From the NCBI GenBank assembly GCA_022447225.1, contig JAKVAZ010000003.1:124001-188000 (forward strand): a stretch of DNA of 64,000 nt, written 5' to 3'. The number at the start of each line of letters is the position of its first letter. Positions within the stretch are counted from its first letter, which is position 1. Positions 1 through 64,000 of the stretch are shown piece by piece. The translations under genes and the position numbers were made by a program. This DNA comes from Fuerstiella sp. (GTDB taxonomy: Bacteria > Planctomycetota > Planctomycetia > Planctomycetales > Planctomycetaceae). Under the pieces are notes generated by a model that was not told the origin of the DNA, did no database searches, and saw nothing but the letters and a program-made list of their open reading frames with translations.

Positions 1-1
1 T

Positions 2-142
2 GTGCAGGAGGTCACATTCCTTCCTCAGGCAACTACGAACATAAGTGAAACGGACCAGGCTTCGTTCGAGAAATTTATTGATCTGTTAAACGACTGCGAT
101 GACGTACAGGACGTTTACCACAATGCCGTCCTGCCGGAATAG
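2..142 (+). CDS. YebC/PmpR-family regulator, C-terminal fragment
   Basis: This is the last 46 codons and TAG stop of a gene that begins upstream of the window. Reading from base 2, the residues EVTFLPQ are followed by an acidic helix ending DCDDVQDVYHNAVLPE. That tail is the signature of the YebC/PmpR/TACO1 family, whose members end in a DDVQxVYHN motif. The family binds DNA or acts on translation of polyproline-type stretches. I see no overlap with the next gene, which starts 137 bp later. The assignment rests on the tail only, so the subgroup cannot be decided. Confidence 0.8.
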   Translation: MQEVTFLPQATTNISETDQASFEKFIDLLNDCDDVQDVYHNAVLPE

Positions 143-279
143 AACACAAAGTATTTAGGTCTGCTGGACATTCCTTTGTGACTCTTCGACACAGTGTATG
201 ATCGAAACGTGGTTGTGTCGTCTGCGGGATACGCCATAGAATGTCTCAGCAACTCGGTCTATGATCAGGCGTATGAACG

Positions 280-2769
280 ATGACACACCGCTGTTTCAGG
301 AGTCTGTTGTTGTGCGAGGCTGCACTGTCTGCCGTCGTTGTCCTGCAGTTCAGCTGTTCTTGCACAGCCGAGGATCCTGTTGTATCAGACACTGAGACCA
401 CACAGGGGTTTCGCAAAAACGTCCTGCCGATTCTGAAAGAGAACTGTTTTGAGTGTCACAGTCATGACACGAAGCAGGCGCGCGGCGGACTGGTGCTTGA
501 TTCCCGCAGTGGCTGGGTCAAAGGTGGTGAGTCGGGTCCGGCGATCGTCCCTGGTCGCCCGGATGAGAGTCTGCTGATCCAGGCCGTTCGGTACGAACAC
601 CTCGAGATGCCGCCCACCGGAAAATTGCCCGACAGACTGATTCATCAGCTTGAACGCTGGGTGGCGGACGGAGCCCCTGATCCTCGTACTGCCACCTTGG
701 TAATGAGTGATAAAGGTATCGATATCGAAGCCGGTCGCCGGCACTGGGCGTTTCGTCCGGTGCGGGAGACAGCGTTGCCGGAAGTTCTCAGTGAATTCTG
801 GCCGTACAGCGATGTTGATCGCTACCTGTTGGCGAAGCTTGAGGAATCTCGTCTGTCTCCGGTCCAGGATGCTGATCGTTACACGTGGCTGCGGCGAGTC
901 AGTTTTGATCTGACGGGTCTGCCTCCAACAATTGAGCAGATCCGTGAATTCGAAGTCGATTCGTCTCTCCCGGCGCGTGAGGCGATTGTTGACAGATTGC
1001 TAGATTCCCGTGCGTTTGGCGAACGATGGGCGCGCCACTGGCTGGATCTGGTCGGCTACGCAGACCAGATCGGCACATCCAACAATATCTTTGCAGAACA
1101 CGCCTGGCGATATCGTGACTACGTGATCGATGCGTTTAATAATGACAAACCATTCGATCAGTTCATCCGTGAACAGATTGCCGGCGACCTTGACTGTCAT
1201 GAAAACATCGAGGAGCAGGTGGCCAGCCAGGTGGCCACGGGATTTCTGGTACTGGGTGACATGGATGTCGTCGAAGCGGACAAGGAAAAGATGCTGGTTG
1301 ATATCATCGATGAGCAGCTTAACAAAGTCGGTAAGGCCTTCCTTGGCCTGACCCTGGAATGTGCACGATGTCACGATCACAAATTCGATCCGGTTTCGCA
1401 GCGTGACTACTATGCCATGGCTGGTTTCTTTTACGGAACCTCTTCTGTCTATAAAACGGATCGCGGAGTCTGGAGTGACCTGAATGTTTCCGAACTGCCG
1501 GAAACAGATGCTCAGCGGTCCAGACGCGAACAGCGGGCCGGAAAACATCAGGAACAACTTGCACAGTGGCAACAGGAACGTGAACAGATCCAGGATCGCA
1601 GAGCGGAACTGGATGAACTGGTGAAGAAGACGCAGCTTGCCGAAACCGAACGCCAAAAGCTGGAAGAGCAGCGGGACGTGGCAGGAAAAAAAATCGGAAT
1701 CCTGAACAAAAAGATCATGCACGGCGAATTTTTCGCACCGGTGGTACCACGAACATACGCGGTTCGGGATGGCGAAGATCCGAAGGACATGAGAATCACG
1801 ATTCGGGGCAATCCCCGTGCACTGGGAGATCTGGTACCTCGAGGGTTCCTGAGTGTGGTATCAGACAAGCCACCTGCGATAACCCAAGGTCAAAGTGGTC
1901 GGCGGCAATTGGCGGTGTGGGTCAGCAGTAGTAAGAATCCTTTGACAGCTCGTGTTGCTGTGAATCGGATCTGGCAGAAACTGTTCGGGGAAGGACTCGT
2001 GCGTTCCGTGGACTATTTCGGCCTCCCCGGAGACAGACCGTCTCATCCGGAATTACTTGATCATCTGGCACTCGGATTCATTCGTAATGGATGGTCTCAA
2101 AAGAAGTTGATTCGTCACCTGGTGCTGAGTCGAGCTTACGGAATGGACAGCGCACACGACAGCGTTTGCTATTCTGTTGATCCGGATAACCGATTACTGT
2201 GGAGGATGAATCGATTCCGACTGGACGCTGAAGCTCTGCGTGATGCCATGATTGCGGCAACAGGCCGACTGATTCCTTCCGGTGGCGGCCCGGCGATGCC
2301 GCTGGAATATCCTGATAACGTTGGGGGACTTAGTCCCACAGATGTGAATCCTCCTCACTTCAGGCTCGCCAAATGGCGGCCTGATCAGGAATTTCGGCGT
2401 ACCATTTATCTTCCAGTCATTCGGTCGGCAGCACAACCTGGTCCGGCAACACTGAGAAATGTGTTTGATTTTGCCCAGCCTTCAGAGTTCACGGGGCGGC
2501 GGACTGTTACGGCTGTCCCGACTCAGGCGCTGTTTTTAATGAACAGTCCCGTGGTCAAAAAACACGCAGCGGCACTTGCGGAACGCATCAATGAGCAGGA
2601 CGATGAGTTCGGCCGACTTCAACTGCTCTGGCTGACACTGCTGAACCGTCCGATCACAGAACCGGAACAGCGGGAGAGCCAGGGGTTTCTTGAGGCAGCC
2701 GGAGAAGCGGCATTGGTTGAATTGTGTCACGCACTATTGGCCAGCAACGAATTTTTGATGAGGCTTTGA
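280..2769 (+). CDS. Planctomycete cytochrome-type DUF1549/DUF1553 protein (PSCyt1-PSCyt2-PSD1)
   Basis: An exported 829-residue protein with a hydrophobic N-terminus (about residues 8-30). The PSCyt1 region follows, with a CxxCH haem-type motif at C56-H60. Next comes a DUF1549 (PSCyt2) region around residues 175-390, which carries a second CxxCH at C361-H365 followed by DHKFDPVSQRDYY. A charged coiled coil spans about 410-480, and DUF1553 (PSD1) fills the C-terminal half, ending FLMRL. The length and order match the large planctomycete paralogue family. The family's biochemical role is not established; electron transfer coupled to periplasmic polysaccharide breakdown is often suggested. A DUF1501 gene follows on the same strand after 105 bp, the usual partner. 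Confidence 0.93.
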   Translation: MTHRCFRSLLLCEAALSAVVVLQFSCSCTAEDPVVSDTETTQGFRKNVLPILKENCFECHSHDTKQARGGLVLDSRSGWVKGGESGPAIVPGRPDESLLIQAVRYEHLEMPPTGKLPDRLIHQLERWVADGAPDPRTATLVMSDKGIDIEAGRRHWAFRPVRETALPEVLSEFWPYSDVDRYLLAKLEESRLSPVQDADRYTWLRRVSFDLTGLPPTIEQIREFEVDSSLPAREAIVDRLLDSRAFGERWARHWLDLVGYADQIGTSNNIFAEHAWRYRDYVIDAFNNDKPFDQFIREQIAGDLDCHENIEEQVASQVATGFLVLGDMDVVEADKEKMLVDIIDEQLNKVGKAFLGLTLECARCHDHKFDPVSQRDYYAMAGFFYGTSSVYKTDRGVWSDLNVSELPETDAQRSRREQRAGKHQEQLAQWQQEREQIQDRRAELDELVKKTQLAETERQKLEEQRDVAGKKIGILNKKIMHGEFFAPVVPRTYAVRDGEDPKDMRITIRGNPRALGDLVPRGFLSVVSDKPPAITQGQSGRRQLAVWVSSSKNPLTARVAVNRIWQKLFGEGLVRSVDYFGLPGDRPSHPELLDHLALGFIRNGWSQKKLIRHLVLSRAYGMDSAHDSVCYSVDPDNRLLWRMNRFRLDAEALRDAMIAATGRLIPSGGGPAMPLEYPDNVGGLSPTDVNPPHFRLAKWRPDQEFRRTIYLPVIRSAAQPGPATLRNVFDFAQPSEFTGRRTVTAVPTQALFLMNSPVVKKHAAALAERINEQDDEFGRLQLLWLTLLNRPITEPEQRESQGFLEAAGEAALVELCHALLASNEFLMRL

Positions 2770-2874
2770 ATTGGCCGGCGCGATAACAGCCTGCACTCAG
2801 GCAGGAGGATGGCCCCGTGAGGCGATTGTTTTGAATGAGCGAAGTCACTGTCTTTCCTGTGGGAAATTCAAAAT

Positions 2875-4287
2875 ATGATGATGTCACAGTTTTCCCGGCA
2901 ACGATTTTTGCAAACTGCGGCGTGTGGCTTTGGCGGAATGGCACTCCGCGGGCTGCTGAGTCAGTCGGCGCATGCGGCAAATCCGCTCGCGGTCCGTGCG
3001 CCGCACGTTTCTCCGCAGGCCAAGCGAATGATTTTTGTCTTTCTGTCCGGGGGGCCCTCGCAGGGAGACCTTTTTGCTCCAAAGGCAGAAATCACAAAAA
3101 GGCACGGTGCTGCGATTGAGTCACCCGTGGGCGACGATGGGCAGGTTCGAGTGGGCGTCGATCAGTTTCTCCCCATGGCCCCCGTATCTCCGGTGCGTCC
3201 ACGTGGACAGTCGGGAATGATGATGTCGGATTTGTTACCGTCTCTGGCGGGTGTCGCTGATGAATTATGTCTGTTGCGGGCGATGGTTGCGGATAACAAA
3301 GCTCACGCTGCGGCAGCTCTGCAGTTCCACACGGGGCACGTTGCCGAAGCACGCCCCTCGATGGGTGCCTGGCTGAGTTACGGGCTCGGAACTGAAAATC
3401 AAAGTTTGCCGGGTTTTATCACCATTCATCCTCCGCAAGACGGACGGGTTCACGGTGCAGGATTCCTTCCGGCGATTCATCAGGGAACGCCGCTTCGCGT
3501 ACCACACAGCGACGGCGACGCCGTGATTGATAATCTTCGCGATCCCGATGCCGGCCCGTCTGTACAGCGTCGCCGTCTCGATTTTCTCCAGCGGGCCAAT
3601 CGACGTCTGTTGGCCCGCGTTAAAATGGACTCACAGATGGAAGGAATCATTGAGTCGTTCGAACTGGCTTTCCGCATGCAGGCAGAAACACCGGAGCTTG
3701 TTGATCTTTCTGATGCATCCAAAGAAACTCAGAACATGTACGGCATTGACGAAAGCGCGAGCGACGTGAATGGCCGGGCCTGTCTGATGGCTCGTCGGCT
3801 GAGTGAGGCGGGTGTTCGATATGTCCAGGTAACGATTGGTGGCTGGGATCACCACAGCAATATGCGTAAAAACCTGACAAACTCCTGTGCAGGTGCTGAC
3901 AAACCGATTGCCGGGTTGATTCAGGATCTGAAACAGCGCGGGCTGCTGGACGATACATTGGTGATGGTGTCCGGTGAATTTGGACGTACGTACTGGAGCC
4001 AGGACCTTACCGGCACCAATCCACTGGAGGCTCACGGCAGAGAGCATCAGCAGGAGAGCTTCTGCACACTACTGGCAGGTGCAGGTGTCAAATCAGGTTT
4101 TGTGTACGGCGAAACTGATGACTTCGGTTACAAACCGATCCGGGGTCGTGTGCATCTGCATGACCTGCACGCCACACTCCAGTACTTACTGGGAATCGAC
4201 CACGAACGGCTGACCTACCCGCACGTCGGACGGAATTTCCGGCTAACCGATGTGTACGGCCGAGTGGTGCATGAGATCCTGGCGTAG
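2875..4287 (+). CDS. DUF1501 domain-containing exported protein
   Basis: 470 residues. The N-terminus has an RQRFLQ stretch before a small-residue hydrophobic segment and an AHAAN cleavage-like site, resembling the Tat leaders usual in this family. The body has the DUF1501 hallmarks: RMIFVFLSGGPSQ, a central GVRYVQVTIGGWDHH and a late VMVSGEFGRTYW followed by GREHQQESFCTLLAGAGVKSG. DUF1501 folds like alkaline phosphatases and sulfatases, but no reaction is proven. It lies just after the DUF1549/DUF1553 gene, the conserved pairing in Planctomycetota, so the two probably act together in the periplasm. Three ATG codons lie close together at the start; the first is used here. Confidence 0.92.
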   Translation: MMMSQFSRQRFLQTAACGFGGMALRGLLSQSAHAANPLAVRAPHVSPQAKRMIFVFLSGGPSQGDLFAPKAEITKRHGAAIESPVGDDGQVRVGVDQFLPMAPVSPVRPRGQSGMMMSDLLPSLAGVADELCLLRAMVADNKAHAAAALQFHTGHVAEARPSMGAWLSYGLGTENQSLPGFITIHPPQDGRVHGAGFLPAIHQGTPLRVPHSDGDAVIDNLRDPDAGPSVQRRRLDFLQRANRRLLARVKMDSQMEGIIESFELAFRMQAETPELVDLSDASKETQNMYGIDESASDVNGRACLMARRLSEAGVRYVQVTIGGWDHHSNMRKNLTNSCAGADKPIAGLIQDLKQRGLLDDTLVMVSGEFGRTYWSQDLTGTNPLEAHGREHQQESFCTLLAGAGVKSGFVYGETDDFGYKPIRGRVHLHDLHATLQYLLGIDHERLTYPHVGRNFRLTDVYGRVVHEILA

Positions 4288-4386
4288 ACAACGTGCTGTG
4301 TCCTCGTGTTTAGGTTGACAGGCTTCCTGCACACGTGGCACTTCGAAAATCCGGTGCCCTGCTGCAGTATTTTTCTGTAGGAGACG

Positions 4387-4409
4387 CACCGGGTCGCTCC
4401 GGTGATTTT
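4387..4409 (+). terminator. Possible intrinsic terminator after the DUF1501 gene
   Basis: CACCGG and CCGGTG form a perfect 6-bp stem with a 6-nt loop, followed by ATTTTGG. It sits about 100 bp downstream of the DUF1501 stop codon and is the only terminator-like structure seen between that gene and the convergent SDR gene. The stem and T-run are short, so the call is tentative. Confidence 0.35.
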
Positions 4410-4569
4410 GGTATCTTCTGTCTGAACCGAAACGCGATTCCCGCGAATTACAGCGATGCCGTTAATTCAGGTTCAGTGGTGTCCACTCGTGGTCGCGTTA
4501 ACGAAAGCTGTCAAACTTCACTCTGGTAAAAGCGTTTGCGAGGCCGGAGTCATTCCATATCCAACAACG

Positions 4570-5328
4570 CTATGGCAGCGTCACACGTCCACCACTGGCC
4601 ACCAGGGTCTGGCCGGTCATAAAACTGGAACGCTCTGACAGCAGGTACAGAACCAGGTCAGCAATTTCATCGGATTTTCCAATGCGTTTCATCGGAGTGG
4701 TTTCGATCAGGTCGTCCAGAGCGGCCTGATCGACATCGGCCAGGATTTCGGTATCGATGAGTCCGGGGGCGACGGCGTTGATCCGGACGTTGTCTCCGGC
4801 AAGAGCGACTCCGAGACTCTTTGTCAGGGCAACCACGCCTGCTTTGCTGACGGAATAAGCGATTGACATTGGCCGAGGGGCTAAACCGGCAATTGAGGAA
4901 ATGTTGACAATGCGCCCAAATCCTCGCTCAATCATGGCCTCTTTGACCGCCCAGATGGTCAGGTAACATCCCGTCAGGTTCACGTCGAGCATCCGCTGCC
5001 AGACTTTCTGAGGAGTCTGGTCATGTGGAACAAAGTCGAACACGCCTGCGTTGTTTACGAGAAGTTCGACAGGACCGAGTTGTTTTTCGACCTGTCCGAT
5101 CATCATTTGGACCTGTTCAGGTGAGGAAACATCGGCCCTGCAGGAGATTGCCTGGCCGCCGGCTGATTCAATCTGATCTACGACCCCCCGGGCGGCGGCC
5201 TCATTCGAAATGAAGTTCACTGCCACTTTCGCGCCGGCGGCAGCCAGCTGCAAACAGCAGGAACGTCCAATGCCTCGGGAACCGCCGGTGACCAGTGCCG
5301 TACGATTCTGTAATTCTAAATCATTCAT
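4570..5328 (-). CDS. SDR family NAD(P)-dependent oxidoreductase, FabG-like
   Basis: A 252-residue classical short-chain dehydrogenase. The cofactor motif TGGSRGIG is near residue 15, NNAG near residue 91, and the catalytic Ser-Tyr-Lys set is seen as NISSIAG followed by YSVSK. The C-terminus has the usual PMKRIGKSDEIADLVLYLLSE and FMTGQTLVASGG. The closest familiar enzyme is 3-oxoacyl-ACP reductase, but many sugar and alcohol dehydrogenases share this architecture and the substrate cannot be read from sequence. The gene starts 21 nt after the acetamidase/formamidase stop on the same strand, so the two are probably cotranscribed. I would not name it fabG, since no fatty-acid genes are nearby. 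Confidence 0.9.
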   Translation of the reverse strand: MNDLELQNRTALVTGGSRGIGRSCCLQLAAAGAKVAVNFISNEAAARGVVDQIESAGGQAISCRADVSSPEQVQMMIGQVEKQLGPVELLVNNAGVFDFVPHDQTPQKVWQRMLDVNLTGCYLTIWAVKEAMIERGFGRIVNISSIAGLAPRPMSIAYSVSKAGVVALTKSLGVALAGDNVRINAVAPGLIDTEILADVDQAALDDLIETTPMKRIGKSDEIADLVLYLLSERSSFMTGQTLVASGGRVTLP

Positions 5329-5349
5329 CAGTGCACTCGAATTCAGCTG

Positions 5350-6237
5350 TCAGGAACAGGCCAGATACGATTTTTTAATTTTGGCAGCGACGGTACCGAT
5401 GGCGTAGTAGCCCACCGAAATCTCTCCGGCGTGTGTCAGCAGATCGTAGGCTCGCCAGCGGTCCCAGCCATAGTCGGATTCCATCCAGAGAATCAGCCAG
5501 GAGTAGGCCTGGGCGATGGATCGTTCCATTGGACAGCCGGTGGCGATGGTCATGATTTCGTCCGGAGACTCAATTCGCGGTCCGGGGATACTGGTATGTT
5601 TGATCAGGTTAACGGTGATCGTGGTGTGTGCCGGCATCTCCAGACCACTGGCGGAAAGCTCGCCATGTCCCATTGCGGCGTGAGCGTCCCCGAGATACAG
5701 ATAAGCTCCCTCCACGTAAATCGGCAAACAAACAGTATTGCCAGGTGCTGTTTCGATAATATCCATGTTTCCACCATGGGGGCCGGCAGGGCCGGTGGTG
5801 GGTACGCCGTTGTCCGGAGCCGTACCAATGCATCCGAGCATCGGGCGATACGGGATTGTGATTTCATCACTCCAGTGAATCAGACCATCTTCGATCGGGC
5901 AGACGTGTGTGCCGTGGGGGCAGTCATTGCCCAGCCACTGAGCCAGCTGGTTGGGATCGCTGGTGCGTGTCGCGCATTGTCCGATGGCGGGCTGGATGTC
6001 GTCAATGGTCACCGCCAGGGTATCCCCCGGCTCTGCACCATCAACGAAAATCGGCCCGGTCTGAGGGTTTCCATACGGTTTTTTTGTTTTGTCCCGTCGG
6101 TCGTCGTTGGTACGGACCTGTCCGGAAAAGGCATCTTCCGATTCAACGAGTACCGTTTCACCGGGCTGGATTCTCAGCCGAGGTTCATTATGGCGACTAA
6201 ATTCGTAATACAATGGTCCCAGTGGAAGGCGTTGCAT
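5350..6237 (-). CDS. Acetamidase/formamidase family protein
   Basis: 295 residues with the FmdA_AmdA family pattern: an N-terminal PGETVLVESEDAFSGQV, then NPQTGPIFVDGAEPGDTLAV, MLGCIGTAP, a GGNMD segment and YLGDAHAAMGHGELS. These motifs line the metal-dependent amidase site in characterised members, which hydrolyse formamide or short-chain amides to the acid and ammonia. The length is typical and no signal peptide is visible, so it is probably cytoplasmic. It is the first gene of a two-gene minus-strand unit with the SDR downstream. Whether it acts on formamide, acetamide or another amide is not decidable here. Confidence 0.9.
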   Translation of the reverse strand: MQRLPLGPLYYEFSRHNEPRLRIQPGETVLVESEDAFSGQVRTNDDRRDKTKKPYGNPQTGPIFVDGAEPGDTLAVTIDDIQPAIGQCATRTSDPNQLAQWLGNDCPHGTHVCPIEDGLIHWSDEITIPYRPMLGCIGTAPDNGVPTTGPAGPHGGNMDIIETAPGNTVCLPIYVEGAYLYLGDAHAAMGHGELSASGLEMPAHTTITVNLIKHTSIPGPRIESPDEIMTIATGCPMERSIAQAYSWLILWMESDYGWDRWRAYDLLTHAGEISVGYYAIGTVAAKIKKSYLACS

Positions 6238-6818
6238 TGTGGTCCTCGACTACCGGCCTGTTTCAGTTAGAACACGGCACATCCTGTCGCGGAATGAACC
6301 GAAAGGCAAGGGATCACGTGATCAACGGGCAACGTGCTGCTGACTGCGGGAAGTTTCCTGTTTCACCTGCTGGAAATGCACGGTTGCCGGTGTTGTCAGG
6401 CACAGCGTAGTGGGTGTGACTCAGAGTTGTGTGGCTCTTCCGGTCCTGCCATCAATCGTTTTGTTGTGGGATATTTATTCACAAAAGACGTTGTGAATTC
6501 GGAACGTGCGAATCAACCAGTCCGGTTTGTTCGGCCATCAGGGGGACGGGATGATCGACGTTACCGGCTCATCGCGTAAAACTTACGCAGTTTCAGTCCG
6601 TAATGAACTCCTGGGTTTTATCGATCTGTCGCCAATTGTGGTGTTCAAAGATTATTTGTTAACGGAGCCGTCTGCTTTGTGTTAACCGGGGTTTGAACGT
6701 TTGAGGCCGTTGTGGGTGATACGCAGCTGATTGACTTCAGTCAGCTGCCAGATTCGCCAGGCCTGCATGAACGCCGGTGATCGGCGCGGTCGTGTACCCG
6801 TCTGATTATCCCCGGGTG
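6238..6818. other. Intergenic region with one hairpin, no gene seen
   Basis: Between the divergent-side start of the amidase gene and the stop of the Gfo/Idh-like gene, 581 bp. Short open frames on the plus strand here overlap the amidase 5' end and have no recognisable content. The only structure seen is a perfect inverted repeat GCAGCTGA/TCAGCTGC at 6723-6748. Confidence 0.5.
6723..6748 (-). terminator. Hairpin downstream of the Gfo/Idh-like gene
   Basis: GCAGCTGA and TCAGCTGC are perfect 8-bp arms around a 10-nt loop. The hairpin lies about 70 bp past the stop of the minus-strand Gfo/Idh-like gene, the last gene of its run. No T-tract follows in the minus direction, so it may be an mRNA 3' stabiliser rather than an intrinsic terminator. 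Confidence 0.35.
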
Positions 6819-7916
6819 CTATCCAAATTTTTTCCGGAACAGAGTGGTATCCCTGTGTTTCAGATTGGGGACGTCGACTGGTGCTTCCCAGTCAATCGGG
6901 ACCTGATCGAGCCGCGTGAGTTTTCCTTCGTTTTCAAGGATTGACCAAAAACCTGCCATGTAGGTTTTGTGCTTGTGTTCGATTTGTTCGAGGGATTGAG
7001 AAGGTGCGTTGCCGCGTGCCAGTGATTCAAACTCCCAGAGGGTCGGTGCCCACAGGTGAGTCTTGTCATACGGGTAGCCGGTACCGAGATCGATCTGAAA
7101 GCCTTTGCCACCGATTTCTTCCTGAGTATGTATTCGGATTCCTCCCAGCCCGAATGAACCCAGGTGCAGGGTTCCCATAAATGTTCGCCCGTCAGGCGCC
7201 TGATGCTCGTATGTGACGACGGCCGGAGAACTATGCCAGTTCTTCGCCTGTTGGGCGACCGAGATAACAGGGTTCCCTGCTTCAGCAATGGTCCGGCAAA
7301 TGACGTAGACACCGTGAATTCCGTGAGTGGAATAGTCGTCAGAGGCATTGGTTGCGTTGTAGCAGGTAATTGTTTTTCCTTGGCTCCACGTTTTCGCCTG
7401 AACGATCGGATGGGTGTGTTCAAACGATGAAGGCACGAGGATGGGGGCTCCGTGTTTACGCGCCATCTCAGTCATTTTTTTACCCCGGGCAACCGTGTTG
7501 GCGAACGGTCTGTTGATAAGGTTGGGCAAACCTGCTTCGAGATAGGGTTCGTGGATGATGTGGTTCCACGGGTTGTTGTAGTATCCCCCCGAAATGATCG
7601 CGTCGACTTTACCGAGCATGTCGTCGAAGTTTTTTACAGCAGTTGCGCTGTAACCTTTTGCGAATCCCGCCGAAATGTTTGGGTCGATATCCCAGCAGTG
7701 AGTGATCCGCATACCGGTGAACGGCTTAAGGAGCGGAGCCCAGATTCCCATGTGGGAATAGACCTGCAGATTCATCACCCCAACACGGAGTTCGTCGCTC
7801 CGGTGTTTAAGGACCGAGGCTGACGGCATTCCGACAGCACTGCTGAGTCCGAGTGCTCCCAGTGTTGTGGAGCCGGCAAGAAAACTGCGACGGCTGGAAT
7901 CTGATGAAGAGCTCAC
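6819..7916 (-). CDS. Gfo/Idh/MocA-like protein with Tat signal
   Basis: 365 residues starting with a Tat leader: SSRRSFLAGS followed by a hydrophobic stretch and an A-x-A-like site near residue 33. The mature part resembles an NAD(P)-binding Gfo/Idh/MocA oxidoreductase: a beta strand LRVGVMNLQ, the DIDPN and DAIISGGYYNN segments in place of the usual site, then LPNLINRPFANTVARGKKM at the position of the EKP loop. The canonical EKP is replaced by NRP and the glycine motif is degenerate, so redox activity is doubtful. It is the third gene of a minus-strand run, 45 nt after the secreted propeller gene. It may be a divergent, possibly non-catalytic member exported to the periplasm. Confidence 0.72.
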   Translation of the reverse strand: MSSSSDSSRRSFLAGSTTLGALGLSSAVGMPSASVLKHRSDELRVGVMNLQVYSHMGIWAPLLKPFTGMRITHCWDIDPNISAGFAKGYSATAVKNFDDMLGKVDAIISGGYYNNPWNHIIHEPYLEAGLPNLINRPFANTVARGKKMTEMARKHGAPILVPSSFEHTHPIVQAKTWSQGKTITCYNATNASDDYSTHGIHGVYVICRTIAEAGNPVISVAQQAKNWHSSPAVVTYEHQAPDGRTFMGTLHLGSFGLGGIRIHTQEEIGGKGFQIDLGTGYPYDKTHLWAPTLWEFESLARGNAPSQSLEQIEHKHKTYMAGFWSILENEGKLTRLDQVPIDWEAPVDVPNLKHRDTTLFRKKFG

Positions 7917-7961
7917 AGAATAATACTTTCTTGTGCCGTTAATTGCGGGAGCCGGCAGCTT

Positions 7962-9749
7962 TCAAATCCGGTAGGCAAAAAGTTTCGCCTGAAACATTCT
8001 CACCCGAATGGCGACGGTCTCACCGAGTTGAGAAATGTCGCTGTTACCCTTCCAGGTCACCACGCGATCCGACTCGTTACCAGCCAGCCGGTCACAGTCC
8101 GCAAACGTAAACCCTTCGACTCCTTCCGGATCGGGGATCCTGCCGACATTTCGCACAAGTTCCACAGTGAGCCAGCCGCCGGGCTCACAGCGGTAGTTCA
8201 GTCGCAGCTCATTTCCGTGACGATAGATCGTTGGAATTGTGAATCGTCCTTCACCTGTAGCTTCGATTCCGCAAAAACGGTGAGGCTGCCAGAGCATATA
8301 ACGGATTTGCCTCGGACGCCTGTCTGGAAAAATTTCGTCCTTATCCGGGTCCAGGACATTGTGGCGGGTCGAACTTCCGGTGTAGGGAACTGCCCAACTG
8401 CCGTCCGGCAGCTCAAGAAGGCCGCTTCTCCATGCATGCACCGCACATTCCTCACCGCTGCCATGTTCTCCGACGGTATGGATCGCGCGACGTTCCGGAC
8501 GTGACCAGATAATGCCGTCTCGACTAAATGCAATCTGCATGTCCATGTGGTCGGTTGCCTTGTGGTACAGAGGAACCACCATCGCGTGCAGGTCGGTGCG
8601 TCCGGGATACGGAAAATAATTGCCTCCGTAGAATTCTGTATCAAGATCGTCCTGCGCATCCGGAGACAGAATCAGCTTCGGGGCCGGCCAACTGCCAAAG
8701 TCTTTGGTGCGGGAAAAGCCAATGGTGCGGCGCTGGGTTTGTTCTTCAATCTGCGCAGTGCCAATGCCTGGTATCAACTCTGCTGTGTTTCCCATGATTT
8801 GCAGGTAGGCGATGTATTCGTCATTGTCAGCGTCGTAGCAGGCCGAGATTCCTCCGTTGACCGGACGGTTGCCCAGCATGGTGTCCAGCTGTTTCCAGTT
8901 GAGACCATCTGATGAAACCCAGCCGAGCATGCGGCCCCAGATTTCGACACGAGGTCCTTTGTAGTCCGATCCCAGTTGTTGCTGCTTGTTCCAGCGACGC
9001 ATGACTTCAGGGCCCTGCATCCGCTGCAGCGTCTGGGGATCGTACCAGGCCATATCGCCGCCCATGGCCTTGAAGCGTTCATCGGGCGGAGCATGTGGAT
9101 CCAGGAATGCTCCGGTGGCTCCCTGGATACCGTTGGCGACGAGATTGTTTTTTGTGGATCCGCGAAACGAGACCTGACCCAGCTCAACACGCTTCCATTG
9201 GTAGCCGTCGACACTGGTGCAATATGCCGTGTTGCCTCCTCCTGCTCCCGAACATTCATAGAGCATATGCCACAGCCCGTCGGCTTCCCATATGAACAGC
9301 GGGGAGATTGATTCTCCATCCTCCCATTCGGCCACCGCTTCGAGCAGCACCTGTGAACGTTCGGCCGGTTCGACACGAAGCTGAACACCAATCACTCCGT
9401 CGTACAAATCGTACAGACCTCGGTCATTGAGGTGGCGGTTGCCGGGAAAAATCTCTGTGATATCCACAAGTGGATGCCAGGATCCGCTGTTGTAACGGAT
9501 ACGTTTGGACCGTTTCTGCGGTTCCGTGAATGGTGACGGGGCTTGTTGCTGCTGTTTTCCCGGCTCGGCGCCTTCGTTTTTCTGTTGTGCCCAGGATTCC
9601 ACACAACAAACGTTGCCGGAAAAGAAAACGAACATCAGCAGGCGTACCACATTCTGGAAACACACGTGTTTCCGGTCTCTCTTTAACGTCACAGTCACCT
9701 TCCGATCGACAATTTGTGTTTGATACGCGTGAGTTGTTTTGTGCATCAC
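7962..9749 (-). CDS. Secreted glycosidase-like beta-propeller protein
   Basis: 595 residues. A basic N-terminus is followed by a hydrophobic segment at about residues 37-54, suggesting export. The body repeats the pattern of five-bladed propeller glycoside hydrolases (GH32/43/68/117-like): FIWEADGLWHMLYECS, TAYCTSVDGYQWKRV, GWVSSDGLNWKQ, RTIGFSRTKDFGSW, MQIAFSRDGIIWSRPE and GSWAVPYTGSS. No characterised subfamily can be named and I do not identify catalytic acids. The annotated start may be too far upstream, because 36 residues precede the hydrophobic segment. It sits between a double FG-GAP propeller gene (59 nt upstream) and the Gfo/Idh-like gene, consistent with carbohydrate processing outside the cytoplasm. 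Confidence 0.65.
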   Translation of the reverse strand: MMHKTTHAYQTQIVDRKVTVTLKRDRKHVCFQNVVRLLMFVFFSGNVCCVESWAQQKNEGAEPGKQQQQAPSPFTEPQKRSKRIRYNSGSWHPLVDITEIFPGNRHLNDRGLYDLYDGVIGVQLRVEPAERSQVLLEAVAEWEDGESISPLFIWEADGLWHMLYECSGAGGGNTAYCTSVDGYQWKRVELGQVSFRGSTKNNLVANGIQGATGAFLDPHAPPDERFKAMGGDMAWYDPQTLQRMQGPEVMRRWNKQQQLGSDYKGPRVEIWGRMLGWVSSDGLNWKQLDTMLGNRPVNGGISACYDADNDEYIAYLQIMGNTAELIPGIGTAQIEEQTQRRTIGFSRTKDFGSWPAPKLILSPDAQDDLDTEFYGGNYFPYPGRTDLHAMVVPLYHKATDHMDMQIAFSRDGIIWSRPERRAIHTVGEHGSGEECAVHAWRSGLLELPDGSWAVPYTGSSTRHNVLDPDKDEIFPDRRPRQIRYMLWQPHRFCGIEATGEGRFTIPTIYRHGNELRLNYRCEPGGWLTVELVRNVGRIPDPEGVEGFTFADCDRLAGNESDRVVTWKGNSDISQLGETVAIRVRMFQAKLFAYRI

Positions 9750-9808
9750 TGTGAAATTCGATTAATTACTATTGGAATAATTTACGGGCTTCGTAGTTCA
9801 AAACGCAG

Positions 9809-12800
9809 TCATTTTACGGAAATACGCACCTGTTCCAGCACGGGCGTGCTTCCTCCATCCGGAGTTCGCAGAGTCACACGATACTGCAGCCATCGAGTAT
9901 CTCCGTCCAGATTCAGGGCGACGTTTGAGTTATCGTACCAACTGTTGCTGCCTGTTGTCCCCTGCCATTGAGCGCTGGCCAGGCCGTCCCTGGCGTTTGC
10001 TGTGCGAAGCTGAAACCTCACCCCGGTTCCGTGAGGTGTCCGTGCCTGCCAGCTCAAACGGGATGGCGTTTTGTCTGCAGGGCACTGGAGTGGTGCAGAG
10101 ACAAAACGCTCTTCGAGTTTTCGGTCGTAAATATTTCCGACATCGCGTCCGACGCCAAAGTGTGGTCCGAAGGTCTGCAGCCAGTGACGATTGGATCCGG
10201 AAAACCCGTCAGGGGAGCCCCAGTAGATATTGGCTCCGACTCCATGATCCCCGTGCCGGATGTGGTTGAATGAAACGATGTCCATCCAGCTGTCCCGATT
10301 CAGGTCGGCAACTGTGACCGGAGCCGACGATTCTGCGGGCAGCGTGCTGCGGCGCGACTCGCTGAATTGACCGGTTTTGTCTCCCCAATAGATGAAAATC
10401 GGAATTGTTCGCGTCCTGTACGCATGGTAATTGGTCATGACCAGATCCAGGTGTCCGTCTCGATTGAGGTCTGCAACCGACTGTTCAAGCGAATCGTATG
10501 CTTCGAGCTTCAGCACACGGGCGGGTGAGAACCCGTTCGGGCCTCCCCATGCGATGTGGGCCTGACGCGTCGGACGACCAAAACGTGAATCGTCCCAGCC
10601 ACCTCCCATGATCAGATCCAGCCACCCGTCACTGTTCAGGTCCGCAATTTCGACACTGGCTCCATTGTTGAACCTGAATTTTGTGTGGAAGTCGCCGCTG
10701 TATTGACCGGAATCGTTGCCCCAAAAGATGTCGACAGCGGGCGAGTCCACGTCACCGAAGACGATGTCAAGGAAACCATCTTTGTTAAAATCAGCCACTC
10801 TTGTACTCAGGCTTAAACGTGTGCTGAGTGGGAGTATGGTTCGATTTGATGATTCATACCCGTTCACGTCCCCCCACAGAATGACAGCCTCACCTTCGTC
10901 CTCTTCGCCGGCGACGAAGATCAGATCCAGGTCTCCGTCACGATTCAGGTCCGCCACGGTGACCCCGCGCCCCTGAAGTTGACAGACTCTTTGCCGTCGA
11001 TCCGGGGAGAAACCCTGAGACGTCCCCCAGTACACCCATCCACTGGGAAAGACAATGTCCACAAAATCATCGTGGTTGAGGTCCGCAATCGTCGATGCGT
11101 CCGAACGACCCGGGAGTTCCGTCATCGCTGCCGGTGAGTAGTGGTTTCGCGGATTGCCCCAATACACGAATGAATCGGAATGTTTGTACGAACCACTGTG
11201 TCGATTGACCAGCACAAGGTCCGTATGACCATCGCCGTCGAGATCTTCGGCTGCATTGCTGACGGCGCCAAATCCCTGAAGCTCTTCGCGCCACGCACCA
11301 TCGAAACCGTCGGGGCCGTTCCAGTAAAGAAACGAATTGACATCATAAGTGGATTCGCTGTGTTCGTTGGCAAATACAACGTCCGTCCAGCCATCACTGT
11401 TGAAGTCGGCTACACAGACATCGGTTGCATGCAGCGTAGGCAGATCGGTTCGTGATTCACCGGAATATCCGTGATCGGTTCCCCAATAAATATATGAAAG
11501 TTGCTCTTTGTCTGACCCTGCATTCGCGAATATCAGATCGCGATGTCCGTCCTGATTCAGATCGCTGACTTCACATTCTGTCGCGCCCGACGTCTCCAGC
11601 TGACTCCAACGTTCCAAATTTGCGCCCGTGCCGCGCCAAAGATCGGCGTGGTCATCACCGTGCAGGACAATCAGATCCGTTTTGGCATCCCCATCCAGAT
11701 CTGTCAGGTGGAGACCGACTGGTTCACCCCCACTCCAGACCTGGCGGTGCTGTGGAGAAAATCCATCGCTGCGTCCCCAATACATCGAAACGCTTTGATG
11801 TTTGGAATTATTGTTGGCGAACAGCAACTCGGGATATCCGTCCCCGTTCACGTCCGCTGCAGCACAGTCGGTTGCACTCACTGTCGGCAGCGAAGTGCGA
11901 CGATCGTGACTGAACCCCGTCGGGCCGTTCCAGTAGACGTACGATTCCAGATGTTTGTCGAATCCGAATCGTTCACCGCCTTCGATGCCGCGGTTGGCGA
12001 ATGCCAGGTCGACGAATCCGTCCTGGTTGAAGTCAGCTGCCGCTACGCCACCAGCCATCAGTGTTGGCAATTCGTCGCGACGGTCCGCCGCATACCCCTC
12101 CTCGCTGCCCCAGTACACGAGTGCCTGCATGTGTACCGAGTAGTTGTGGATGAAATTACAAAAAACAATTTCGGAGTAGCCGTCATTATTCAAATCGACG
12201 ATCACCGACCGACCACCTCCGTCGCTGGGCAGTTTTGTTACAGTTTGCCTGCGTGAGTGAAACTGCCGCATCAGTCGCACGAGAGGCTGATGCTCCCTCA
12301 GCGGTGGGAAAAGGGATCGTGGACCTGTTTCGCTGCCCCAGTAGACCAATACATCAGCATCTTCGACGACATCATGATCCTGTCCAACCCACAGGTCCAG
12401 GTAGCCGTCATTGTTAAAATCCCATCGGTGGATCATTTGCAGCGATCCGTCGCGTGTGATGTAAAGATTGCTCCCGCCATCCTCCATCGTCCCTGACGCG
12501 AAGTCAGTGAACTGTGAATGATGGATCCACGAGTCGTCACTTCGCACATGGCAGCACCAGGCCAGAATGAGAAAAGTCAGGGCCGCGATTTTTGCCCGTG
12601 TACGGGCTCGCACGCCATATTGGGTGAATGAACGGCGGAAGGACGTCACGCGGTACAGGATTTTTCGAACCACCAGGCAGTGTTGGAATTCTGTAGCAGC
12701 AATCCTGTTCACCAGCGTCTTCCAGGAAACGGTTATGGTGTGACGTCCACGGGAACTGATGGCGGGATTTGGTTCAGCGAATCGATGGCACGAGGACCTG

Positions 12801-12838
12801 GTGTCGGCGTGCAAGAGTTTCCGGACAGGGCTGTCCAT
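9809..12838 (-). CDS. Exported FG-GAP/VCBS repeat protein, 14 repeats
   Basis: Up to 1009 residues. I count 14 FG-GAP/VCBS blades, each with a calcium-loop motif such as DLNNDGYSEIVF, DFNQDGFVDLAF or DLNRDGHLDLVM, many followed by YWG. Fourteen blades would make two seven-bladed propellers. The last 90 or so residues form a separate beta-rich domain ending VRISVK. A signal peptide-like segment (KIAALTFLILAWCC) begins about 80 residues in, so the true start is probably the GTG at 12613, giving about 934 residues. The family binds calcium and mediates surface or ligand interactions. It leads a three-gene minus-strand run. One repeat (DLNHDDFVD) has lost the conserved glycine. Confidence 0.88.
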   Translation of the reverse strand: MDSPVRKLLHADTRSSCHRFAEPNPAISSRGRHTITVSWKTLVNRIAATEFQHCLVVRKILYRVTSFRRSFTQYGVRARTRAKIAALTFLILAWCCHVRSDDSWIHHSQFTDFASGTMEDGGSNLYITRDGSLQMIHRWDFNNDGYLDLWVGQDHDVVEDADVLVYWGSETGPRSLFPPLREHQPLVRLMRQFHSRRQTVTKLPSDGGGRSVIVDLNNDGYSEIVFCNFIHNYSVHMQALVYWGSEEGYAADRRDELPTLMAGGVAAADFNQDGFVDLAFANRGIEGGERFGFDKHLESYVYWNGPTGFSHDRRTSLPTVSATDCAAADVNGDGYPELLFANNNSKHQSVSMYWGRSDGFSPQHRQVWSGGEPVGLHLTDLDGDAKTDLIVLHGDDHADLWRGTGANLERWSQLETSGATECEVSDLNQDGHRDLIFANAGSDKEQLSYIYWGTDHGYSGESRTDLPTLHATDVCVADFNSDGWTDVVFANEHSESTYDVNSFLYWNGPDGFDGAWREELQGFGAVSNAAEDLDGDGHTDLVLVNRHSGSYKHSDSFVYWGNPRNHYSPAAMTELPGRSDASTIADLNHDDFVDIVFPSGWVYWGTSQGFSPDRRQRVCQLQGRGVTVADLNRDGDLDLIFVAGEEDEGEAVILWGDVNGYESSNRTILPLSTRLSLSTRVADFNKDGFLDIVFGDVDSPAVDIFWGNDSGQYSGDFHTKFRFNNGASVEIADLNSDGWLDLIMGGGWDDSRFGRPTRQAHIAWGGPNGFSPARVLKLEAYDSLEQSVADLNRDGHLDLVMTNYHAYRTRTIPIFIYWGDKTGQFSESRRSTLPAESSAPVTVADLNRDSWMDIVSFNHIRHGDHGVGANIYWGSPDGFSGSNRHWLQTFGPHFGVGRDVGNIYDRKLEERFVSAPLQCPADKTPSRLSWQARTPHGTGVRFQLRTANARDGLASAQWQGTTGSNSWYDNSNVALNLDGDTRWLQYRVTLRTPDGGSTPVLEQVRISVK

Positions 12839-13952
12839 AGGGTGTCTTCCGTTTCGTGACTGTTGACTGAATCAGACCACACCTGCACATGCGTATGATC
12901 GACTTGAAAATTTCGGTGTAAACAAATGATAGAGGGGATTAACGGTGTTGCGACCCTGGAGGTCATCACTCGGGTAATGGAGAACGGGAAATGTGCCGAA
13001 TGGGGTTAGACCGCAATTTGTATGACTGCAGTGTCGTTAACTGTCCATCTCATCAATTGACAGCTTCGAAGGATACGTCTTCACCGATCCGGTACCGGGA
13101 ACTGTGAGAAGTGGCCTTATGGTAGTACGTGTGCACACGGAAAGAACGCGTCAAATGTCGTTATTGATGCTGCCCATCCAGTGTTTCACAGTACGTCGTG
13201 TGTCCTGATTCTCTGATGAATTTCGGAACGATTCCTAATCAACGCTCGTTGTTCCCTCACCTGGTGCCAGGGGCGGCACGATACCAAGCCATGGAGAGTG
13301 AATATGCCGGTCAAGGGAAGTCGTCTGTACACGGCAGAACAACGGGACGGTTCGTGAGGCTGTGTGGAGGCCGGTGTTGCAACTTTCCATACTCTGTGCA
13401 ACATCATAAAAATGGATTCAAAAATATTAAGGCCCACAAATTCGCTGTCATCTATTCACTGAACGGAGATATCCTGACAGCAGGCCAGATATTCAGGCCG
13501 CCGAGAATAGCCGTGGGTACTGCATCTTTGAACAGGTTGCCCTGTCTCGATGAGACGATTTCTTCGGCCCGGTTCAACCGGAAGTCAATCATTACCCCGG
13601 TTCGGGAGCTACAATTGTTTTCATTCCGGCACGGACTGAAAATTCAAGGACATCACCGTGAATAGACTGTTTGACTCAGTTCGGAAAAGCTGATGATCGG
13701 TACTGTCCCGGTATTTTTGTCGGCCAGACAGATCACCGAGTACCGTGTCCATGTTAGACCGCCCGATGATATCGGGCGGGGATCATTTTCGAGTTGTCCT
13801 GGAAAAATAAATACCAGGCTATTGGCAGAAAATTCTGCCCGACTGCAGGACCCGGGTGTTTCTGCTGGGGCAAACTCTTTCAAAAACTTTACCTGAAACG
13901 CCAAGTTGCCGACGTTTGTTAAAATCGGACACTCAACCGGGAGGACACCAGG
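12839..13952. other. Long intergenic region, no convincing gene
   Basis: 1.1 kb between divergent genes. The longest open frame (13198-13665, plus) shows no family resemblance and no good ribosome-binding site. A 17-codon start at 13303 (ATG CCG GTC ...), reading MPVKGSRLYTAEQRDGS, vaguely recalls the N-termini of IS3-type OrfA or similar HTH proteins, then stops; this is too short to call. A perfect hairpin lies at 13759-13779. The ADH gene is preceded by a good ribosome-binding site (GGGAGGA) at about 13940. Confidence 0.45.
13759..13779. repeat. Perfect 9-bp inverted repeat
   Basis: CCGCCCGAT and ATCGGGCGG around a 3-nt loop, followed on the plus strand by GGGATCATTTT. GC-rich and stable, about 175 bp upstream of the alcohol dehydrogenase start. 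It could end a transcript entering from the left or be a 5' leader element; no T-tract of normal length follows. Confidence 0.45.
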
Positions 13953-14993
13953 ATGAAAGCTGTGAGACTACATCGATTTGACGAAGGTCTAAAAAGCAGC
14001 AATCTTGTTGAAATTGACGACGTTCCTGAACCCGTTGTTCAGAGACGAGATGATGTGATCGTACGCATCGGTGGCGCGGGACTTTGTCGAACCGATCTGC
14101 ATATCGTTAAAGGTACCTGGAACAGAAAAGTCAATCGTCGCCTTCCCTATATTCTGGGACATGAAAATGCAGGATGGGTTCATGACGTGGGTGATGCAGT
14201 GAAACACGTCAAACCGGGGGACCCTGTGATTGTACATCCGCTGATCACTGACGGGACCTGTGCTGAATGTCGTCGCGGAGAAGACATGTATTGTTCGAAC
14301 GGTCGCTTTTCCGGTATCACGCACGACGGCGGGTTCGCCGAATTCCTGCCTACCAGCCAGAGAGCCGTTGTCAAACTGCCGGCAGAACTTGAGCCGAAAG
14401 ACGTTGCTCCGTACGCTGACGGCGGTCTCACAGCTTACCGAGCGGCCCGTAAAGCGGCGGAAACAATGAGGCCGGGGATGAGTGTCGTCATTCTTGGGTT
14501 TGGTGGCCTGGGGCACATCGCTGCTCAGGTCATTCGAAATCTGTGTGCTGCACAGATCATTATTGTGGATACATCTAAAGAAGCACTCGATCTGGCCCGT
14601 GAATGTGGTTTCGAAATCTGTCTGCAGGGGGGTGAATCCGCTGTCGAGAACGTGAGACGGCGGTGTGCTGCAGGGGCTGATGCGGTTATTGATTTTGCCG
14701 GTGAAAAAGGGACACCGGAGCAATGTCTGGCGATGCTCGGCAAGGGCGGAACGTACTACGTTGTTGGCTACGGAGGAATGATGCGGGTTCCGACACTCGA
14801 CCTGATCTTGGACGAACTCAATGTGGTTGGGACTTTAGTCGGTAACTACACCGAACTATGTGAACTGATGATTCTGGCAGCCAGAGAGCAGGTCAAATTA
14901 TCCACAACCACGTACAGGCTGGACCAGGTCAATGAAGCAATGCATGACCTGATTTCGGGACAACTGACCGGTCGAGCCGTGCTGGTGCCTTAA
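13953..14993 (+). CDS. Zinc-dependent alcohol dehydrogenase, NAD(P)-binding MDR family
   Basis: 346 residues of a medium-chain dehydrogenase. The catalytic zinc ligands are seen at C45 and H70-E71 (LGHENAG). The Rossmann motif is VVILGFGGLGHIAAQ near residue 175, with an acidic residue (VDTSKEA) after the second strand, which favours NAD over NADP. The structural-zinc lobe has C103, C106 and C114, but the first of the usual four cysteines is D100, a substitution that also occurs in some archaeal ADHs. A strong ribosome-binding site GGGAGGA precedes the ATG. The gene stands alone. It oxidises an alcohol or reduces an aldehyde; the substrate is not known. Confidence 0.9.
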   Translation: MKAVRLHRFDEGLKSSNLVEIDDVPEPVVQRRDDVIVRIGGAGLCRTDLHIVKGTWNRKVNRRLPYILGHENAGWVHDVGDAVKHVKPGDPVIVHPLITDGTCAECRRGEDMYCSNGRFSGITHDGGFAEFLPTSQRAVVKLPAELEPKDVAPYADGGLTAYRAARKAAETMRPGMSVVILGFGGLGHIAAQVIRNLCAAQIIIVDTSKEALDLARECGFEICLQGGESAVENVRRRCAAGADAVIDFAGEKGTPEQCLAMLGKGGTYYVVGYGGMMRVPTLDLILDELNVVGTLVGNYTELCELMILAAREQVKLSTTTYRLDQVNEAMHDLISGQLTGRAVLVP

Positions 14994-15244
14994 CAACGCC
15001 CGCTGAATGACGGATGCCGGTTGTGAAACAGTCTGTCTGAATTCAGGCATGCCGGCAGATAGAGCCAGCTGGGTAACAACTTACCGCGCAACCTGTCAAA
15101 CCGCCACCACGCTCCGGCTGAGCACAACGATATCACTGACGAGACCGAAGATATGGTGCACCAAAGGTGCCAAACAGTCCTCAGCGGACCCAAACTAAAA
15201 TATCTGTCTCTTAATATGCTGGCCGGGTTTAGGCTTACCCGAAG
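14994..15244. other. Spacer between ADH and tRNA-Gln
   Basis: About 250 bp with no recognised gene or clear terminator. A 63-codon plus-strand frame inside it has no recognisable content. Confidence 0.4.
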
Positions 15245-15316
15245 TTACCCCGCAGGGACTCGAACCCCAACTGACAGAACCAGAATCTGTTGTGCTACCA
15301 ATTACACCACGGGGTA
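15245..15316 (-). tRNA. tRNA-Gln (anticodon CTG)
   Basis: A 72-nt cloverleaf on the minus strand. The acceptor arms are TACCCCG and CGGGGTA with discriminator A. The D arm is GTGT-loop-GCAC, the anticodon stem ACAGA/TCTGT encloses the loop TTCTGGT, and the T loop is TTCGAGT. The anticodon CTG reads CAG. The U1-A72 end pair is the known identity feature of bacterial tRNA-Gln. CCA is not encoded. The gene is single and flanked by non-coding sequence. Confidence 0.95.
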
Positions 15317-15643
15317 GAAAATTTTCACAATTCTGTGTCTGGCACTTACTCTAGCACTCTGCTGAGGAACTGTGAAGTCTTCGAATCTCCGTTCCTGATC
15401 GCATTCGTGACCGATTCAGGAAATTCAGCCGTGTGATTCATGCAGTAAGCGGATTTCGCCGAATTGGATTTAATTCAGGTGAATCCTGCCTCTGCCCCGG
15501 AGGAGGGGCATTCAGTTCAGACTGACCTCGCTGTTGATTTGCTGAGCTGATCGTGACTCGTCTTACCGTATCACCCGTGTCAAGATAGAATTGATCACGG
15601 TCGAATCCACTGAGCGAACTCTCGTTCGGCGGGACTTGTCATT
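15317..15643. other. Intergenic region between tRNA-Gln and parA
   Basis: 327 bp between divergent transcripts. It should hold the tRNA promoter near 15320-15380 and the parA promoter, but no consensus boxes stand out. A small hairpin TGCCCC/GGGGCA with a 6-nt loop is at 15493-15510. Confidence 0.4.
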
Positions 15644-16501
15644 ATGGATGGAACCATGCGTACGATTGCAGTCATGAATCAAAAGGGTGGAGTTGGTAAA
15701 ACCACCACGAGTGTTAATCTTGCGGCTGCGCTGGCGCGAGCCGGACAGCGTGTCTGTGTGCTGGATTTGGATCCTCAGGGACATGCGTCTTTCCATCTGG
15801 GCATTGAAGCCGGGGAAGGAACGGGCACGCTGTACGATGTGTTTTCTGATGAAGCCACTATTGACGATGTGCGACAGCTGGTTGCCGAAAAACTATCCGT
15901 GGTTCCATCGAACATTGATCTGGCAGCAGTGGAGATGGAGCTGGCCGGGGTCGCGCGGCGGGAGTTTCTGCTGAAGAACAGTCTTCAACCGTGGCGGGAT
16001 CAGTCACGATTTGACTATGTCATAATGGACTGTCCTCCATCGCTGGGAATTTTGACGATCAATGCTTTGACCGCTGTGGCGGAAGTTTTGATTCCCCTGC
16101 AGCCTCATTTTTTCGCATTGCAGGGCCTTTCCAAGTTGTTTGAAACCACTGCACTTGTGAATCGCCGTCTCAATCCTGATCTTCGTGTGACGGGCGTGGC
16201 CCTGTGTTTGTATGAATCGGGCACACGTCTGGCGACTGATGTCACTGAGGATCTCAGATATTTCCTGGAAGAAAGTGACGACGACACCCCGTGGGCGAAT
16301 GCTCAGATTTTTCAGTCCAGAGTGCGTCGAAACATCAAGCTTGCCGAATCACCAAGCTTTGGCCAAAGCATTTTTGACTACGCACCTCGCTGTCCTGGAG
16401 CCGCCGATTACACCGCGCTGGCAGATGAAGTTCTTGCTATGTCGGATTGCGATTCCGATGCAGCCGACGACACGAACGAAGGCCTCCGGGTCGCGGCATA
16501 G
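15644..16501 (+). CDS. ParA/MinD-like ATPase (orphan)
   Basis: 285 residues of a ParA-type deviant Walker ATPase. The P-loop [10 protein letters not shown] is near residue 15, DLDPQGHAS is the switch/Walker A' region, and [15 protein letters not shown] is the Walker B region. The C-terminal part has [15 protein letters not shown] and an [18 protein letters not shown] segment typical of Soj/ParA. These ATPases move DNA or protein cargo along the nucleoid. No parB, gidB or plasmid gene is adjacent, so the cargo is unknown. Two ATG codons, at 15644 and 15656, are possible starts; the second gives [12 protein letters not shown], which is closer to the family's normal length. Two perfect palindromes lie downstream. 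Confidence 0.88.
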
Positions 16502-16764
16502 TGAAATGTTCCTGTCGTATGATGTCCGGGCAGACCTGGTTTACGGATCGATGGCCGGATCCGGCACCACCTGTATGCGCATGGCGCAGGTACAGGGCCT
16601 GTCAGGCTGACAAACGTAATGGGAGTCAATTTTCTCTCAGGTCGAGCGTTCTTTTGGGCGGACCTCCGGGGCGATTGCAGATTCTGACGCGAGATTTGAT
16701 TGTGATTGATTCCGCCAATAGTTAAGTCTGCTACCGGTGGTTCCGCTCGTGACTGTCGCCACTT

Positions 16765-16784
16765 TGTTGACGCATTCGTCAACA
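16765..16784. repeat. 20-bp palindrome downstream of parA
   Basis: TGTTGACG and CGTCAACA are perfect 8-bp arms around CATT. It lies about 265 bp past the parA stop. It could be a protein-binding site or a small hairpin; there is no T-tract. Confidence 0.45.
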
Positions 16785-16937
16785 GGCTGGTCACATCAGC
16801 ACCGCTGCGTTCATTCTGAAACGCCACGTTGTGGTTCGGTTTACAGGATTCACAGTGGTGTGCCTGCGTTTGACGGGGATGGTTTCCCGGATTTGAACCG
16901 GTTGTTTGGCAGAATTGTTCGAGCTGTTCGCTGACGT

Positions 16938-16979
16938 ACCGACTGTCGGCGGCTCTGGGTTCCCGTGTCGACAGTCGGT
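16938..16979. repeat. 11-bp inverted repeat with 20-nt loop
   Basis: ACCGACTGTCG and CGACAGTCGGT are perfect arms. It lies between parA and the M28 peptidase gene. No T-run follows, so it is either a weak terminator or a binding site. Confidence 0.45.
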
Positions 16980-17279
16980 TTCGAAATAGCTTCAGTGTTC
17001 CCACGCTGACACTCTGCAGGATTTGTTGTCACGGGACGTCACACGTGCGATGATCATCAACCGTCGTGTTGAGGTCATCGGCAATCTCTCGTGCCATTTT
17101 TCTGTGTTTCTCAAATATTAACCTTACCATCACTCCTGGATTTTATCCGTTAGTGCCAGGCCGGATTGATTTCCTGTGCGCGGAAGTTCGGGTGTGGAGG
17201 ACGAATTCGGTAGACATCTGATCGGGCACATTCCGTCGAACTCACTCTCAGCGATCGCCACGCTCACCACAGGATTTTC

Positions 17280-19121
17280 ATGAATCGCAATATATTAACC
17301 GCAGTCAGTCTCATCAGTGTCTTCGGTGTGATGAGTTCGGCACCTGCCGACAGTCACCGGGGCGCCGCTGTGGAACGGGTACGGGCAGACATTGAGTTCT
17401 TCGCGTCCGATGAACAGGAAGGTCGAGGTGTGGCAACAGCAGGAATCGACCGCGCTGCAGGATACATAGTCGATGAATTCCGGAATATGGGGCTGACCTC
17501 AGTGATGCCGGACAGAGGTTGGCATCAGAAATTTGATGTCAGAATCGGGGCGACGGGAGTCAGTAATCGGACAGCTTTGAGTTTTCAGAGTAGCCGTGGT
17601 ACGCGACTGCGACTGGTAACTGGAAAGGACTGGCAACCTTTGGAGCGCGGGAGTTCAGGCAGTGCGTCCGGCGGACTTGTCTTTGTTGGCTACGGAATCA
17701 GTTCTCCGCATGATAATTATGATGAGTACGCTGACGTTGATGTTGCCGGAAAGATTATCGTCCTGATACGTCGAGTACCGGGCCAGGGAGATCCTGAATC
17801 GGTGTTTTCCGGTGATTCAACGAGTACTCATGCCTATATCACCACGAAACTGCGGCTTGCCCGGGAACGCAATGCTGCCGCTGTTCTACTGGTCAATGAT
17901 CCGTTCACCGCACCGGATCCGGAGTCCGATAAACTTGCCGACAGTGATGGTTTTGGTCAGCGTGGTGGACCTGTTCCATTCATGCAGATTCGACAGGACG
18001 TTCTGGATCGACTGCTGAAAGAAAGTCCTCTCAGAACGTCCGGCGGTGAACTACTTACGAGTGTGCGTTCCGCAGCACGATACCTCGACAGAACAATGTT
18101 GCCGGTTTCCCAGGAGCTGAGATCCTGGTCGGTGAATCTTAATGTAGAGTTTCAGGGGCGTACCGTGGAGGGATCGAATCTGATTGGCATGGTGGAGGGA
18201 CAGGGGCCGAATTCCCATGAGACGATTATCGTCGGGGGACACTACGACCACATCGGATTCGGTGACTACGGATCCCGTGCACGGAACCGACGGGGGGAAA
18301 TTCATAATGGAGCTGATGACAATGCCAGCGGAACGGCAGCTGTTCTCGAGTTGGCACGACGTGTCGCGGCAGGTCCAGCGCCGAATCGTCGAATTGTGTT
18401 TATTTGTTTTTCCGGTGAGGAGCGAGGTTTGCTCGGCAGCCGTCACTACATCAGTCGGCCCCTGTTTCCGCTGGACGATACTGTCTTTATGTTTAACTTC
18501 GATATGATTGGTTCTCTTCGAAACAATCACATGGAGGTTAACGGAGTCGGGACTGGTGCTGAGTTTCTTCCACTCGTACAACAGGCTGACGAATCAACTC
18601 CGGTCAGTGTGAAAATTGTTTCGAGTCCTTTCGGCGGCAGCGATCATCTTCCGTTTTATCGAAAGCAGATTCCGGTCCTGTTTTGCTTCACCGGAGTAAC
18701 CGATCGGTATCATACTCCCGATGACGATGTTGAAATGATCAATATGGATGGAGTTGTCTCGGTGATTGAACTGGGAGAAAGATTGTTGCACGCGGTCGAT
18801 GGACTTCCAGTCAGACCGTCTTATCGTCGGTGTAGACGTGGTCGGACTCGGATGGCCGTTTTGGGAGTCCGACCGGACCTCTCCGACAGTACCGGTCGGG
18901 GGGTTGGCGTGTTGAGTGTTCGAGATGGTTCACCCGCAGCAGATGCCTCTGTACAGACAGGAGACATCATCGTTAATATCGGGGAACAGCAAATAGACGG
19001 TTATCCCGGACTTTACGATTTTCTTCGTAAAGCACCGGACGGTCGATACGTCCCGTTAATTGTGGAACGCAATGGTCAGCGTGTTGGTTTGCGGGTGAAG
19101 CTGGGAACAGCCAGTCGATAG
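17280..19121 (+). CDS. Exported M28-family metallopeptidase with PA-like and PDZ domains
   Basis: 613 residues. A signal peptide (about 1-24, ending SSAPADS) is followed by a segment with a PA-like insert (GLVFVGYGISSP to PFMQI) and the M28 zinc domain. The zinc ligands are readable: GGHYDHIGFG (H321), NGADDNASG, SGEERGLLGSRHY, FNFDMIG and GGSDHLPF. A PDZ domain (about 525-610) carries GVGVLSVRDGSPAADASVQTGDIIV. M28 enzymes are aminopeptidases or related hydrolases with two zinc ions, here in the periplasm or cell envelope. The PDZ domain suggests substrate or partner recognition. The FlgG-like gene starts 24 nt after its stop, behind its own ribosome-binding site, so the two are likely cotranscribed. 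Confidence 0.92.
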   Translation: MNRNILTAVSLISVFGVMSSAPADSHRGAAVERVRADIEFFASDEQEGRGVATAGIDRAAGYIVDEFRNMGLTSVMPDRGWHQKFDVRIGATGVSNRTALSFQSSRGTRLRLVTGKDWQPLERGSSGSASGGLVFVGYGISSPHDNYDEYADVDVAGKIIVLIRRVPGQGDPESVFSGDSTSTHAYITTKLRLARERNAAAVLLVNDPFTAPDPESDKLADSDGFGQRGGPVPFMQIRQDVLDRLLKESPLRTSGGELLTSVRSAARYLDRTMLPVSQELRSWSVNLNVEFQGRTVEGSNLIGMVEGQGPNSHETIIVGGHYDHIGFGDYGSRARNRRGEIHNGADDNASGTAAVLELARRVAAGPAPNRRIVFICFSGEERGLLGSRHYISRPLFPLDDTVFMFNFDMIGSLRNNHMEVNGVGTGAEFLPLVQQADESTPVSVKIVSSPFGGSDHLPFYRKQIPVLFCFTGVTDRYHTPDDDVEMINMDGVVSVIELGERLLHAVDGLPVRPSYRRCRRGRTRMAVLGVRPDLSDSTGRGVGVLSVRDGSPAADASVQTGDIIVNIGEQQIDGYPGLYDFLRKAPDGRYVPLIVERNGQRVGLRVKLGTASR

Positions 19122-19145
19122 TCAGCAGGCGACAGGGAGGCAGTT

Positions 19146-20198
19146 ATGAACCGGGCGGCGATCAGGTTGTTGTTCATTGTGCCGGCTTTCTCAGCGTTTG
19201 TCGGAGTCTGGTCTCTGAAAACTGACCCCGCAGACAGTTCCCTGCCGGAAAGATCCCAATCAACAGTCAGGCCGGATTCGTCGGTGGCAGCTTCCCATTT
19301 GGGTGACAGTGAACATTCGGCGGTTTCGTTTAGCGTCGATGCAGCTGAATCTGAGGCTATTGTACGAGCGTATTCCGAACCGGTTCCTGGAAAACGCCGA
19401 GAACATGTTCGTCAGCTTATTCGGCGGCTTCGCCCACAGGAATCTGCGGCAGCAATTGAAGTGTGGCTGGAAGCATTCGAACATTCGGCCGATGATGAAA
19501 TTGCGTTTTTGATCAATCAGTCCGGGTTGCCCGGAGAAATGGATGCGAGTCCGTTGTCATCTTCTGTGTTGGGCAACAGTGCCGGCGGGGGCGCATTCCC
19601 ATCCAACGATGCGGAATCCATGAATCTTCAGATCGAGTCGGCCCGAACAAATCTGAACAATATCATGACAGTGGGGTATCGGGGCCGAATTGACGTTAGG
19701 ATGGTTTCGGCCGGCGCTGACACAGACTCTCAGCAGATTTCTTTGAGACGAATGGCCTGTGGGAACCTGTTTATGACAGGCGACCCCCTGCATGTCGCGC
19801 TGCGATCACCAGGGCTCGTTTTTTTTCAACTGGCCGATGGCCGATTAACGCGTAACGGAATGTTTGTCCGTACGGACGATGATCGTTTGGGACTGAGGGC
19901 TGGCGACGGAGTTGTGGCGATTCAGAATTCCCCGATTGTTCCGGCTGACGTCCAATGTACGATTGCGGCCGACGGACGGGTCCATGATGGTGACAGCAAC
20001 CGATCGTTTGGCGCAATTCGGGTCGTCACAGCAGATCGTGCGGATCAACTGTCGACGAATGACGGGGTCTACTTCACCACCAGATCGGAAGTCAGACCTG
20101 CTGAAGATTTCGAACTGCGCTCCGGAGGATTCGAGCTCAGCAATGTTGACGTGAAATATAACCAACAGATCCTTGAAATACGGAATGACTGCCGCTGA
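19146..20198 (+). CDS. Exported protein with a FlgF/FlgG (flagellar rod)-like domain
   Basis: 350 residues with a hydrophobic N-terminus (about 5-24) and a strong ribosome-binding site, GGGAGG, 6 nt before the ATG. Residues 25-150 are hydrophilic and unrecognised. From about residue 159 the sequence follows flagellar rod and hook proteins: ARTNLNNIMTVGYRGRI at the place of the NNLANxxTxGFK motif, then GDPLHVALRSPGLVFFQ and LADGRLTRNGMF. Next come a TIAADGRV segment and DGVYFTT, and the C-terminal GGFELSNVDV matches the GALExSNVD motif. It lacks the long terminal helices used for rod polymerisation, has a signal sequence not found in true rod proteins, and no flagellar genes are near. I infer a co-opted extracytoplasmic role beside the M28 peptidase. 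Confidence 0.75.
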   Translation: MNRAAIRLLFIVPAFSAFVGVWSLKTDPADSSLPERSQSTVRPDSSVAASHLGDSEHSAVSFSVDAAESEAIVRAYSEPVPGKRREHVRQLIRRLRPQESAAAIEVWLEAFEHSADDEIAFLINQSGLPGEMDASPLSSSVLGNSAGGGAFPSNDAESMNLQIESARTNLNNIMTVGYRGRIDVRMVSAGADTDSQQISLRRMACGNLFMTGDPLHVALRSPGLVFFQLADGRLTRNGMFVRTDDDRLGLRAGDGVVAIQNSPIVPADVQCTIAADGRVHDGDSNRSFGAIRVVTADRADQLSTNDGVYFTTRSEVRPAEDFELRSGGFELSNVDVKYNQQILEIRNDCR

Positions 20199-20392
20199 CC
20201 ACTGGTGAAGTTGAAACGGGATGCGATGTGAAAATGCTTCTGGTGGTATCTCGCACGTTGATGCCGTTACACACAGAAGGTAACCAGACATGAAGGCAGA
20301 CTGTCGTGTCGGCCGCACACTCTGAGTTCGGGGGACCCGGACAGAAATAAAGTTCCGGAGTGTTTCAGTCACACTAATGCGAAGTTCGATTT

Positions 20393-21175
20393 ATGCTCGT
20401 GTTTTTCATGGTTCTCGTCGCGGCGATCGTTCTGGGATCGATCGTCTATCGCTACGACCTGTATAACAAGGAGCCATGGTACCTGCTGCTGATGACGACT
20501 GGACTGGGGATGTTGACCGGGTACGGTTCCGGCCTGATCGAAGATCAGCTGATCCAGGCATGGAACATCTACGATCAACCGATGGAAATGGCCTGGCTGG
20601 CGGGTATTGTGGAAGAACTGGCCAAGGTGCTGGTCGTCGTGGCCGTTGCCTTTGTGTGCCGGTCTAAATTCGACGATCCTCAGGACGGGCAGATTTACGG
20701 AGCCTTTGCCGGACTGGGTGCCGCGATCATCGAGTCACGTGTCTACCTCACGCTGGGAACGCCCGAACTGGCAACCGTCGGCACGGAGTTCGCCCGTCTG
20801 TTACTGCACCTGCTGCTGGGAGGCATCGGCGGTTACGGTATCGGCCTGGCTCGCTTCCGGATTCGGGGCTGGGCGTGGAAACTACCGGTCTCGGTGACGG
20901 TGGCCGTGGTACTGCATTCGGCCTGGGACTGGGCCTGCGGCCTGCCCGCACAACTGGGCGAGATCACAATGGGCCCGCGGTATATCGCCGTGGGGCTGAT
21001 GCTGACCACGCTGTTGCTGTTTGGACTCATGACGCATTTGGGAACGCAACATGCCGCAGCAGCACTAAAACCGCGACGACTGCGCACGCTGTTCGGCTGG
21101 CCGTTCAACCTGATCTTCCGCAGTCGACCGGAACACGTTTCTCGGAACGACGATGACGCTCCGACTGAACCGTGA
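20393..21175 (+). CDS. PrsW-family intramembrane metalloprotease
   Basis: 260 residues with about seven hydrophobic segments. The three PrsW motifs are present: EExxK at E74-K78 (VEELAK), FxxxxxxxxE around F105-E114, and HxxxD at H175-D179 (HSAWD). PrsW proteins are membrane-embedded metalloproteases of the CPBP/abortive infection superfamily; B. subtilis PrsW cleaves the anti-sigma factor RsiW. A charged C-terminal tail of about 40 residues ends the protein. No anti-sigma gene is adjacent. It lies 194 bp after the FlgG-like gene on the same strand. The DNA here looks more GC-rich than its neighbours. The start codon is inferred, as no good ribosome-binding site is seen. Confidence 0.82.
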   Translation: MLVFFMVLVAAIVLGSIVYRYDLYNKEPWYLLLMTTGLGMLTGYGSGLIEDQLIQAWNIYDQPMEMAWLAGIVEELAKVLVVVAVAFVCRSKFDDPQDGQIYGAFAGLGAAIIESRVYLTLGTPELATVGTEFARLLLHLLLGGIGGYGIGLARFRIRGWAWKLPVSVTVAVVLHSAWDWACGLPAQLGEITMGPRYIAVGLMLTTLLLFGLMTHLGTQHAAAALKPRRLRTLFGWPFNLIFRSRPEHVSRNDDDAPTEP

Positions 21176-21589
21176 ATACGTCTGCAGTCACCACCTGCCG
21201 CTTGCGAAACGCGAGGTGGTTCTGTAATCATCCTTGTTCAATCCGCAAACCAGGGCCACAAACTGCATCACTGAATGCCAGACTGAGGGATTCGCAGTCT
21301 TCGCACACTCAGCACATGTTGTTTTACGGCTAATCCAGCAATCATCCTGCCGATCAGCGGGAATGACCACCAATCCGTATTCGCGTGGAAATCCATCGCG
21401 GTCGTGCGTGTATCCCGTTCTCATTCCGTAAGTGGCTTCTATCCATTGAAGTTCCCCGGCAGGAGTTGTAGAAGGGCCTACAGGAGTGGAATGTTCGGTC
21501 CGCGACCGCCACAGACGGACAGACATGAGGTCATGATTGCGTGCGGCAGGTTCTGCTGGCGGTCCATGGCCGGTTTTACAGGAGTCGTC
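21176..21589. other. Intergenic region upstream of pyrB
   Basis: 414 bp. A hairpin ACCACCT/AGGTGGT (21190-21220) lies 15 bp past the PrsW stop and may end that transcript. Open frames run through the region on both strands, including an in-frame upstream extension of pyrB, but show no family features. The pyrB promoter must lie here; no pyrimidine-attenuator stem could be recognised with confidence. Confidence 0.4.
21190..21220 (+). terminator. Possible terminator after the PrsW gene
   Basis: ACCACCT and AGGTGGT are perfect 7-bp arms with a 17-nt loop, directly downstream of the stop codon and followed by TCTGT rather than a clean T-run. Confidence 0.35.
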
Positions 21590-22549
21590 ATGACAATTGC
21601 CGACGCAGATCCAGTATCCATCGGACAGCATTTGCTTGGCATTGAAGAGTTGTCTGCTGAGCAGATCACGTCGATTCTGGACCTCGCCGAACACTATCGT
21701 GAGAAAACAATCAGCAGCGCCGAGAAACTGAACGACCTGCGAGGGATTGTTGTTGCAAATCTGTTCTTTGAACCATCAACGCGTACTCGCACAAGTTTCA
21801 ACCTGGCTGCACGACGCATCGGGGCAGATACTGTTGATTTTTCAGCCAGTGGCAGCAGCCTGTCTAAAGGAGAAACGTTTGTCGACACGGCGTTGACGAT
21901 CGAGGCGATGGGAGTTGACCTGGTCGTTTGTCGACACCGATCTCCCGGTGCTCCCCACATGCTCGCTCGTCACCTGAAGGCCGGCGTTCTCAATGCTGGT
22001 GACGGGACCCACGAACACCCCACACAGGCCCTGCTGGACATCCTCACAATTCGACAACGCCGGGAAATCCAGGGCCTGACAGTAGCTCTGGTTGGTGATA
22101 TTCGACACAGCCGAGTCGCGAGATCCAACATCCACGGGCTGCAAAAACTGGGGGCCAGGGTCATTGTCTGTGGTCCTGCGACGTTGATTCCCCGTACGAT
22201 TACGCAGATGGGTGTGGAAGTTGCCTATGACCTGGATGAGATTCTTCCGAATGTCGATTGTGTCAACCTGCTGCGAGTGCAGTTTGAGCGACAGCGCGGA
22301 GCTTTTTTCCCTTCCATTGAAGAATATGCTCATCTGTTCGGAATGACTGCTGAACGCATTCGACGGGCAAAAGACGGACTTCTGGTACTGGCGCCGGGGC
22401 CAATCAATCGTGGAGTGGAACTCACTCCGGAAGTGGCAGATGGACCGCATTCACTAATTCTTGATCAGGTAACCAACGGGCTTTTCGTGCGGATGGCGTG
22501 TTTATCGATGCTGGCTGAGGAACGCCGGCGGATACGGAACAGTAATTGA
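21590..22549 (+). CDS. pyrB: Aspartate carbamoyltransferase catalytic subunit
   Basis: 319 residues. It joins aspartate and carbamoyl phosphate to form carbamoyl aspartate, the committed step of pyrimidine synthesis in the cytoplasm. Carbamoyl-phosphate binding is shown by [11 protein letters not shown] near residue 52 and by [14 protein letters not shown] near residue 140; the aspartate side has LLRVQFERQ and the C-terminal [10 protein letters not shown]. The start at 21590 is chosen because AGGAG lies 7 nt upstream and the open frame further upstream has no family sequence. No pyrR or pyrI is seen. A dihydroorotase-like gene follows after 36 bp, as in bacteria where PyrB forms a dodecamer with an inactive dihydroorotase homologue. 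Confidence 0.96.
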
Positions 22550-22585
22550 TCAGTGACTTAATCATTCGGCCGCGTTGCGGAACAG

Positions 22586-23890
22586 ATGTCTGGTAAAAAT
22601 ATGCAGCGACTCGTGATCACCAACGGAAGGATCATTGATCCCGCGAATAATATTGACCGTGTGGGCAGTTTACTGATTGAAGATGGCTGCGTTCTGGATT
22701 TACTTGACGGGCCGGATGTCTCGGAGATTGATGCAGAACAGATCGACGCAGACGGACTCCTGGTGACACCGGGATTTGTTGATCTGCACGTGGGCGTTGG
22801 TGAACCGGGATTCGAAGAAGATGAGACGATTGCCTCAGCCGCACTTGCGGCGGTGGCGGGCGGAGTAACCAGCATTGCAACTCTTCCGTCCACAAATCCG
22901 GTTGTGGACAATCGAGGCGCTGCGGAATTCGTTAAACAGCAGGCTCTGCAGGTCTCAGGCAGTCGTGTGTTTCCTATGGGAGCTGTCACCAGAGGAGCTA
23001 AAGGCGAAACGCTTGCGGAAATTGGGCAACTGGTGGAAGCCGATGCCATTGCTTTCAGCGATGGAAAACTGCCGGTTGCGAACGCGGAAATCATGCGCCG
23101 TGCTCTGGAATACTCAGGTATGTTCGACCGTCCGATCATGCACAATGCCATGATTCCTGAGCTGTCAGAAACGGGAATTATGCATGAAGGATTTGAATCG
23201 ACACGACTCGGCCTGCGAGGAATTCCGGCTGCTGCTCAGGACATTATGACAGGGCGGGATATTGCTCTTGCCGAACTCACCGGGGGTCGTGTGCATATCA
23301 TGACCGTGACCACTATGGATGCCACAGAGCGAATCCGCACGGCTCGCCGAAGAGGCATTCAGGTATCGGCTGATGTGACACCTCAACACCTTCTGCTCGA
23401 CGACACTGTCATGAGCAGTTTTGACACACTCTACAAAGTTAACCCCCCGTTCCGTACACAGGACCACACCAGTGAACTCATTGAAGGCCTGAAAGACGGT
23501 ACGATCACCGCGATCAGCGGGGATCATCAGCCACTGGCGATCGAAAAGAAAGCGGTTGAACTGGACGTTGCCCCCTTTGGAATGTGTGCCCTGGAGACGC
23601 TCCTGTGCTGCAGCATTCGTGCTCTGATCGAACCGGGGCATTTATCCTGGTCGCAATTGCTGCGATGTCTTACTGTGGGGCCGGCGGAAATTCTCGGGGT
23701 CAATGCAGGAAGACTCTCTCGCGGTTGTGCGGCTGACGTTACCCTGATTGATCCGGCGCGTCGAATCACGATTGATACAGCACAGTTCCGTTCCAGAAGC
23801 AGGAACACACCGTTTAACGGGCAAACATTTACCGGGGCTGTCGTGAGGACGCTGGTTGCCGGCAAGACAGTTTATGAGCGACAAACATAG
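22586..23890 (+). CDS. Dihydroorotase-like protein, probably inactive (PyrC'/PyrX type)
   Basis: 434 residues with full-length dihydroorotase similarity: TPGFVDLHV, AVAGGVTSIATLPSTNP, MRRALEY, VNPPFR, GPAEILGV and SRNTPFNGQTF. Key residues are missing. The metal motif HxH plus the substrate arginine (normally HVHLR) reads HVGVG at 68-72, the zinc-ligand His in HxxHVST is T240, TPHHLLL is TPQHLLL, and the TDHAPH loop is GDHQPL, keeping only D313 and H314. This matches the non-catalytic homologues that pair with PyrB in Pseudomonas and relatives, acting as structural partners of aspartate carbamoyltransferase. It lies 36 bp after pyrB and is surely cotranscribed. An active dihydroorotase should exist elsewhere. 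ATG codons at 22586 and 22601 are both possible starts. Confidence 0.85.
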   Translation: MSGKNMQRLVITNGRIIDPANNIDRVGSLLIEDGCVLDLLDGPDVSEIDAEQIDADGLLVTPGFVDLHVGVGEPGFEEDETIASAALAAVAGGVTSIATLPSTNPVVDNRGAAEFVKQQALQVSGSRVFPMGAVTRGAKGETLAEIGQLVEADAIAFSDGKLPVANAEIMRRALEYSGMFDRPIMHNAMIPELSETGIMHEGFESTRLGLRGIPAAAQDIMTGRDIALAELTGGRVHIMTVTTMDATERIRTARRRGIQVSADVTPQHLLLDDTVMSSFDTLYKVNPPFRTQDHTSELIEGLKDGTITAISGDHQPLAIEKKAVELDVAPFGMCALETLLCCSIRALIEPGHLSWSQLLRCLTVGPAEILGVNAGRLSRGCAADVTLIDPARRITIDTAQFRSRSRNTPFNGQTFTGAVVRTLVAGKTVYERQT

Positions 23891-23899
23891 CGTGAAACG

Positions 23900-23945
23900 C
23901 ATTCCTGTCGTGTCAGGGTCAACCAGGTTAATTACAACAGGAATG
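23900..23945 (+). terminator. Stem-loop after the pyrB operon
   Basis: CATTCCTGT and ACAGGAATG are perfect 9-bp arms separated by 28 nt, beginning 9 bp past the stop codon of the dihydroorotase-like gene. ACATTTCGG follows. It is a plausible operon end, but the loop is long and there is no strong T-tract. Confidence 0.4.
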
Positions 23946-24451
23946 ACATTTCGGCTGACGTAATACCGGATTCAGATGTGTTGACGTCAGGTTGAGATTT
24001 CCATCCAGCAGACATTCTGCGGCGGCCTCATCTGCTTCACGAGTGAGTAAATCGCCTTCTGCCATTCGATTTCGCAGTTGTGCAATTCGATCATTCCGCA
24101 GGGGTGAGTCACGGATTCATCAGGCGGTGCAGATTTTGAATTGCCGTTGGCTGCGGCTGAGATTCGTAATGGAGCTGTCGTAAGCCCGAATTTGTTGCCG
24201 GTTCTCAACACCTGGCCTGTACTGATGCAGAAAGTCTGGCATTTGAGTCGGTTGACGGAGAGTTGCGGGACACCTCTTCAATCAGCGCTCCCATAATTCA
24301 GATATGGGTTCCGAACTGTTAAATACCGTCTGCGATAAAAATGTAAGACGGAAGAACTTTCAGAATTTAACAGTCTGTCGCCAACCACTGCTCTCCCGCT
24401 GGAAGTCGGGTGAAGAATATGCACCGCGTGAAACAGATGGCTTAATACGCA
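23946..24451. other. Intergenic region between convergent genes
   Basis: About 500 bp with no supported gene. The right part carries a nested inverted repeat at 24315-24374, described separately. Confidence 0.4.
24315..24374 (-). repeat. Nested inverted repeat downstream of the DUF11 gene
   Basis: The outer arms ACTGTTAAAT (24315-24324) and ATTTAACAGT (24365-24374) are perfect. Inside them, CCGTCT (24326-24331) and AGACGG (24346-24351) also pair. The structure lies about 80 bp past the stop of the minus-strand DUF11 gene and may be its 3' end or a small structured RNA. Confidence 0.4.
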
Positions 24452-27241
24452 CTAAGGTCGATCATCGCTGGCTGTGATTGATTCGGACATGACCAGTGCG
24501 TTTTCGTCCTGCATCTGGTCATAGTGAATTCGGGCATTCACAACGCCGTTCGAGATCGCCTGGGTTGCCTTCAGATTGATTCGGAAAGTCTTCTGTTTCC
24601 CAGGTTGAATTCGTTTGACCGGCTGAAAATGGTATTGGAGTTGCCCATTGTTGAGCTTGGGGTCAGCACGCGGTCCGTCCCTGCCGACACTCACCCCCTG
24701 AACGCCTTCAGGCAGATCAATGATCAGTTGGATGCCGGTTGCATCTGCCGTGCCCCGATTTTCTGCAACGATTTCGAATCCAAATTCAGACCCAACAGAG
24801 ACGGGCCCGTCCAGCCGACTCATTCGACTTCCAATGTTGTGCAGGTCTTCAACTGCTGTGATCGTTCGGGCCGCAGTCTCAAAACCCGCATTTTCAATGA
24901 CTGTTACCAGACTCTCCTGATCACCTGAATCCGCGGCAGTTAGTTCAATTTTCAACGTTTCCTGATCACCCGCCTGAATCCGATCAACATTCCATACCAC
25001 TTCCCGCTGCTGTGGACTGTAAACGCCGTTATGCGACGCACGTTCAAATTTCATGCCTTCGGGAATACGTTCAATGACACGGATTTCGGAAGCATCGAAT
25101 TCCGTTCCGTTATTGAGGATATTTGAATAGACCGCCGAACGACCGACGTAGCGCCGTTGGGGGCCCTGGCGAATGACATGGATCTGCTGCCCCACAACCC
25201 GGACTGTGACCTCTGCGGTGTCTCCCGGGATACCATCTGCAAGCAGTTCAGCGCGAGTCGTAAACTTACCGGGTTCTGCGGCGATCACGTTGAGTATGAT
25301 TTCACGTTCCGTACCAGGTTCGAGAGTATCGATGGAGTATTCCAGATCGTTACCGACAGGATGTCGCAGTCCCGATGGCAGATCGCTTCTCAACACGACA
25401 TCCACGGCAGTTCCATCACCCTCGTTCCGCACCATGTACCGGAGTTGGGTTTCTCCACCGACCCGAACCGGACGCGGCGTCTTGAACTCCAGTTTGAGAT
25501 TTGGAGCGCGTACAAGAGTGCTTGTGGTAAGCTGAGCATTGAAGCGAACAGTTGCAATACTGCGGAGCACACCCTGATCTGTTGGTGTCAGGCGTACAAT
25601 GAGTTCACGTGAATCGCCGGCCTGCAACTGTTCGAATTTCCAGATGAGACTTCGCGTCTCCTTATTGTATTCGGCCGGGGGGTCGGTTGTATCGACGCGT
25701 GCAGCCACAGGCACAGCATCTTCAACGACCACATTTTCAGCAACTGACTTGCCTTCATTGGTTACAACAACCCTGTAATCCATTGGCTGACCAAGTGTTG
25801 CAGAGTCGGGCATCTTTTTGTGAACCGTTAAATGTGGCCGCAGCACGCCGGTTGAAGACGACGTTCGCCGCTGTGATTTCAGGGGAAGTTGAGGAGTCGT
25901 GGTTTGGGGCGGCACCTCGTCGGGCAAACGAATCCTCCGTGAATCAGAATTGCGATCGTCATTCTGTCTTCGAGGCAGAGGAGGGAATTCAGGCGATTCG
26001 TTGGTCAGAGGATCAACAGAGTCAAGTTGGAACGGGGGGGATCCGTCTCCTGCGTCAGGTAACACGGAATCAGCGGGAAAGGATTCATGATCGGACTCTC
26101 GGGCCGGAGGAAGTTCCAGGTCGCTATGAAAGTCGTTTGAGCGTTCCTCCGTCGTGTCAGGAACAGATCGTTGAACGTCCGGCGCTGTCGTTTGATCAAA
26201 GGATGAATTACGGGACGGTAACCGTTTTGAAGACTCCTCCGCAAAAGGCTGAATTGAGTCGTTGTTGTCCGTATCTTCTCCGAACATCAGATCCTCAGCA
26301 GAGCCGTTTGGTGCAGGATAGCCGTTGTCATCATCATGAGTTCGAGGAACCTCGACGGGCAAGGGCGGCAGATCACCTTCGTTGGACTCCGGCGCCGGAG
26401 TTTGTGGTGCGTCGATGTTCAGACCACTGGTCGGGGGGGCCTGGTTGAGCGGTTCGACCGCATCTGTTTCGAACGGTTCGGAAAATGTGGACGCGTCGGA
26501 TGTTTTGTTTGCCTCGCCTGACAGCACTCGACTTCGCGCAGGACCGTCCTGGGGCGACAGAAACAGCAGGGGATTTTTCCGAGCATCCGACAGAGTTTCT
26601 GACGGAGGAGAACCTGTATCTGAGTCGGTAGTTTCTGCGAACGGTTCGGAGATCGGGGGCGGCACGTCGAGGCCGTCGACTTCAAAAGAGGAAACGGTGA
26701 CTTCATTCGAGTCCGTCTGTTTACTTGAATCTGCCGCGTCTTCAATGTCGGGCTCGAATGTAAAATCGAATATATCGGACTGCGTGCTCTGGACCGAATC
26801 AGACTCCTCCGCAAAAGAAGCCGTTTGAGTTGGTCGGGTGTCTGATGGAATAGTCCGGGGATCAGACTTTGCAGTCACAGAATCGACCGCTAAGGGATCT
26901 CGGTTTTCCGTCAGATGGTCTCCGGAAAAACTGTTGTTGACGGAGACGAGTTGGTCGTGATCGTGTTCGTCATGAATTACTTGGTTGGATTCACCAAAAA
27001 CGAGAGGATCAGAGTCTGGTTGCTGGTTTCCCCTCAGGTCGGCAGACAACTGACCCTCCAGTGCTGACTGGCTGGGATCTGCAGTAAGCAGAGTCTCACG
27101 ACCTTCAGTTTGCGAAGTGTCGTTCAACGGATTTGATGCCGTGTCGCCGATCGAAAGACCCTCATGGACTTCCTTAACGACAAGACTTCCAATCGCAATG
27201 ACACCAACAATAGAAATCAGTTTCCAAAGTGAATTCGGCAT
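24452..27241 (-). CDS. DUF11-repeat envelope protein with N-terminal membrane anchor
   Basis: About 929 residues from the ATG at 27241, chosen because AGGGAACGG lies just upstream and the hydrophobic anchor (LISIVGVIAIGSLVV) follows at once. An upstream in-frame ATG at 27319 is possible. Residues about 30-470 are a low-complexity Ser/Asp/Glu/Pro-rich region. The C-terminal half has four DUF11/COG1361-type immunoglobulin-like domains, with motifs such as VVTNEGKSVAENVVVEDAVP, VRNEGDGTAVDVVLRSDLP and VAENRGTADATGIQLIIDLP. Such proteins are usually exported and structural, with a membrane-anchored stalk presenting Ig-like domains. No enzyme motif is present. It is divergently placed from an uncertain 45-codon frame and upstream of no operon partner. 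Confidence 0.85.
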   Translation of the reverse strand: MPNSLWKLISIVGVIAIGSLVVKEVHEGLSIGDTASNPLNDTSQTEGRETLLTADPSQSALEGQLSADLRGNQQPDSDPLVFGESNQVIHDEHDHDQLVSVNNSFSGDHLTENRDPLAVDSVTAKSDPRTIPSDTRPTQTASFAEESDSVQSTQSDIFDFTFEPDIEDAADSSKQTDSNEVTVSSFEVDGLDVPPPISEPFAETTDSDTGSPPSETLSDARKNPLLFLSPQDGPARSRVLSGEANKTSDASTFSEPFETDAVEPLNQAPPTSGLNIDAPQTPAPESNEGDLPPLPVEVPRTHDDDNGYPAPNGSAEDLMFGEDTDNNDSIQPFAEESSKRLPSRNSSFDQTTAPDVQRSVPDTTEERSNDFHSDLELPPARESDHESFPADSVLPDAGDGSPPFQLDSVDPLTNESPEFPPLPRRQNDDRNSDSRRIRLPDEVPPQTTTPQLPLKSQRRTSSSTGVLRPHLTVHKKMPDSATLGQPMDYRVVVTNEGKSVAENVVVEDAVPVAARVDTTDPPAEYNKETRSLIWKFEQLQAGDSRELIVRLTPTDQGVLRSIATVRFNAQLTTSTLVRAPNLKLEFKTPRPVRVGGETQLRYMVRNEGDGTAVDVVLRSDLPSGLRHPVGNDLEYSIDTLEPGTEREIILNVIAAEPGKFTTRAELLADGIPGDTAEVTVRVVGQQIHVIRQGPQRRYVGRSAVYSNILNNGTEFDASEIRVIERIPEGMKFERASHNGVYSPQQREVVWNVDRIQAGDQETLKIELTAADSGDQESLVTVIENAGFETAARTITAVEDLHNIGSRMSRLDGPVSVGSEFGFEIVAENRGTADATGIQLIIDLPEGVQGVSVGRDGPRADPKLNNGQLQYHFQPVKRIQPGKQKTFRINLKATQAISNGVVNARIHYDQMQDENALVMSESITASDDRP

Positions 27242-27484
27242 GGGAATCCGTTCCCTGTAGTGTCGGAGTCTTTCCTGACCCCGATTAGACCAGTCCGTCG
27301 CAGACCTGAATCCGTACACTTAGCAAAACGTCAGAAACGCGCGAAGACAGGATCGGCGTTTTTTGCCGATCCTGGCGTTGGTTGAATCTTCTGTGTTTCT
27401 CAGCGCATTTGGGTCGCGTTCACTGTAACTCAGGTAAAAAGCGGAAACTACGGAGCGGTGGTATATGTCACACAGAACCGAACC

Positions 27485-27622
27485 ATGGTGAGTGGTCAGT
27501 CGAAACGAGCGCGATACGTGGTCGGGGTCGATCTGGGCACTGGGGCGTCTGGAGCACGGATTCGCCTGGGATCAGCAGCAGCGGTCAGTATTCCGTCCAC
27601 TGCCAAGCCGTGGACGGAATGA
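27485..27622 (+). pseudogene. Possible remnant of an actin-fold sugar kinase or ROK-like gene
   Basis: A 45-codon frame starting at an ATG. Residues 11-26 read YVVGVDLGTGASGARI, very like the phosphate-1 loop that opens FGGY kinases, ROK kinases and related ASKHA ATPases. The frame then stops after 20 more residues, within a perfect inverted repeat, and nothing downstream continues the fold in any frame that I could follow. It could be a decayed gene start or chance. Confidence 0.3.
27590..27620. repeat. Perfect 11-bp hairpin
   Basis: ATTCCGTCCAC and GTGGACGGAAT around a 9-nt loop. It ends at the stop codon of the 45-codon frame. No T-tract is attached on the plus side. Confidence 0.5.
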
Positions 27623-27867
27623 CTTCTGAAGCTTGAAGTTGACCACAGGGCAGGGACCCCGTTTACAATCATGCAGCGCCCACGACCCACCGATGACCGA
27701 TTCACAGACGTCGATCGGAATTGGCGTGATGAAGCGATTCGCTGTCTGCGGGAAATCGATGCTGACCGAGGCTGATTTGACTCATGCGAAACGGAGGACA
27801 GACGGACACAGAGACACAGGATGGTTGTCTTGGGCGAGTCACTTCCCGTCGGTCCTGGGATCCGGTA

Positions 27868-27905
27868 GCAGGCCGTGGCGATCAAATTGGATCGCCACGG
27901 CCTGC
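27868..27905 (-). terminator. Very stable 16-bp hairpin after the sigma factor gene
   Basis: GCAGGCCGTGGCGATC and GATCGCCACGGCCTGC are perfect 16-bp arms around AAATTG. It begins about 65 bp past the stop of the minus-strand ECF sigma factor gene. There is no T-run on either side, so it may block exonucleases or readthrough rather than act as a classical intrinsic terminator. Confidence 0.5.
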
Positions 27906-27970
27906 ATAAGTTATGCTGAACTTAGGTCGAAAAATGCAAACCGTCTGCTGAAGTCAGCTGTCCATTGTCT

Positions 27971-28525
27971 TCAGGCGGGCTGCATTGCTGCCAACATTTC
28001 ACGCAGACGGTGTCGCGCTGTGTGCAGCCGTCTCTTGATCGTTCCGACTGGACTGTCAAACACTTCTGCCATGTCCTTCAGTGACTGACCTTCAAAGTAG
28101 AACGCCATCAATGTCTGACGGTCCATCTGACCGAGTTGATCGATTCCCGATCGCAGTTGCTGAGCATCCTCTCGCTGCAGGAGATTGGCTGTGGGACCGG
28201 TGTCTGCTTCCTGCAACTGTTCAAACGTCACTGGTTCACAGGTCCGTTCCGTCGGACGTCTGACGGCGCGATTGATTGCCAGTCTGACAGCGATCCGGCA
28301 TAGCCAGCCTGCGAATGCAGACGGATCCTTCAGCTGAGTCATCTTTCGGTAGGCGCGCAAAAAGACTTCCTGAGTGACCTCGTCTGCTTCTGCCGTATTT
28401 CGCAGTCGCTGTATGACAATTGCGTAGACCCGGGAATAAAATGTTTTGGTAAGTTTGTCGAAGGCGTCCCGGTTTCCTGCCTGGGCACGCAGCACTGTTT
28501 GTATGTTGAATTCCGCAGACATCAT
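27971..28525 (-). CDS. ECF-type RNA polymerase sigma factor
   Basis: 184 residues. Region 2 spans about 12-75, with FYSRVYAIVIQRL, NTAEADEVTQEVFLRAYRKM (the -10 binding helices) and AFAGWLCRIAVRLAINR. Region 4 spans about 122-175, with MAFYFEGQSLKDMAEVFDSPVGTIKRRLHTARHRL (the -35 helix-turn-helix). The linker is short, as in extracytoplasmic function factors. GGAG lies 6 nt before the first of two adjacent ATG codons. No anti-sigma factor gene is adjacent, so the signal is unknown. A nested hairpin lies in the upstream region at 28606-28654. Confidence 0.93.
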   Translation of the reverse strand: MMSAEFNIQTVLRAQAGNRDAFDKLTKTFYSRVYAIVIQRLRNTAEADEVTQEVFLRAYRKMTQLKDPSAFAGWLCRIAVRLAINRAVRRPTERTCEPVTFEQLQEADTGPTANLLQREDAQQLRSGIDQLGQMDRQTLMAFYFEGQSLKDMAEVFDSPVGTIKRRLHTARHRLREMLAAMQPA

Positions 28526-28605
28526 GCCGGACTCCGTATGGGGAGCACTGTGTTGGATTTTGAACCGTAATTCTGACTACTGAGGTGATGTTTTGCAGAC
28601 AGTAC

Positions 28606-28654
28606 GAGACCCGTGAAAGTTGAAGTCATGGCGACTTCAGGTGCCGTTGGTCTC
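28606..28654. repeat. Nested hairpin upstream of the sigma factor gene
   Basis: Outer arms GAGACC (28606-28611) and GGTCTC (28649-28654) enclose a tighter hairpin TGAAGTC/GACTTCA (28621-28639) with loop ATGGC. It lies about 80-130 bp upstream of the sigma factor ATG, where a 5' leader or regulatory RNA could be. Confidence 0.35.
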
Positions 28655-28848
28655 AGTAAGACAAACAATCGCCGTCTGGTTGAGAAGATTTCAGACGACT
28701 TCCGGAGCGCCTCAGGATTCGTCCGGGCAGGACCCGCTGCTTAGCTGTCGGTGACAGAACTGAGCACGTTTCTTAGGGAGTGTGGGGACACCACATATCC
28801 CGATAAGTGAGTCGGCAGAATCAATCCGGGCGGAGGACGCTCCGGGTT

Positions 28849-29019
28849 TCACATCGACCCGCTGCGCAGGCGTTCCCTCCGCCGGTGTGGCGGTTGCCGG
28901 TCTGCAAACTGGACGGGGGCGGCAGGAGGACTGGCCGGCTCGGTCGCACACAGATACGCATCGCTCATGAGAATGTTCTCGACTGAGCTTTTGGCGCTGA
29001 TTGTGTATGAGAGCAGCAT
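28849..29019 (-). CDS. Small hypothetical protein, 56 residues
   Basis: A 56-codon frame, chosen because AAGGAGG stands 7 nt before the ATG at 29019, a near-ideal ribosome-binding site that is rare in this window. The peptide starts MLLSYTISAKSSVENILMSD, contains one cysteine, and has a Pro-rich middle and an Arg-rich end (HRRRERLRSG). No family is recognised. A hairpin GTGGTG/CACCAC lies about 55 bp upstream. It could be a genuine small protein or a leader peptide; the coding case rests mainly on the ribosome-binding site. Confidence 0.35.
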   Translation of the reverse strand: MLLSYTISAKSSVENILMSDAYLCATEPASPPAAPVQFADRQPPHRRRERLRSGSM

Positions 29020-29308
29020 TGTCATGCCTCCTTAAATGTCCTGAATAGCCTTAGCAATTCTGGCTCATTGAGAGGTGGTGCGATTTCTTACACCACGTTC
29101 GTCAAATCAGATGGATATGGCCGGTGAAGGCGCGTGGCCTAACCGACTGTCTGTATCGGTCCTGGTTTTCCGGGATAAAATGATCTGTTCTTACCGGAAG
29201 AAAACTTCGGCTTCCGTTGAGACATCGGTATTTGATAGATGGTTCGCGGAATGTGCCAGAATTCTTTGTTTTTTTTGAGGAATCCGAGAGAACGACCAAA
29301 GCCAGTGT

Positions 29309-29329
29309 AAAAACTCGTACTGATACGAG
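29309..29329 (-). terminator. Intrinsic terminator after the SPOR-like gene
   Basis: CTCGTA and TACGAG are perfect 6-bp arms with a 4-nt loop. In the minus direction the stem is followed by TTTTT. It lies about 135 bp beyond the stop of the minus-strand exported protein gene. Confidence 0.55.
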
Positions 29330-29462
29330 ACTCAAGTCATCCGAATGAGGCCGTGCCGTTCGTCCCGTTGACGCACACGGCTGAGTGCGTCAACACAGAA
29401 CCTCGTTGGAAATTATCCAAACGTGCGGCCGGGCTGCGGGTCAAAACCGACTTGGTGTCCGA

Positions 29463-30539
29463 TTATCTTCGTGCGACACCCAAATTACGCGGTTTGTCAG
29501 CCGGAGTTCGCCCGGGAACTGCCACCGCTCGCGGTGATTCATCAAAGAACCACAGTTTGTCCGGAAGCGGCTTGCTGACGGGGTTCTTTGGAATTGAGAA
29601 CAACTCCGGTGTCAGTTTCGCTTCACCTGTCCGTGGATTTGGTTTGACCTTCGCCCTGAATTCCTGAATCAATTGCCTGACACGGGGATCATCAGGGCTG
29701 CTGAACGATCCAATCGTGACATAGGATTTTCGAGAGTCGTGCAGTACCCAGGCTTCATAGTCTTTTGCATAGCCGTACTTGGTAGCGCGACGCAGGGCTG
29801 TTGCCAGTTCCCAGGCTCTGGTTGCTGATTCATCAGCCTGTCCGAAAATACCGAATCCTGACTTTTTGGAATTCTTCCCTGAGACTTCGACAATTTCGTT
29901 TCCACGAAATGTTGCCACTTTCAGTGTGTACCTGCCTGGATTTTTCAGCAGGGAAAGTTTGCCGTTGTTGGCATTCATCTGGACCAGCTCGGGATTGACT
30001 TTGTCCTTCCCAAGGTCTGAGGGGTCTCGCAGAGGATTTGCTACGAGAAACGCACGTTTGAAAGGCTTTGCGGCCAGCTTATCAACAATGATGGCGCCGG
30101 TATCGGGTTGTTTCAGAAATTCCGGTTGAAACCTGTTCTGAATAATTTTAAGGACCGTCTGGGCAACACGATGTTCGGCTGATGGAAAATTACCTGCCAT
30201 GATCGCGATGCCCTGCTGTCGCTGGATGAACCGACCTTCTTCGCTCAACTGTTCCTTTTGGTGATAAACATATGCCGGAATGCCTTTTCGCCGAAGTTCA
30301 TAGACAATCTGATCAGCCGCGTCTTCTGCTGACATGCCTTTCGCTTGAAGCCCGGTGTCCACGTCACGCAGTGTGGTCACAAGAATCATATACGGACCAT
30401 GGGCCTTATGAAGACGATATCGCTTTCCCTTGACGACTTCGGTTTTGCGTCGCTTTTGAGCTTCCGCCGTCGTTGGAATAAAGAAGGTAATAGCAAAGAC
30501 ACAAGTCAGTATGACTTTCAGGCAAGACATCCGTGTCAC
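29463..30539 (-). CDS. Exported protein with two SPOR-like units
   Basis: 358 residues with a clear signal peptide (about 1-28, LKVILTCVFAITFFIPTTAEAQ). Two stretches have the beta-alpha-beta-beta-alpha-beta feel of SPOR domains. The first is YMILVTTLRD, then AADQIVYELRRKGIPAYVY, then GIAIMAGNFPSAEHRVAQ. The second is YTLKVATFRGN, then ATRAWELATALRRATKYGYAKDYEAWVLHD, then YVTIGSFSSPDDPRVRQLIQEF. SPOR domains bind denuded peptidoglycan in many bacteria. A role at the cell wall is inferred; planctomycete peptidoglycan is thin and the partner is unknown. The C-terminal 50 residues are Pro/Lys-rich. The gene stands alone and ends at an intrinsic terminator. Confidence 0.68.
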   Translation of the reverse strand: MTRMSCLKVILTCVFAITFFIPTTAEAQKRRKTEVVKGKRYRLHKAHGPYMILVTTLRDVDTGLQAKGMSAEDAADQIVYELRRKGIPAYVYHQKEQLSEEGRFIQRQQGIAIMAGNFPSAEHRVAQTVLKIIQNRFQPEFLKQPDTGAIIVDKLAAKPFKRAFLVANPLRDPSDLGKDKVNPELVQMNANNGKLSLLKNPGRYTLKVATFRGNEIVEVSGKNSKKSGFGIFGQADESATRAWELATALRRATKYGYAKDYEAWVLHDSRKSYVTIGSFSSPDDPRVRQLIQEFRAKVKPNPRTGEAKLTPELFSIPKNPVSKPLPDKLWFFDESPRAVAVPGRTPADKPRNLGVARR

Positions 30540-31096
30540 TCCTGATTTCGCCTGACACAGATCGTGTCAGTAAATTGAGGGGCGACGACCGGCTCCCGTT
30601 CAAAGCCGACGTCAGCTGTATTATTTGCACATTAACAGGATGGTGGCCTGCGGGTCCAGATCGGATTGGGACCCGCATCGACTGACGGAAACCTGTTTTC
30701 CCGCAAAATCTGAGTTGGTGATGCAATGCGTGCCTGCTGTGTGTCACTTGTGATTGTGCTCCTGAAAAATGCCGGCAGAAAGAATTATGCAAATCCTGAA
30801 CATTTTTCCCGTCAGTTGTGTAACAAACACCCACAGCGTCCGCCTCTGAGGGGGTGTCGGCGAATCCTCACCGGACTCTGTCGCATTGATTTTAAGGGGC
30901 TGTTCCGCGGCAGGGAGCCGTGATACAGCCGATTCGTAGCCTGGACGAGTTCCCCTGACATCGGTGAGGGAGCAATGTTTTTATTGATGTCTATTGGGTC
31001 AGTACCTCTGCCCAGGTGTTCTTGAAGCTCCCTGATCGGCTTGGTATAGAACCCTTTCAAGCACTGTCTCCCAGGATATACGAGAGGTTGGCTGTG
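30540..31096. other. Intergenic region between divergent genes
   Basis: 557 bp that should carry the promoters of the SPOR-like gene and of the symporter gene. No consensus boxes, RNA genes or stable hairpins stood out, and small open frames have no recognisable content. Confidence 0.4.
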
Positions 31097-32716
31097 ATGT
31101 CTCAATTCAGAATGTTCCTGCCCATGCTGTTGTGTGTTCTGGTCTGTGCAGCACCGAGTCATGCGCAGGACAGTTCCACCACTCTCGAACAGCCGGTGTC
31201 GGCAGAGGCTGAATCGTCCGCCGCTGACGATTCGCAATCAGCCGAAGCGTCGGCGGTCAGTGCCGCAGACGATGCCTCGAACTCTTCAGTTTCCGAAATG
31301 GTTAACGCTCGATTTGGTGTCGTCGTCGAACACATGGCGTTGGTTTTGTTTTGGATTCCCGTGCCCAGTATGCCCATTCCTTTAATCGTGCTGATTTTGT
31401 TACTCGGGTCGATCTTTTTTACGGTCTATCACGGCTGGCTGAATGTCAGAGGCTTTAAACATGCCATCGATGTGACGCGGGGCAGATTCGACAATCCTGA
31501 GGATCCCGGGGAGATTTCACATTTCCAGGCCCTGACGTCTGCATTGAGTGCCACGGTTGGTCTGGGAAATATTGCCGGTGTTGCGGTTGCAATCAAAGCC
31601 GGAGGTCCAGGGGCCGTCATCTGGATGATGATCATCGGACTGTTTGGAATGACTGCCAAATTTCATGAATGCACATTGGCGCAGGTGTACCGCAAAATCA
31701 CACCGGACGGCACGGTTCACGGAGGTCCCATGTACTATCTTGAGATTGGGCTTCAGGAACGTGGTCTTCCCCGGATTTTAGCCAAAGGATTTGCGATTGT
31801 TTTTGCGGTGTTCTGCATCGGTGGTTCTTTTGGTGGCGGCAACATGTTTCAGGCCAATCAGGCGACTTCAGCCGTTCAGGGTCTGCTTGGCAGCTTCGGC
31901 GGCAGTAACTTGATCATCGGTTGCATACTGTCATTCCTGGTGGCACTGGTGGTCATTGGCGGCATCAGGCGGATCGGACAGGTAACGGAGAAGGTTATTC
32001 CGTTGATGTGCGGTGTCTATGTGCTTGCGGGGGGCGTTATTCTTATCATGAACTGGGCACAGCTCCCGGCTGCAGTGAGTCTTATTTTTCGATCCTGCGT
32101 GACGCCGGAGGCGGCTTTTGGAGGATTTGTTGGTGTTCTTGTGCAGGGAATCAAACGCGCCGTGTTTTCTAATGAGGCCGGAGTTGGATCTGCCGCGATC
32201 GCTCATGCCGCAGCAAAGACGGATGAGCCGGTTCGTGAAGGTGTTGTTGCTATGCTGGGTCCATTCATTGACACCGTGGTGATCTGCACCATGACGGCTT
32301 TGGTGGTGATCGTCAGCGGGGCTTATGCTGATCCGTCTGCCGGAGACGGGGTGGAAATGACCCGTTGGGCATTTGCAAATACTCTGAACTGGTTCCCGGT
32401 GATATTGAATGTTTCCGTATTTCTTTTTGCTTACTCCACGATGATCAGCTGGTCGTACTATGGTGAAAAGGCGTGGCAATACATATTCGGGCAGTCACAG
32501 ACTGCGGTGATGAGCTATCGTGTGCTCTTTTTGCTGTTCATTGTGCTGGGTGCAGTTTCAACTCTGCAGAACGTGATTGAATTTTCAGATCTGATGATCC
32601 TGTCTATGGCATTTCCCAACGTAATTGGCGGCATGATTCTGGCTCCACGGGTTAAGGCTTTACTTCAGGACTATTGGACCAGGTATCAGAACGGTGAATT
32701 CAGGACCTATTCCTGA
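31097..32716 (+). CDS. AGCS-family sodium:amino acid symporter with exported N-terminal extension
   Basis: About 539 residues from the ATG at 31097, chosen because GAGAGG lies 9 nt upstream and a signal-peptide-like segment follows (FLPMLLCVLVCAAPSHAQ). Residues about 25-75 are a Ser/Ala/Asp/Glu-rich linker, then the AGCS transporter begins. Signature stretches include TVGLGNIAGVAVAIKAGGPGAV, TAKFHECTLAQVYR, GGPMYYLEIG and FSNEAGVGSAAIAHAAAKTDEPVREG. The family imports alanine or glycine with sodium through the inner membrane; the exact substrate is open. The cleavable leader and acidic linker ahead of the first transporter helix are unusual for the family. No neighbour suggests an operon. 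Confidence 0.93.
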   Translation: MSQFRMFLPMLLCVLVCAAPSHAQDSSTTLEQPVSAEAESSAADDSQSAEASAVSAADDASNSSVSEMVNARFGVVVEHMALVLFWIPVPSMPIPLIVLILLLGSIFFTVYHGWLNVRGFKHAIDVTRGRFDNPEDPGEISHFQALTSALSATVGLGNIAGVAVAIKAGGPGAVIWMMIIGLFGMTAKFHECTLAQVYRKITPDGTVHGGPMYYLEIGLQERGLPRILAKGFAIVFAVFCIGGSFGGGNMFQANQATSAVQGLLGSFGGSNLIIGCILSFLVALVVIGGIRRIGQVTEKVIPLMCGVYVLAGGVILIMNWAQLPAAVSLIFRSCVTPEAAFGGFVGVLVQGIKRAVFSNEAGVGSAAIAHAAAKTDEPVREGVVAMLGPFIDTVVICTMTALVVIVSGAYADPSAGDGVEMTRWAFANTLNWFPVILNVSVFLFAYSTMISWSYYGEKAWQYIFGQSQTAVMSYRVLFLLFIVLGAVSTLQNVIEFSDLMILSMAFPNVIGGMILAPRVKALLQDYWTRYQNGEFRTYS

Positions 32717-33183
32717 GTGCTCAAAACGAGCGGGCCATTGACAATGACTCCTGCGTTTTGCAATCTGACTGTAAGTATAGATTTTTTCGACCGTTATCAT
32801 TGAAGTGATCCTGTGACGGACGGAGCTCACTGGTTGCACCGGATAACGTTGATGCCCGATTCCTGCTTTTGCCGGATTCTATGTCTTCCTGAGTGCTCCC
32901 GGGAAATGCTGTCAAAGATAGCACCTAAAATCATCATCGGGGAACATCGGTCAAACATGATCAACGTCATGGTTGGGCTTCAGCACAGGTTGTTGCTCTG
33001 TCCGGCGGGTCGGCGATGAAGTTCAACGATCTGTTCAGGAGTGCTGAAAACGAATTTGATCGTGTTTTGGTCTCATTATTATCATGGAACAACACGACTT
33101 ATCCCGTCCGGTGTGAATCCACGTAATTCGGTACCTCGAGTGCCGCATGCCAGTGTTCTGCCGCATCAACGTGGAGTTACCCG
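32717..33183. other. Intergenic region before folP
   Basis: 467 bp, nothing recognised. Small open frames overlap in both strands without family features. GGAG about 10 nt before the folP GTG is the only functional element seen. Confidence 0.4.
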
Positions 33184-34047
33184 GTGACGAAACAGGTTTG
33201 GGATTGTAAGGGAACGGTACTGAAGGCTTCACGGATTCCGTTATTGATGGGGATCCTGAACGTCACTCCGGATAGTTTTTCAGACGGAGGTGAACACGAT
33301 TCAGTGGCCGCTGCTGTTCGCCACGGACGGCGGCTTGCTGCGGATGGAGCGGATATTATCGATATAGGCGGGGAATCAACGCGGCCTGGGGCAAACGTCA
33401 TTGACGCGGATGAAGAACTGCGACGGACCATCCCGGTTATTAAACGTCTGGCAGAACAGATCGACGTGCCGATCTCCATCGATACCACCAAGGCAGTGGT
33501 CGCGGAACGGGCGGTCGCCGCGGGCGCTCGAATTGTCAATGATATCTCCGGACTGAGATTCGATGGCCGGATGCTGGATGTTTGTCGGGACAGCGCTGTG
33601 GGGATTTGTCTGATGCACATTCAGGGCACACCACAAACCATGCAGCAGAACCCTGTGTACGGTGACGTCGTTGTCGAAGTTGCTGATTATCTGCGGGGAT
33701 GTATCGACCGCTGCGTTGAATCCGGTATTTCACCGGAGCGGATTTGTGTTGATCCTGGAATTGGATTCGGAAAGACTTCAGGTCACAACCTGCGACTGTT
33801 GCAGTCTGCGGGGCTGATACAGCAGTCACTTGGACGCCCGATTCTCATCGGACATTCCCGGAAACGTTTCCTGTCCAAACTCCTTGGAAGAAAGGTCGAT
33901 GAGCGACTTGCCGGAACGGCAGGTGTTTCAATTGGGCTGGCCCAGCAGGGTGTGGATGTGCTGCGTGTCCATGATGTCGCGGCGATTCGGGACGTGCTGA
34001 TTGCCTGGCGGGAATTGACGAATCCTGGTCATTTGAAGTCATTGTGA
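33184..34047 (+). CDS. folP: Dihydropteroate synthase
   Basis: 287 residues, starting at GTG with GGAG upstream. The enzyme condenses dihydropterin pyrophosphate with p-aminobenzoate in folate synthesis, and is the sulfonamide target. The signatures are complete: LLMGILNVTPDSFSDGG, GADIIDIGGESTRPGA, ISIDTTKAVVAERAVAAGARIVNDISG, CLMHIQGTPQTMQ, DPGIGFGKTSGHNL and LIGHSRKRFL. The length is normal. It stands alone, without folB, folK or glmM next to it. A stem-loop starts at its stop codon. Cytoplasmic. Confidence 0.97.
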   Translation: MTKQVWDCKGTVLKASRIPLLMGILNVTPDSFSDGGEHDSVAAAVRHGRRLAADGADIIDIGGESTRPGANVIDADEELRRTIPVIKRLAEQIDVPISIDTTKAVVAERAVAAGARIVNDISGLRFDGRMLDVCRDSAVGICLMHIQGTPQTMQQNPVYGDVVVEVADYLRGCIDRCVESGISPERICVDPGIGFGKTSGHNLRLLQSAGLIQQSLGRPILIGHSRKRFLSKLLGRKVDERLAGTAGVSIGLAQQGVDVLRVHDVAAIRDVLIAWRELTNPGHLKSL

Positions 34048-34077
34048 TTTCAGAATTGCGCCCCGTTATTCTGAAAT
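34047..34077 (+). terminator. Stem-loop at the folP stop codon
   Basis: ATTTCAGAA and TTCTGAAAT are perfect 9-bp arms around a 13-nt loop, beginning with the last base of the folP stop codon. The sequence beyond is TATACG, so there is no long T-tract; a terminator or 3' end stabiliser. Confidence 0.45.
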
Positions 34078-34323
34078 TATACGCTGACTCTCGCCTGTAA
34101 CCGTTTCTGTTGGGTAGACTTTGCGAGTACAGATTACGGTTGTGCCAAAGGCTGTTTCAGATCAACGGCAGGTAATTGATCTAAAGTGATTTCGATCACC
34201 GCATAAGGTGCCGCGATCAGCGTTGCTGTCTGGAAATGGTGGTTGACAGAAAGTGTGATGCGTGATCGGCCTGAGCCACCGGTCATCAGCTCTGGTGGAA
34301 CGTGACAATTTCAGGAAACAGAT

Positions 34324-34716
34324 ATGAACGATACACCTAATGCTGACTTTATGGCAAATGGCATGCCTCCTTCCGGCCAGTATGCGCTCACAGCGGACGG
34401 GGCGATGAAAGTCTACCGCGTTGGTGAGACTACGGTTCTTGGATTTGACGGAAAAGATGTCCCATCGGAGTTCAATGCTGCTCATTACCGTGCTGCAATC
34501 ACGGATCTCCTGAAAGAGAATAATTGTTCAACTGTTGCATTTGACGTTGGTGGTGTGCCGATGATTCCCAGCGGAATGTTGGGCCTTTTGGTGTCACTCA
34601 GGAAGATTGAAGGTCTTTCACCAAGGGTCCAGCTGTTCAATCCGTCGTCTGACATCGAAGAGGTTCTGCAGATCACCAAGCTCAACACGATGATTGAAGT
34701 GCATCACATCAACTGA
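34324..34716 (+). CDS. STAS-domain protein, anti-anti-sigma-like
   Basis: 130 residues. After a flexible N-terminus of about 35 residues comes a STAS fold: VLGFDGKDVPSEFNAAHYRAAI, then a strand VAFDVGGVPMIPSGMLGLLVSL, in which the serine of PSG sits where SpoIIAA-type proteins are phosphorylated, then VQLFNPSSDIEEVLQITKLNTMIEV. STAS proteins of this size usually bind a serine-kinase anti-sigma factor and switch by phosphorylation. No such kinase or phosphatase gene is adjacent, so the partner is elsewhere. AGGAAA precedes the ATG. Cytoplasmic. Confidence 0.85.
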   Translation: MNDTPNADFMANGMPPSGQYALTADGAMKVYRVGETTVLGFDGKDVPSEFNAAHYRAAITDLLKENNCSTVAFDVGGVPMIPSGMLGLLVSLRKIEGLSPRVQLFNPSSDIEEVLQITKLNTMIEVHHIN

Positions 34717-35300
34717 GTCCGCGAACGGAACTGGAGAGTTTCCGCGAAATCGTGCTGGATACCATCCTCGGATGGGATGGCGGGCGTTTCTTTGTTGTGA
34801 ATCTGTCCGTTTCGAATGTGTACCGTTTTCTGAGCGGGAAAGCGTTTCAGGGGACAGGGCCGAAGACTGCCTGTGTCCCGGGTTGTTCTCATCTGCGGGG
34901 TGAAAATTGCCCGGTTGACGTCCGTGTCCCGGACTTGTGACGGGGCTTACGTGATTTTGCGGACTGATGGGAATGGATGTGTGTTTGAATACACTGATGA
35001 ACCGCATGCCGTCGATCGAAAGAAATGTCAGTTGCGACGTTGGATATGCAGAGACAGGCAGGATCGGCAAAATTTACTCATCGTTTTGCTGTACGTGATT
35101 GTTAAATTCACGGGATCCCGGTGTGTCGAGACCGGCGACGAAGCCCCGGCCTGGGAGACGTTCTGACGATCTTTGCAGAAAACCAGGTCTCAATTTAATC
35201 CTGTGTTGATTATTGTTCAGCAGCGGTCGGTCGGGGACTGTACAACAGACGACCCGCACTGTGCCCTTACCATCAGTCCTGACCCGTTTAAATACGACAG
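34717..35300. other. Intergenic region before the Ldh-family gene
   Basis: 584 bp, nothing supported. Several short overlapping frames exist without family features, and no stable terminator or RNA gene was seen. Confidence 0.4.
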
Positions 35301-36356
35301 ATGCCCATACTTTTCCCTGATTTTTTGCGAGACATCGGCTGCCGGCTTTTCGAGACTGCGGGGTGTTCAGCTGAAGACGCACGGATTGTGACCGACCACC
35401 TGGTGGACTCCAGCCTCTACGGTCACGACTCACACGGACTTATTCGATTTTACGAATACCTGGGCTTTTTCGAGAGAGGACTCTGGACCCCGCGCGGCGT
35501 TCCCAAAATTGTTTCCGAGTATCCGTGCACGGCGATTGTTGATGGTGGATCGTCAATGGGACAGGTGTCGGGCGCATTTGCTATGAAAATAGCGATGCAG
35601 AAGGCCCGTGAACATGGCACCGCAACAGTGACGCTGCGCAACTGCAGTCATCTTGGTCGCTGTGGAGCCTATCCGTTGATGGCAGCACGGAATAATCTGA
35701 TTGCCGTCGCTTTTGTCAACGCCGGGCGTATGGGAAGACAGATCGCACCTCACGGCGGGATCGACGGGAAACTCAGCACCAATCCGATTGCCTTCTGCGC
35801 ACCACGCAAAGATCACGATCCGATTATGGTTGATATGGCGACATCTGTGACTGCCGAAGGTAAGATCCGGGTTGCCCGAAACCGAGGCGAGTCACTCCCG
35901 CCGGGTTGGATTACTGACAATGCCGGGCAGCCGAGTGTCGACCCTGGTGACTATCTGGAGTCTGCAGGGGCCATGCTGCCACTGGGAGGTGTTGCCAGTC
36001 ACAAGGGCTACTGTCTCAGCTGGATTGTCGAAGTGCTTGGCGGAGCGCTTAGTGGTGAGGGGGTTGCGTCCGGGGAAGTTCACATGGTCAGCAACGGAGC
36101 GGTCTTCACCGTTTATGATATCGAGCATTTTACAGACCTCGACAGCTACTATGCCGAAATCGAGACATTGATCCGTCACCTCCGTACAAGCCGGGTCAAT
36201 CCGGATGTTGGTGAGATTTTAGTGCCAGGTGAGCCGGAATTCAGGAAGTATAAAGAGCGAAGCCGCAACGGAATCGACGTCGACGAAACCACGTGGTCAC
36301 ACATTTGCACAAGCGCCAGAGGGCTCGGACTGAACCCGGACTCGTGGCAGCAGTGA
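35301..36356 (+). CDS. Ldh-family (malate/L-lactate/ureidoglycolate-type) dehydrogenase
   Basis: 351 residues of the LDH2/MDH2 oxidoreductase family, which has its own NAD(P)-binding fold, different from Rossmann LDH. Diagnostic stretches are DSSLYGHDSHGLIRF, TVTLRNCSHLGRCGAYPLMAA, GKLSTNPIAFCAP, VDMATSVTAEGKIRVA and HKGYCLSWIVEVLGGALSG. The family oxidises malate, lactate, ureidoglycolate or sugar acids such as 2,3-diketogulonate in the cytoplasm. The substrate cannot be told here. The C-terminal region has VLGGALSGEGVASGEVHMVSNGAVFTVYDI and ends with a tail typical in length. No sugar-acid genes flank it. Confidence 0.92.
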   Translation: MPILFPDFLRDIGCRLFETAGCSAEDARIVTDHLVDSSLYGHDSHGLIRFYEYLGFFERGLWTPRGVPKIVSEYPCTAIVDGGSSMGQVSGAFAMKIAMQKAREHGTATVTLRNCSHLGRCGAYPLMAARNNLIAVAFVNAGRMGRQIAPHGGIDGKLSTNPIAFCAPRKDHDPIMVDMATSVTAEGKIRVARNRGESLPPGWITDNAGQPSVDPGDYLESAGAMLPLGGVASHKGYCLSWIVEVLGGALSGEGVASGEVHMVSNGAVFTVYDIEHFTDLDSYYAEIETLIRHLRTSRVNPDVGEILVPGEPEFRKYKERSRNGIDVDETTWSHICTSARGLGLNPDSWQQ

Positions 36357-36629
36357 GCCGGGAAAGCCCGATTATTCGTGATGTGAGACAAACGGATGTG
36401 GCTCATTACCACGGCTGCCGGTGAGCCAAAGGACGAACCGAACGCCAACCCATGATAAGACTTTGTCGAAAGTAATTGGTGTGGCTAACGTGGTAAATAC
36501 CACATAACAAAGGCCATCCCCAGGATGCCGCCGATCCGGTTAGTCTTGAATAAAGAATCATCCAGCGGGGTTCGGACATGCTGTTCCTGATTTTGCAAAC
36601 GGTTCCGTCGCCGCGAGGGGAGCCATCAA

Positions 36630-36908
36630 ATGACAGATGAACATGAAGCTCACCACCTGCCCGTGTCACGGACACCACGGTCCATTGCACGTATCGTGTT
36701 CGGTGCGATTCTTATTGGTTTTGCCTGTGCGGTCGCTGGCTTGTGTGTTGGAGCCACTGTCGGCGCAAACCTGGATGTCGATATTCGCGTTGCCGACAAT
36801 CACGGCTACGAAGCCACCGGCCTGCTTGGCGCCATCACCGGTTTTGTGATTGGGGTCGTTGGCAGCGCCATCGCATTCGCTTGTCTCTCCGGAAAAACAC
36901 AACCTTGA
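36630..36908 (+). CDS. Small membrane protein with two predicted helices
   Basis: 92 residues of unknown function. Two hydrophobic stretches stand out: IVFGAILIGFACAVAGLCVGAT (about 22-43) and LLGAITGFVIGVVGSAIAFAC (about 65-86), separated by a polar loop with an HGYEATG stretch. A strong ribosome-binding site, GAGGGGAG, lies 8 nt before the ATG, which supports real translation. It may be an inner-membrane protein with both ends in the cytoplasm. No neighbour suggests a role. Confidence 0.65.
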   Translation: MTDEHEAHHLPVSRTPRSIARIVFGAILIGFACAVAGLCVGATVGANLDVDIRVADNHGYEATGLLGAITGFVIGVVGSAIAFACLSGKTQP

Positions 36909-37198
36909 TTCGTAACCGGAGAATACCATTGCATGGAAGCGTTGCCTGCTGCTTGACAATCACTGGGGCATTGCAATCACAACGGCACATTGATCCGCTC
37001 GGAAGAATCTGCCTGTTCTCGTTTGCCACGTCGATACAGTGTATTCAAGAAAAGGCTGCGCCAATGGCTGTCAGAACTGTTTAGTATGCCGTGCACGGTT
37101 CGGATCCATTTGCCGTTTTTGCCATGAACCGTGTATATCCGGGCCGCGGGGAGCCACTGCTGTTGTGTGGATCCTGCAGGATATACGGCGACGGCTAG
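36909..37198. other. Spacer with tandem stem-loops
   Basis: 290 bp between convergent genes. The right half carries two tandem inverted repeats (37094-37186), listed separately; the left half shows nothing. Confidence 0.4.
37094..37186 (-). repeat. Two tandem stem-loops 3' of the enolase-superfamily gene
   Basis: The first is CACGGTTC (37094-37101) with GAACCGTG (37126-37133). The second is GTATATCC (37133-37140) with GGATATAC (37179-37186). The stems are perfect, adjacent and 12 bp past the stop of the minus-strand gene, so they probably fold in its 3' untranslated region. Confidence 0.4.
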
Positions 37199-38455
37199 TC
37201 AGAGGTGCGCGGCGATGACCTGATCGTTCAGCTCGACGCCAAAACCGGGGCGATCATTCAGATAAAGTCGCCCCTCGTGAATTGACTCGGGTGGGTCAAT
37301 CAACTCGGCCCGCCATGGTACTTCGTTCCATTGATATTCGAGTATCTCGAAATTTGGCAGTACAGCGGATAACTGGGCCGAAGCGACAGTCGCGACAGGT
37401 CCGTGCGCATTGTGCGGCGCTACTGACATACCATGCAGTTCGGCAGCTGTCGAAATACGCTGCCCCTCCAGGAGCCCCCCACAGATCTGGACGTCGGGCA
37501 TCAGCACCTCCATGCACTGTGTCCGACACAACGGTCCAAATTCGTGCAGACCAACCAGGAATTCACCTCCGGCAAGTCTCTGAGGAATGGCCTTCTTGAT
37601 TTCGTTGTTTTCGATCACTTTCCGTGGATCAATCGGTTCCTCAATCCATGATAAATCACAGGGTTCAACGCGTTCTGCTATGTCGATGGTCAGGCCAACA
37701 TCAAAGTAGCTGTGGAAATCGACATGGATTTTTACTTCGTCACCGGCTGCTGCACGAATAGCGCGAATGCAATCGACACCGGTGTCTGTTGCCCGCTTGA
37801 CCTGATCAGAAGGGGCGTCGAGGGACGGGAAACCGTCAAAAGGAGCGGCTTTGATCGCAGGAAATCCTTCTCGGACAGCCCGATCTGCATTTTTTGCAAA
37901 TCCAGCCGGTGACCGGTCGGTGGTGGCGTTGTTGATGTTGGCATACAAATCAATTTCGTCCCGGACCTTTCCACCAAACAGATCATACACCGGAACGTTT
38001 AGAGTCTTACCGACAAGGTCCCACAGCGCCTGTTCAATTGCGCTGAATGCTCCGGCCATTTTTCGACCCCCTGTCACCGCAAGATTCAGGCCTTGTTTCC
38101 GATATCGACGGATGTCGAAAGGCGACCTGCCGTCAATGAGTTGGAAAAATGTTTTAAGCTCCGACACTTTGTCAGTTCCACCCAACGTTGCTTCAGCGAT
38201 ACCGCTGATTCCCTGGTTGGTCCGAAGCCGAATAAAAAGCCATGTTCTGTTGCGCGGCAGGCGAACAGGAAATAGTTCAAGTCCGGTAATGCGCAGGCTG
38301 CTATGGTCCCGATGCCGTTCCCAGGCCGTCGCGACCGGACTCCACCAGGATCCTGCGATAGCGGCAGTGGCACCGGTGGCCAGTAAATTACGACGAGACA
38401 GGATCCTGCTCTGCCGAGTTTTCGTCATTTGTGAATCCTTCAATGTCAGTTTCAT
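37199..38455 (-). CDS. Mandelate racemase/muconate lactonizing enzyme-family protein with Tat signal
   Basis: 418 residues (409 if started at the second ATG, MTKTRQ). The N-terminus is a Tat leader, SRRNLLATGATAAIAGSWW, so the enzyme is exported folded. The enolase-superfamily barrel has the metal ligands in HVDFHSYFD, WIEEPIDP and LAGGEFLVGL. A C-terminal SVAPHNAHGPV matches the dehydratase and racemase subgroups. The first catalytic motif reads AIKAAPFDG, with one Lys where mandelate racemase has KxK. The likely reaction is dehydration or epimerisation of a sugar acid in the periplasm. A palindrome lies 80 bp upstream of the start. Confidence 0.87.
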   Translation of the reverse strand: MKLTLKDSQMTKTRQSRILSRRNLLATGATAAIAGSWWSPVATAWERHRDHSSLRITGLELFPVRLPRNRTWLFIRLRTNQGISGIAEATLGGTDKVSELKTFFQLIDGRSPFDIRRYRKQGLNLAVTGGRKMAGAFSAIEQALWDLVGKTLNVPVYDLFGGKVRDEIDLYANINNATTDRSPAGFAKNADRAVREGFPAIKAAPFDGFPSLDAPSDQVKRATDTGVDCIRAIRAAAGDEVKIHVDFHSYFDVGLTIDIAERVEPCDLSWIEEPIDPRKVIENNEIKKAIPQRLAGGEFLVGLHEFGPLCRTQCMEVLMPDVQICGGLLEGQRISTAAELHGMSVAPHNAHGPVATVASAQLSAVLPNFEILEYQWNEVPWRAELIDPPESIHEGRLYLNDRPGFGVELNDQVIAAHL

Positions 38456-38800
38456 AACGAACGGGTATCACCTGCGGGTGGACATCACATGCGCTGTTGA
38501 CGAAAATTTATGAGCGGGCGATATTTTGTCCATCACAGTCACACGTGACTGTGTCAGGGGAAAACGTGAGCCTTAATTGTGTACACTGCTGGATTCGAGT
38601 TTCAGAACATCTGTGCTGTGGGTGATTTGCACAACCAGGGTGGCTCATATGGTAATCACATGAGAACCGTCAAATTGCCTGTCCGATTGAAAGTCCGGGC
38701 ACATGTCAGACCGACGATCCGTGACGAAGAAGCCGCTGCCGTGGAAAACATTTGGGGCGGATGAATGCCGAACCGGAAGCTGCAAGCGTGCGTTGTTGCA
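38456..38800. other. Intergenic region with an operator-like palindrome
   Basis: 345 bp upstream of the enolase-superfamily gene and downstream of the epimerase gene. Apart from the palindrome at 38534-38553 nothing was recognised; a 61-codon plus-strand frame (38579-38764) has no family features. Confidence 0.4.
38534..38553. promoter_or_regulatory. Palindrome upstream of the enolase-superfamily gene
   Basis: CACAGTCA and TGACTGTG are perfect 8-bp arms around CACG. The 20-bp symmetric site is about 80 bp upstream of the minus-strand start, a common operator distance. No regulator gene is adjacent, so operator function is an inference. Confidence 0.35.
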
Positions 38801-39778
38801 CTAAGAATCCGGTTTTCTCACACAGGCAGCAACGTCCTGGATGATTCGATCCAAATCACGTGTTGGCTGATAATTAATCAGGCGTCGTGCCCTGTCCAGA
38901 CACGGCACGCGACGTTGCATGTCCTCAAATCCCTCTCCATATGCTTCCTGGTAGCTGATCCGGTGTATTTGAGAGTCGCTTTCGGTGATCTGAATGACAC
39001 GATCAGCGAGGTCGCTGATCGTTGTCTCCTGGTCATTTCCCAGGTTCATGACCTGTCCATAACAGTTCGGGGTCTGCAGACAGCGTACGAGGCCGTCGAC
39101 GACATCTGACACGTGTGCAAAACAACGGGCCTGTGATCCGTCTCCGTGGATAACAATTGGGTCACCGGCGAGTGCGGCTTCGATGAACCTCGGGACAACC
39201 ATTCCGTATTGTCCGGTTTGTCTGGGGCCCACAGTGTTGAACAGACGTACGACCGATACCGGCAGACGACTCTGTCGCCAGTGAGCCAGTGCCAAAAATT
39301 CGTCAAGGGATTTGGCACAGGCGTAGGCCCAACGGTGTTTGCTGGTTGGTCCCGTTACAACGTCGTCGCCTTCGCGGAAGGGGATGGATGTTCCTTTGCC
39401 GTAGACCTCACTGGTGCTTGTAACCAGTACTGGTTTTCGAAATCGCGAGCAGTTTCGCAGGACAACTTCCGTAGCACCGAAGATCGTTTCTATTGTTTCA
39501 ACGGGTCGTTCCATGATCAGCTTGACACCCACGGCCGATGCCAGATGAAACACGAAATCAGAATCACGAATCAATTCAGCCACCAGTGACTCGTTGAAGA
39601 CCGTGTCAATCAGCAGGTTGACGTCATTTCGTGCTTCGAGATGCGAAATGTTTGCGTAGTTGCCGGTTGACAGGTTATCGAGCAGAGTGACTGCTATTCC
39701 GTCACTCAACAGCCGTTCTGCGAGATGGCTGCCGATGAAGCCCGCCCCCCCGGTAATGAATGCATGCTGCTGACTCAT
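38801..39778 (-). CDS. NAD-dependent sugar-nucleotide epimerase/dehydratase
   Basis: 325 residues of an extended SDR. The cofactor motif GGAGFIGSHLAE is at the N-terminus, followed by LLDNLSTGNYANI with an acidic residue binding NAD ribose. The catalytic set is STSEVYGKG and YACAK. The C-terminal half has VVRLFNTVGPRQ and HGDGSQARCFAHVSDV, typical of UDP-glucose 4-epimerase and UDP-glucuronate decarboxylase relatives. It modifies a nucleotide sugar for envelope glycans. The donor cannot be named from sequence alone. No other sugar-nucleotide gene is adjacent, but a GT4 glycosyltransferase lies 2.3 kb upstream on the same strand. Confidence 0.88.
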   Translation of the reverse strand: MSQQHAFITGGAGFIGSHLAERLLSDGIAVTLLDNLSTGNYANISHLEARNDVNLLIDTVFNESLVAELIRDSDFVFHLASAVGVKLIMERPVETIETIFGATEVVLRNCSRFRKPVLVTSTSEVYGKGTSIPFREGDDVVTGPTSKHRWAYACAKSLDEFLALAHWRQSRLPVSVVRLFNTVGPRQTGQYGMVVPRFIEAALAGDPIVIHGDGSQARCFAHVSDVVDGLVRCLQTPNCYGQVMNLGNDQETTISDLADRVIQITESDSQIHRISYQEAYGEGFEDMQRRVPCLDRARRLINYQPTRDLDRIIQDVAACVRKPDS

Positions 39779-40442
39779 TATTTCTGGTTATCCCGTGGTT
39801 GTATTCTGAATATGACACACTCTGGCCGATGATCGACAACGTCTGTTTCTGTTGTTTGATCCCTCAGAGGGCTATCTGCAAGTCTGCAGGGATTCAATCC
39901 TGCGTCAAGGGCCTTTATTAACAGGAATCGCGGCCCATCAGGTAGTTTGTCCAGGGATCTACGTTTCTGTAATACGGAGCGATTGATTGTATCCACAAAC
40001 AATGACCGTATTCAGCGATTGAGTTGAGATTTGACCGGTTGTTGAAACGTAACGGGAATTCTGACTCGATGTTGTCCAGGATATGTAAGTGATTGCGCTG
40101 ACGGAAGGTTCGTGCTCCCATGCATCGTAATCGGGGTAAGTCATTAATGAACACACCAGATGATCCACCGCATCATTTTTTCATGTTCGATACTTAGCAG
40201 GTAGTTTTATGACGTCCGGAATAAAATTCGTGCGAAAATTGATCGACTCGTTCGTCTGTTTTTCCGGTGGTTTCACATGAAAATAAATATTCGGGGGACA
40301 GTCATATCTTACTGATTGATACTGACACCCCGTGTTCTTTTACCTCAGCACATTTCAAAAATTCTGTAACGGAATCCACAGACCGGCGACTTCGAACTGT
40401 CGCTGAACTGAAAGCGGTGATACGAAGACAACGAGCCGTATG
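39779..40442. other. Intergenic region, no gene seen
   Basis: 664 bp. Short minus-strand frames (39778-40002, 39918-40154) and a 61-codon plus-strand frame (40267-40452) show no family features. A weak repeat, AATACGG/CCGTATT (39971-40012), has a long loop. Nothing else was recognised. Confidence 0.4.
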
Positions 40443-40862
40443 TTACGGCTGAATAAACAGCGCCTTCTTTTCACCCGGCAGTGTGAAATCGAAGCCACAT
40501 GAAACAAAAAAGTCTTCAGACGAAGTCACAACCATTACCTCACGTACGTTTTTTTGTTCTGCCAGTTGGACACATTCCCTGACCAGCATTCGTCCAATTC
40601 CCTGTCCCTGCATTGTTTGGATCACTGCGAGACTGCGAATTTCGGCAAGTTTCGGTGAGTAGACCTCCAGTGCTGCAAATCCCACAACGGCTCCTTCGCT
40701 GATGGCAACAAATCCGGCTGGCAACAGTTCTTCAAGTTCATCGATCGTCCGTGGCAACAGGCGGTCAGCGCGCACAAAACTGTCCACCACGTCTAAGATT
40801 TCCGGGAGATCTTTGGAGTTTGCAGGCCGCATGACCGGACCCGTCGGGGATGATGCATTCAT
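40443..40862 (-). CDS. GNAT-family N-acetyltransferase
   Basis: 139 residues. The acetyl-CoA site motif A is seen as IRSLAVIQTMQGQGIGRMLV near residue 75-94, with the Q-x-x-G-x-G core. The C-terminus has VTSSEDFFVSCGFDF, the usual YF/GF end. The overall look is close to the small ArgA-like acetyltransferases that act on glutamate, but other amines are equally possible. It is the last gene of a three-gene minus-strand operon; its start follows the cinA stop by 3 nt. Cytoplasmic. Confidence 0.85.
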   Translation of the reverse strand: MNASSPTGPVMRPANSKDLPEILDVVDSFVRADRLLPRTIDELEELLPAGFVAISEGAVVGFAALEVYSPKLAEIRSLAVIQTMQGQGIGRMLVRECVQLAEQKNVREVMVVTSSEDFFVSCGFDFTLPGEKKALFIQP

Positions 40863-40865
40863 GCT

Positions 40866-42080
40866 TTATCTGACAGTGTTTCCGGATACAACAGGTTCTA
40901 CTGCATGACCATTGATGTGCAGTCGAATTAGATTGATTGCCATTCTCGCAGCACGTTCGCGAAAAATTCCGAGGTCACCCGTAAAATCCACGTTTACGAC
41001 GCGACTGAGTCCAGGACCTGTAACGGCAAACTGTCCGTGCATGACAGCAAATCCGTCATCGTTCCTGCGATACACGGAATGGGATGTGACGATCGCATAG
41101 TCCGCGTCATTCTGTACCGTTTTGCACAACTGAACGAGGTCATCCAAATTTTCGGTGCCGGAAATCAGGCGATCGGAGCGGACCACCGGTCCTTCATCAG
41201 CGCAATCGTGAACCAGCCACTGACTCAAAAGACCTCCGGTTGTTGTTCCTTCGGCAAGGGCCACGGTCAGATTCCTGTCGGCCAGACTTCGGCGGACCAC
41301 TAGGTGAAGTTCGTCAGAACCTGTCCCGTATACGGCGTGACTGAGTTTGTCGTTGATTAAATTTATCACGGGCTGAATAAGGGTGTCGCATTGCAACTCG
41401 GTATCAGCACGAGCCGTCACAGACAGTGAAATGACAGCTCCGCTGGCAGTAATACCTACTTCGGGATTGCGACCCCGTTCGGTCAGATTTCCCAGAAGTT
41501 CTTCCGCATGTGATTCACCATATCCAAATGTTCGCAGCACTACTCTGCGGACAAAAACGGATGATTTTGGGAGCATCGCCACCAGTTGCTCATCGAACAT
41601 CTTTTTCATTTCACCGGGGACGCCTGGCATGGCGGCTATCATACATTTGGGTGATGCAACGTTCAGAAGGACTCCGGGAGCTGTACCATGGTTGTTGCGC
41701 AGAGGAGTCGCGTCACGTGGTCTCATTGCCTGTATGCGATTGCGATCCGGCATAGGCCGGCCGAGTCTTGCAAACATTCCCGTGATATACTGCAGTTCGG
41801 TTTCGTCTTCCACGAGCGGCTGATTGAATGCACCGGACATCGCTTCCCGGGTAATATCATCACGAGTAGGACCAAGGCCTCCGGTGACCAGCACGATTCT
41901 GCACCGACGAGCCGCCAGTTGCAGAGTTTCAACCATAGCGTCAAGGTCATCTGCGATCGTCGTGTGGCGTGTTACGGTCCAGCCGCGTGCTTCGAGTTCC
42001 TGACTGAGCCACTGACTGTTTGTGTCAAGACCGGCACCGCAAACGAGTTCAGAGCCGATGGCAATGAGTTCGGCGTTCAT
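40866..42080 (-). CDS. CinA-family protein with intact MoCF domain and degenerate C-terminal domain
   Basis: 404 residues. The N-terminal molybdopterin-binding-like (COG1058) domain is canonical: AIGSELVCGAGLDTNSQWLS, VTGGLGPTRDDITREA, GTAPG and MPGVPGEM. It is associated with ADP-ribose or NAD-related pyrophosphatase activity. The C-terminal CinA (PncC, nicotinamide-nucleotide deamidase) part is present in outline but damaged: the catalytic AESCTGG reads AEGTTTGG at 276-283, with the serine gone and one extra residue, and the later GxxGP loop is altered. Deamidase activity is therefore unlikely. It is preceded by the glycosyltransferase (2 nt apart) and followed by the GNAT gene (3 nt), so translation is probably coupled. 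Confidence 0.88.
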   Translation of the reverse strand: MNAELIAIGSELVCGAGLDTNSQWLSQELEARGWTVTRHTTIADDLDAMVETLQLAARRCRIVLVTGGLGPTRDDITREAMSGAFNQPLVEDETELQYITGMFARLGRPMPDRNRIQAMRPRDATPLRNNHGTAPGVLLNVASPKCMIAAMPGVPGEMKKMFDEQLVAMLPKSSVFVRRVVLRTFGYGESHAEELLGNLTERGRNPEVGITASGAVISLSVTARADTELQCDTLIQPVINLINDKLSHAVYGTGSDELHLVVRRSLADRNLTVALAEGTTTGGLLSQWLVHDCADEGPVVRSDRLISGTENLDDLVQLCKTVQNDADYAIVTSHSVYRRNDDGFAVMHGQFAVTGPGLSRVVNVDFTGDLGIFRERAARMAINLIRLHINGHAVEPVVSGNTVR

Positions 42081-42082
42081 GT

Positions 42083-43216
42083 TTAATCCTGGCCCGATAC
42101 CGGAGCTGACGGTAACAATGAGACGGTGTCCGGAATTCCGCCGCTAAGTTCGTTGTACAGTGCCGTGACCTCGTCAAGCATTCGCTGCAGAGAGAACCGT
42201 TGTTCTGTCAGAGTGCGTCCCGTCTGAGCCATTTGACGAGTTTGTTCCGGATGGTCTATCAGACGGACGATGGCGTTTGCCAGCTGCCGACTGTCGGATG
42301 GCGGTACCGTCAGGCCGGCCTGACTGTTGCTGAGCACCGCGTGAATTCCGCCTACACCGGAAGCGATCACCGGACGACCCTGAGCCATCGCCTCCAGCAG
42401 CAGCACTCCGATGCCCTGCTGCAGCGAGGGCATACAAAATACGTCCATTGCAGACATAAACGTCTTCATGTCTGTTGTTTCTTCAACAAAAGTTGCCTGA
42501 TCATCCAGCTGCAGTGATGTTACCAGGTTTCTCAGGTTTCGTTCCTCAGAGCCTGATCCGGCAATCACAATTCGTATGTTGTTTCCCTGACTAATAACGC
42601 GATGGCAGGCCCGGAGAAAAAATGAGCCGCCTTTGAGAAGTTCCAGAGGGCCCGCCATTCCAATGACCGGTGTCCGGGTTGGGTCGAGAACAGGCTGGCA
42701 CTGTGATTCGGACAGTACCGGGACTCCTGGATGGATCACTCGTTGTTCAATTTGATTGAACTGACGATTTTCGGGCAGGGATGACCGTACACTTTCACTT
42801 ACACAGACAATCATTCGACAACAGTCTGATGAAGACGGCATCTGCAGTGCCGAGGCGTCCGCATGATCGTTGATACTCATGACGACAGGGCAGTCTAACC
42901 GTTCGCCCAGCCAGGTTGCCTGTGGCAGCATCTTTGGCGTCAATACATGAATGACGTCAGGAGGCTGGTCGATCAGGTTCTGCAGCACTGAACGGCGTAC
43001 AATTTGACCCCAGACCGGAAAAAGGTAGCCCGGCAGCTCATGTACCTGAAGGTTTGTCAGCAGATTTCGGTCGGTTTGACCGATTCGTGTGCACAGGAGT
43101 ACTGTGTCAATGCCAAGATCCTGCAGGCCTTGCGCCAGACGCAGGGCTAGAATAGATGACCCGCGAAAGGACAGATCAGTGGCCATCAAGAGTACGCGTT
43201 CAGGTGTGTTCGCCAT
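42083..43216 (-). CDS. GT4-like glycosyltransferase
   Basis: 377 residues with a GT-B fold. The N-terminal acceptor domain has SFRGSSILALRLAQGLQ. The C-terminal nucleotide-sugar domain has GMAGPLELLKGGSFFLRA, IVIAGSGSEERNL, and VFCMPSLQQGIGVLLLEAMAQGRPVIAS. In retaining GT4 enzymes the last stretch carries an E-x7-E motif; here the first Glu is Q267 and the second E275. That change is seen in some members but could alter activity. Donor and acceptor are unknown. It is the first gene of the operon with cinA and the GNAT gene. Cytoplasmic, possibly membrane-associated. Confidence 0.88.
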   Translation of the reverse strand: MANTPERVLLMATDLSFRGSSILALRLAQGLQDLGIDTVLLCTRIGQTDRNLLTNLQVHELPGYLFPVWGQIVRRSVLQNLIDQPPDVIHVLTPKMLPQATWLGERLDCPVVMSINDHADASALQMPSSSDCCRMIVCVSESVRSSLPENRQFNQIEQRVIHPGVPVLSESQCQPVLDPTRTPVIGMAGPLELLKGGSFFLRACHRVISQGNNIRIVIAGSGSEERNLRNLVTSLQLDDQATFVEETTDMKTFMSAMDVFCMPSLQQGIGVLLLEAMAQGRPVIASGVGGIHAVLSNSQAGLTVPPSDSRQLANAIVRLIDHPEQTRQMAQTGRTLTEQRFSLQRMLDEVTALYNELSGGIPDTVSLLPSAPVSGQD

Positions 43217-43392
43217 ATGCCAAGACTATGGTGGTCGGAGGTGGAATACAACCTGACGCAGAGCACCGGTTGGATTCGCTCCTGTCTGTTATCTGAGCTG
43301 CAGCGGTTTGACTTGAGTCGTCGGAACCAGCAACGATTCACAATCATCCATCGGCCTGGATGGTTGTCGGAGGAGTTTCGTCGGAAGCCACG

Positions 43393-44775
43393 TTAAACGA
43401 CGACGTTCGTAAGTTTGGCGATGCGCTCCAGGTCTTTCAGCAGAGCGATTGGTGTCTGATGTCGGTCTTCCGGACGTTTCTCGAGCATTTTCATTACGCA
43501 GCCTGCGAACTGGTCGTTGATGGCCAGCTGGTACGCCTTTGGTGATTCCGGAACCTCAGTTCTCATCTTATCCAGCATCGCCGGAAGAGTGCGGGCTTCG
43601 AACGGTGGACGACCGGTCAACAGAGCATAGCAGGTGACGCCCAGTGCGTAGATGTCAGACCGACCATCTGCTGCAGCAGAATCCACTGTGGCTTCCGGTG
43701 AGATATAACACAGATCTCCTATCAGCTGACCCGGCAGCGTAATCTGGTTAGCCAAATGACCTTCGATAGCCTTGGCCAGCATCATGTCACCCAGCTTGAC
43801 GACCCTGTCTGAAGACCTCATCAGGATGTTTTCCGGCTTAATATTACGGTGAATAATCTGATGCTCAAACGCGGCGTTCAACGCTCGCGTCGTATGCACA
43901 GCGACGTGAAAAGCGTAATCCCAGTCCAGCATACCGGCCGTGCCGATCCGCTGAATGACCTGCGCCATGCTTTCACCGTTAACATACTCCATCGCCACCC
44001 ATGTCCATCCATCTTCGGTTCGACCCGCTTTATAGATTTGAACAAGATTTTCGTGTCGGACGGGGTACATTGTTTTCATCGCCCTGAGAAAACGCTGCAT
44101 CTCTTCATAGTTTTCAGCGATCTCGGGCGACAGAACCTTGAGTGCAACTGTGCGATCTTTTGATGTGTCTGCTGCTTTAAAAACAGCGCCGCTGTGGCCC
44201 TCTGACAGCATCGTTTCGATCTGATATTCGTGGATTTTCATCCCGATCAGATCCTTCAGCTGACTATCAGCTTCTGCTTTTGCCGACGTAGCATTCGGTC
44301 CCGGCAGAATGACTGTTGCCTGTTCCGAGTCCGCCAGACTGAGGCGAATTTTCGTATTCCCCACTCGTATCTCGTCGCCTGGTCTCAGCATCTTTCGCTG
44401 TACACGCTGTGAATTTACATACGTTCCGCCCGAACTTTCTGAATCCACGATTTGCACGGAAGTGGGAGACACGACAAAAGTGCAGTGCTGACGGGACACA
44501 CTACGGTCACCTATCTGTATTTCAGCCGTCTTGCTGCGACCGAACGATGACGTTCCCTCGGACAGATCAATGGTACGTCCTGCTTCCTGGCCATCAATCA
44601 CTGTCAATTGGTGTTTCATTTGATCACGAATCTTTCGGGCCTTAGACGTGTTTCGGGAGTCGGTGTGAAACACCACGGTGTCATCACTGCGCGGGTCAGG
44701 CGGCAATTCAAAGGCGAGCTGCATGTCGGACAGACGTACGTCGTTTGATGGCCGCGGTTTAGACGCCGGTACCAC
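43393..44775 (-). CDS. FHA-domain protein with a serine/threonine pseudokinase domain
   Basis: 460 residues. An FHA phosphothreonine-binding domain lies at about 76-146 (FGRSKTAEIQIGDRSVSRQH, then SGGTYVNSQRV). A Hanks-type kinase domain follows at about 180-450. The ATP Lys is kept (K213, VALKVL), but the alpha-C Glu position is A232, the HRD catalytic base is N311 (HRNIKPEN), and DFG reads DMM (330-332). The activation-end SPE and the GRSDIYALGV helix remain. This points to a pseudokinase scaffold rather than an active kinase. No transmembrane segment is visible. It lies between the GGDEF gene and the glycosyltransferase operon on the same strand. Several alternative starts exist in the first 55 residues. 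Confidence 0.88.
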   Translation of the reverse strand: MVPASKPRPSNDVRLSDMQLAFELPPDPRSDDTVVFHTDSRNTSKARKIRDQMKHQLTVIDGQEAGRTIDLSEGTSSFGRSKTAEIQIGDRSVSRQHCTFVVSPTSVQIVDSESSGGTYVNSQRVQRKMLRPGDEIRVGNTKIRLSLADSEQATVILPGPNATSAKAEADSQLKDLIGMKIHEYQIETMLSEGHSGAVFKAADTSKDRTVALKVLSPEIAENYEEMQRFLRAMKTMYPVRHENLVQIYKAGRTEDGWTWVAMEYVNGESMAQVIQRIGTAGMLDWDYAFHVAVHTTRALNAAFEHQIIHRNIKPENILMRSSDRVVKLGDMMLAKAIEGHLANQITLPGQLIGDLCYISPEATVDSAAADGRSDIYALGVTCYALLTGRPPFEARTLPAMLDKMRTEVPESPKAYQLAINDQFAGCVMKMLEKRPEDRHQTPIALLKDLERIAKLTNVVV

Positions 44776-45141
44776 GTTCCAAGTTCATGCGACATTCGTC
44801 TAAAAGTGACCGGACCTGAAACATTGTGCGATCACTGCAGAATCTGTCAATCATTCCCAACCGCGCACATCAGGAATTCTGATGATGTCATAATCAGCAG
44901 CGAACGATGATTTCTGAAAACGATGTTTGGCAGCCGGAGCGAGGGCATAGTGGTGCAGTTGCCTTGGCTGGTAAGGTCTAAAACCGGAGTAAATCGCAGC
45001 AGAGGAACGTGAACTGTGGCGTTGGTCAGGGATCCGGTCGGGGGCCGGCACGAATGGCTCTGCGGAAGACCTGGAGGCCAGATCCGGCGAACGGTTGTGA
45101 GTGTCAGAGTGCACCGGTTGAGACGGTCCTCAGGGAAAATC
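44776..45141. other. Intergenic region, no gene seen
   Basis: 366 bp between the diguanylate cyclase gene stop and the pseudokinase gene start. A minus-strand frame at 44851-45114 is open but shows no family features. No hairpin with a T-tract was noticed. Confidence 0.4.
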
Positions 45142-46149
45142 TCAACAGCTTACGTAACACGCAGTTGCGCTGTGATTCGTTTCCGAGGGCATTAATCGAA
45201 CTGGTTCCGGAACTCCCGAACATGTCGAGCCCAGTTCCACGTTCCATGCCGATTCCGGGGAGGCCTTGGCGTGGTACAAACATTCATCAGCCGCAGAAAA
45301 CAGCTCACGAGGATCAGAGGAATCAAATCCGTCGTGCCGAACAGCCGCTCCGATCGAAACCGAAACGGGAATGGTGCCGGCTTCAAATGCCAGGTTCATC
45401 GAGTTGATACCCTGCTGAATTCGTTCGATCGGGATCGCAATATTTCCTGCGGTGCAGCCCAGGCACAAGGCTACGAATTCGTCTCCACCGAAGCGCGCCA
45501 CGACATCATAGGACCTCATTGATGCTTCAAGTTCATGTCCGACGCCCTGAAGTACCGTATCTCCGGCAGGATGGCCCAGGGTGTCATTAATAGTCTTGAA
45601 ATTGTCCAGGTCAATGACGACGACACCAACGGACATCCCCGTACGTGCGGCTCGGCTCCATTCTTCGCGAAGACGACGTTCATAGGCCAGGCGGTTCAGG
45701 AGTCCGGTGAGAGGATCAGACTGCGCTACACAAAGTAATGATTCCAGTCTTCGCCAGCTGAGGAAAATGTCATCTTCGATTGCCAGACCGAAGATGTTTT
45801 CTCCTTCACCAATGGCAACGCATTCTGCGGACTTTCCCGCAGTTACCGTTGGTGTTTTATCCTGACGGGTAAATGTGACGTTGAGTAAGGAGCTAAGTGG
45901 CATCTGCTGCCAGCGACGTTGTTCGAACTGATTGATCGAGGCCAGCCGACTACGAATTTCTGCCGCCGAAACGATTCCGGTGATCTGGCCGGTGTCATCC
46001 GTCGCAAGCACATAAGGCTGTGCTTTCAACTGAGGTACAACGTCGCCAAGTTGTGTTTCGCGATCGAGTGAAAGTAACGTGCCTTCCCCGGTGTCCATCT
46101 CCAGCAGGAGCTGGCCTGCATGTTTTCTCAAGTGGTTCTGTGCAACCAT
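45142..46149 (-). CDS. GGDEF diguanylate cyclase with N-terminal CBS-like region
   Basis: 335 residues from the ATG at 46149, chosen because GAGGAA lies 5 nt upstream; an in-frame upstream start at 46263 would add 38 residues without a recognisable motif. A CBS-like pair fills about residues 10-135 (QPYVLATDDTGQITGIVSAAEI, then GLAIEDDIFLSWRRL). The GGDEF domain begins at SDPLTGLLNRLAYERRL, has DLDNFKTINDTLGHPAGD, and carries the intact active loop RFGGDEFVAL. An RxxD inhibitory site (RSYD) stands five residues before it. It should make cyclic di-GMP with feedback inhibition. No transmembrane helix is seen. The neighbour downstream is the FHA-pseudokinase. Confidence 0.92.
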   Translation of the reverse strand: MVAQNHLRKHAGQLLLEMDTGEGTLLSLDRETQLGDVVPQLKAQPYVLATDDTGQITGIVSAAEIRSRLASINQFEQRRWQQMPLSSLLNVTFTRQDKTPTVTAGKSAECVAIGEGENIFGLAIEDDIFLSWRRLESLLCVAQSDPLTGLLNRLAYERRLREEWSRAARTGMSVGVVVIDLDNFKTINDTLGHPAGDTVLQGVGHELEASMRSYDVVARFGGDEFVALCLGCTAGNIAIPIERIQQGINSMNLAFEAGTIPVSVSIGAAVRHDGFDSSDPRELFSAADECLYHAKASPESAWNVELGSTCSGVPEPVRLMPSETNHSATACYVSC

Positions 46150-46618
46150 TGAAATTCCTCTTCGTAACCGGCGGTCGGACGACAGTTCGATTTCGGCCGC
46201 GTCGCGTTTAGTCGAATGGAAATTAAGAATTCCACTCACAGTGCGGACCGCGTAATTCGACACAGGAACCGTAGCTCATCGGCCGGATCAGTCGCGAAAG
46301 ATTCGGGATTCCATCCGATTCGGCGGTAACGATGGTCCGGGTTGAAGTGGTTGATTACACCTGCAGCGGTGACAATAGCCGGATACGGGGCCGGGACTCT
46401 CAGAGAGATGTTCCGGTGAAGTTGTAATGTAACAGTTCACCGCGTGGCGGGATTTGGGTTAGGTCCACGAAGGTTTCCCGACGGCGGCCAGAAGATCGCT
46501 GCTCACCTGGTGGATCTGTCATTTCATTGGTTTTGCTCGACTCTTTGCCATCATCCGCACATAATACACCCGTCAGTCGAATCGCTTACTCTATTGTGCC
46601 GGAGCATCTCGAACACCG
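46150..46618. other. Intergenic region between divergent genes
   Basis: About 470 bp containing the promoters of the GGDEF gene and the SUMF1-domain gene. No clear boxes, hairpins or small genes were recognised. Confidence 0.4.
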
Positions 46619-47686
46619 ATGCCTTTTGCCGCATATTCAGTACTTCGAAAGTGTTTTCCGTTGTCCGCCGTGATGTGCATGTCCCTGCTGGCCCACGGGC
46701 AGGTCGCGCCGCTGGAGGTTGAGAATGCTGTGGCGTTAATCGAATCGGAGATGAAGTTCTACGCAGAACCGCTGGAGCATACTGACCTTGTTATTGAGAT
46801 GATCCCTGTGACCGGCGGAACTTTTCTGATGGGAAGTTCGGAGACAGAAAGTAGTCGGAACGCCGACGAGGGTCCTGCGCATCCGGTGACCGTTGACGCT
46901 TTCTGGATGGGAAAATGTGAAATTACCTGGGAACAGTATGATGTCTGGGGAGAGAATATGGACATTATCCGTCGTCGGATTTTTGGCAGGACAGCCACTC
47001 CACGGGATGAAGGAGCAGATGCTGTTACGCGACCCACACCGCCGTACACTGATATGAGTTTTGGAATGGGGAAACAAAAGTATCCGGCGATCTGCATGAC
47101 CCAGCATGCCGCACGAAAGTACTGCGAATGGCTGAGTGCAAAAACCGGGCGCTATTACCGACTGCCGACGGAAGCAGAATGGGAATACGCCTGTCGTGCA
47201 GGTACCACCACGGCATGGTCATTTGGTGACGACGATTCGCTGATTGATGACTACGCGTGGTATGAAGACAATTCCGACTATACCTATCAGATTGTGGGGC
47301 AAAAGAAGCCCAATGCCTGGGGACTGCACGACATGCACGGAAATGTGGCCGAATGGGTACTGGATCAGTATTCGGCTGACACCTACAGCCGTCGCGAAAA
47401 GTCCGGCACGACGAATCCACTGGTGATTCCCGTGACGTTGTATCCGCGAGTCGTTAGAGGCGGCTGCTATGACGATTCAGCAGCGAAGCTGCGGAGTGCT
47501 GTTCGCACCGCATCCAGTTCGGAATGGAAAGAGCAGGACCCTCAAATTCCCCGGAGCATATGGTATCATACGGACGCACTCGGTGTCGGGTTTCGTGTTG
47601 TTCGTCCACTGAACGTGCCACCACCGGATGAACAAAACGACTTTTGGAATAAGTCAGACCCTGTGCAGCTGGACCCGGAAGAGTAA
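46619..47686 (+). CDS. Exported SUMF1/FGE-fold protein
   Basis: 355 residues with a signal-like segment (about 8-27). The formylglycine-generating-enzyme fold is clear: [102 protein letters not shown] and GVGFRVVR. True FGEs carry two catalytic cysteines after RGG; here one Cys follows RGG directly and the second is absent. Oxidation of sulfatase cysteines is therefore doubtful and a binding or other role is more likely. No sulfatase gene is adjacent. A hairpin follows the stop. It starts a plus-strand run with the oxidoreductase and VWA genes. Confidence 0.87.
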
Positions 47687-47718
47687 GGATATGCAACAGT
47701 AACACATCAGAAATGCAG

Positions 47719-47752
47719 GAGCCGCGGGTTCCCGCGTGAGCTCTGTTCTTTA
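47719..47752 (+). terminator. Probable terminator after the SUMF1-domain gene
   Basis: CGCGGG and CCCGCG form a 6-bp stem with a 2-nt loop, extended by GAGC/GCTC across a 3-nt bulge, followed by TGTTCTTT. It lies about 35 bp past the stop codon. Confidence 0.5.
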
Positions 47753-47858
47753 TGACATCAGTCGAGCTCCTGTTCACAAAATGACCGGATTCTGGTGCGA
47801 CAATAGACCGCTTTCGGCGAAGTAACAATTCTCAGCTATCTCCTACAGAAGGTGCATC

Positions 47859-49232
47859 ATGGTATCCTCAGAAACAACCCGCCGCTCGTTCCTGAAAACC
47901 GGCAGTAAGGTGGCCGCAGCTGCCACCACGCTGCAGGCTGCCTCAGTGGGGGCCTATGCCGGCGAAGACAGCGAAATTCGAATTGCGCTAATCGGCTGTG
48001 GAGGAAGAGGAACCGGAGCCGCCAGTCAGGCCATGAGTGTCGCAGACCAGGGGCCTGTCAGACTCGTGGCGATGGCCGATGTGTTTGACCGACGACTTGA
48101 AACAAGTCGCGGCGGACTGGCCCAAAGGTTTGAGGCAGACGGAAAAATGGACGTTCCGGAAGACCGGCAGTTCATCGGCTTCGACGCCTACAAAAAGGCT
48201 ATGGACTGTCTGCGTCCCGGTGACCTGGTGATTCTGGCAACTCCTCCGGCTTTTCGCTGGGTGCACTACACGTATGCAATTGAGAAAGGCCTCAACGTAT
48301 TTATGGAGAAGCCGGTCTCCGTGGACGGTCCCACCAGTCGACGAATGCTGGAACTCAACAAACTGGCAGTGGCGAAAAATCTTAAAGTTGCGGTGGGTCT
48401 CATGTGCCGCCATTGTGACGCCAGACGCGAGTTATTTGATCGAATTCAGAACGGCGAAATCGGCGAGATCAATTTGCTTCGAGCGAACCGCCTTGCCGGA
48501 CCGACGGCCTCAGCGGCGGTGCCGCCGATGCCCAAAGGAATCAGTCCGCTGCACTATCAGATTTCTCAATTTCACGGGTTCCTGTGGCTGAGCGGTGGGG
48601 CCGTGAGTGACTTTCTGATTCACAATATCGATGAAGGGTGCTGGATGAAGGATGCCTGGCCGGTTGAGGCTGTTGCGACGGGGGGGCGCCATTACCGTGG
48701 TGATATGATCGATCAGAATTTTGATTCTTACTCGATTGAATATACGTTTGCGGACGGGACAAAGATGCTGGTCGGGGGACGTACTGTTCCTGGTTGTTAC
48801 CACGATTTTGCGACGTATGCGCACGGAACAAAAGGTCTCGCCATTGTGTCCTCATCAGGTCACAGACCGGCTAAATCACGGATTTACAAAGGACACAATG
48901 CAGAAGCTGATTCGTTGCAGTGGGCCTATCCCCGCAGGGAGGAAAATCCTTACCAGCTGGAATGGAATGACCTGATTGCCGCCATTCGGAAAGACGCGCA
49001 GTACAATGAAGTTGAACGAGGAACTCTGGCCAGTCTCACAGCATCCCTTGGTCGAATGGCTGCGCATACAGGTCAGAAAATCACGTTTGATCAAATTCTC
49101 AACGGTGATCACGAATTCGCTCCGGACGTCGACAAGCTGACACTGACCGGTGATTCACCGCTGATGCCGAATGACCAGGGCAAATATCCGATTCCATATC
49201 CGGGGATCATTACGGATCGCGAATATGCGTGA
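47859..49232 (+). CDS. Tat-exported Gfo/Idh/MocA family oxidoreductase
   Basis: 457 residues. The leader TTRRSFLKTGSKVAAAATTLQ is a textbook Tat signal. The Rossmann motif follows (IALIGCGGRGTGAASQAM), then MADVFDRRLETSRG, VILATPPAFR, and the EKP loop in VFMEKPVSVDGPTSRRM. The C-terminal domain has GGAVSDFLIHNIDEGCWMKDAWP. The family oxidises or epimerises sugars with tightly bound NAD(P). The length and Tat signal match the planctomycete exported subgroup, which works in the periplasm or paryphoplasm. The VWA membrane protein gene follows after 78 bp. The sugar is unknown. Confidence 0.93.
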   Translation: MVSSETTRRSFLKTGSKVAAAATTLQAASVGAYAGEDSEIRIALIGCGGRGTGAASQAMSVADQGPVRLVAMADVFDRRLETSRGGLAQRFEADGKMDVPEDRQFIGFDAYKKAMDCLRPGDLVILATPPAFRWVHYTYAIEKGLNVFMEKPVSVDGPTSRRMLELNKLAVAKNLKVAVGLMCRHCDARRELFDRIQNGEIGEINLLRANRLAGPTASAAVPPMPKGISPLHYQISQFHGFLWLSGGAVSDFLIHNIDEGCWMKDAWPVEAVATGGRHYRGDMIDQNFDSYSIEYTFADGTKMLVGGRTVPGCYHDFATYAHGTKGLAIVSSSGHRPAKSRIYKGHNAEADSLQWAYPRREENPYQLEWNDLIAAIRKDAQYNEVERGTLASLTASLGRMAAHTGQKITFDQILNGDHEFAPDVDKLTLTGDSPLMPNDQGKYPIPYPGIITDREYA

Positions 49233-49310
49233 GGAACGGACCACAGATATTAAGAATGTGGACTGATTGCCCGATTGAGGTGAACCGTTTCGAATACGGG
49301 CACACCATAC

Positions 49311-51620
49311 GTGTGTTGCTCACAACCTGTCGGTGACATGAATTTTTCATTCGGTGATTTGAATTTTTCTTTTGTGCCGATCTGGTCCTGGCCGTTCGTG
49401 TTTTTGTGTTGTGTTGTCATGGTCGGCGTTGTGACGTTGGCGTATCCGCGTCGTATTCAGCACGTATCTTCGGGGCGTCGAAAACTTTTACTGCTGATGC
49501 GGTACGTTACAGTGCTGTTCTTATTGTTTCTGATGCTCAAGCCGTCGTTAGTGATGACATCAGAAAACCAGCGCAACTATGTCGTGTACGTTCTTTGGGA
49601 CGCCAGTCGCAGCATGGCAACCCCGGACGGTCCTGGAAGTGTTACTCGCTATGAGGTCCAAAGGGCGTTTCTTAATGACGCTCAACGTTTTCTGGACCGC
49701 TTTGGTGAACGGGTGGAAATCCGTTACCGGGCTTACTCAGAAACACTTCATTCGGTCGGGGCCGGTGAAATGGATCAGCCACAGGGCGAGTTCACTTCCC
49801 TGAGTAATACTCTGGAGGATCTGCAGAACGATGCTGCGTCAGACGATGTTGCAATGGTGATCATGACAGGAGACGGTCGCCAGGCAGCCTGGGGAGACGA
49901 CAACCGCAACCCGGTTCAGTTCGCCCGACTTCTTGGAAAGAAAAATATGCCCATTTATACATGGGCCATCGGCACCAGCGATGTTACTTCAAGCGTGATG
50001 GATGTTGCGGTAAGTGAACTCGATATTCCTCGTGATGTTTTCGTCCGTAATGTGGTCCCCGTGAAGGTTCGTGTCCGGGCGAATGGTGTATCGGGCAAAT
50101 CACTGCAGGTTCGGGTATTGCTGGAAAAACGCGTCTCAGGCAGAACAACATCAACGTCGATGATGGTGGCACCCGGTGATCAGCAGCATCGGCCGGTTCA
50201 GGAATTTATCTGTGATGGAGATTCTCTCGAAAAACTGATCGAACTGGAATTTATTCCGGGTGTTTCCGGTGTGTTTAAGGTTGCTGTCGAAGTCGTGCCG
50301 CTGGCTGATGAAGTTCGCAAAACAAACAATCGTATTGAGACGTTGATCCGTGTTCGAAAAGGTGGAATTCGTGTCGCCTATTTTGATCAGCCTCGTACGG
50401 AATCGACATACCTTAGAAGTATCACCGTCAGCAGTCGTGTGCAGCTTGAATTTCAAAAGCTGTTTCTGGGGCGTTTTGCAGATCGCAACCAATTTGTTGA
50501 AAACTGGTTCGAACCCGGTGAAATCGATGCATTTATTATTGGCGACGTGCCGGCAGAAATCTTCGGACGGGACCGGCTCAGAAAAATTCAACGTTGCTGC
50601 GAAGCCGGTGCAGGCCTGATGATGACGGGGGGATTTCGAAATTTTGGTGCCGGTGGCTATGAGAACCACAAAATTAGTGAACTGTTTCCGGTGGATCTGT
50701 CCGGAACAACGGACCAGCTGACGGGGCTGGTACGAATGGTACCGACCGATACGGGGCTCCGGCATTCTGTGCTGCAAATCGCTCCACCGGACATCAATGC
50801 TGATCGCTGGCGGGAGCTGCCGCCACTGAATCAGGCCACCGTTCTGAAGCCGCTGGAAGGTTCTCTTGCTCAGGTACTTGCCCGGACCGAAACCGGTGAA
50901 CCGTTGCTGGTTGCGCATGAGGTGGCCCACGGTGCGGGGCAGTCAAGGGTGATGGTTTTCGGAGGGGACACTACATGGCGCTGGTGTCTGCAGCGTGACT
51001 GGGGAACGATGGCCCAGCAGCGATTTTGGCGTCAGGTTATATTCTGGCTGACGAGGATCGAACAGGATGATGATGGTCCCGTATGGATTACGGCGGAACC
51101 TCAGGATGTCGCACCAGGACAGGATGTTGAACTTCGGTTCGGAGCCCGGGATTCTCAGGGGCTTCAAATCACAGATGCGAAATACACTGTGACAGTCACC
51201 AGGCCGGACGGAACGGTAGAGTCGGTTCTCGCCAGTCGGGACAGAGGTGCCGGATTGGCTCGGTTCACACAAGTCGATGAGCCGGGTGATTACAGAGTCG
51301 GAGTGCAGGCAAGGGTGGACGGAACGTCGCACGGCAGTGCGGTCGCAAGATTCCTGGTCAATGCCCGCGATCCGGAATTAGACAACCCGTCGGCAGACCC
51401 GGAAATGATGAGAGAACTGGCCACTGTCAGCGGTGGAGATTTTCTGTCTGGGGCTCAGTTGCTGCAACGACTGGAAGATTTTGCGAACAATGGATTACCG
51501 GTACAGGCATTGAGACAGGATCGTCGTATTAATCTGTGGGACAACTGGTTTTCGTTGATGTTGTTTACGGTCATCATGACGTGTGAATGGGTCGTGCGGA
51601 AAAAAAGCGGATTGGTGTAG
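49311..51620 (+). CDS. VWA and glutamine-amidotransferase-like membrane protein
   Basis: 769 residues from the GTG at 49311, or 760 from the ATG at 49338; neither has a convincing ribosome-binding site. Two N-terminal helices (about 23-45 and 60-83) anchor the protein. A VWA-like domain follows with a MIDAS-type DASRS and VMIMTGDGRQAAWG. Ig-like regions fill the middle. A class I glutamine-amidotransferase-like (ThuA-type) segment has GIRVAYFDQPRTESTYLRS, FIIGDVPAE and GAGLMMTGGFRNFGAGGY. A last helix sits near the C-terminus (WFSLMLFTVIMTCEWVV). The arrangement is common in Planctomycetota beside BatA and DUF58 genes, but those are not here. The function is not established. Confidence 0.8.
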   Translation: MCCSQPVGDMNFSFGDLNFSFVPIWSWPFVFLCCVVMVGVVTLAYPRRIQHVSSGRRKLLLLMRYVTVLFLLFLMLKPSLVMTSENQRNYVVYVLWDASRSMATPDGPGSVTRYEVQRAFLNDAQRFLDRFGERVEIRYRAYSETLHSVGAGEMDQPQGEFTSLSNTLEDLQNDAASDDVAMVIMTGDGRQAAWGDDNRNPVQFARLLGKKNMPIYTWAIGTSDVTSSVMDVAVSELDIPRDVFVRNVVPVKVRVRANGVSGKSLQVRVLLEKRVSGRTTSTSMMVAPGDQQHRPVQEFICDGDSLEKLIELEFIPGVSGVFKVAVEVVPLADEVRKTNNRIETLIRVRKGGIRVAYFDQPRTESTYLRSITVSSRVQLEFQKLFLGRFADRNQFVENWFEPGEIDAFIIGDVPAEIFGRDRLRKIQRCCEAGAGLMMTGGFRNFGAGGYENHKISELFPVDLSGTTDQLTGLVRMVPTDTGLRHSVLQIAPPDINADRWRELPPLNQATVLKPLEGSLAQVLARTETGEPLLVAHEVAHGAGQSRVMVFGGDTTWRWCLQRDWGTMAQQRFWRQVIFWLTRIEQDDDGPVWITAEPQDVAPGQDVELRFGARDSQGLQITDAKYTVTVTRPDGTVESVLASRDRGAGLARFTQVDEPGDYRVGVQARVDGTSHGSAVARFLVNARDPELDNPSADPEMMRELATVSGGDFLSGAQLLQRLEDFANNGLPVQALRQDRRINLWDNWFSLMLFTVIMTCEWVVRKKSGLV

Positions 51621-51889
51621 CCTGTCTGCAGCTGAACTGTCCGGCCGGGGCATTCCAGCATTTCCCGCAGTGATAACGCTGTGGTGTCGGCAACAGTCGG
51701 TCTCGTTTTGGACACCTCGAGTCGGGCGACTCCTGTGCGTTCTGTCGTGCGTTTCATTCTTTTTTGTTGTGCAGTTTACTGACTGCAGATGACCGTTCCG
51801 AGACCTGTGACAGCGGTTGGATCCTGAATACGAAATACCATGCCTTTGACGGCACTCACAGTGCAGGTGCCCGAAATGTCTGGTAAAGA

Positions 51890-53068
51890 TTACTCTGCTG
51901 TCAGACGACGCCCAATGCGTTTTGCGACGATGATTCGGGTCTTTCCGCAATTTCGCAGAAAGAATACCACCTGTGGTTCAGTGCCTCCGGTTGGCAACTG
52001 TTTGGCGACTGCATCAGCAGTGATTGACAGGTGTCGACATTTGATTTCGTAACGGGATGCCGGTTTACTGCGAAAATAGTGTCGAAGTCTCTTCAGACTG
52101 TTGGGCAGTACAGCAATGACTTCGAACTCCGTGACGAATGATGAGTCAGGACATTCATCAGATGTGAGATACTCTTCTCCGGCGTCCAGACGTTGTAGAT
52201 TCAACTGCTCACAAACGGCATCGACAAGCCCTGCCCGTACGACGGCCGGATCAGGATCGAACAGATACCGGCCGGGATACACTGCAAAATCTGCCGTCAC
52301 TCCAAGGGGATCTCCGGCAATTGTGTTCCCGGAAGGCAAAACCGTCGCACGAAACTGTTCGGCAGGTGCCAGTTCACCAAACCACACTGTAGCTTCCCGA
52401 CATTCGCCGTGCAGACTGACTAGTTCAATTTCACAATCGGGAAACTTTTGCATGAAGTTACCCGCAGAGCTGATCTTGATGGCGCCTCCGGCGGCTGTTT
52501 TCGTGGCTGCCTGCATCCAGTCCAGATCCGGACAATACTGTTCGAGTCGTTTGACCGGTCGAACACGTCCGACCCGCCGATCAGGGTCGGCGTGAATCAG
52601 CCGGCCGGACAGAGAGATGTTTTGTGCATCGTCGAGGATCGAAGGTTGTGCTGAACAATTCCATATGTCGAGATTCCAGCGGCACCGCTGCAACATAGTT
52701 TCATCGTTGTCCACGACGGTCACCGATGCACGTCGCGCCAGGGCCGCGGCATCGCTGCCGATACCACAGCACAGGTCCAGTACGGAAACGTTGCGGGGAA
52801 ATCGTTCGGCTTTGTGAGTCGCGACAGCCGGATGTGTGCATTGCTGGACTCCGGCGGCGGTGAGCCACAGATGTTCGGCGTCGTGCAGGACTCCCCGGGC
52901 CCGTATCCTCGCTTCGTGCAGCATGAATGCGGCACGCACCAACTCCGGGCAATAATGCCTGCGCAGCTTATGCTGGACCGCAAGTTCGCTGCCGGTCGAT
53001 TGAGCGATCGCGGTCAATAAATCCGGGAGCTCCCGCAGCTGTTGTAAAGTAGCCAGTTCCGAAGTCAC
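51890..53068 (-). CDS. SAM-dependent methyltransferase with THUMP-like C-terminal domain
   Basis: 392 residues, starting at a GTG that overlaps the rsmB stop by 4 nt (GTGA). The SAM site is VLDLCCGIGSDAAALA (near residue 95), with VVDNDETMLQRCRWNL as the acidic strand. The motif IV segment is LIHADPDRR. The C-terminal 70 or so residues have the beta-alpha feel of the THUMP-like domain (NSLKRLRHYFRSKPASRYEIKCRHL to VVFFLRNCGKTRIIVAKR). Members of this family are annotated as class I methyltransferases without an experimentally defined substrate, probably an RNA. The operon partners aroA and rsmB precede it. Cytoplasmic. Confidence 0.83.
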   Translation of the reverse strand: MTSELATLQQLRELPDLLTAIAQSTGSELAVQHKLRRHYCPELVRAAFMLHEARIRARGVLHDAEHLWLTAAGVQQCTHPAVATHKAERFPRNVSVLDLCCGIGSDAAALARRASVTVVDNDETMLQRCRWNLDIWNCSAQPSILDDAQNISLSGRLIHADPDRRVGRVRPVKRLEQYCPDLDWMQAATKTAAGGAIKISSAGNFMQKFPDCEIELVSLHGECREATVWFGELAPAEQFRATVLPSGNTIAGDPLGVTADFAVYPGRYLFDPDPAVVRAGLVDAVCEQLNLQRLDAGEEYLTSDECPDSSFVTEFEVIAVLPNSLKRLRHYFRSKPASRYEIKCRHLSITADAVAKQLPTGGTEPQVVFFLRNCGKTRIIVAKRIGRRLTAE

Positions 53069-54537
53069 TGTTTGCCCTCCGACTCGGTTGTCAGAGGATC
53101 AGCTGCAGACGTCGTGACGGAACGGGTGAGCAAAGCCGCGTAGCTGCCGTCGGCGGGCTGGCCGGGAAGGGAGATGATCTCATTCTTCAGGGTCATTGAG
53201 GGAACCGCCTGCACGACATCACGAATCAGTGACGTGGTTTCTTCCGGCTCCACGCTGCATGTCGAATAAACCAGACGTCCTCCCGGGCGTAAGTGATCAA
53301 AAGCGATCATCAGCAGCCGTGTCTGTAACGTTACGAGTTCTGCAAGGTCATGCTCGCGGAATCGCCAGCGAGCCTCGGGTCGTCGCGACAGTACACCGGT
53401 GTTCGAGCAGGGAACGTCGACCATTGCTGCATCGAATTTGACGTCGGGCAGTCCGCGGCCATCTCGATCAATGCATCGCGTCACCACGGACGAAAGTCTT
53501 AAGCGACGAAGACTGGCATCGACCAGGTTCAGGCGGTCCTGGCTTACGTCTGCAGCACAGATACTGGCAGCATCCCCGCTGAGTTCAGCTAAATGAGTCG
53601 TTTTGCCTCCTGGGGCCGAACAAAGATCAAGAATTGTCTCACCTGCCTGGGGGTTTAACATCCGAGACGCCGGCATGGCGGACTGATCCTGAATGGTCCA
53701 GTGACCGTCTTCGTAACCCGGGAGCGATTCGATCCGTCCGGCGGAGCTGATCGTCAGTGATTCATCAAATACACCTGGCTGTGTGGTGATGTTGGCGGCA
53801 GATAAGCTGTTAACAACATCGGAAACAGTGGTCCTGAGCGTATTGATTCGCATGTTGATTGTTGGCGAACTGAGACAGTGAAAACCCGCGATCAGCAGAT
53901 CCCTGAATCCCATGCGACGCGACCAGCGACGGGCAATCGCTCGCGGCATCGAAAAGGCTTCACCAAAATACTCGACGGGGGTCGTCGCCGGACAGGGAAA
54001 TACGTCAGTGGCTAGCTCACGAAATTGTCCGTTTGACAACGGCATCTGATTACCGGCAGCTTCCGACGCCACACGATCCGTCAGTAATCGGGTGATATTT
54101 CTGAGCACACCATTTGTGAAACCGGCCCACTGGGGACGATTCAGTGACCTTGTTAAATCCACGGTGGCATCTACAGCAGCGTGATCGGGGGCCCGCCCGA
54201 AACACAATTGCTGGACTCCAGTTTGCAGTAGCCGCCACAAATCGGGTTCGACCTCAGCACGGGGGCGTTTCACCTGTGACTGCAGCAAGACGTCGATGGT
54301 GCGTCTCCGCCGCAACGTACCTGCGGCAACATCAAGGGCTAGGCCTCGTTCCCGCCAGGGCAGTGTGTGTCTGGAATCCAGATCCGCCAGCAGATCTGAA
54401 ACAAACCGACCAGTCGTGTCATGCTGTTGCAGCACGGCCAAAGCCAGCGCTCTGCCGGAGTCGATGCGACGGACCGTCAGCGGCTGGTATTTGTCGGAAC
54501 GAGCAGTACCTCGTTTGTACGAGCGATGTCCGGTCAT
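53065..54537 (-). CDS. rsmB: 16S rRNA (cytosine-C5)-methyltransferase, RsmB/NOP family
   Basis: About 490 residues from the ATG at 54537, whose ATGA overlaps the aroA stop; an in-frame ATG 15 nt upstream is also possible. The N-terminal NusB-like domain spans about 25-170 ([39 protein letters not shown]). The catalytic domain has [34 protein letters not shown], the catalytic-cysteine motif [20 protein letters not shown] and [11 protein letters not shown]. In E. coli RsmB methylates C967 of 16S rRNA. The NusB-like N-terminus supports RsmB over other NOP enzymes. It is translationally coupled to both neighbours. Confidence 0.93.
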
Positions 54538-55829
54538 TCCGTCGTTTCGCACAATGAATCCAGATCGTCGAAGAAACCAGGATATGTTTTACCGGTGCAT
54601 TCGGGATCGAGTATTTCGATGCCGGGTGCGCACAGTCCCAGCAAAGAAAAACTCATAGCCATACGGTGATCCTCGTAAGTGCGGACTGCTGCGGGGCGAG
54701 GTGATCCCGGATAAATTTTGAATCCATCCGGAAATTCTTCGGCACGAATGCCGACACGTCGGAGTTCGGTAACCACTGCGGAGATCCGGTCGGTCTCCTT
54801 GTGACGTATATGTTCCACGTTTCGAATAGTGGTGGGACTATCGGCAAACACGGCGACGGCCGCCAGTGTTTGTGCCGTATCACTGACAGCATTCATGTCG
54901 ATATCGATACCGTGTTTAGCAGATCCGGAAACAGTGACACTGTCGGTGTCCCAGATGACCTGACATCCCATTTGTTCCAGCGCGGTGGCGAATTCAACGT
55001 CCCCCTGTAACGCATTTCGGTGAAGTCCCTTGACAGTGACCTGTCCTCCGGTGACAGCGGCGGCTCCCCACAGATAACTGGCCGCGGATGCGTCGGGTTC
55101 GATTTCGTAATTCCTGGCTGTGTAACGAGCTGTTGGAATGTGAAATTCAGACAAATCGTCAGACAGTTCAACAGGAACTCCAAAACTCTTCATCATCTTC
55201 ACAGTCATTGTGACGTAAGGAACAGACACCAGAGTTCCGGCGACTTGCAGGTCTGAATCATTCCTGCAGGAAGGCAGGGCCATCAGCAGACTGGTGAGGA
55301 ACTGGCTGGAAATACTGCCCTGAATGGTTGCAGCTCCTCCGGCAATGCCGGAGGAGCTGCCGCGGACGATTACCGGCGGACAGTCACTCTGTTGCTTCTC
55401 GAAATCAATAGTGGCGCCAAGCTGGCGCAAAGCGCGGACGAGATCACCGATCGGACGCTGCCGCATTCGCTCGGTACCATCGAGACGATAGCTGCCGGAT
55501 CCGAGGCAGCACAGCGACGTGAGAAAACGAATACTGGTTCCACTGTTCTCCAGCCAAAGTTTTGCGTCATCTGCGGGGATCCGTCCGGCGCGTCCCATGA
55601 TTCGGCACTGCCCGGTTGTGGTGTCGTGCGAGACTCTGAAACCAAGTCGATGCAGACTTTCGACCATGACGCGAGTGTCCAGACTGTCAAGTACACCGGA
55701 CAGTTCCGTGGTGCCTTCCGCGAGTGCCGCGAGAATCAGGGCACGGTTGGTAATGCTCTTGGAACCTGGAGGTCGCAGGACGCCCTGTACCGGACGTGTG
55801 ACGGGTTTTATTTTCCGGGACTCGGGCAT
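54534..55829 (-). CDS. aroA: 3-phosphoshikimate 1-carboxyvinyltransferase (EPSP synthase)
   Basis: 431 residues. The enzyme transfers the enolpyruvyl group of PEP to shikimate-3-phosphate in the shikimate pathway, and is the glyphosate target. Signatures include [23 protein letters not shown] at the N-terminus, [54 protein letters not shown], and [21 protein letters not shown] with [16 protein letters not shown] at the C-terminus. The LxNSGTSxR version corresponds to the classical NAGTAMR loop. It is the first gene of an overlapping operon with rsmB and a methyltransferase, a grouping without metabolic logic. Cytoplasmic. Confidence 0.97.
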
Positions 55830-56232
55830 GGGTAAGCGTGGATCGTGAAAACCGTACAGAAAGGAGTAATTCGGACCAGACGCGAGCGTACGCCGTTTTG
55901 TGTGTTGTGTCGCGTACGTCGTGCAGAGTCGTTCAGGTTTCCTGTAAAATCAAAGAGCCAGTATGGCAGAGTCTGTTCGAATTACTTCATCGCTTCAGCT
56001 CAGTCCGTGAAGATTGTGTCTGAATCGGGTATTACGGTACATCCGTCAACGAAGCTGGAATCCAAATTCAGGGGGTGAGAACCTTACTTTTAGCTGCGAT
56101 CCACTTTTCCACACAAAACATGGACTGTGATTTCCATTCGTACGGAGATAGAATTGTGGGCCCGATGTACTGCTCCTCAGGCGGATGCAGCCGGTGTCGT
56201 TTCAGTCTGAAATCCGGACAACGGACTGTCTG
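55830..56232. other. Intergenic region between aroA and the ExbB-like gene
   Basis: About 400 bp between divergent genes, presumably holding both promoters. No consensus boxes, hairpins or RNA genes were recognised; short plus-strand frames (55838-56078) lack family features. Confidence 0.4.
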
Positions 56233-57033
56233 ATGAATCTGTTTTACCGAAATCGAATTTCCTTCAGTGCGGTCGTAGTGGCAGCAGGACTGATGTTACC
56301 TGTGATGCCGGCGGTGGCACAGGAGACCGGTCGTGTTGCTCGACTACAACCGTCGGACGGTCCTCTGCAACTGACGGAACTCGTCCGGGCCGGGGGAGGG
56401 ATCGGCTATCTGATTGGTGTACTCAGCCTTGTCATGGTCGCTCTGATCATTGACCACGTTTTGAATATACGTCGCAGCACTCTGATGCCACCGGGACTTG
56501 CAGAAGAAGTCCATCGACTGTTGAGTGAACGGAATATTGACGGGGCGAAGCGAACCTGTGAGGAACATCCAGGCTTTCTCAGCCGACTTCTGACAGCCGG
56601 TCTCGATGAAGTTGGAGTCGGATATGGGACGATAGAAAAATCCATGGAAGATGCCGCGGTCGAACAGTCGGCGCGACTCTTTCGGCGGATTGAGTATTTG
56701 TCGGTCATCGGGACTATTGTTCCGATGCTCGGGCTGATGGGCACTGTATGGGGAATGATCCAGGCGTTCGTGGAGTTCGAACAAAAAGCTAATCCGCAGG
56801 TCTCTGAACTGGCGCCCGGCATTTACCGTGCGCTGGTTACGACATTGCTGGGACTGGGCGTGGCCGTGCCTTCTCTCAGTGCATTCGCTATTTTTCGCAA
56901 CCGCATCGACGAACTCTCTGCAGAAGCCACATTGCTTGCTGAACATGTCTTTGCCGATTTCCGCCGTCTGTCACAAAAAAAAGCGATGGGGCGAACCAAA
57001 CGAACCGACGTTACCAAGCCGGTGAATGAGTGA
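56233..57033 (+). CDS. MotA/TolQ/ExbB-family proton channel protein
   Basis: About 266 residues from the ATG at 56233, which places a signal-type segment (FSAVVVAAGLMLPVMPAVAQ) near the start; the ATG at 56185 would add 16 polar residues. Three membrane segments follow in the ExbB/TolQ arrangement: GGIGYLIGVLSLVMVALIIDHV, IEYLSVIGTIVPMLGLMGTVWGMIQAF and YRALVTTLLGLGVAVPSLSAFAIF. The central cytoplasmic domain has SRLLTAGLDEVG. These proteins pair with ExbD/TolR-type partners to use the proton gradient for outer-membrane transport or envelope work. An ExbD gene is not adjacent, which is unusual. The cleavable leader before the first helix is typical of planctomycete copies. Confidence 0.9.
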   Translation: MNLFYRNRISFSAVVVAAGLMLPVMPAVAQETGRVARLQPSDGPLQLTELVRAGGGIGYLIGVLSLVMVALIIDHVLNIRRSTLMPPGLAEEVHRLLSERNIDGAKRTCEEHPGFLSRLLTAGLDEVGVGYGTIEKSMEDAAVEQSARLFRRIEYLSVIGTIVPMLGLMGTVWGMIQAFVEFEQKANPQVSELAPGIYRALVTTLLGLGVAVPSLSAFAIFRNRIDELSAEATLLAEHVFADFRRLSQKKAMGRTKRTDVTKPVNE

Positions 57034-57533
57034 CAGGACATTACTCGCAGGTTGTCCGGAAGTTTTGATGTTTCGCCCGGAAAGATGTGAGGCATCAGCA
57101 AAGCGGGAGGGACATGCAGCGGATATGGTCTGGCCGGCTATTGTCTGATGCAAAAAAAAAACGGGCTGCTTTGAAATCAAAGCAGCCCCGGATGATCAGG
57201 TTTGCACGAACCGCAACGTTGGAAACGCGTCGAGTCAGGCGAGGACCGAGTCACGCGAACGTGCACTCATGAATGATCCGGGCCTACGAATATATTTTGA
57301 GACCTCCGTTGGAGTTATATCTGCAAACCGGGAAGTCCGCCGGCGGATGCGGGCTCCGAGTTAATTTGATCGGTTGCTGCCTGAAGAACCTGCAGTGAAT
57401 TACGGGAACCATACGGGATTGACGGTGTGCGGGTCGGCGGATCATCTATTGGTCCATCCTGATCACATCGATCGCAACATCCCTTACGACTGAAACAGAG
57501 TGTCAACGATTTGCTTGACTGATCCGTTAAACC
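57034..57533. other. Region between convergent genes with a strong terminator and a doubtful small frame
   Basis: 500 bp between the ExbB-like gene and mtnA. The main element is the terminator at 57152-57188. A minus-strand frame at 57315-57506 (TTG start, 63 codons) contains a CCDRC cluster and ends AGGLPGLQI; it lacks a ribosome-binding site and is not called as a gene. Confidence 0.45.
57152..57188 (-). terminator. Strong intrinsic terminator of the thrS-argS-mtnA strand
   Basis: GGGCTGCTTTGA and TCAAAGCAGCCC are perfect 12-bp arms around AA. In the minus direction the stem is followed, after one G, by a run of ten T (57152-57161). It lies 345 bp beyond the mtnA stop. On the plus strand there is no T-run, although it also sits about 120 bp after the ExbB-like stop. 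Confidence 0.85.
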
Positions 57534-58592
57534 TCAGTTGCGCTTAAGATGTCGGGATACCGATGTGGTATCTGGATGGCGAATAATACCATGTTCAGTA
57601 ATCATGGCGTCGATCAGGGCAGCAGGAGTCACGTCAAACGCCGGATTATACACGTCGACACCGATTGGAACGGTTTGTCGCCCAAATCCGCGGGTCACCT
57701 CTGCAGCGTCTCGTTGTTCGATCGGAATTTGATCTCCCGTGGCCAACGTGAGGTCAAATGTGCTGGAAGGAGCCGCCACATACAACGGAATCCTGTGGGC
57801 CCGAGCCAGCAGGGCAACACCGTATGTTCCAATCTTGTTGGCGGCGTCGCCGTTGGCCGCAATTCTGTCGGCCCCTGTGACGACAGCCTGAATTCGGCCT
57901 TCTTTCATCACCTGAGCTGCCATGCTGTCGCAAATCACCGTGACGTCCACATCACGTTGTTGAAGTTCCCACGCCGTCAGACGAGCTCCCTGCAGCAGCG
58001 GACGTGTTTCATCTGCGTAAACATGGAGTTGTTTGCCGGCCGCTGCTGCTGCAAAAATCACCGACAGGGCAGTGCCGATTCCCGCTGTTGCAAGTCCCCC
58101 GGCATTGCAGTGTGTCAGTATTCCGGTTCCGGATTCCAGTAATTCTGCGCCGTTGTTGCCGATACTTTCACACATCCGTTCATCTTCCATCTGAATCAAA
58201 GCTGCGTCTTCAAAAAGACGCTGATGAATTTGCGCAGCTGTGGCTTCAGTGTCTGATTCGGCAATTCCCAGCAGACGCTGGAGTGCCCAGGACAGGTTGA
58301 CGGCCGTTGGTCTGCTTCGGCCCAGATACTCAGAAACGTTCCGATGGCGACTGTTGAATTCAGCACGCGTTGCATTTCTAACCTGTTGAGTCCCCAGTAT
58401 GACGCCCCATGCGGCTGCCACCCCGATGGCAGGAGCACCGCGCACGGAAAGCTTTCGAATTGCGTTATGGACGTCTTCCACAGTGGCAGCGTTGATCTCT
58501 GTGAACTGTTCCGGCAGTAATGTCTGGTCGATCAAATACAGTGAGCCCAGAGCATCGCCTTCCCAGCGGAGTGTATGATACTCGCTGTGCAT
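57534..58592 (-). CDS. mtnA: S-methyl-5-thioribose-1-phosphate isomerase
   Basis: 352 residues of the eIF2B-like isomerase family. The enzyme converts methylthioribose-1-phosphate to methylthioribulose-1-phosphate in methionine salvage. The substrate-binding RGAPAIG is at about residue 51-57 (SVRGAPAIGVAAAWG). The catalytic cysteine is in ILTHCNAGGLATAG, and the catalytic aspartate in VVTGADRIAANGDAANKIGTYG. ETRPLLQGARLTAWEL and APSSTFD complete the signature. The length is typical. It is the last gene of the minus-strand thrS-argS-methyltransferase-mtnA series, 55 bp after the methyltransferase. No other methionine-salvage gene is in the window. Confidence 0.96.
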   Translation of the reverse strand: MHSEYHTLRWEGDALGSLYLIDQTLLPEQFTEINAATVEDVHNAIRKLSVRGAPAIGVAAAWGVILGTQQVRNATRAEFNSRHRNVSEYLGRSRPTAVNLSWALQRLLGIAESDTEATAAQIHQRLFEDAALIQMEDERMCESIGNNGAELLESGTGILTHCNAGGLATAGIGTALSVIFAAAAAGKQLHVYADETRPLLQGARLTAWELQQRDVDVTVICDSMAAQVMKEGRIQAVVTGADRIAANGDAANKIGTYGVALLARAHRIPLYVAAPSSTFDLTLATGDQIPIEQRDAAEVTRGFGRQTVPIGVDVYNPAFDVTPAALIDAMITEHGIIRHPDTTSVSRHLKRN

Positions 58593-58647
58593 CGCTTTAG
58601 TGTTTTTCCTGTGTATGGACGGCTGCGGATTGTTGTGAAAGTTGTTG

Positions 58648-59730
58648 TCATTTTCGAATCGCTGTAATCACGTCATATTCCGAGATCTTGATAATGTGAA
58701 TTTCATGAAACAGCTGAGTCATGCGTTCGACGTGTCTGTCTGTCAGACGAGTGACCAGGTGAATTCGCCCTTGCGGACGCAGGCTTTCCAGGGCGGCCTG
58801 CAGGAACAACTCTGAAATCCTATAGTCAGAGTAGTAGGGAGGATTCGTTAAAAACAGATCCCACCGCCCGTGGTCCGGGACCACGGCGGTGGAAGACAGC
58901 ATCACCTGCAGGTTGGTGACGCTGTTGCAGGCGGCGGTCGACTGTGTTGCCTGGACAGCTCTGGCATTGCTGTCTACGGCAAGCAGCTGCGCCTTTGGAA
59001 ATCTCAGTGCCGCAGCGGTTGACACTGCTCCGGAACCACTGCCCATTTCTAAAATCTTTAAGGGGTTGAAGTCCGGCGGCAGAAGATCGAGGGATCGAAT
59101 CAGGGATCTCGCACCTCCATCCAGTTTTCGATGACTGAATACTCCGGGTCTTGACCGGCACCGAATCAACTGTTCTCTGTCGCGGAATGCGAATTCCGAG
59201 CTGAAGTCTTTCCGTTTTCGCTGAGTTGTTCGGCGTCGGGCAATATAGCAGACTCCCTCCTGGTGTTGCTCAACCGTCACCCGGCCGTAAATCGACTGCA
59301 GTTGTTTTTGAAGCCAGCTGTCCCGGGGATTGTCTGTGCTGACAATCACCCTTCCGTTTGATTTGACACAATCGGCGGCGTTCTGAAGCAGATCTCGTGT
59401 CAATTCAGCTGCTCCGCGTGACAAGGTGGGAAGAATCACTGTATCGAACCGTCTGTCGGGCAGATCCGGGTTGCAGTGAAATTCGGGGCTGACATCAGGC
59501 AGGTCTGTCCTGGTACGCCTGAATTCATCGAGCACCGATACCAGCAGGAAATGTTCGAGTGTGAAAATATCCCAGGTGACATCAGGATGTGACCTGATCA
59601 ACGCCGGGGCCAGTCGTGTGCCGCTCTGCAGAATCAGTAGTACTTCCGGACCCAGAATGCAGTCAGCAAACTCCAGGATGACTCTGTCGCATGCGTTTCT
59701 GAGTTGACGTGGGGAATCGGTTGCCATCAC
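58648..59730 (-). CDS. RsmC/RlmG-like methyltransferase
   Basis: 360 residues. The N-terminal half looks like a degenerate methyltransferase domain (DTVILPTLSRGAAELTRDLLQNA, NGRVIVSTDN), followed by the active domain: PGVFSHRKLDGGARSLIRSL, ILEMGSGSGAVSTAAALRFPKA, AVDSNARAVQATQ and the target-base motif LTNPPYYSDYR. Two tandem domains with NPP(F/Y) in the second are typical of RsmC and RlmG, which methylate guanine N2 in 16S or 23S rRNA. Which rRNA position cannot be decided. The gene overlaps the argS stop by 4 nt. Cytoplasmic. Confidence 0.87.
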   Translation of the reverse strand: MMATDSPRQLRNACDRVILEFADCILGPEVLLILQSGTRLAPALIRSHPDVTWDIFTLEHFLLVSVLDEFRRTRTDLPDVSPEFHCNPDLPDRRFDTVILPTLSRGAAELTRDLLQNAADCVKSNGRVIVSTDNPRDSWLQKQLQSIYGRVTVEQHQEGVCYIARRRTTQRKRKDFSSEFAFRDREQLIRCRSRPGVFSHRKLDGGARSLIRSLDLLPPDFNPLKILEMGSGSGAVSTAAALRFPKAQLLAVDSNARAVQATQSTAACNSVTNLQVMLSSTAVVPDHGRWDLFLTNPPYYSDYRISELFLQAALESLRPQGRIHLVTRLTDRHVERMTQLFHEIHIIKISEYDVITAIRK

Positions 59731-61685
59731 ATAACGTCTGCTGTCTTGATGCCGAGTAGTGACAAGCCAGTGCGGATTCCGCGAGCTACCAGATCACACA
59801 GTATCAGGCGGCTTCGCTGCAGCGCCGGCGTTTCCGCACCCTGTACAGAACAAGTACTGTAGAATTTGCTCAGGCATCCGGAAGTTTCCAGCAGCCATGC
59901 GGTCATCAAATGAGGACGATAGTCCGACAGAACGTCGTCCACTGCTTCGCCGAAACGAAGCAGTTGCAGCGCAAGTGCCCGTTCTTCGGGAACCGTCAGC
60001 AGGACAGCGTCAGAACTGCTGCTGAGCGATTCACGATTAACATCTAATTTTCGAAAAATTCCACAGATTCGAGCATAGGCATACTGCATATAAGTTGCTG
60101 TATCTCCACTGGTTGCCAGCATCTTGTCCCAGTCGAATATGTAGTCACTGTCTCTGTTATGGTGCAGATCGGCGTATTTGATTCCCCCGAGTCCTACGAT
60201 GTCAGCAACACGGGATCGTTCTGAGTCGGATAACAGAGGCTCCTCGCGACGCTCATCATTTTCGTCGACGATGCGGCGGGCTCTGTGGACGGCTTCATCC
60301 AGCAGGCTTTCCAGCCCGATCACATCGCCGGACCGGGTTTTATACGGTTTGTTATCCTTTCCCATGACTGTACCAAAGCTCACGTGGCGGTACGACGGGT
60401 CCGGATATTTCCAAAGTGCGGCCGTCTTAAACAAAAGCTGGAAATGTTCCTCCTGACGCTTATCAACCACGTACAGAATTTCATCGGCATCCAGTTTGCT
60501 GACCCGGTACTCGATCGTGGCCAGGTCCGTTGTGGCATATGTGTAGGCTCCGTCGGTTTTCTGTACGATAAATGGTGCGGTATTGCCCTCGACAAAGACA
60601 CAGGTGGCTCCGTCGCTGTCAACGGCCAGGTTTAGTTCCTTCAGGCTTTGAACAACGGGGCCAAGTTGAGCGTTGTAGGCACTTTCGCCGAGTTCCAGAT
60701 CAAATGTTATATCCAGTCGGTCATAGACGTGGTTCAGTGCCTGCAGGCAGGCCGGAAGGAACTCATCCCAAAGTACCTGATTGTCAGGGTCACCGGCATG
60801 GAGTTTGGACGTTTCCTGGCGAGACAGCCGGGCAATTTCCGGATGCGCATTCGCCTGTAGCTGCAGGTTTTCTGATTGTTTGACTGCTGCCAACTTGTTT
60901 TCACTGGAGTTGATTTGTTCCGACAGGTCTGCAATCTGTTTTCGGATTCCCTTCAGTAATTTTTTGTGCTTTTTGTCTTTTGGGTTTTCGGACGATTCTG
61001 CCTGATGCAGTCGCGTTTGCTCTGTCGTGCGCTGCTCAAGCAGTCCGGGCAATTGCAGTTTCGCTTTATGGAAATCGGTCAACTGGTTGACCAGGCGATA
61101 CAACCTGGCAAGTTCAGCAACAGGGTCTTTGGCGTAGGCTGCTGAATCGGAAAAATGTCGGTAGCCGTAGATAATCATGCCGAACTGAGTACCCCAGTCA
61201 CCAATGTGATTGTCCGTCGTTACGTTGTGCCCGGCAAAACGAAGAATTCGGGCAATCGCATCTCCAATTACGGAACTGCGCAGATGTCCCACGTGCATCG
61301 GCTTGGCGACATTGGGAGATGAAAAATCAACCACTACATGCCGCGGATCGGTTACAGGAGCGCAGCCTAAACGATCGTCACCACGAACGGATTCGATACC
61401 GGAAGCGATCCAGTCGTCTCGAAGCCTCAGATTGATGAATCCTGGTCCGGCAATTTTCGGAGACTCGCACAGATCGCTCAGGTCCACCTCTGAAATCAGT
61501 TGTTCAGCGATTTCTCGCGGTGGTTTGTTAAGAACCTTTTTTAACGGCATGGCGCAATTGGCCTGGTAGTCGCCGAATTTCGGGTCCTGTGAGGGGCGAA
61601 TCATATCCAGCAGTGGTGCAACGTCATCGGTCAATCCGGACAGCGGACGATGAAAACGTGAACGAATCAGATGCAGAATATTCAT
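59727..61685 (-). CDS. argS: Arginyl-tRNA synthetase with an internal insertion
   Basis: 652 residues, longer than the roughly 560-580 common in bacteria. The N-terminal Add-1 domain has FGDYQANCAMPL, the HIGH motif reads HVGH in SSPNVAKPMHVGHLRSSVIGD, and DNHIGDWGTQFGMI follows. The C-terminal part has FGTVMGKDNKPYKTRSGDVIGL in the KMSK region (no lysine-rich KMSK, as in many ArgRS), LHHNRDSDYIFDWDKML and the anticodon-binding domain. Between the catalytic halves there is an extra charged coiled coil of about 80 residues (near 210-290: EQRTTEQTRLHQAE and later KKLLKGIRKQIADLSEQ). It charges tRNA-Arg. The methyltransferase gene overlaps it by 4 nt. Confidence 0.95.
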   Translation of the reverse strand: MNILHLIRSRFHRPLSGLTDDVAPLLDMIRPSQDPKFGDYQANCAMPLKKVLNKPPREIAEQLISEVDLSDLCESPKIAGPGFINLRLRDDWIASGIESVRGDDRLGCAPVTDPRHVVVDFSSPNVAKPMHVGHLRSSVIGDAIARILRFAGHNVTTDNHIGDWGTQFGMIIYGYRHFSDSAAYAKDPVAELARLYRLVNQLTDFHKAKLQLPGLLEQRTTEQTRLHQAESSENPKDKKHKKLLKGIRKQIADLSEQINSSENKLAAVKQSENLQLQANAHPEIARLSRQETSKLHAGDPDNQVLWDEFLPACLQALNHVYDRLDITFDLELGESAYNAQLGPVVQSLKELNLAVDSDGATCVFVEGNTAPFIVQKTDGAYTYATTDLATIEYRVSKLDADEILYVVDKRQEEHFQLLFKTAALWKYPDPSYRHVSFGTVMGKDNKPYKTRSGDVIGLESLLDEAVHRARRIVDENDERREEPLLSDSERSRVADIVGLGGIKYADLHHNRDSDYIFDWDKMLATSGDTATYMQYAYARICGIFRKLDVNRESLSSSSDAVLLTVPEERALALQLLRFGEAVDDVLSDYRPHLMTAWLLETSGCLSKFYSTCSVQGAETPALQRSRLILCDLVARGIRTGLSLLGIKTADVM

Positions 61686-61777
61686 CGAGAGGATCAGTCA
61701 GACGGTTCGGGCGCGGAGCGACAAAGGAACGAACAGACACGCCAAGTGTAGTATAAAACAGGGATCTGTCTCAGTTA

Positions 61778-63976
61778 TCAATACTCGGTCAACTCACCCG
61801 GTTCATCATCCACCGCGCTGAATTCGGACTTCACGACCTGGCGGATTGTTCGTTCGTTGCGTTCTTTCTTTAGTCGTGCCAGGGCGTCGTCAAAACTCAT
61901 GACGCCGAGATCACCGTCAATTCGGCATCGAACCGCTACAGCATTCTGTTCCGCTTCCCGGGGGCCCACTACGAGCATATAGGGAATTAATTCCAGTTGT
62001 GCTTCACGGATTTTGGCCTGAACACGGGCGCTTTGCAGGTCAGTTCCTACGCGAAACCCGTCTTGTCGCAGACGGGTGGACACATCTTTGGCATAGGCAT
62101 CAGATTTTTCACTCAGGGGCAAAACCCGAATCTGCTCAGGCGCTAACCACAGGGGGAACGCCCCGGCAAAATGTTCAATTAATACACCCACGAATCTTTC
62201 CATGGACCCAAAAGGAGCCCGATGAATCATCACAGGACGGTGAGGCTTGTTGTCTTTTCCAATATATTCCAGGTCGAAACGTTCTGGCAGATTATAGTCA
62301 AGCTGTACTGTGCCCAACTGCCATTCGCGACCCAAACAATCTTTGACCATGAAATCGGTTTTGGGTCCGTAAAACGCCGCTTCGCCGGGTGTTTCGATGT
62401 AATCCAGACCTTCTTCGGTCAGAACTCTCCGTAAGGTGTCCTGAGCACTCTGCCACAATTCGTCGCTGCCCACGTATTTGTTTGAGCCTGGATCCTTAGT
62501 GGAAAGCTGCACGCGATAGTCGTCCAGTCCCACTGCATCCAGTACATACTTGACTAGTCCCAGCGTATCCTTGAACTCCTGTTCGACCTGTTCGGGAGTA
62601 CAGAACTGGTGAGCATCATCCTGAGTCAGACCCCGAACCCGCAGCAGCCCGTTGAGCTCCCCGGACTGCTCATGACGGTAGACCGTGCCGAATTCTGCCA
62701 GTCGTACCGGCAGGTCCCGGTAACTGCGGGGAATGGCTTTGTACATCTGCACATGATGGGGGCAATTCATTGGCTTCAGCAGATAACGCTCCTGCTGTTT
62801 TTCCCACTTTCGCAGCACACTGCGTTTTTCCTCAGCGGCACCGTTCACGGGGAAATCCTCAACGGAAAATCCTAATACGAGCGCTGCATCCAGTAACTTC
62901 CGCTGGTCCTCGTCAGTGGGTGCGTTCAGTTCCGTGTCTTCAGGGTCCAGACAGCGAATCCAGTGGTCGACCAGCTGGCCGGCAGAGTGGCTGAACAGCG
63001 GAGCAAACTGTGAATCGCGGTAATACGGAAAATGTCCGCTCGTTTCATACAGTTCGACTCGACCGATATGAGGTGAGTACACCGGATTGTAGTCGCGTCG
63101 CAGAAGTTCTGCTTTGATAAAGTCTTCCAGAGTGGCCCGGATCGTCGCCCCCTTCGGCAACCAGAGACACAATCCCTGTCCAACATCGGGGCTGAGTGTA
63201 AACAGCTGAAGGCGACTGCCAAGTACACGATGATCGCGTTTCCTGGCTTCTTCCAGCTGCTGTAAATATGCCTTTAATTGTTTCTTGTCAAAAAATGCTG
63301 TGCCGTAGACCCGCTGTAGTGACCGATTTGAGACATCACCTTTCCAGTGGGATCCTGCCACATTGAGAATCTTGAATGCTTTGACCATGCCGGCATGCGG
63401 AATATGCGGTCCGCGGCATAGATCGACAAACTCTCCCTGACGATAAAAACTCAGCGAGTCGTGATCTGCCAGCCCGGTTTCAATATGTTCGACCTTCAGT
63501 TCCTGCTTGAGATCACTGCACAGTTGAATCGATTCATCCCGATTCATAGTAAACCGTTCAAATGGTTCTCCTGCCTTGACGATCTTTTTCATCTCGGCTT
63601 CGATTCGCGGAAAGTCATCCTCGCTGATGGGAACGGCCAGGTCGAAGTCGTAGTAAAATGTGTTGCCTTTGACCGGACCGAAGGCAAGGCCGACACCTTC
63701 AAATAGCCTCATAATGGCCCGGGCCATGATATGAGCGCAACTGTGTCGCATTACGGTGGCTGCAGCAGCATCACGCGACGTCAGCAGTTGCAGAGGAACG
63801 GGACGCAGATCGGTCAGTTCTGCGAGGGGCCTCATGGCGTCAACAACGTGATCTGCAATGGATGCTGCAGCTGTTGCCCGTTTCAGTCCCTCACTGATGC
63901 CGCCAGCAATATCCAGCGCCGTAACGTGATCTTCTTCTTCCAGCAGGGTTCCGTCAGGAAGTTGTACCTGGATCAT
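61778..63976 (-). CDS. thrS: Threonyl-tRNA synthetase with an insertion near motif 1
   Basis: About 732 residues from the ATG at 63976; the frame stays open to the window edge (TTG at 64000), so a start beyond the window cannot be excluded. The TGS domain begins at once ([23 protein letters not shown]). The editing domain has [16 protein letters not shown] and [11 protein letters not shown]. The catalytic core has [16 protein letters not shown] (zinc Cys), [26 protein letters not shown] and [19 protein letters not shown]. The anticodon domain ends the protein. An extra stretch of about 65 residues between FAPLF and LLKPMNCP is absent from E. coli ThrRS. argS follows after 92 bp. Confidence 0.95.
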
Positions 63977-64000
63977 GATTGAATCCAAATTCGACGGCAA

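Follow-up and report, generated by a model that had tools for sequence, protein, structure and literature searches.

The window analysed here, a stretch of 64,000 nucleotides from the planctomycete Fuerstiella sp., encodes a predicted exported protein with a domain of the flagellar rod proteins FlgF and FlgG (Table 1). The open reading frame check of the window finds the gene at 19146-20198, and a ribosome-site-like motif, AGGGAGG, precedes its ATG. The M28-PDZ peptidase gene that lies directly upstream is probably carried on the same transcript. The genome is a draft of 33 contigs, 97% complete; that of the sister species (G001) is a draft of 92% completeness.

Table 1. Features at the locus and the flhA remnant of the same genome
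Feature	Position	Strand	Basis or remark
Predicted exported FlgF/FlgG-like protein, 350 aa	19146..20198	+	ORF, profile and structure matches
M28 peptidase with C-terminal PDZ domain	17280..19121	+	24-bp gap upstream of the FlgF/FlgG-like gene; Pfam
PrsW-family intramembrane protease	20393..21175	+	194 bp downstream of the FlgF/FlgG-like gene; neighbour only
Hydrophobic N-terminal helix, residues 2-25	19146..19220	+	AlphaFold helix; hydropathy 2.12 over 17 residues
Conserved helical domain, residues 81-126	19386..19523	+	pLDDT about 78-88; family conservation; dN/dS 0.15
FlgF/FlgG-like domain, residues 158-350	19617..20195	+	flgF match, family profile, AlphaFold/Foldseek; dN/dS 0.28
Broken flhA fragment	L083:9659-9953 (this genome, contig C7)		Between def (peptide deformylase) and an unknown gene

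The protein consists of a hydrophobic N-terminal helix, a disordered stretch, a small conserved helical domain, a linker and the FlgF/FlgG-like domain. An AlphaFold model built with 14 relatives has a mean pLDDT of 61, rising to about 85 over the beta domain (residues 208-330), with low confidence outside residues 81-125 and 208-330; from the single sequence alone the mean is 35.6. On hydropathy and the model, helix 2-25 is predicted to be a signal sequence or membrane anchor, in agreement with the signal-type N-terminus proposed in an earlier note on this DNA. The helical domain, with model helices at 83-95, 101-111 and 116-125, is conserved across the exported FlgG-like family. It spans only about 46 residues flanked by disordered linkers, so that the unknown domain of 120 residues described earlier was too large. 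The beta D1 core of the FlgF/FlgG-like domain lies at about 203-335, and the domain ends with GGFELSNVDV and a short tail. Past SNV this tail has 16 residues, compared with 37-40 in true FlgF/FlgG, and an extension of about 155 residues stands ahead of the rod-like domain, so that D0 helices do not occupy both free ends. The claim that polymerisation helices are lacking was thus nearly right as to the tail, but the model contains a low-confidence helix at 156-174 as well as a short C-terminal one.

Homology to the rod proteins is found by several routes. The flgF model TIGR02490 matches residues 158-336 with 69.8 bits (E 2.4e-19), phmmer against solved FlgF gives E 7.7e-6, and a profile of 15 family members matches solved FlgG structures at E 1.3e-47. 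The D1 domain of FlgE/F/G (Pfam PF22692) is detected in 14 of these 15 members. The window protein is a divergent copy, for which Pfam on the protein alone gives no match; a PHROGs search with it also gives none. Foldseek with the AlphaFold model retrieves FlgF and FlgG at E about 1e-8, and the best match by TM(target) is the FlgG fragment 6jf2_A (0.71 over 150 columns). The profile and structure comparison that the earlier note had suggested is therefore significant, and the FlgF/FlgG pattern which it had read in the C-terminal part reflects homology and a matching predicted fold; a chance resemblance is rejected on the same profile and Foldseek matches.

Nevertheless, the window protein is not itself FlgF or FlgG. 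It shares with them (TIGR02488, TIGR02490, PF22692) the homologous D1 beta domain and predicted fold, together with the signatures 'N..N..T.GY/FR' at the N-terminal and 'E.SNVD' at the C-terminal side. Its scores fall below the curated cut-offs of the flgF (69.8 against 178.5), FlgG (19.7 against 252.75) and FlgEFG models (39.5 against 70.25 bits). True FlgF/FlgG lack a Sec signal and are exported through the type III gate, while here a hydrophobic N-terminus stands in place of the free D0 helix and no intact gate gene was found; nor is the protein encoded with other rod or hook genes in a flagellated genome. It differs further by its extra helical domain and disordered linkers. A true rod protein is rejected on the sub-cut-off scores, the N-terminal extension, the short tail and the hydrophobic N-terminus.

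Of 298 genomes of the class, 183 have matches to a seven-member profile, and many of these matches are ordinary FlgF/FlgG of about 270 residues. The long exported form is present in about 69 of the 84 sampled genomes of the window's own family (hand count); in other families the matches seen cover the FlgF/FlgG domain only, although a few of them lie in long open frames. An unrooted tree splits 44 exported proteins from 13 true FlgF/FlgG on a branch supported at 100/100. The hydrophobic N-terminus occurs in 44 of 45 exported members, the remaining one being cut by a contig end, and in none of the 13 true FlgF/FlgG. Scanning contigs with the window protein as query gives no confirmed relative, and scanning them with the family alignment returns, as named relatives, Schlesneria and other Planctomycetaceae loci. 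A flagellar origin or a part-time flagellar role is possible in relatives, because the genomes of most family members also encode a flagellum or a flagellar export gate. Among open-licence publications, we found no description of such an exported FlgF/FlgG-like protein.

The gene lies outside any flagellar locus, as the earlier note stated, and this holds for all neighbourhoods of relatives that were read; in none of them is it part of a flagellar operon. Across 45 loci the recurrent neighbours are non-flagellar and include MscL, RF-1, IPP transferase, sigma factors and a lactate-racemase-like protein. The M28-PDZ gene directly precedes it here, in the sister species and at one locus of another genus (L085, genome G235), and is not adjacent in the other clustered neighbourhoods. 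In G002, a third member of the same genus, the gene is at another place, without adjacent M28-PDZ, next to a homologue of the gene that flanks the broken flhA in our genome. PrsW adjoins it, outside this genome, only in the sister species. The proposed link to M28-PDZ thus stands locally and not as a general rule, PrsW is not supported as a partner, and a fixed partnership with both is rejected.

Searches of the 97% complete draft find no flagellar FlgE/F/G, no FliG and no FliP, and no FliQ above the cut-off. The only flhA remnant is a broken piece of about 295 bp with one stop and one frameshift; among FlhA types, that of the flagellated congener G002 is the nearest to it. In the draft of the sister species we find no FlhA, FliG or FliP, nor any FlgE/F/G beyond the exported protein; the syntenic site is empty of flhA, its flanking genes being only about 27 bp apart. 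Likewise, G279 has an exported copy, and no FlhA, FliP or other FlgE/F/G was found in it. G002 retains FlhA, FliG, FliP, FlgF and FlgG besides the exported paralogue, and a relocated flagellar gene is rejected on that ground.

The gene is intact in both this genome and the sister species (dS 0.65). The whole-gene dN/dS between them is 0.33 (bootstrap 0.25-0.45), of which part of the underlying divergence could predate flagellar loss. By part, the ratio is 0.15 (0.04-0.35) for the helical domain, 0.28 (0.18-0.44) for the FlgF domain and 1.1 for the linker. This constraint is weaker than that on pyrB, pyrC and parA (dN/dS 0.05-0.07) and far from that of a pseudogene. Purifying selection acts on the gene in this two-species comparison. 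The argument assumes that the flagellum was lost before the two species diverged, the most parsimonious scenario. From gene content, this planctomycete appears to have lost its flagellum and kept the exported rod-like protein under selection, and a role without need of a flagellum is supported: the gate, switch, rod and hook genes were not found here or in the sister species, yet the gene is under selection.

Relatives with an export gate bear on one of the rival readings. Their FlhA proteins are of two types, separated by the tree (100/100) and by gene order. Twelve relatives (G035, G203, G209, G270, G183, G226, G008, G005, G029, G088, G157 and G276; loci L127-L130, L133-L135, L138, L139 and L163-L166) have full FlhA and FliP and no FlgE/F/G match except the exported protein; among them, G226 is a single-contig genome. 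In nine of these gate-only genomes, FlhA is placed by the tree with the flhF-flhG-sigma-28 type. By Pfam domains, G226 encodes a FliO-FliP fusion (L163:7795-9279, +) with FliQ and FliR, and G008 a FliF-FliG fusion (L166:9771-11711, -) with FlhB; FlhF, FlhG and sigma-28 are likewise seen in examples. Judged from gene content, such a set may represent a rodless, hookless export machine. Separately, FlhA is present in G042 (L136) and in further genomes of family f2, where the FlgG-like family profile finds nothing at E 1e-6.

The exported protein could be a Sec-delivered rod substitute, or a periplasmic component, of a reduced export machine of the flagellar type that many relatives have (FlhA with FlhF, FlhG, sigma-28, FliO-FliP fusion, FliQ, FliR and FlhB), left over or re-used in this genus after the machine was lost. 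That it is the sole FlgE/F/G match in the twelve relatives, and that gate genes and a FliF-FliG fusion are read in the example genomes, speak for it; we consider it rather unlikely, since genomes that have only the other FlhA type, or no gate (this one, G001 and G279), carry the exported gene as well, while G011 has FlhA and FliG and no exported copy, and the recurrent neighbours are non-flagellar. Another proposal makes the protein a membrane tether or substrate-presenting partner of the co-transcribed M28-PDZ peptidase. The short gap and the gene order shared with the sister species and L085 are consistent with this, but the lack of adjacency in G002 and in the other clustered neighbourhoods, where adjacency alone was compared, leaves it very unlikely. 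Still more improbable is that the protein has no role today and is the decaying remnant of a flagellar accessory protein: the versions here are the shortest of the exported family, their linkers evolve fast and the flagellum is lost, but both non-flagellate species have the gene intact, with dN/dS bounded above by 0.45 and at 0.15 in the helical domain, whereas only a broken piece of flhA is left in this genome.

We favour a different reading, in which the gene product is probably a Sec-exported, inner-membrane-tethered FlgG/FlgF paralogue that works independently of a flagellum in the periplasm, likely as an envelope adaptor or scaffold. The hydrophobic N-terminus would carry the protein across the inner membrane or anchor it there, the disordered tether would provide reach, and the work would be done by the FlgG-type D1 beta domain together with the small helical domain. 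The rod-forming D0 helices seem to be shortened and buried within the chain, and therefore probably no rod is built. The protein would most likely serve as adaptor or scaffold for a partner in the envelope. We infer this specific role, as we do the periplasmic location, the tethering, the partner binding and the lack of polymerisation. For the family as a whole, we hold with somewhat better than even confidence that a rod domain, re-routed via Sec and tethered to the membrane, took on a new envelope function independent of the flagellum, which selection kept after the gate, switch, rod and hook genes were gone.

Known systems offer partial parallels. The P- and L-ring proteins FlgI and FlgH are Sec-exported and function around the rod, in the periplasm or the outer membrane. 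Their export and site resemble what we propose, but their fold is unrelated and they require a rod, of which no gene was found here. Non-motile bacteria can keep flagellar relics with the export machine retained, such as the hook-basal bodies of Buchnera and the chlamydial FlhA, FliF and FliI. These are flagellar parts without a filament, as here; in our case, however, none of the export-gate or motor genes tested is intact, and what persists is a single re-routed rod-like protein.

A gene annotated by FlgF/FlgG models is not in itself a sign of a flagellum. Rod proteins are regarded as exclusive to flagella, and a rod domain under selection without a flagellum is a test case for the re-use of machine parts. 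The finding suggests that a part of the motility apparatus has been given a different task in the cell envelope, and the protein would add a component not yet studied to the unusual envelope of planctomycetes.
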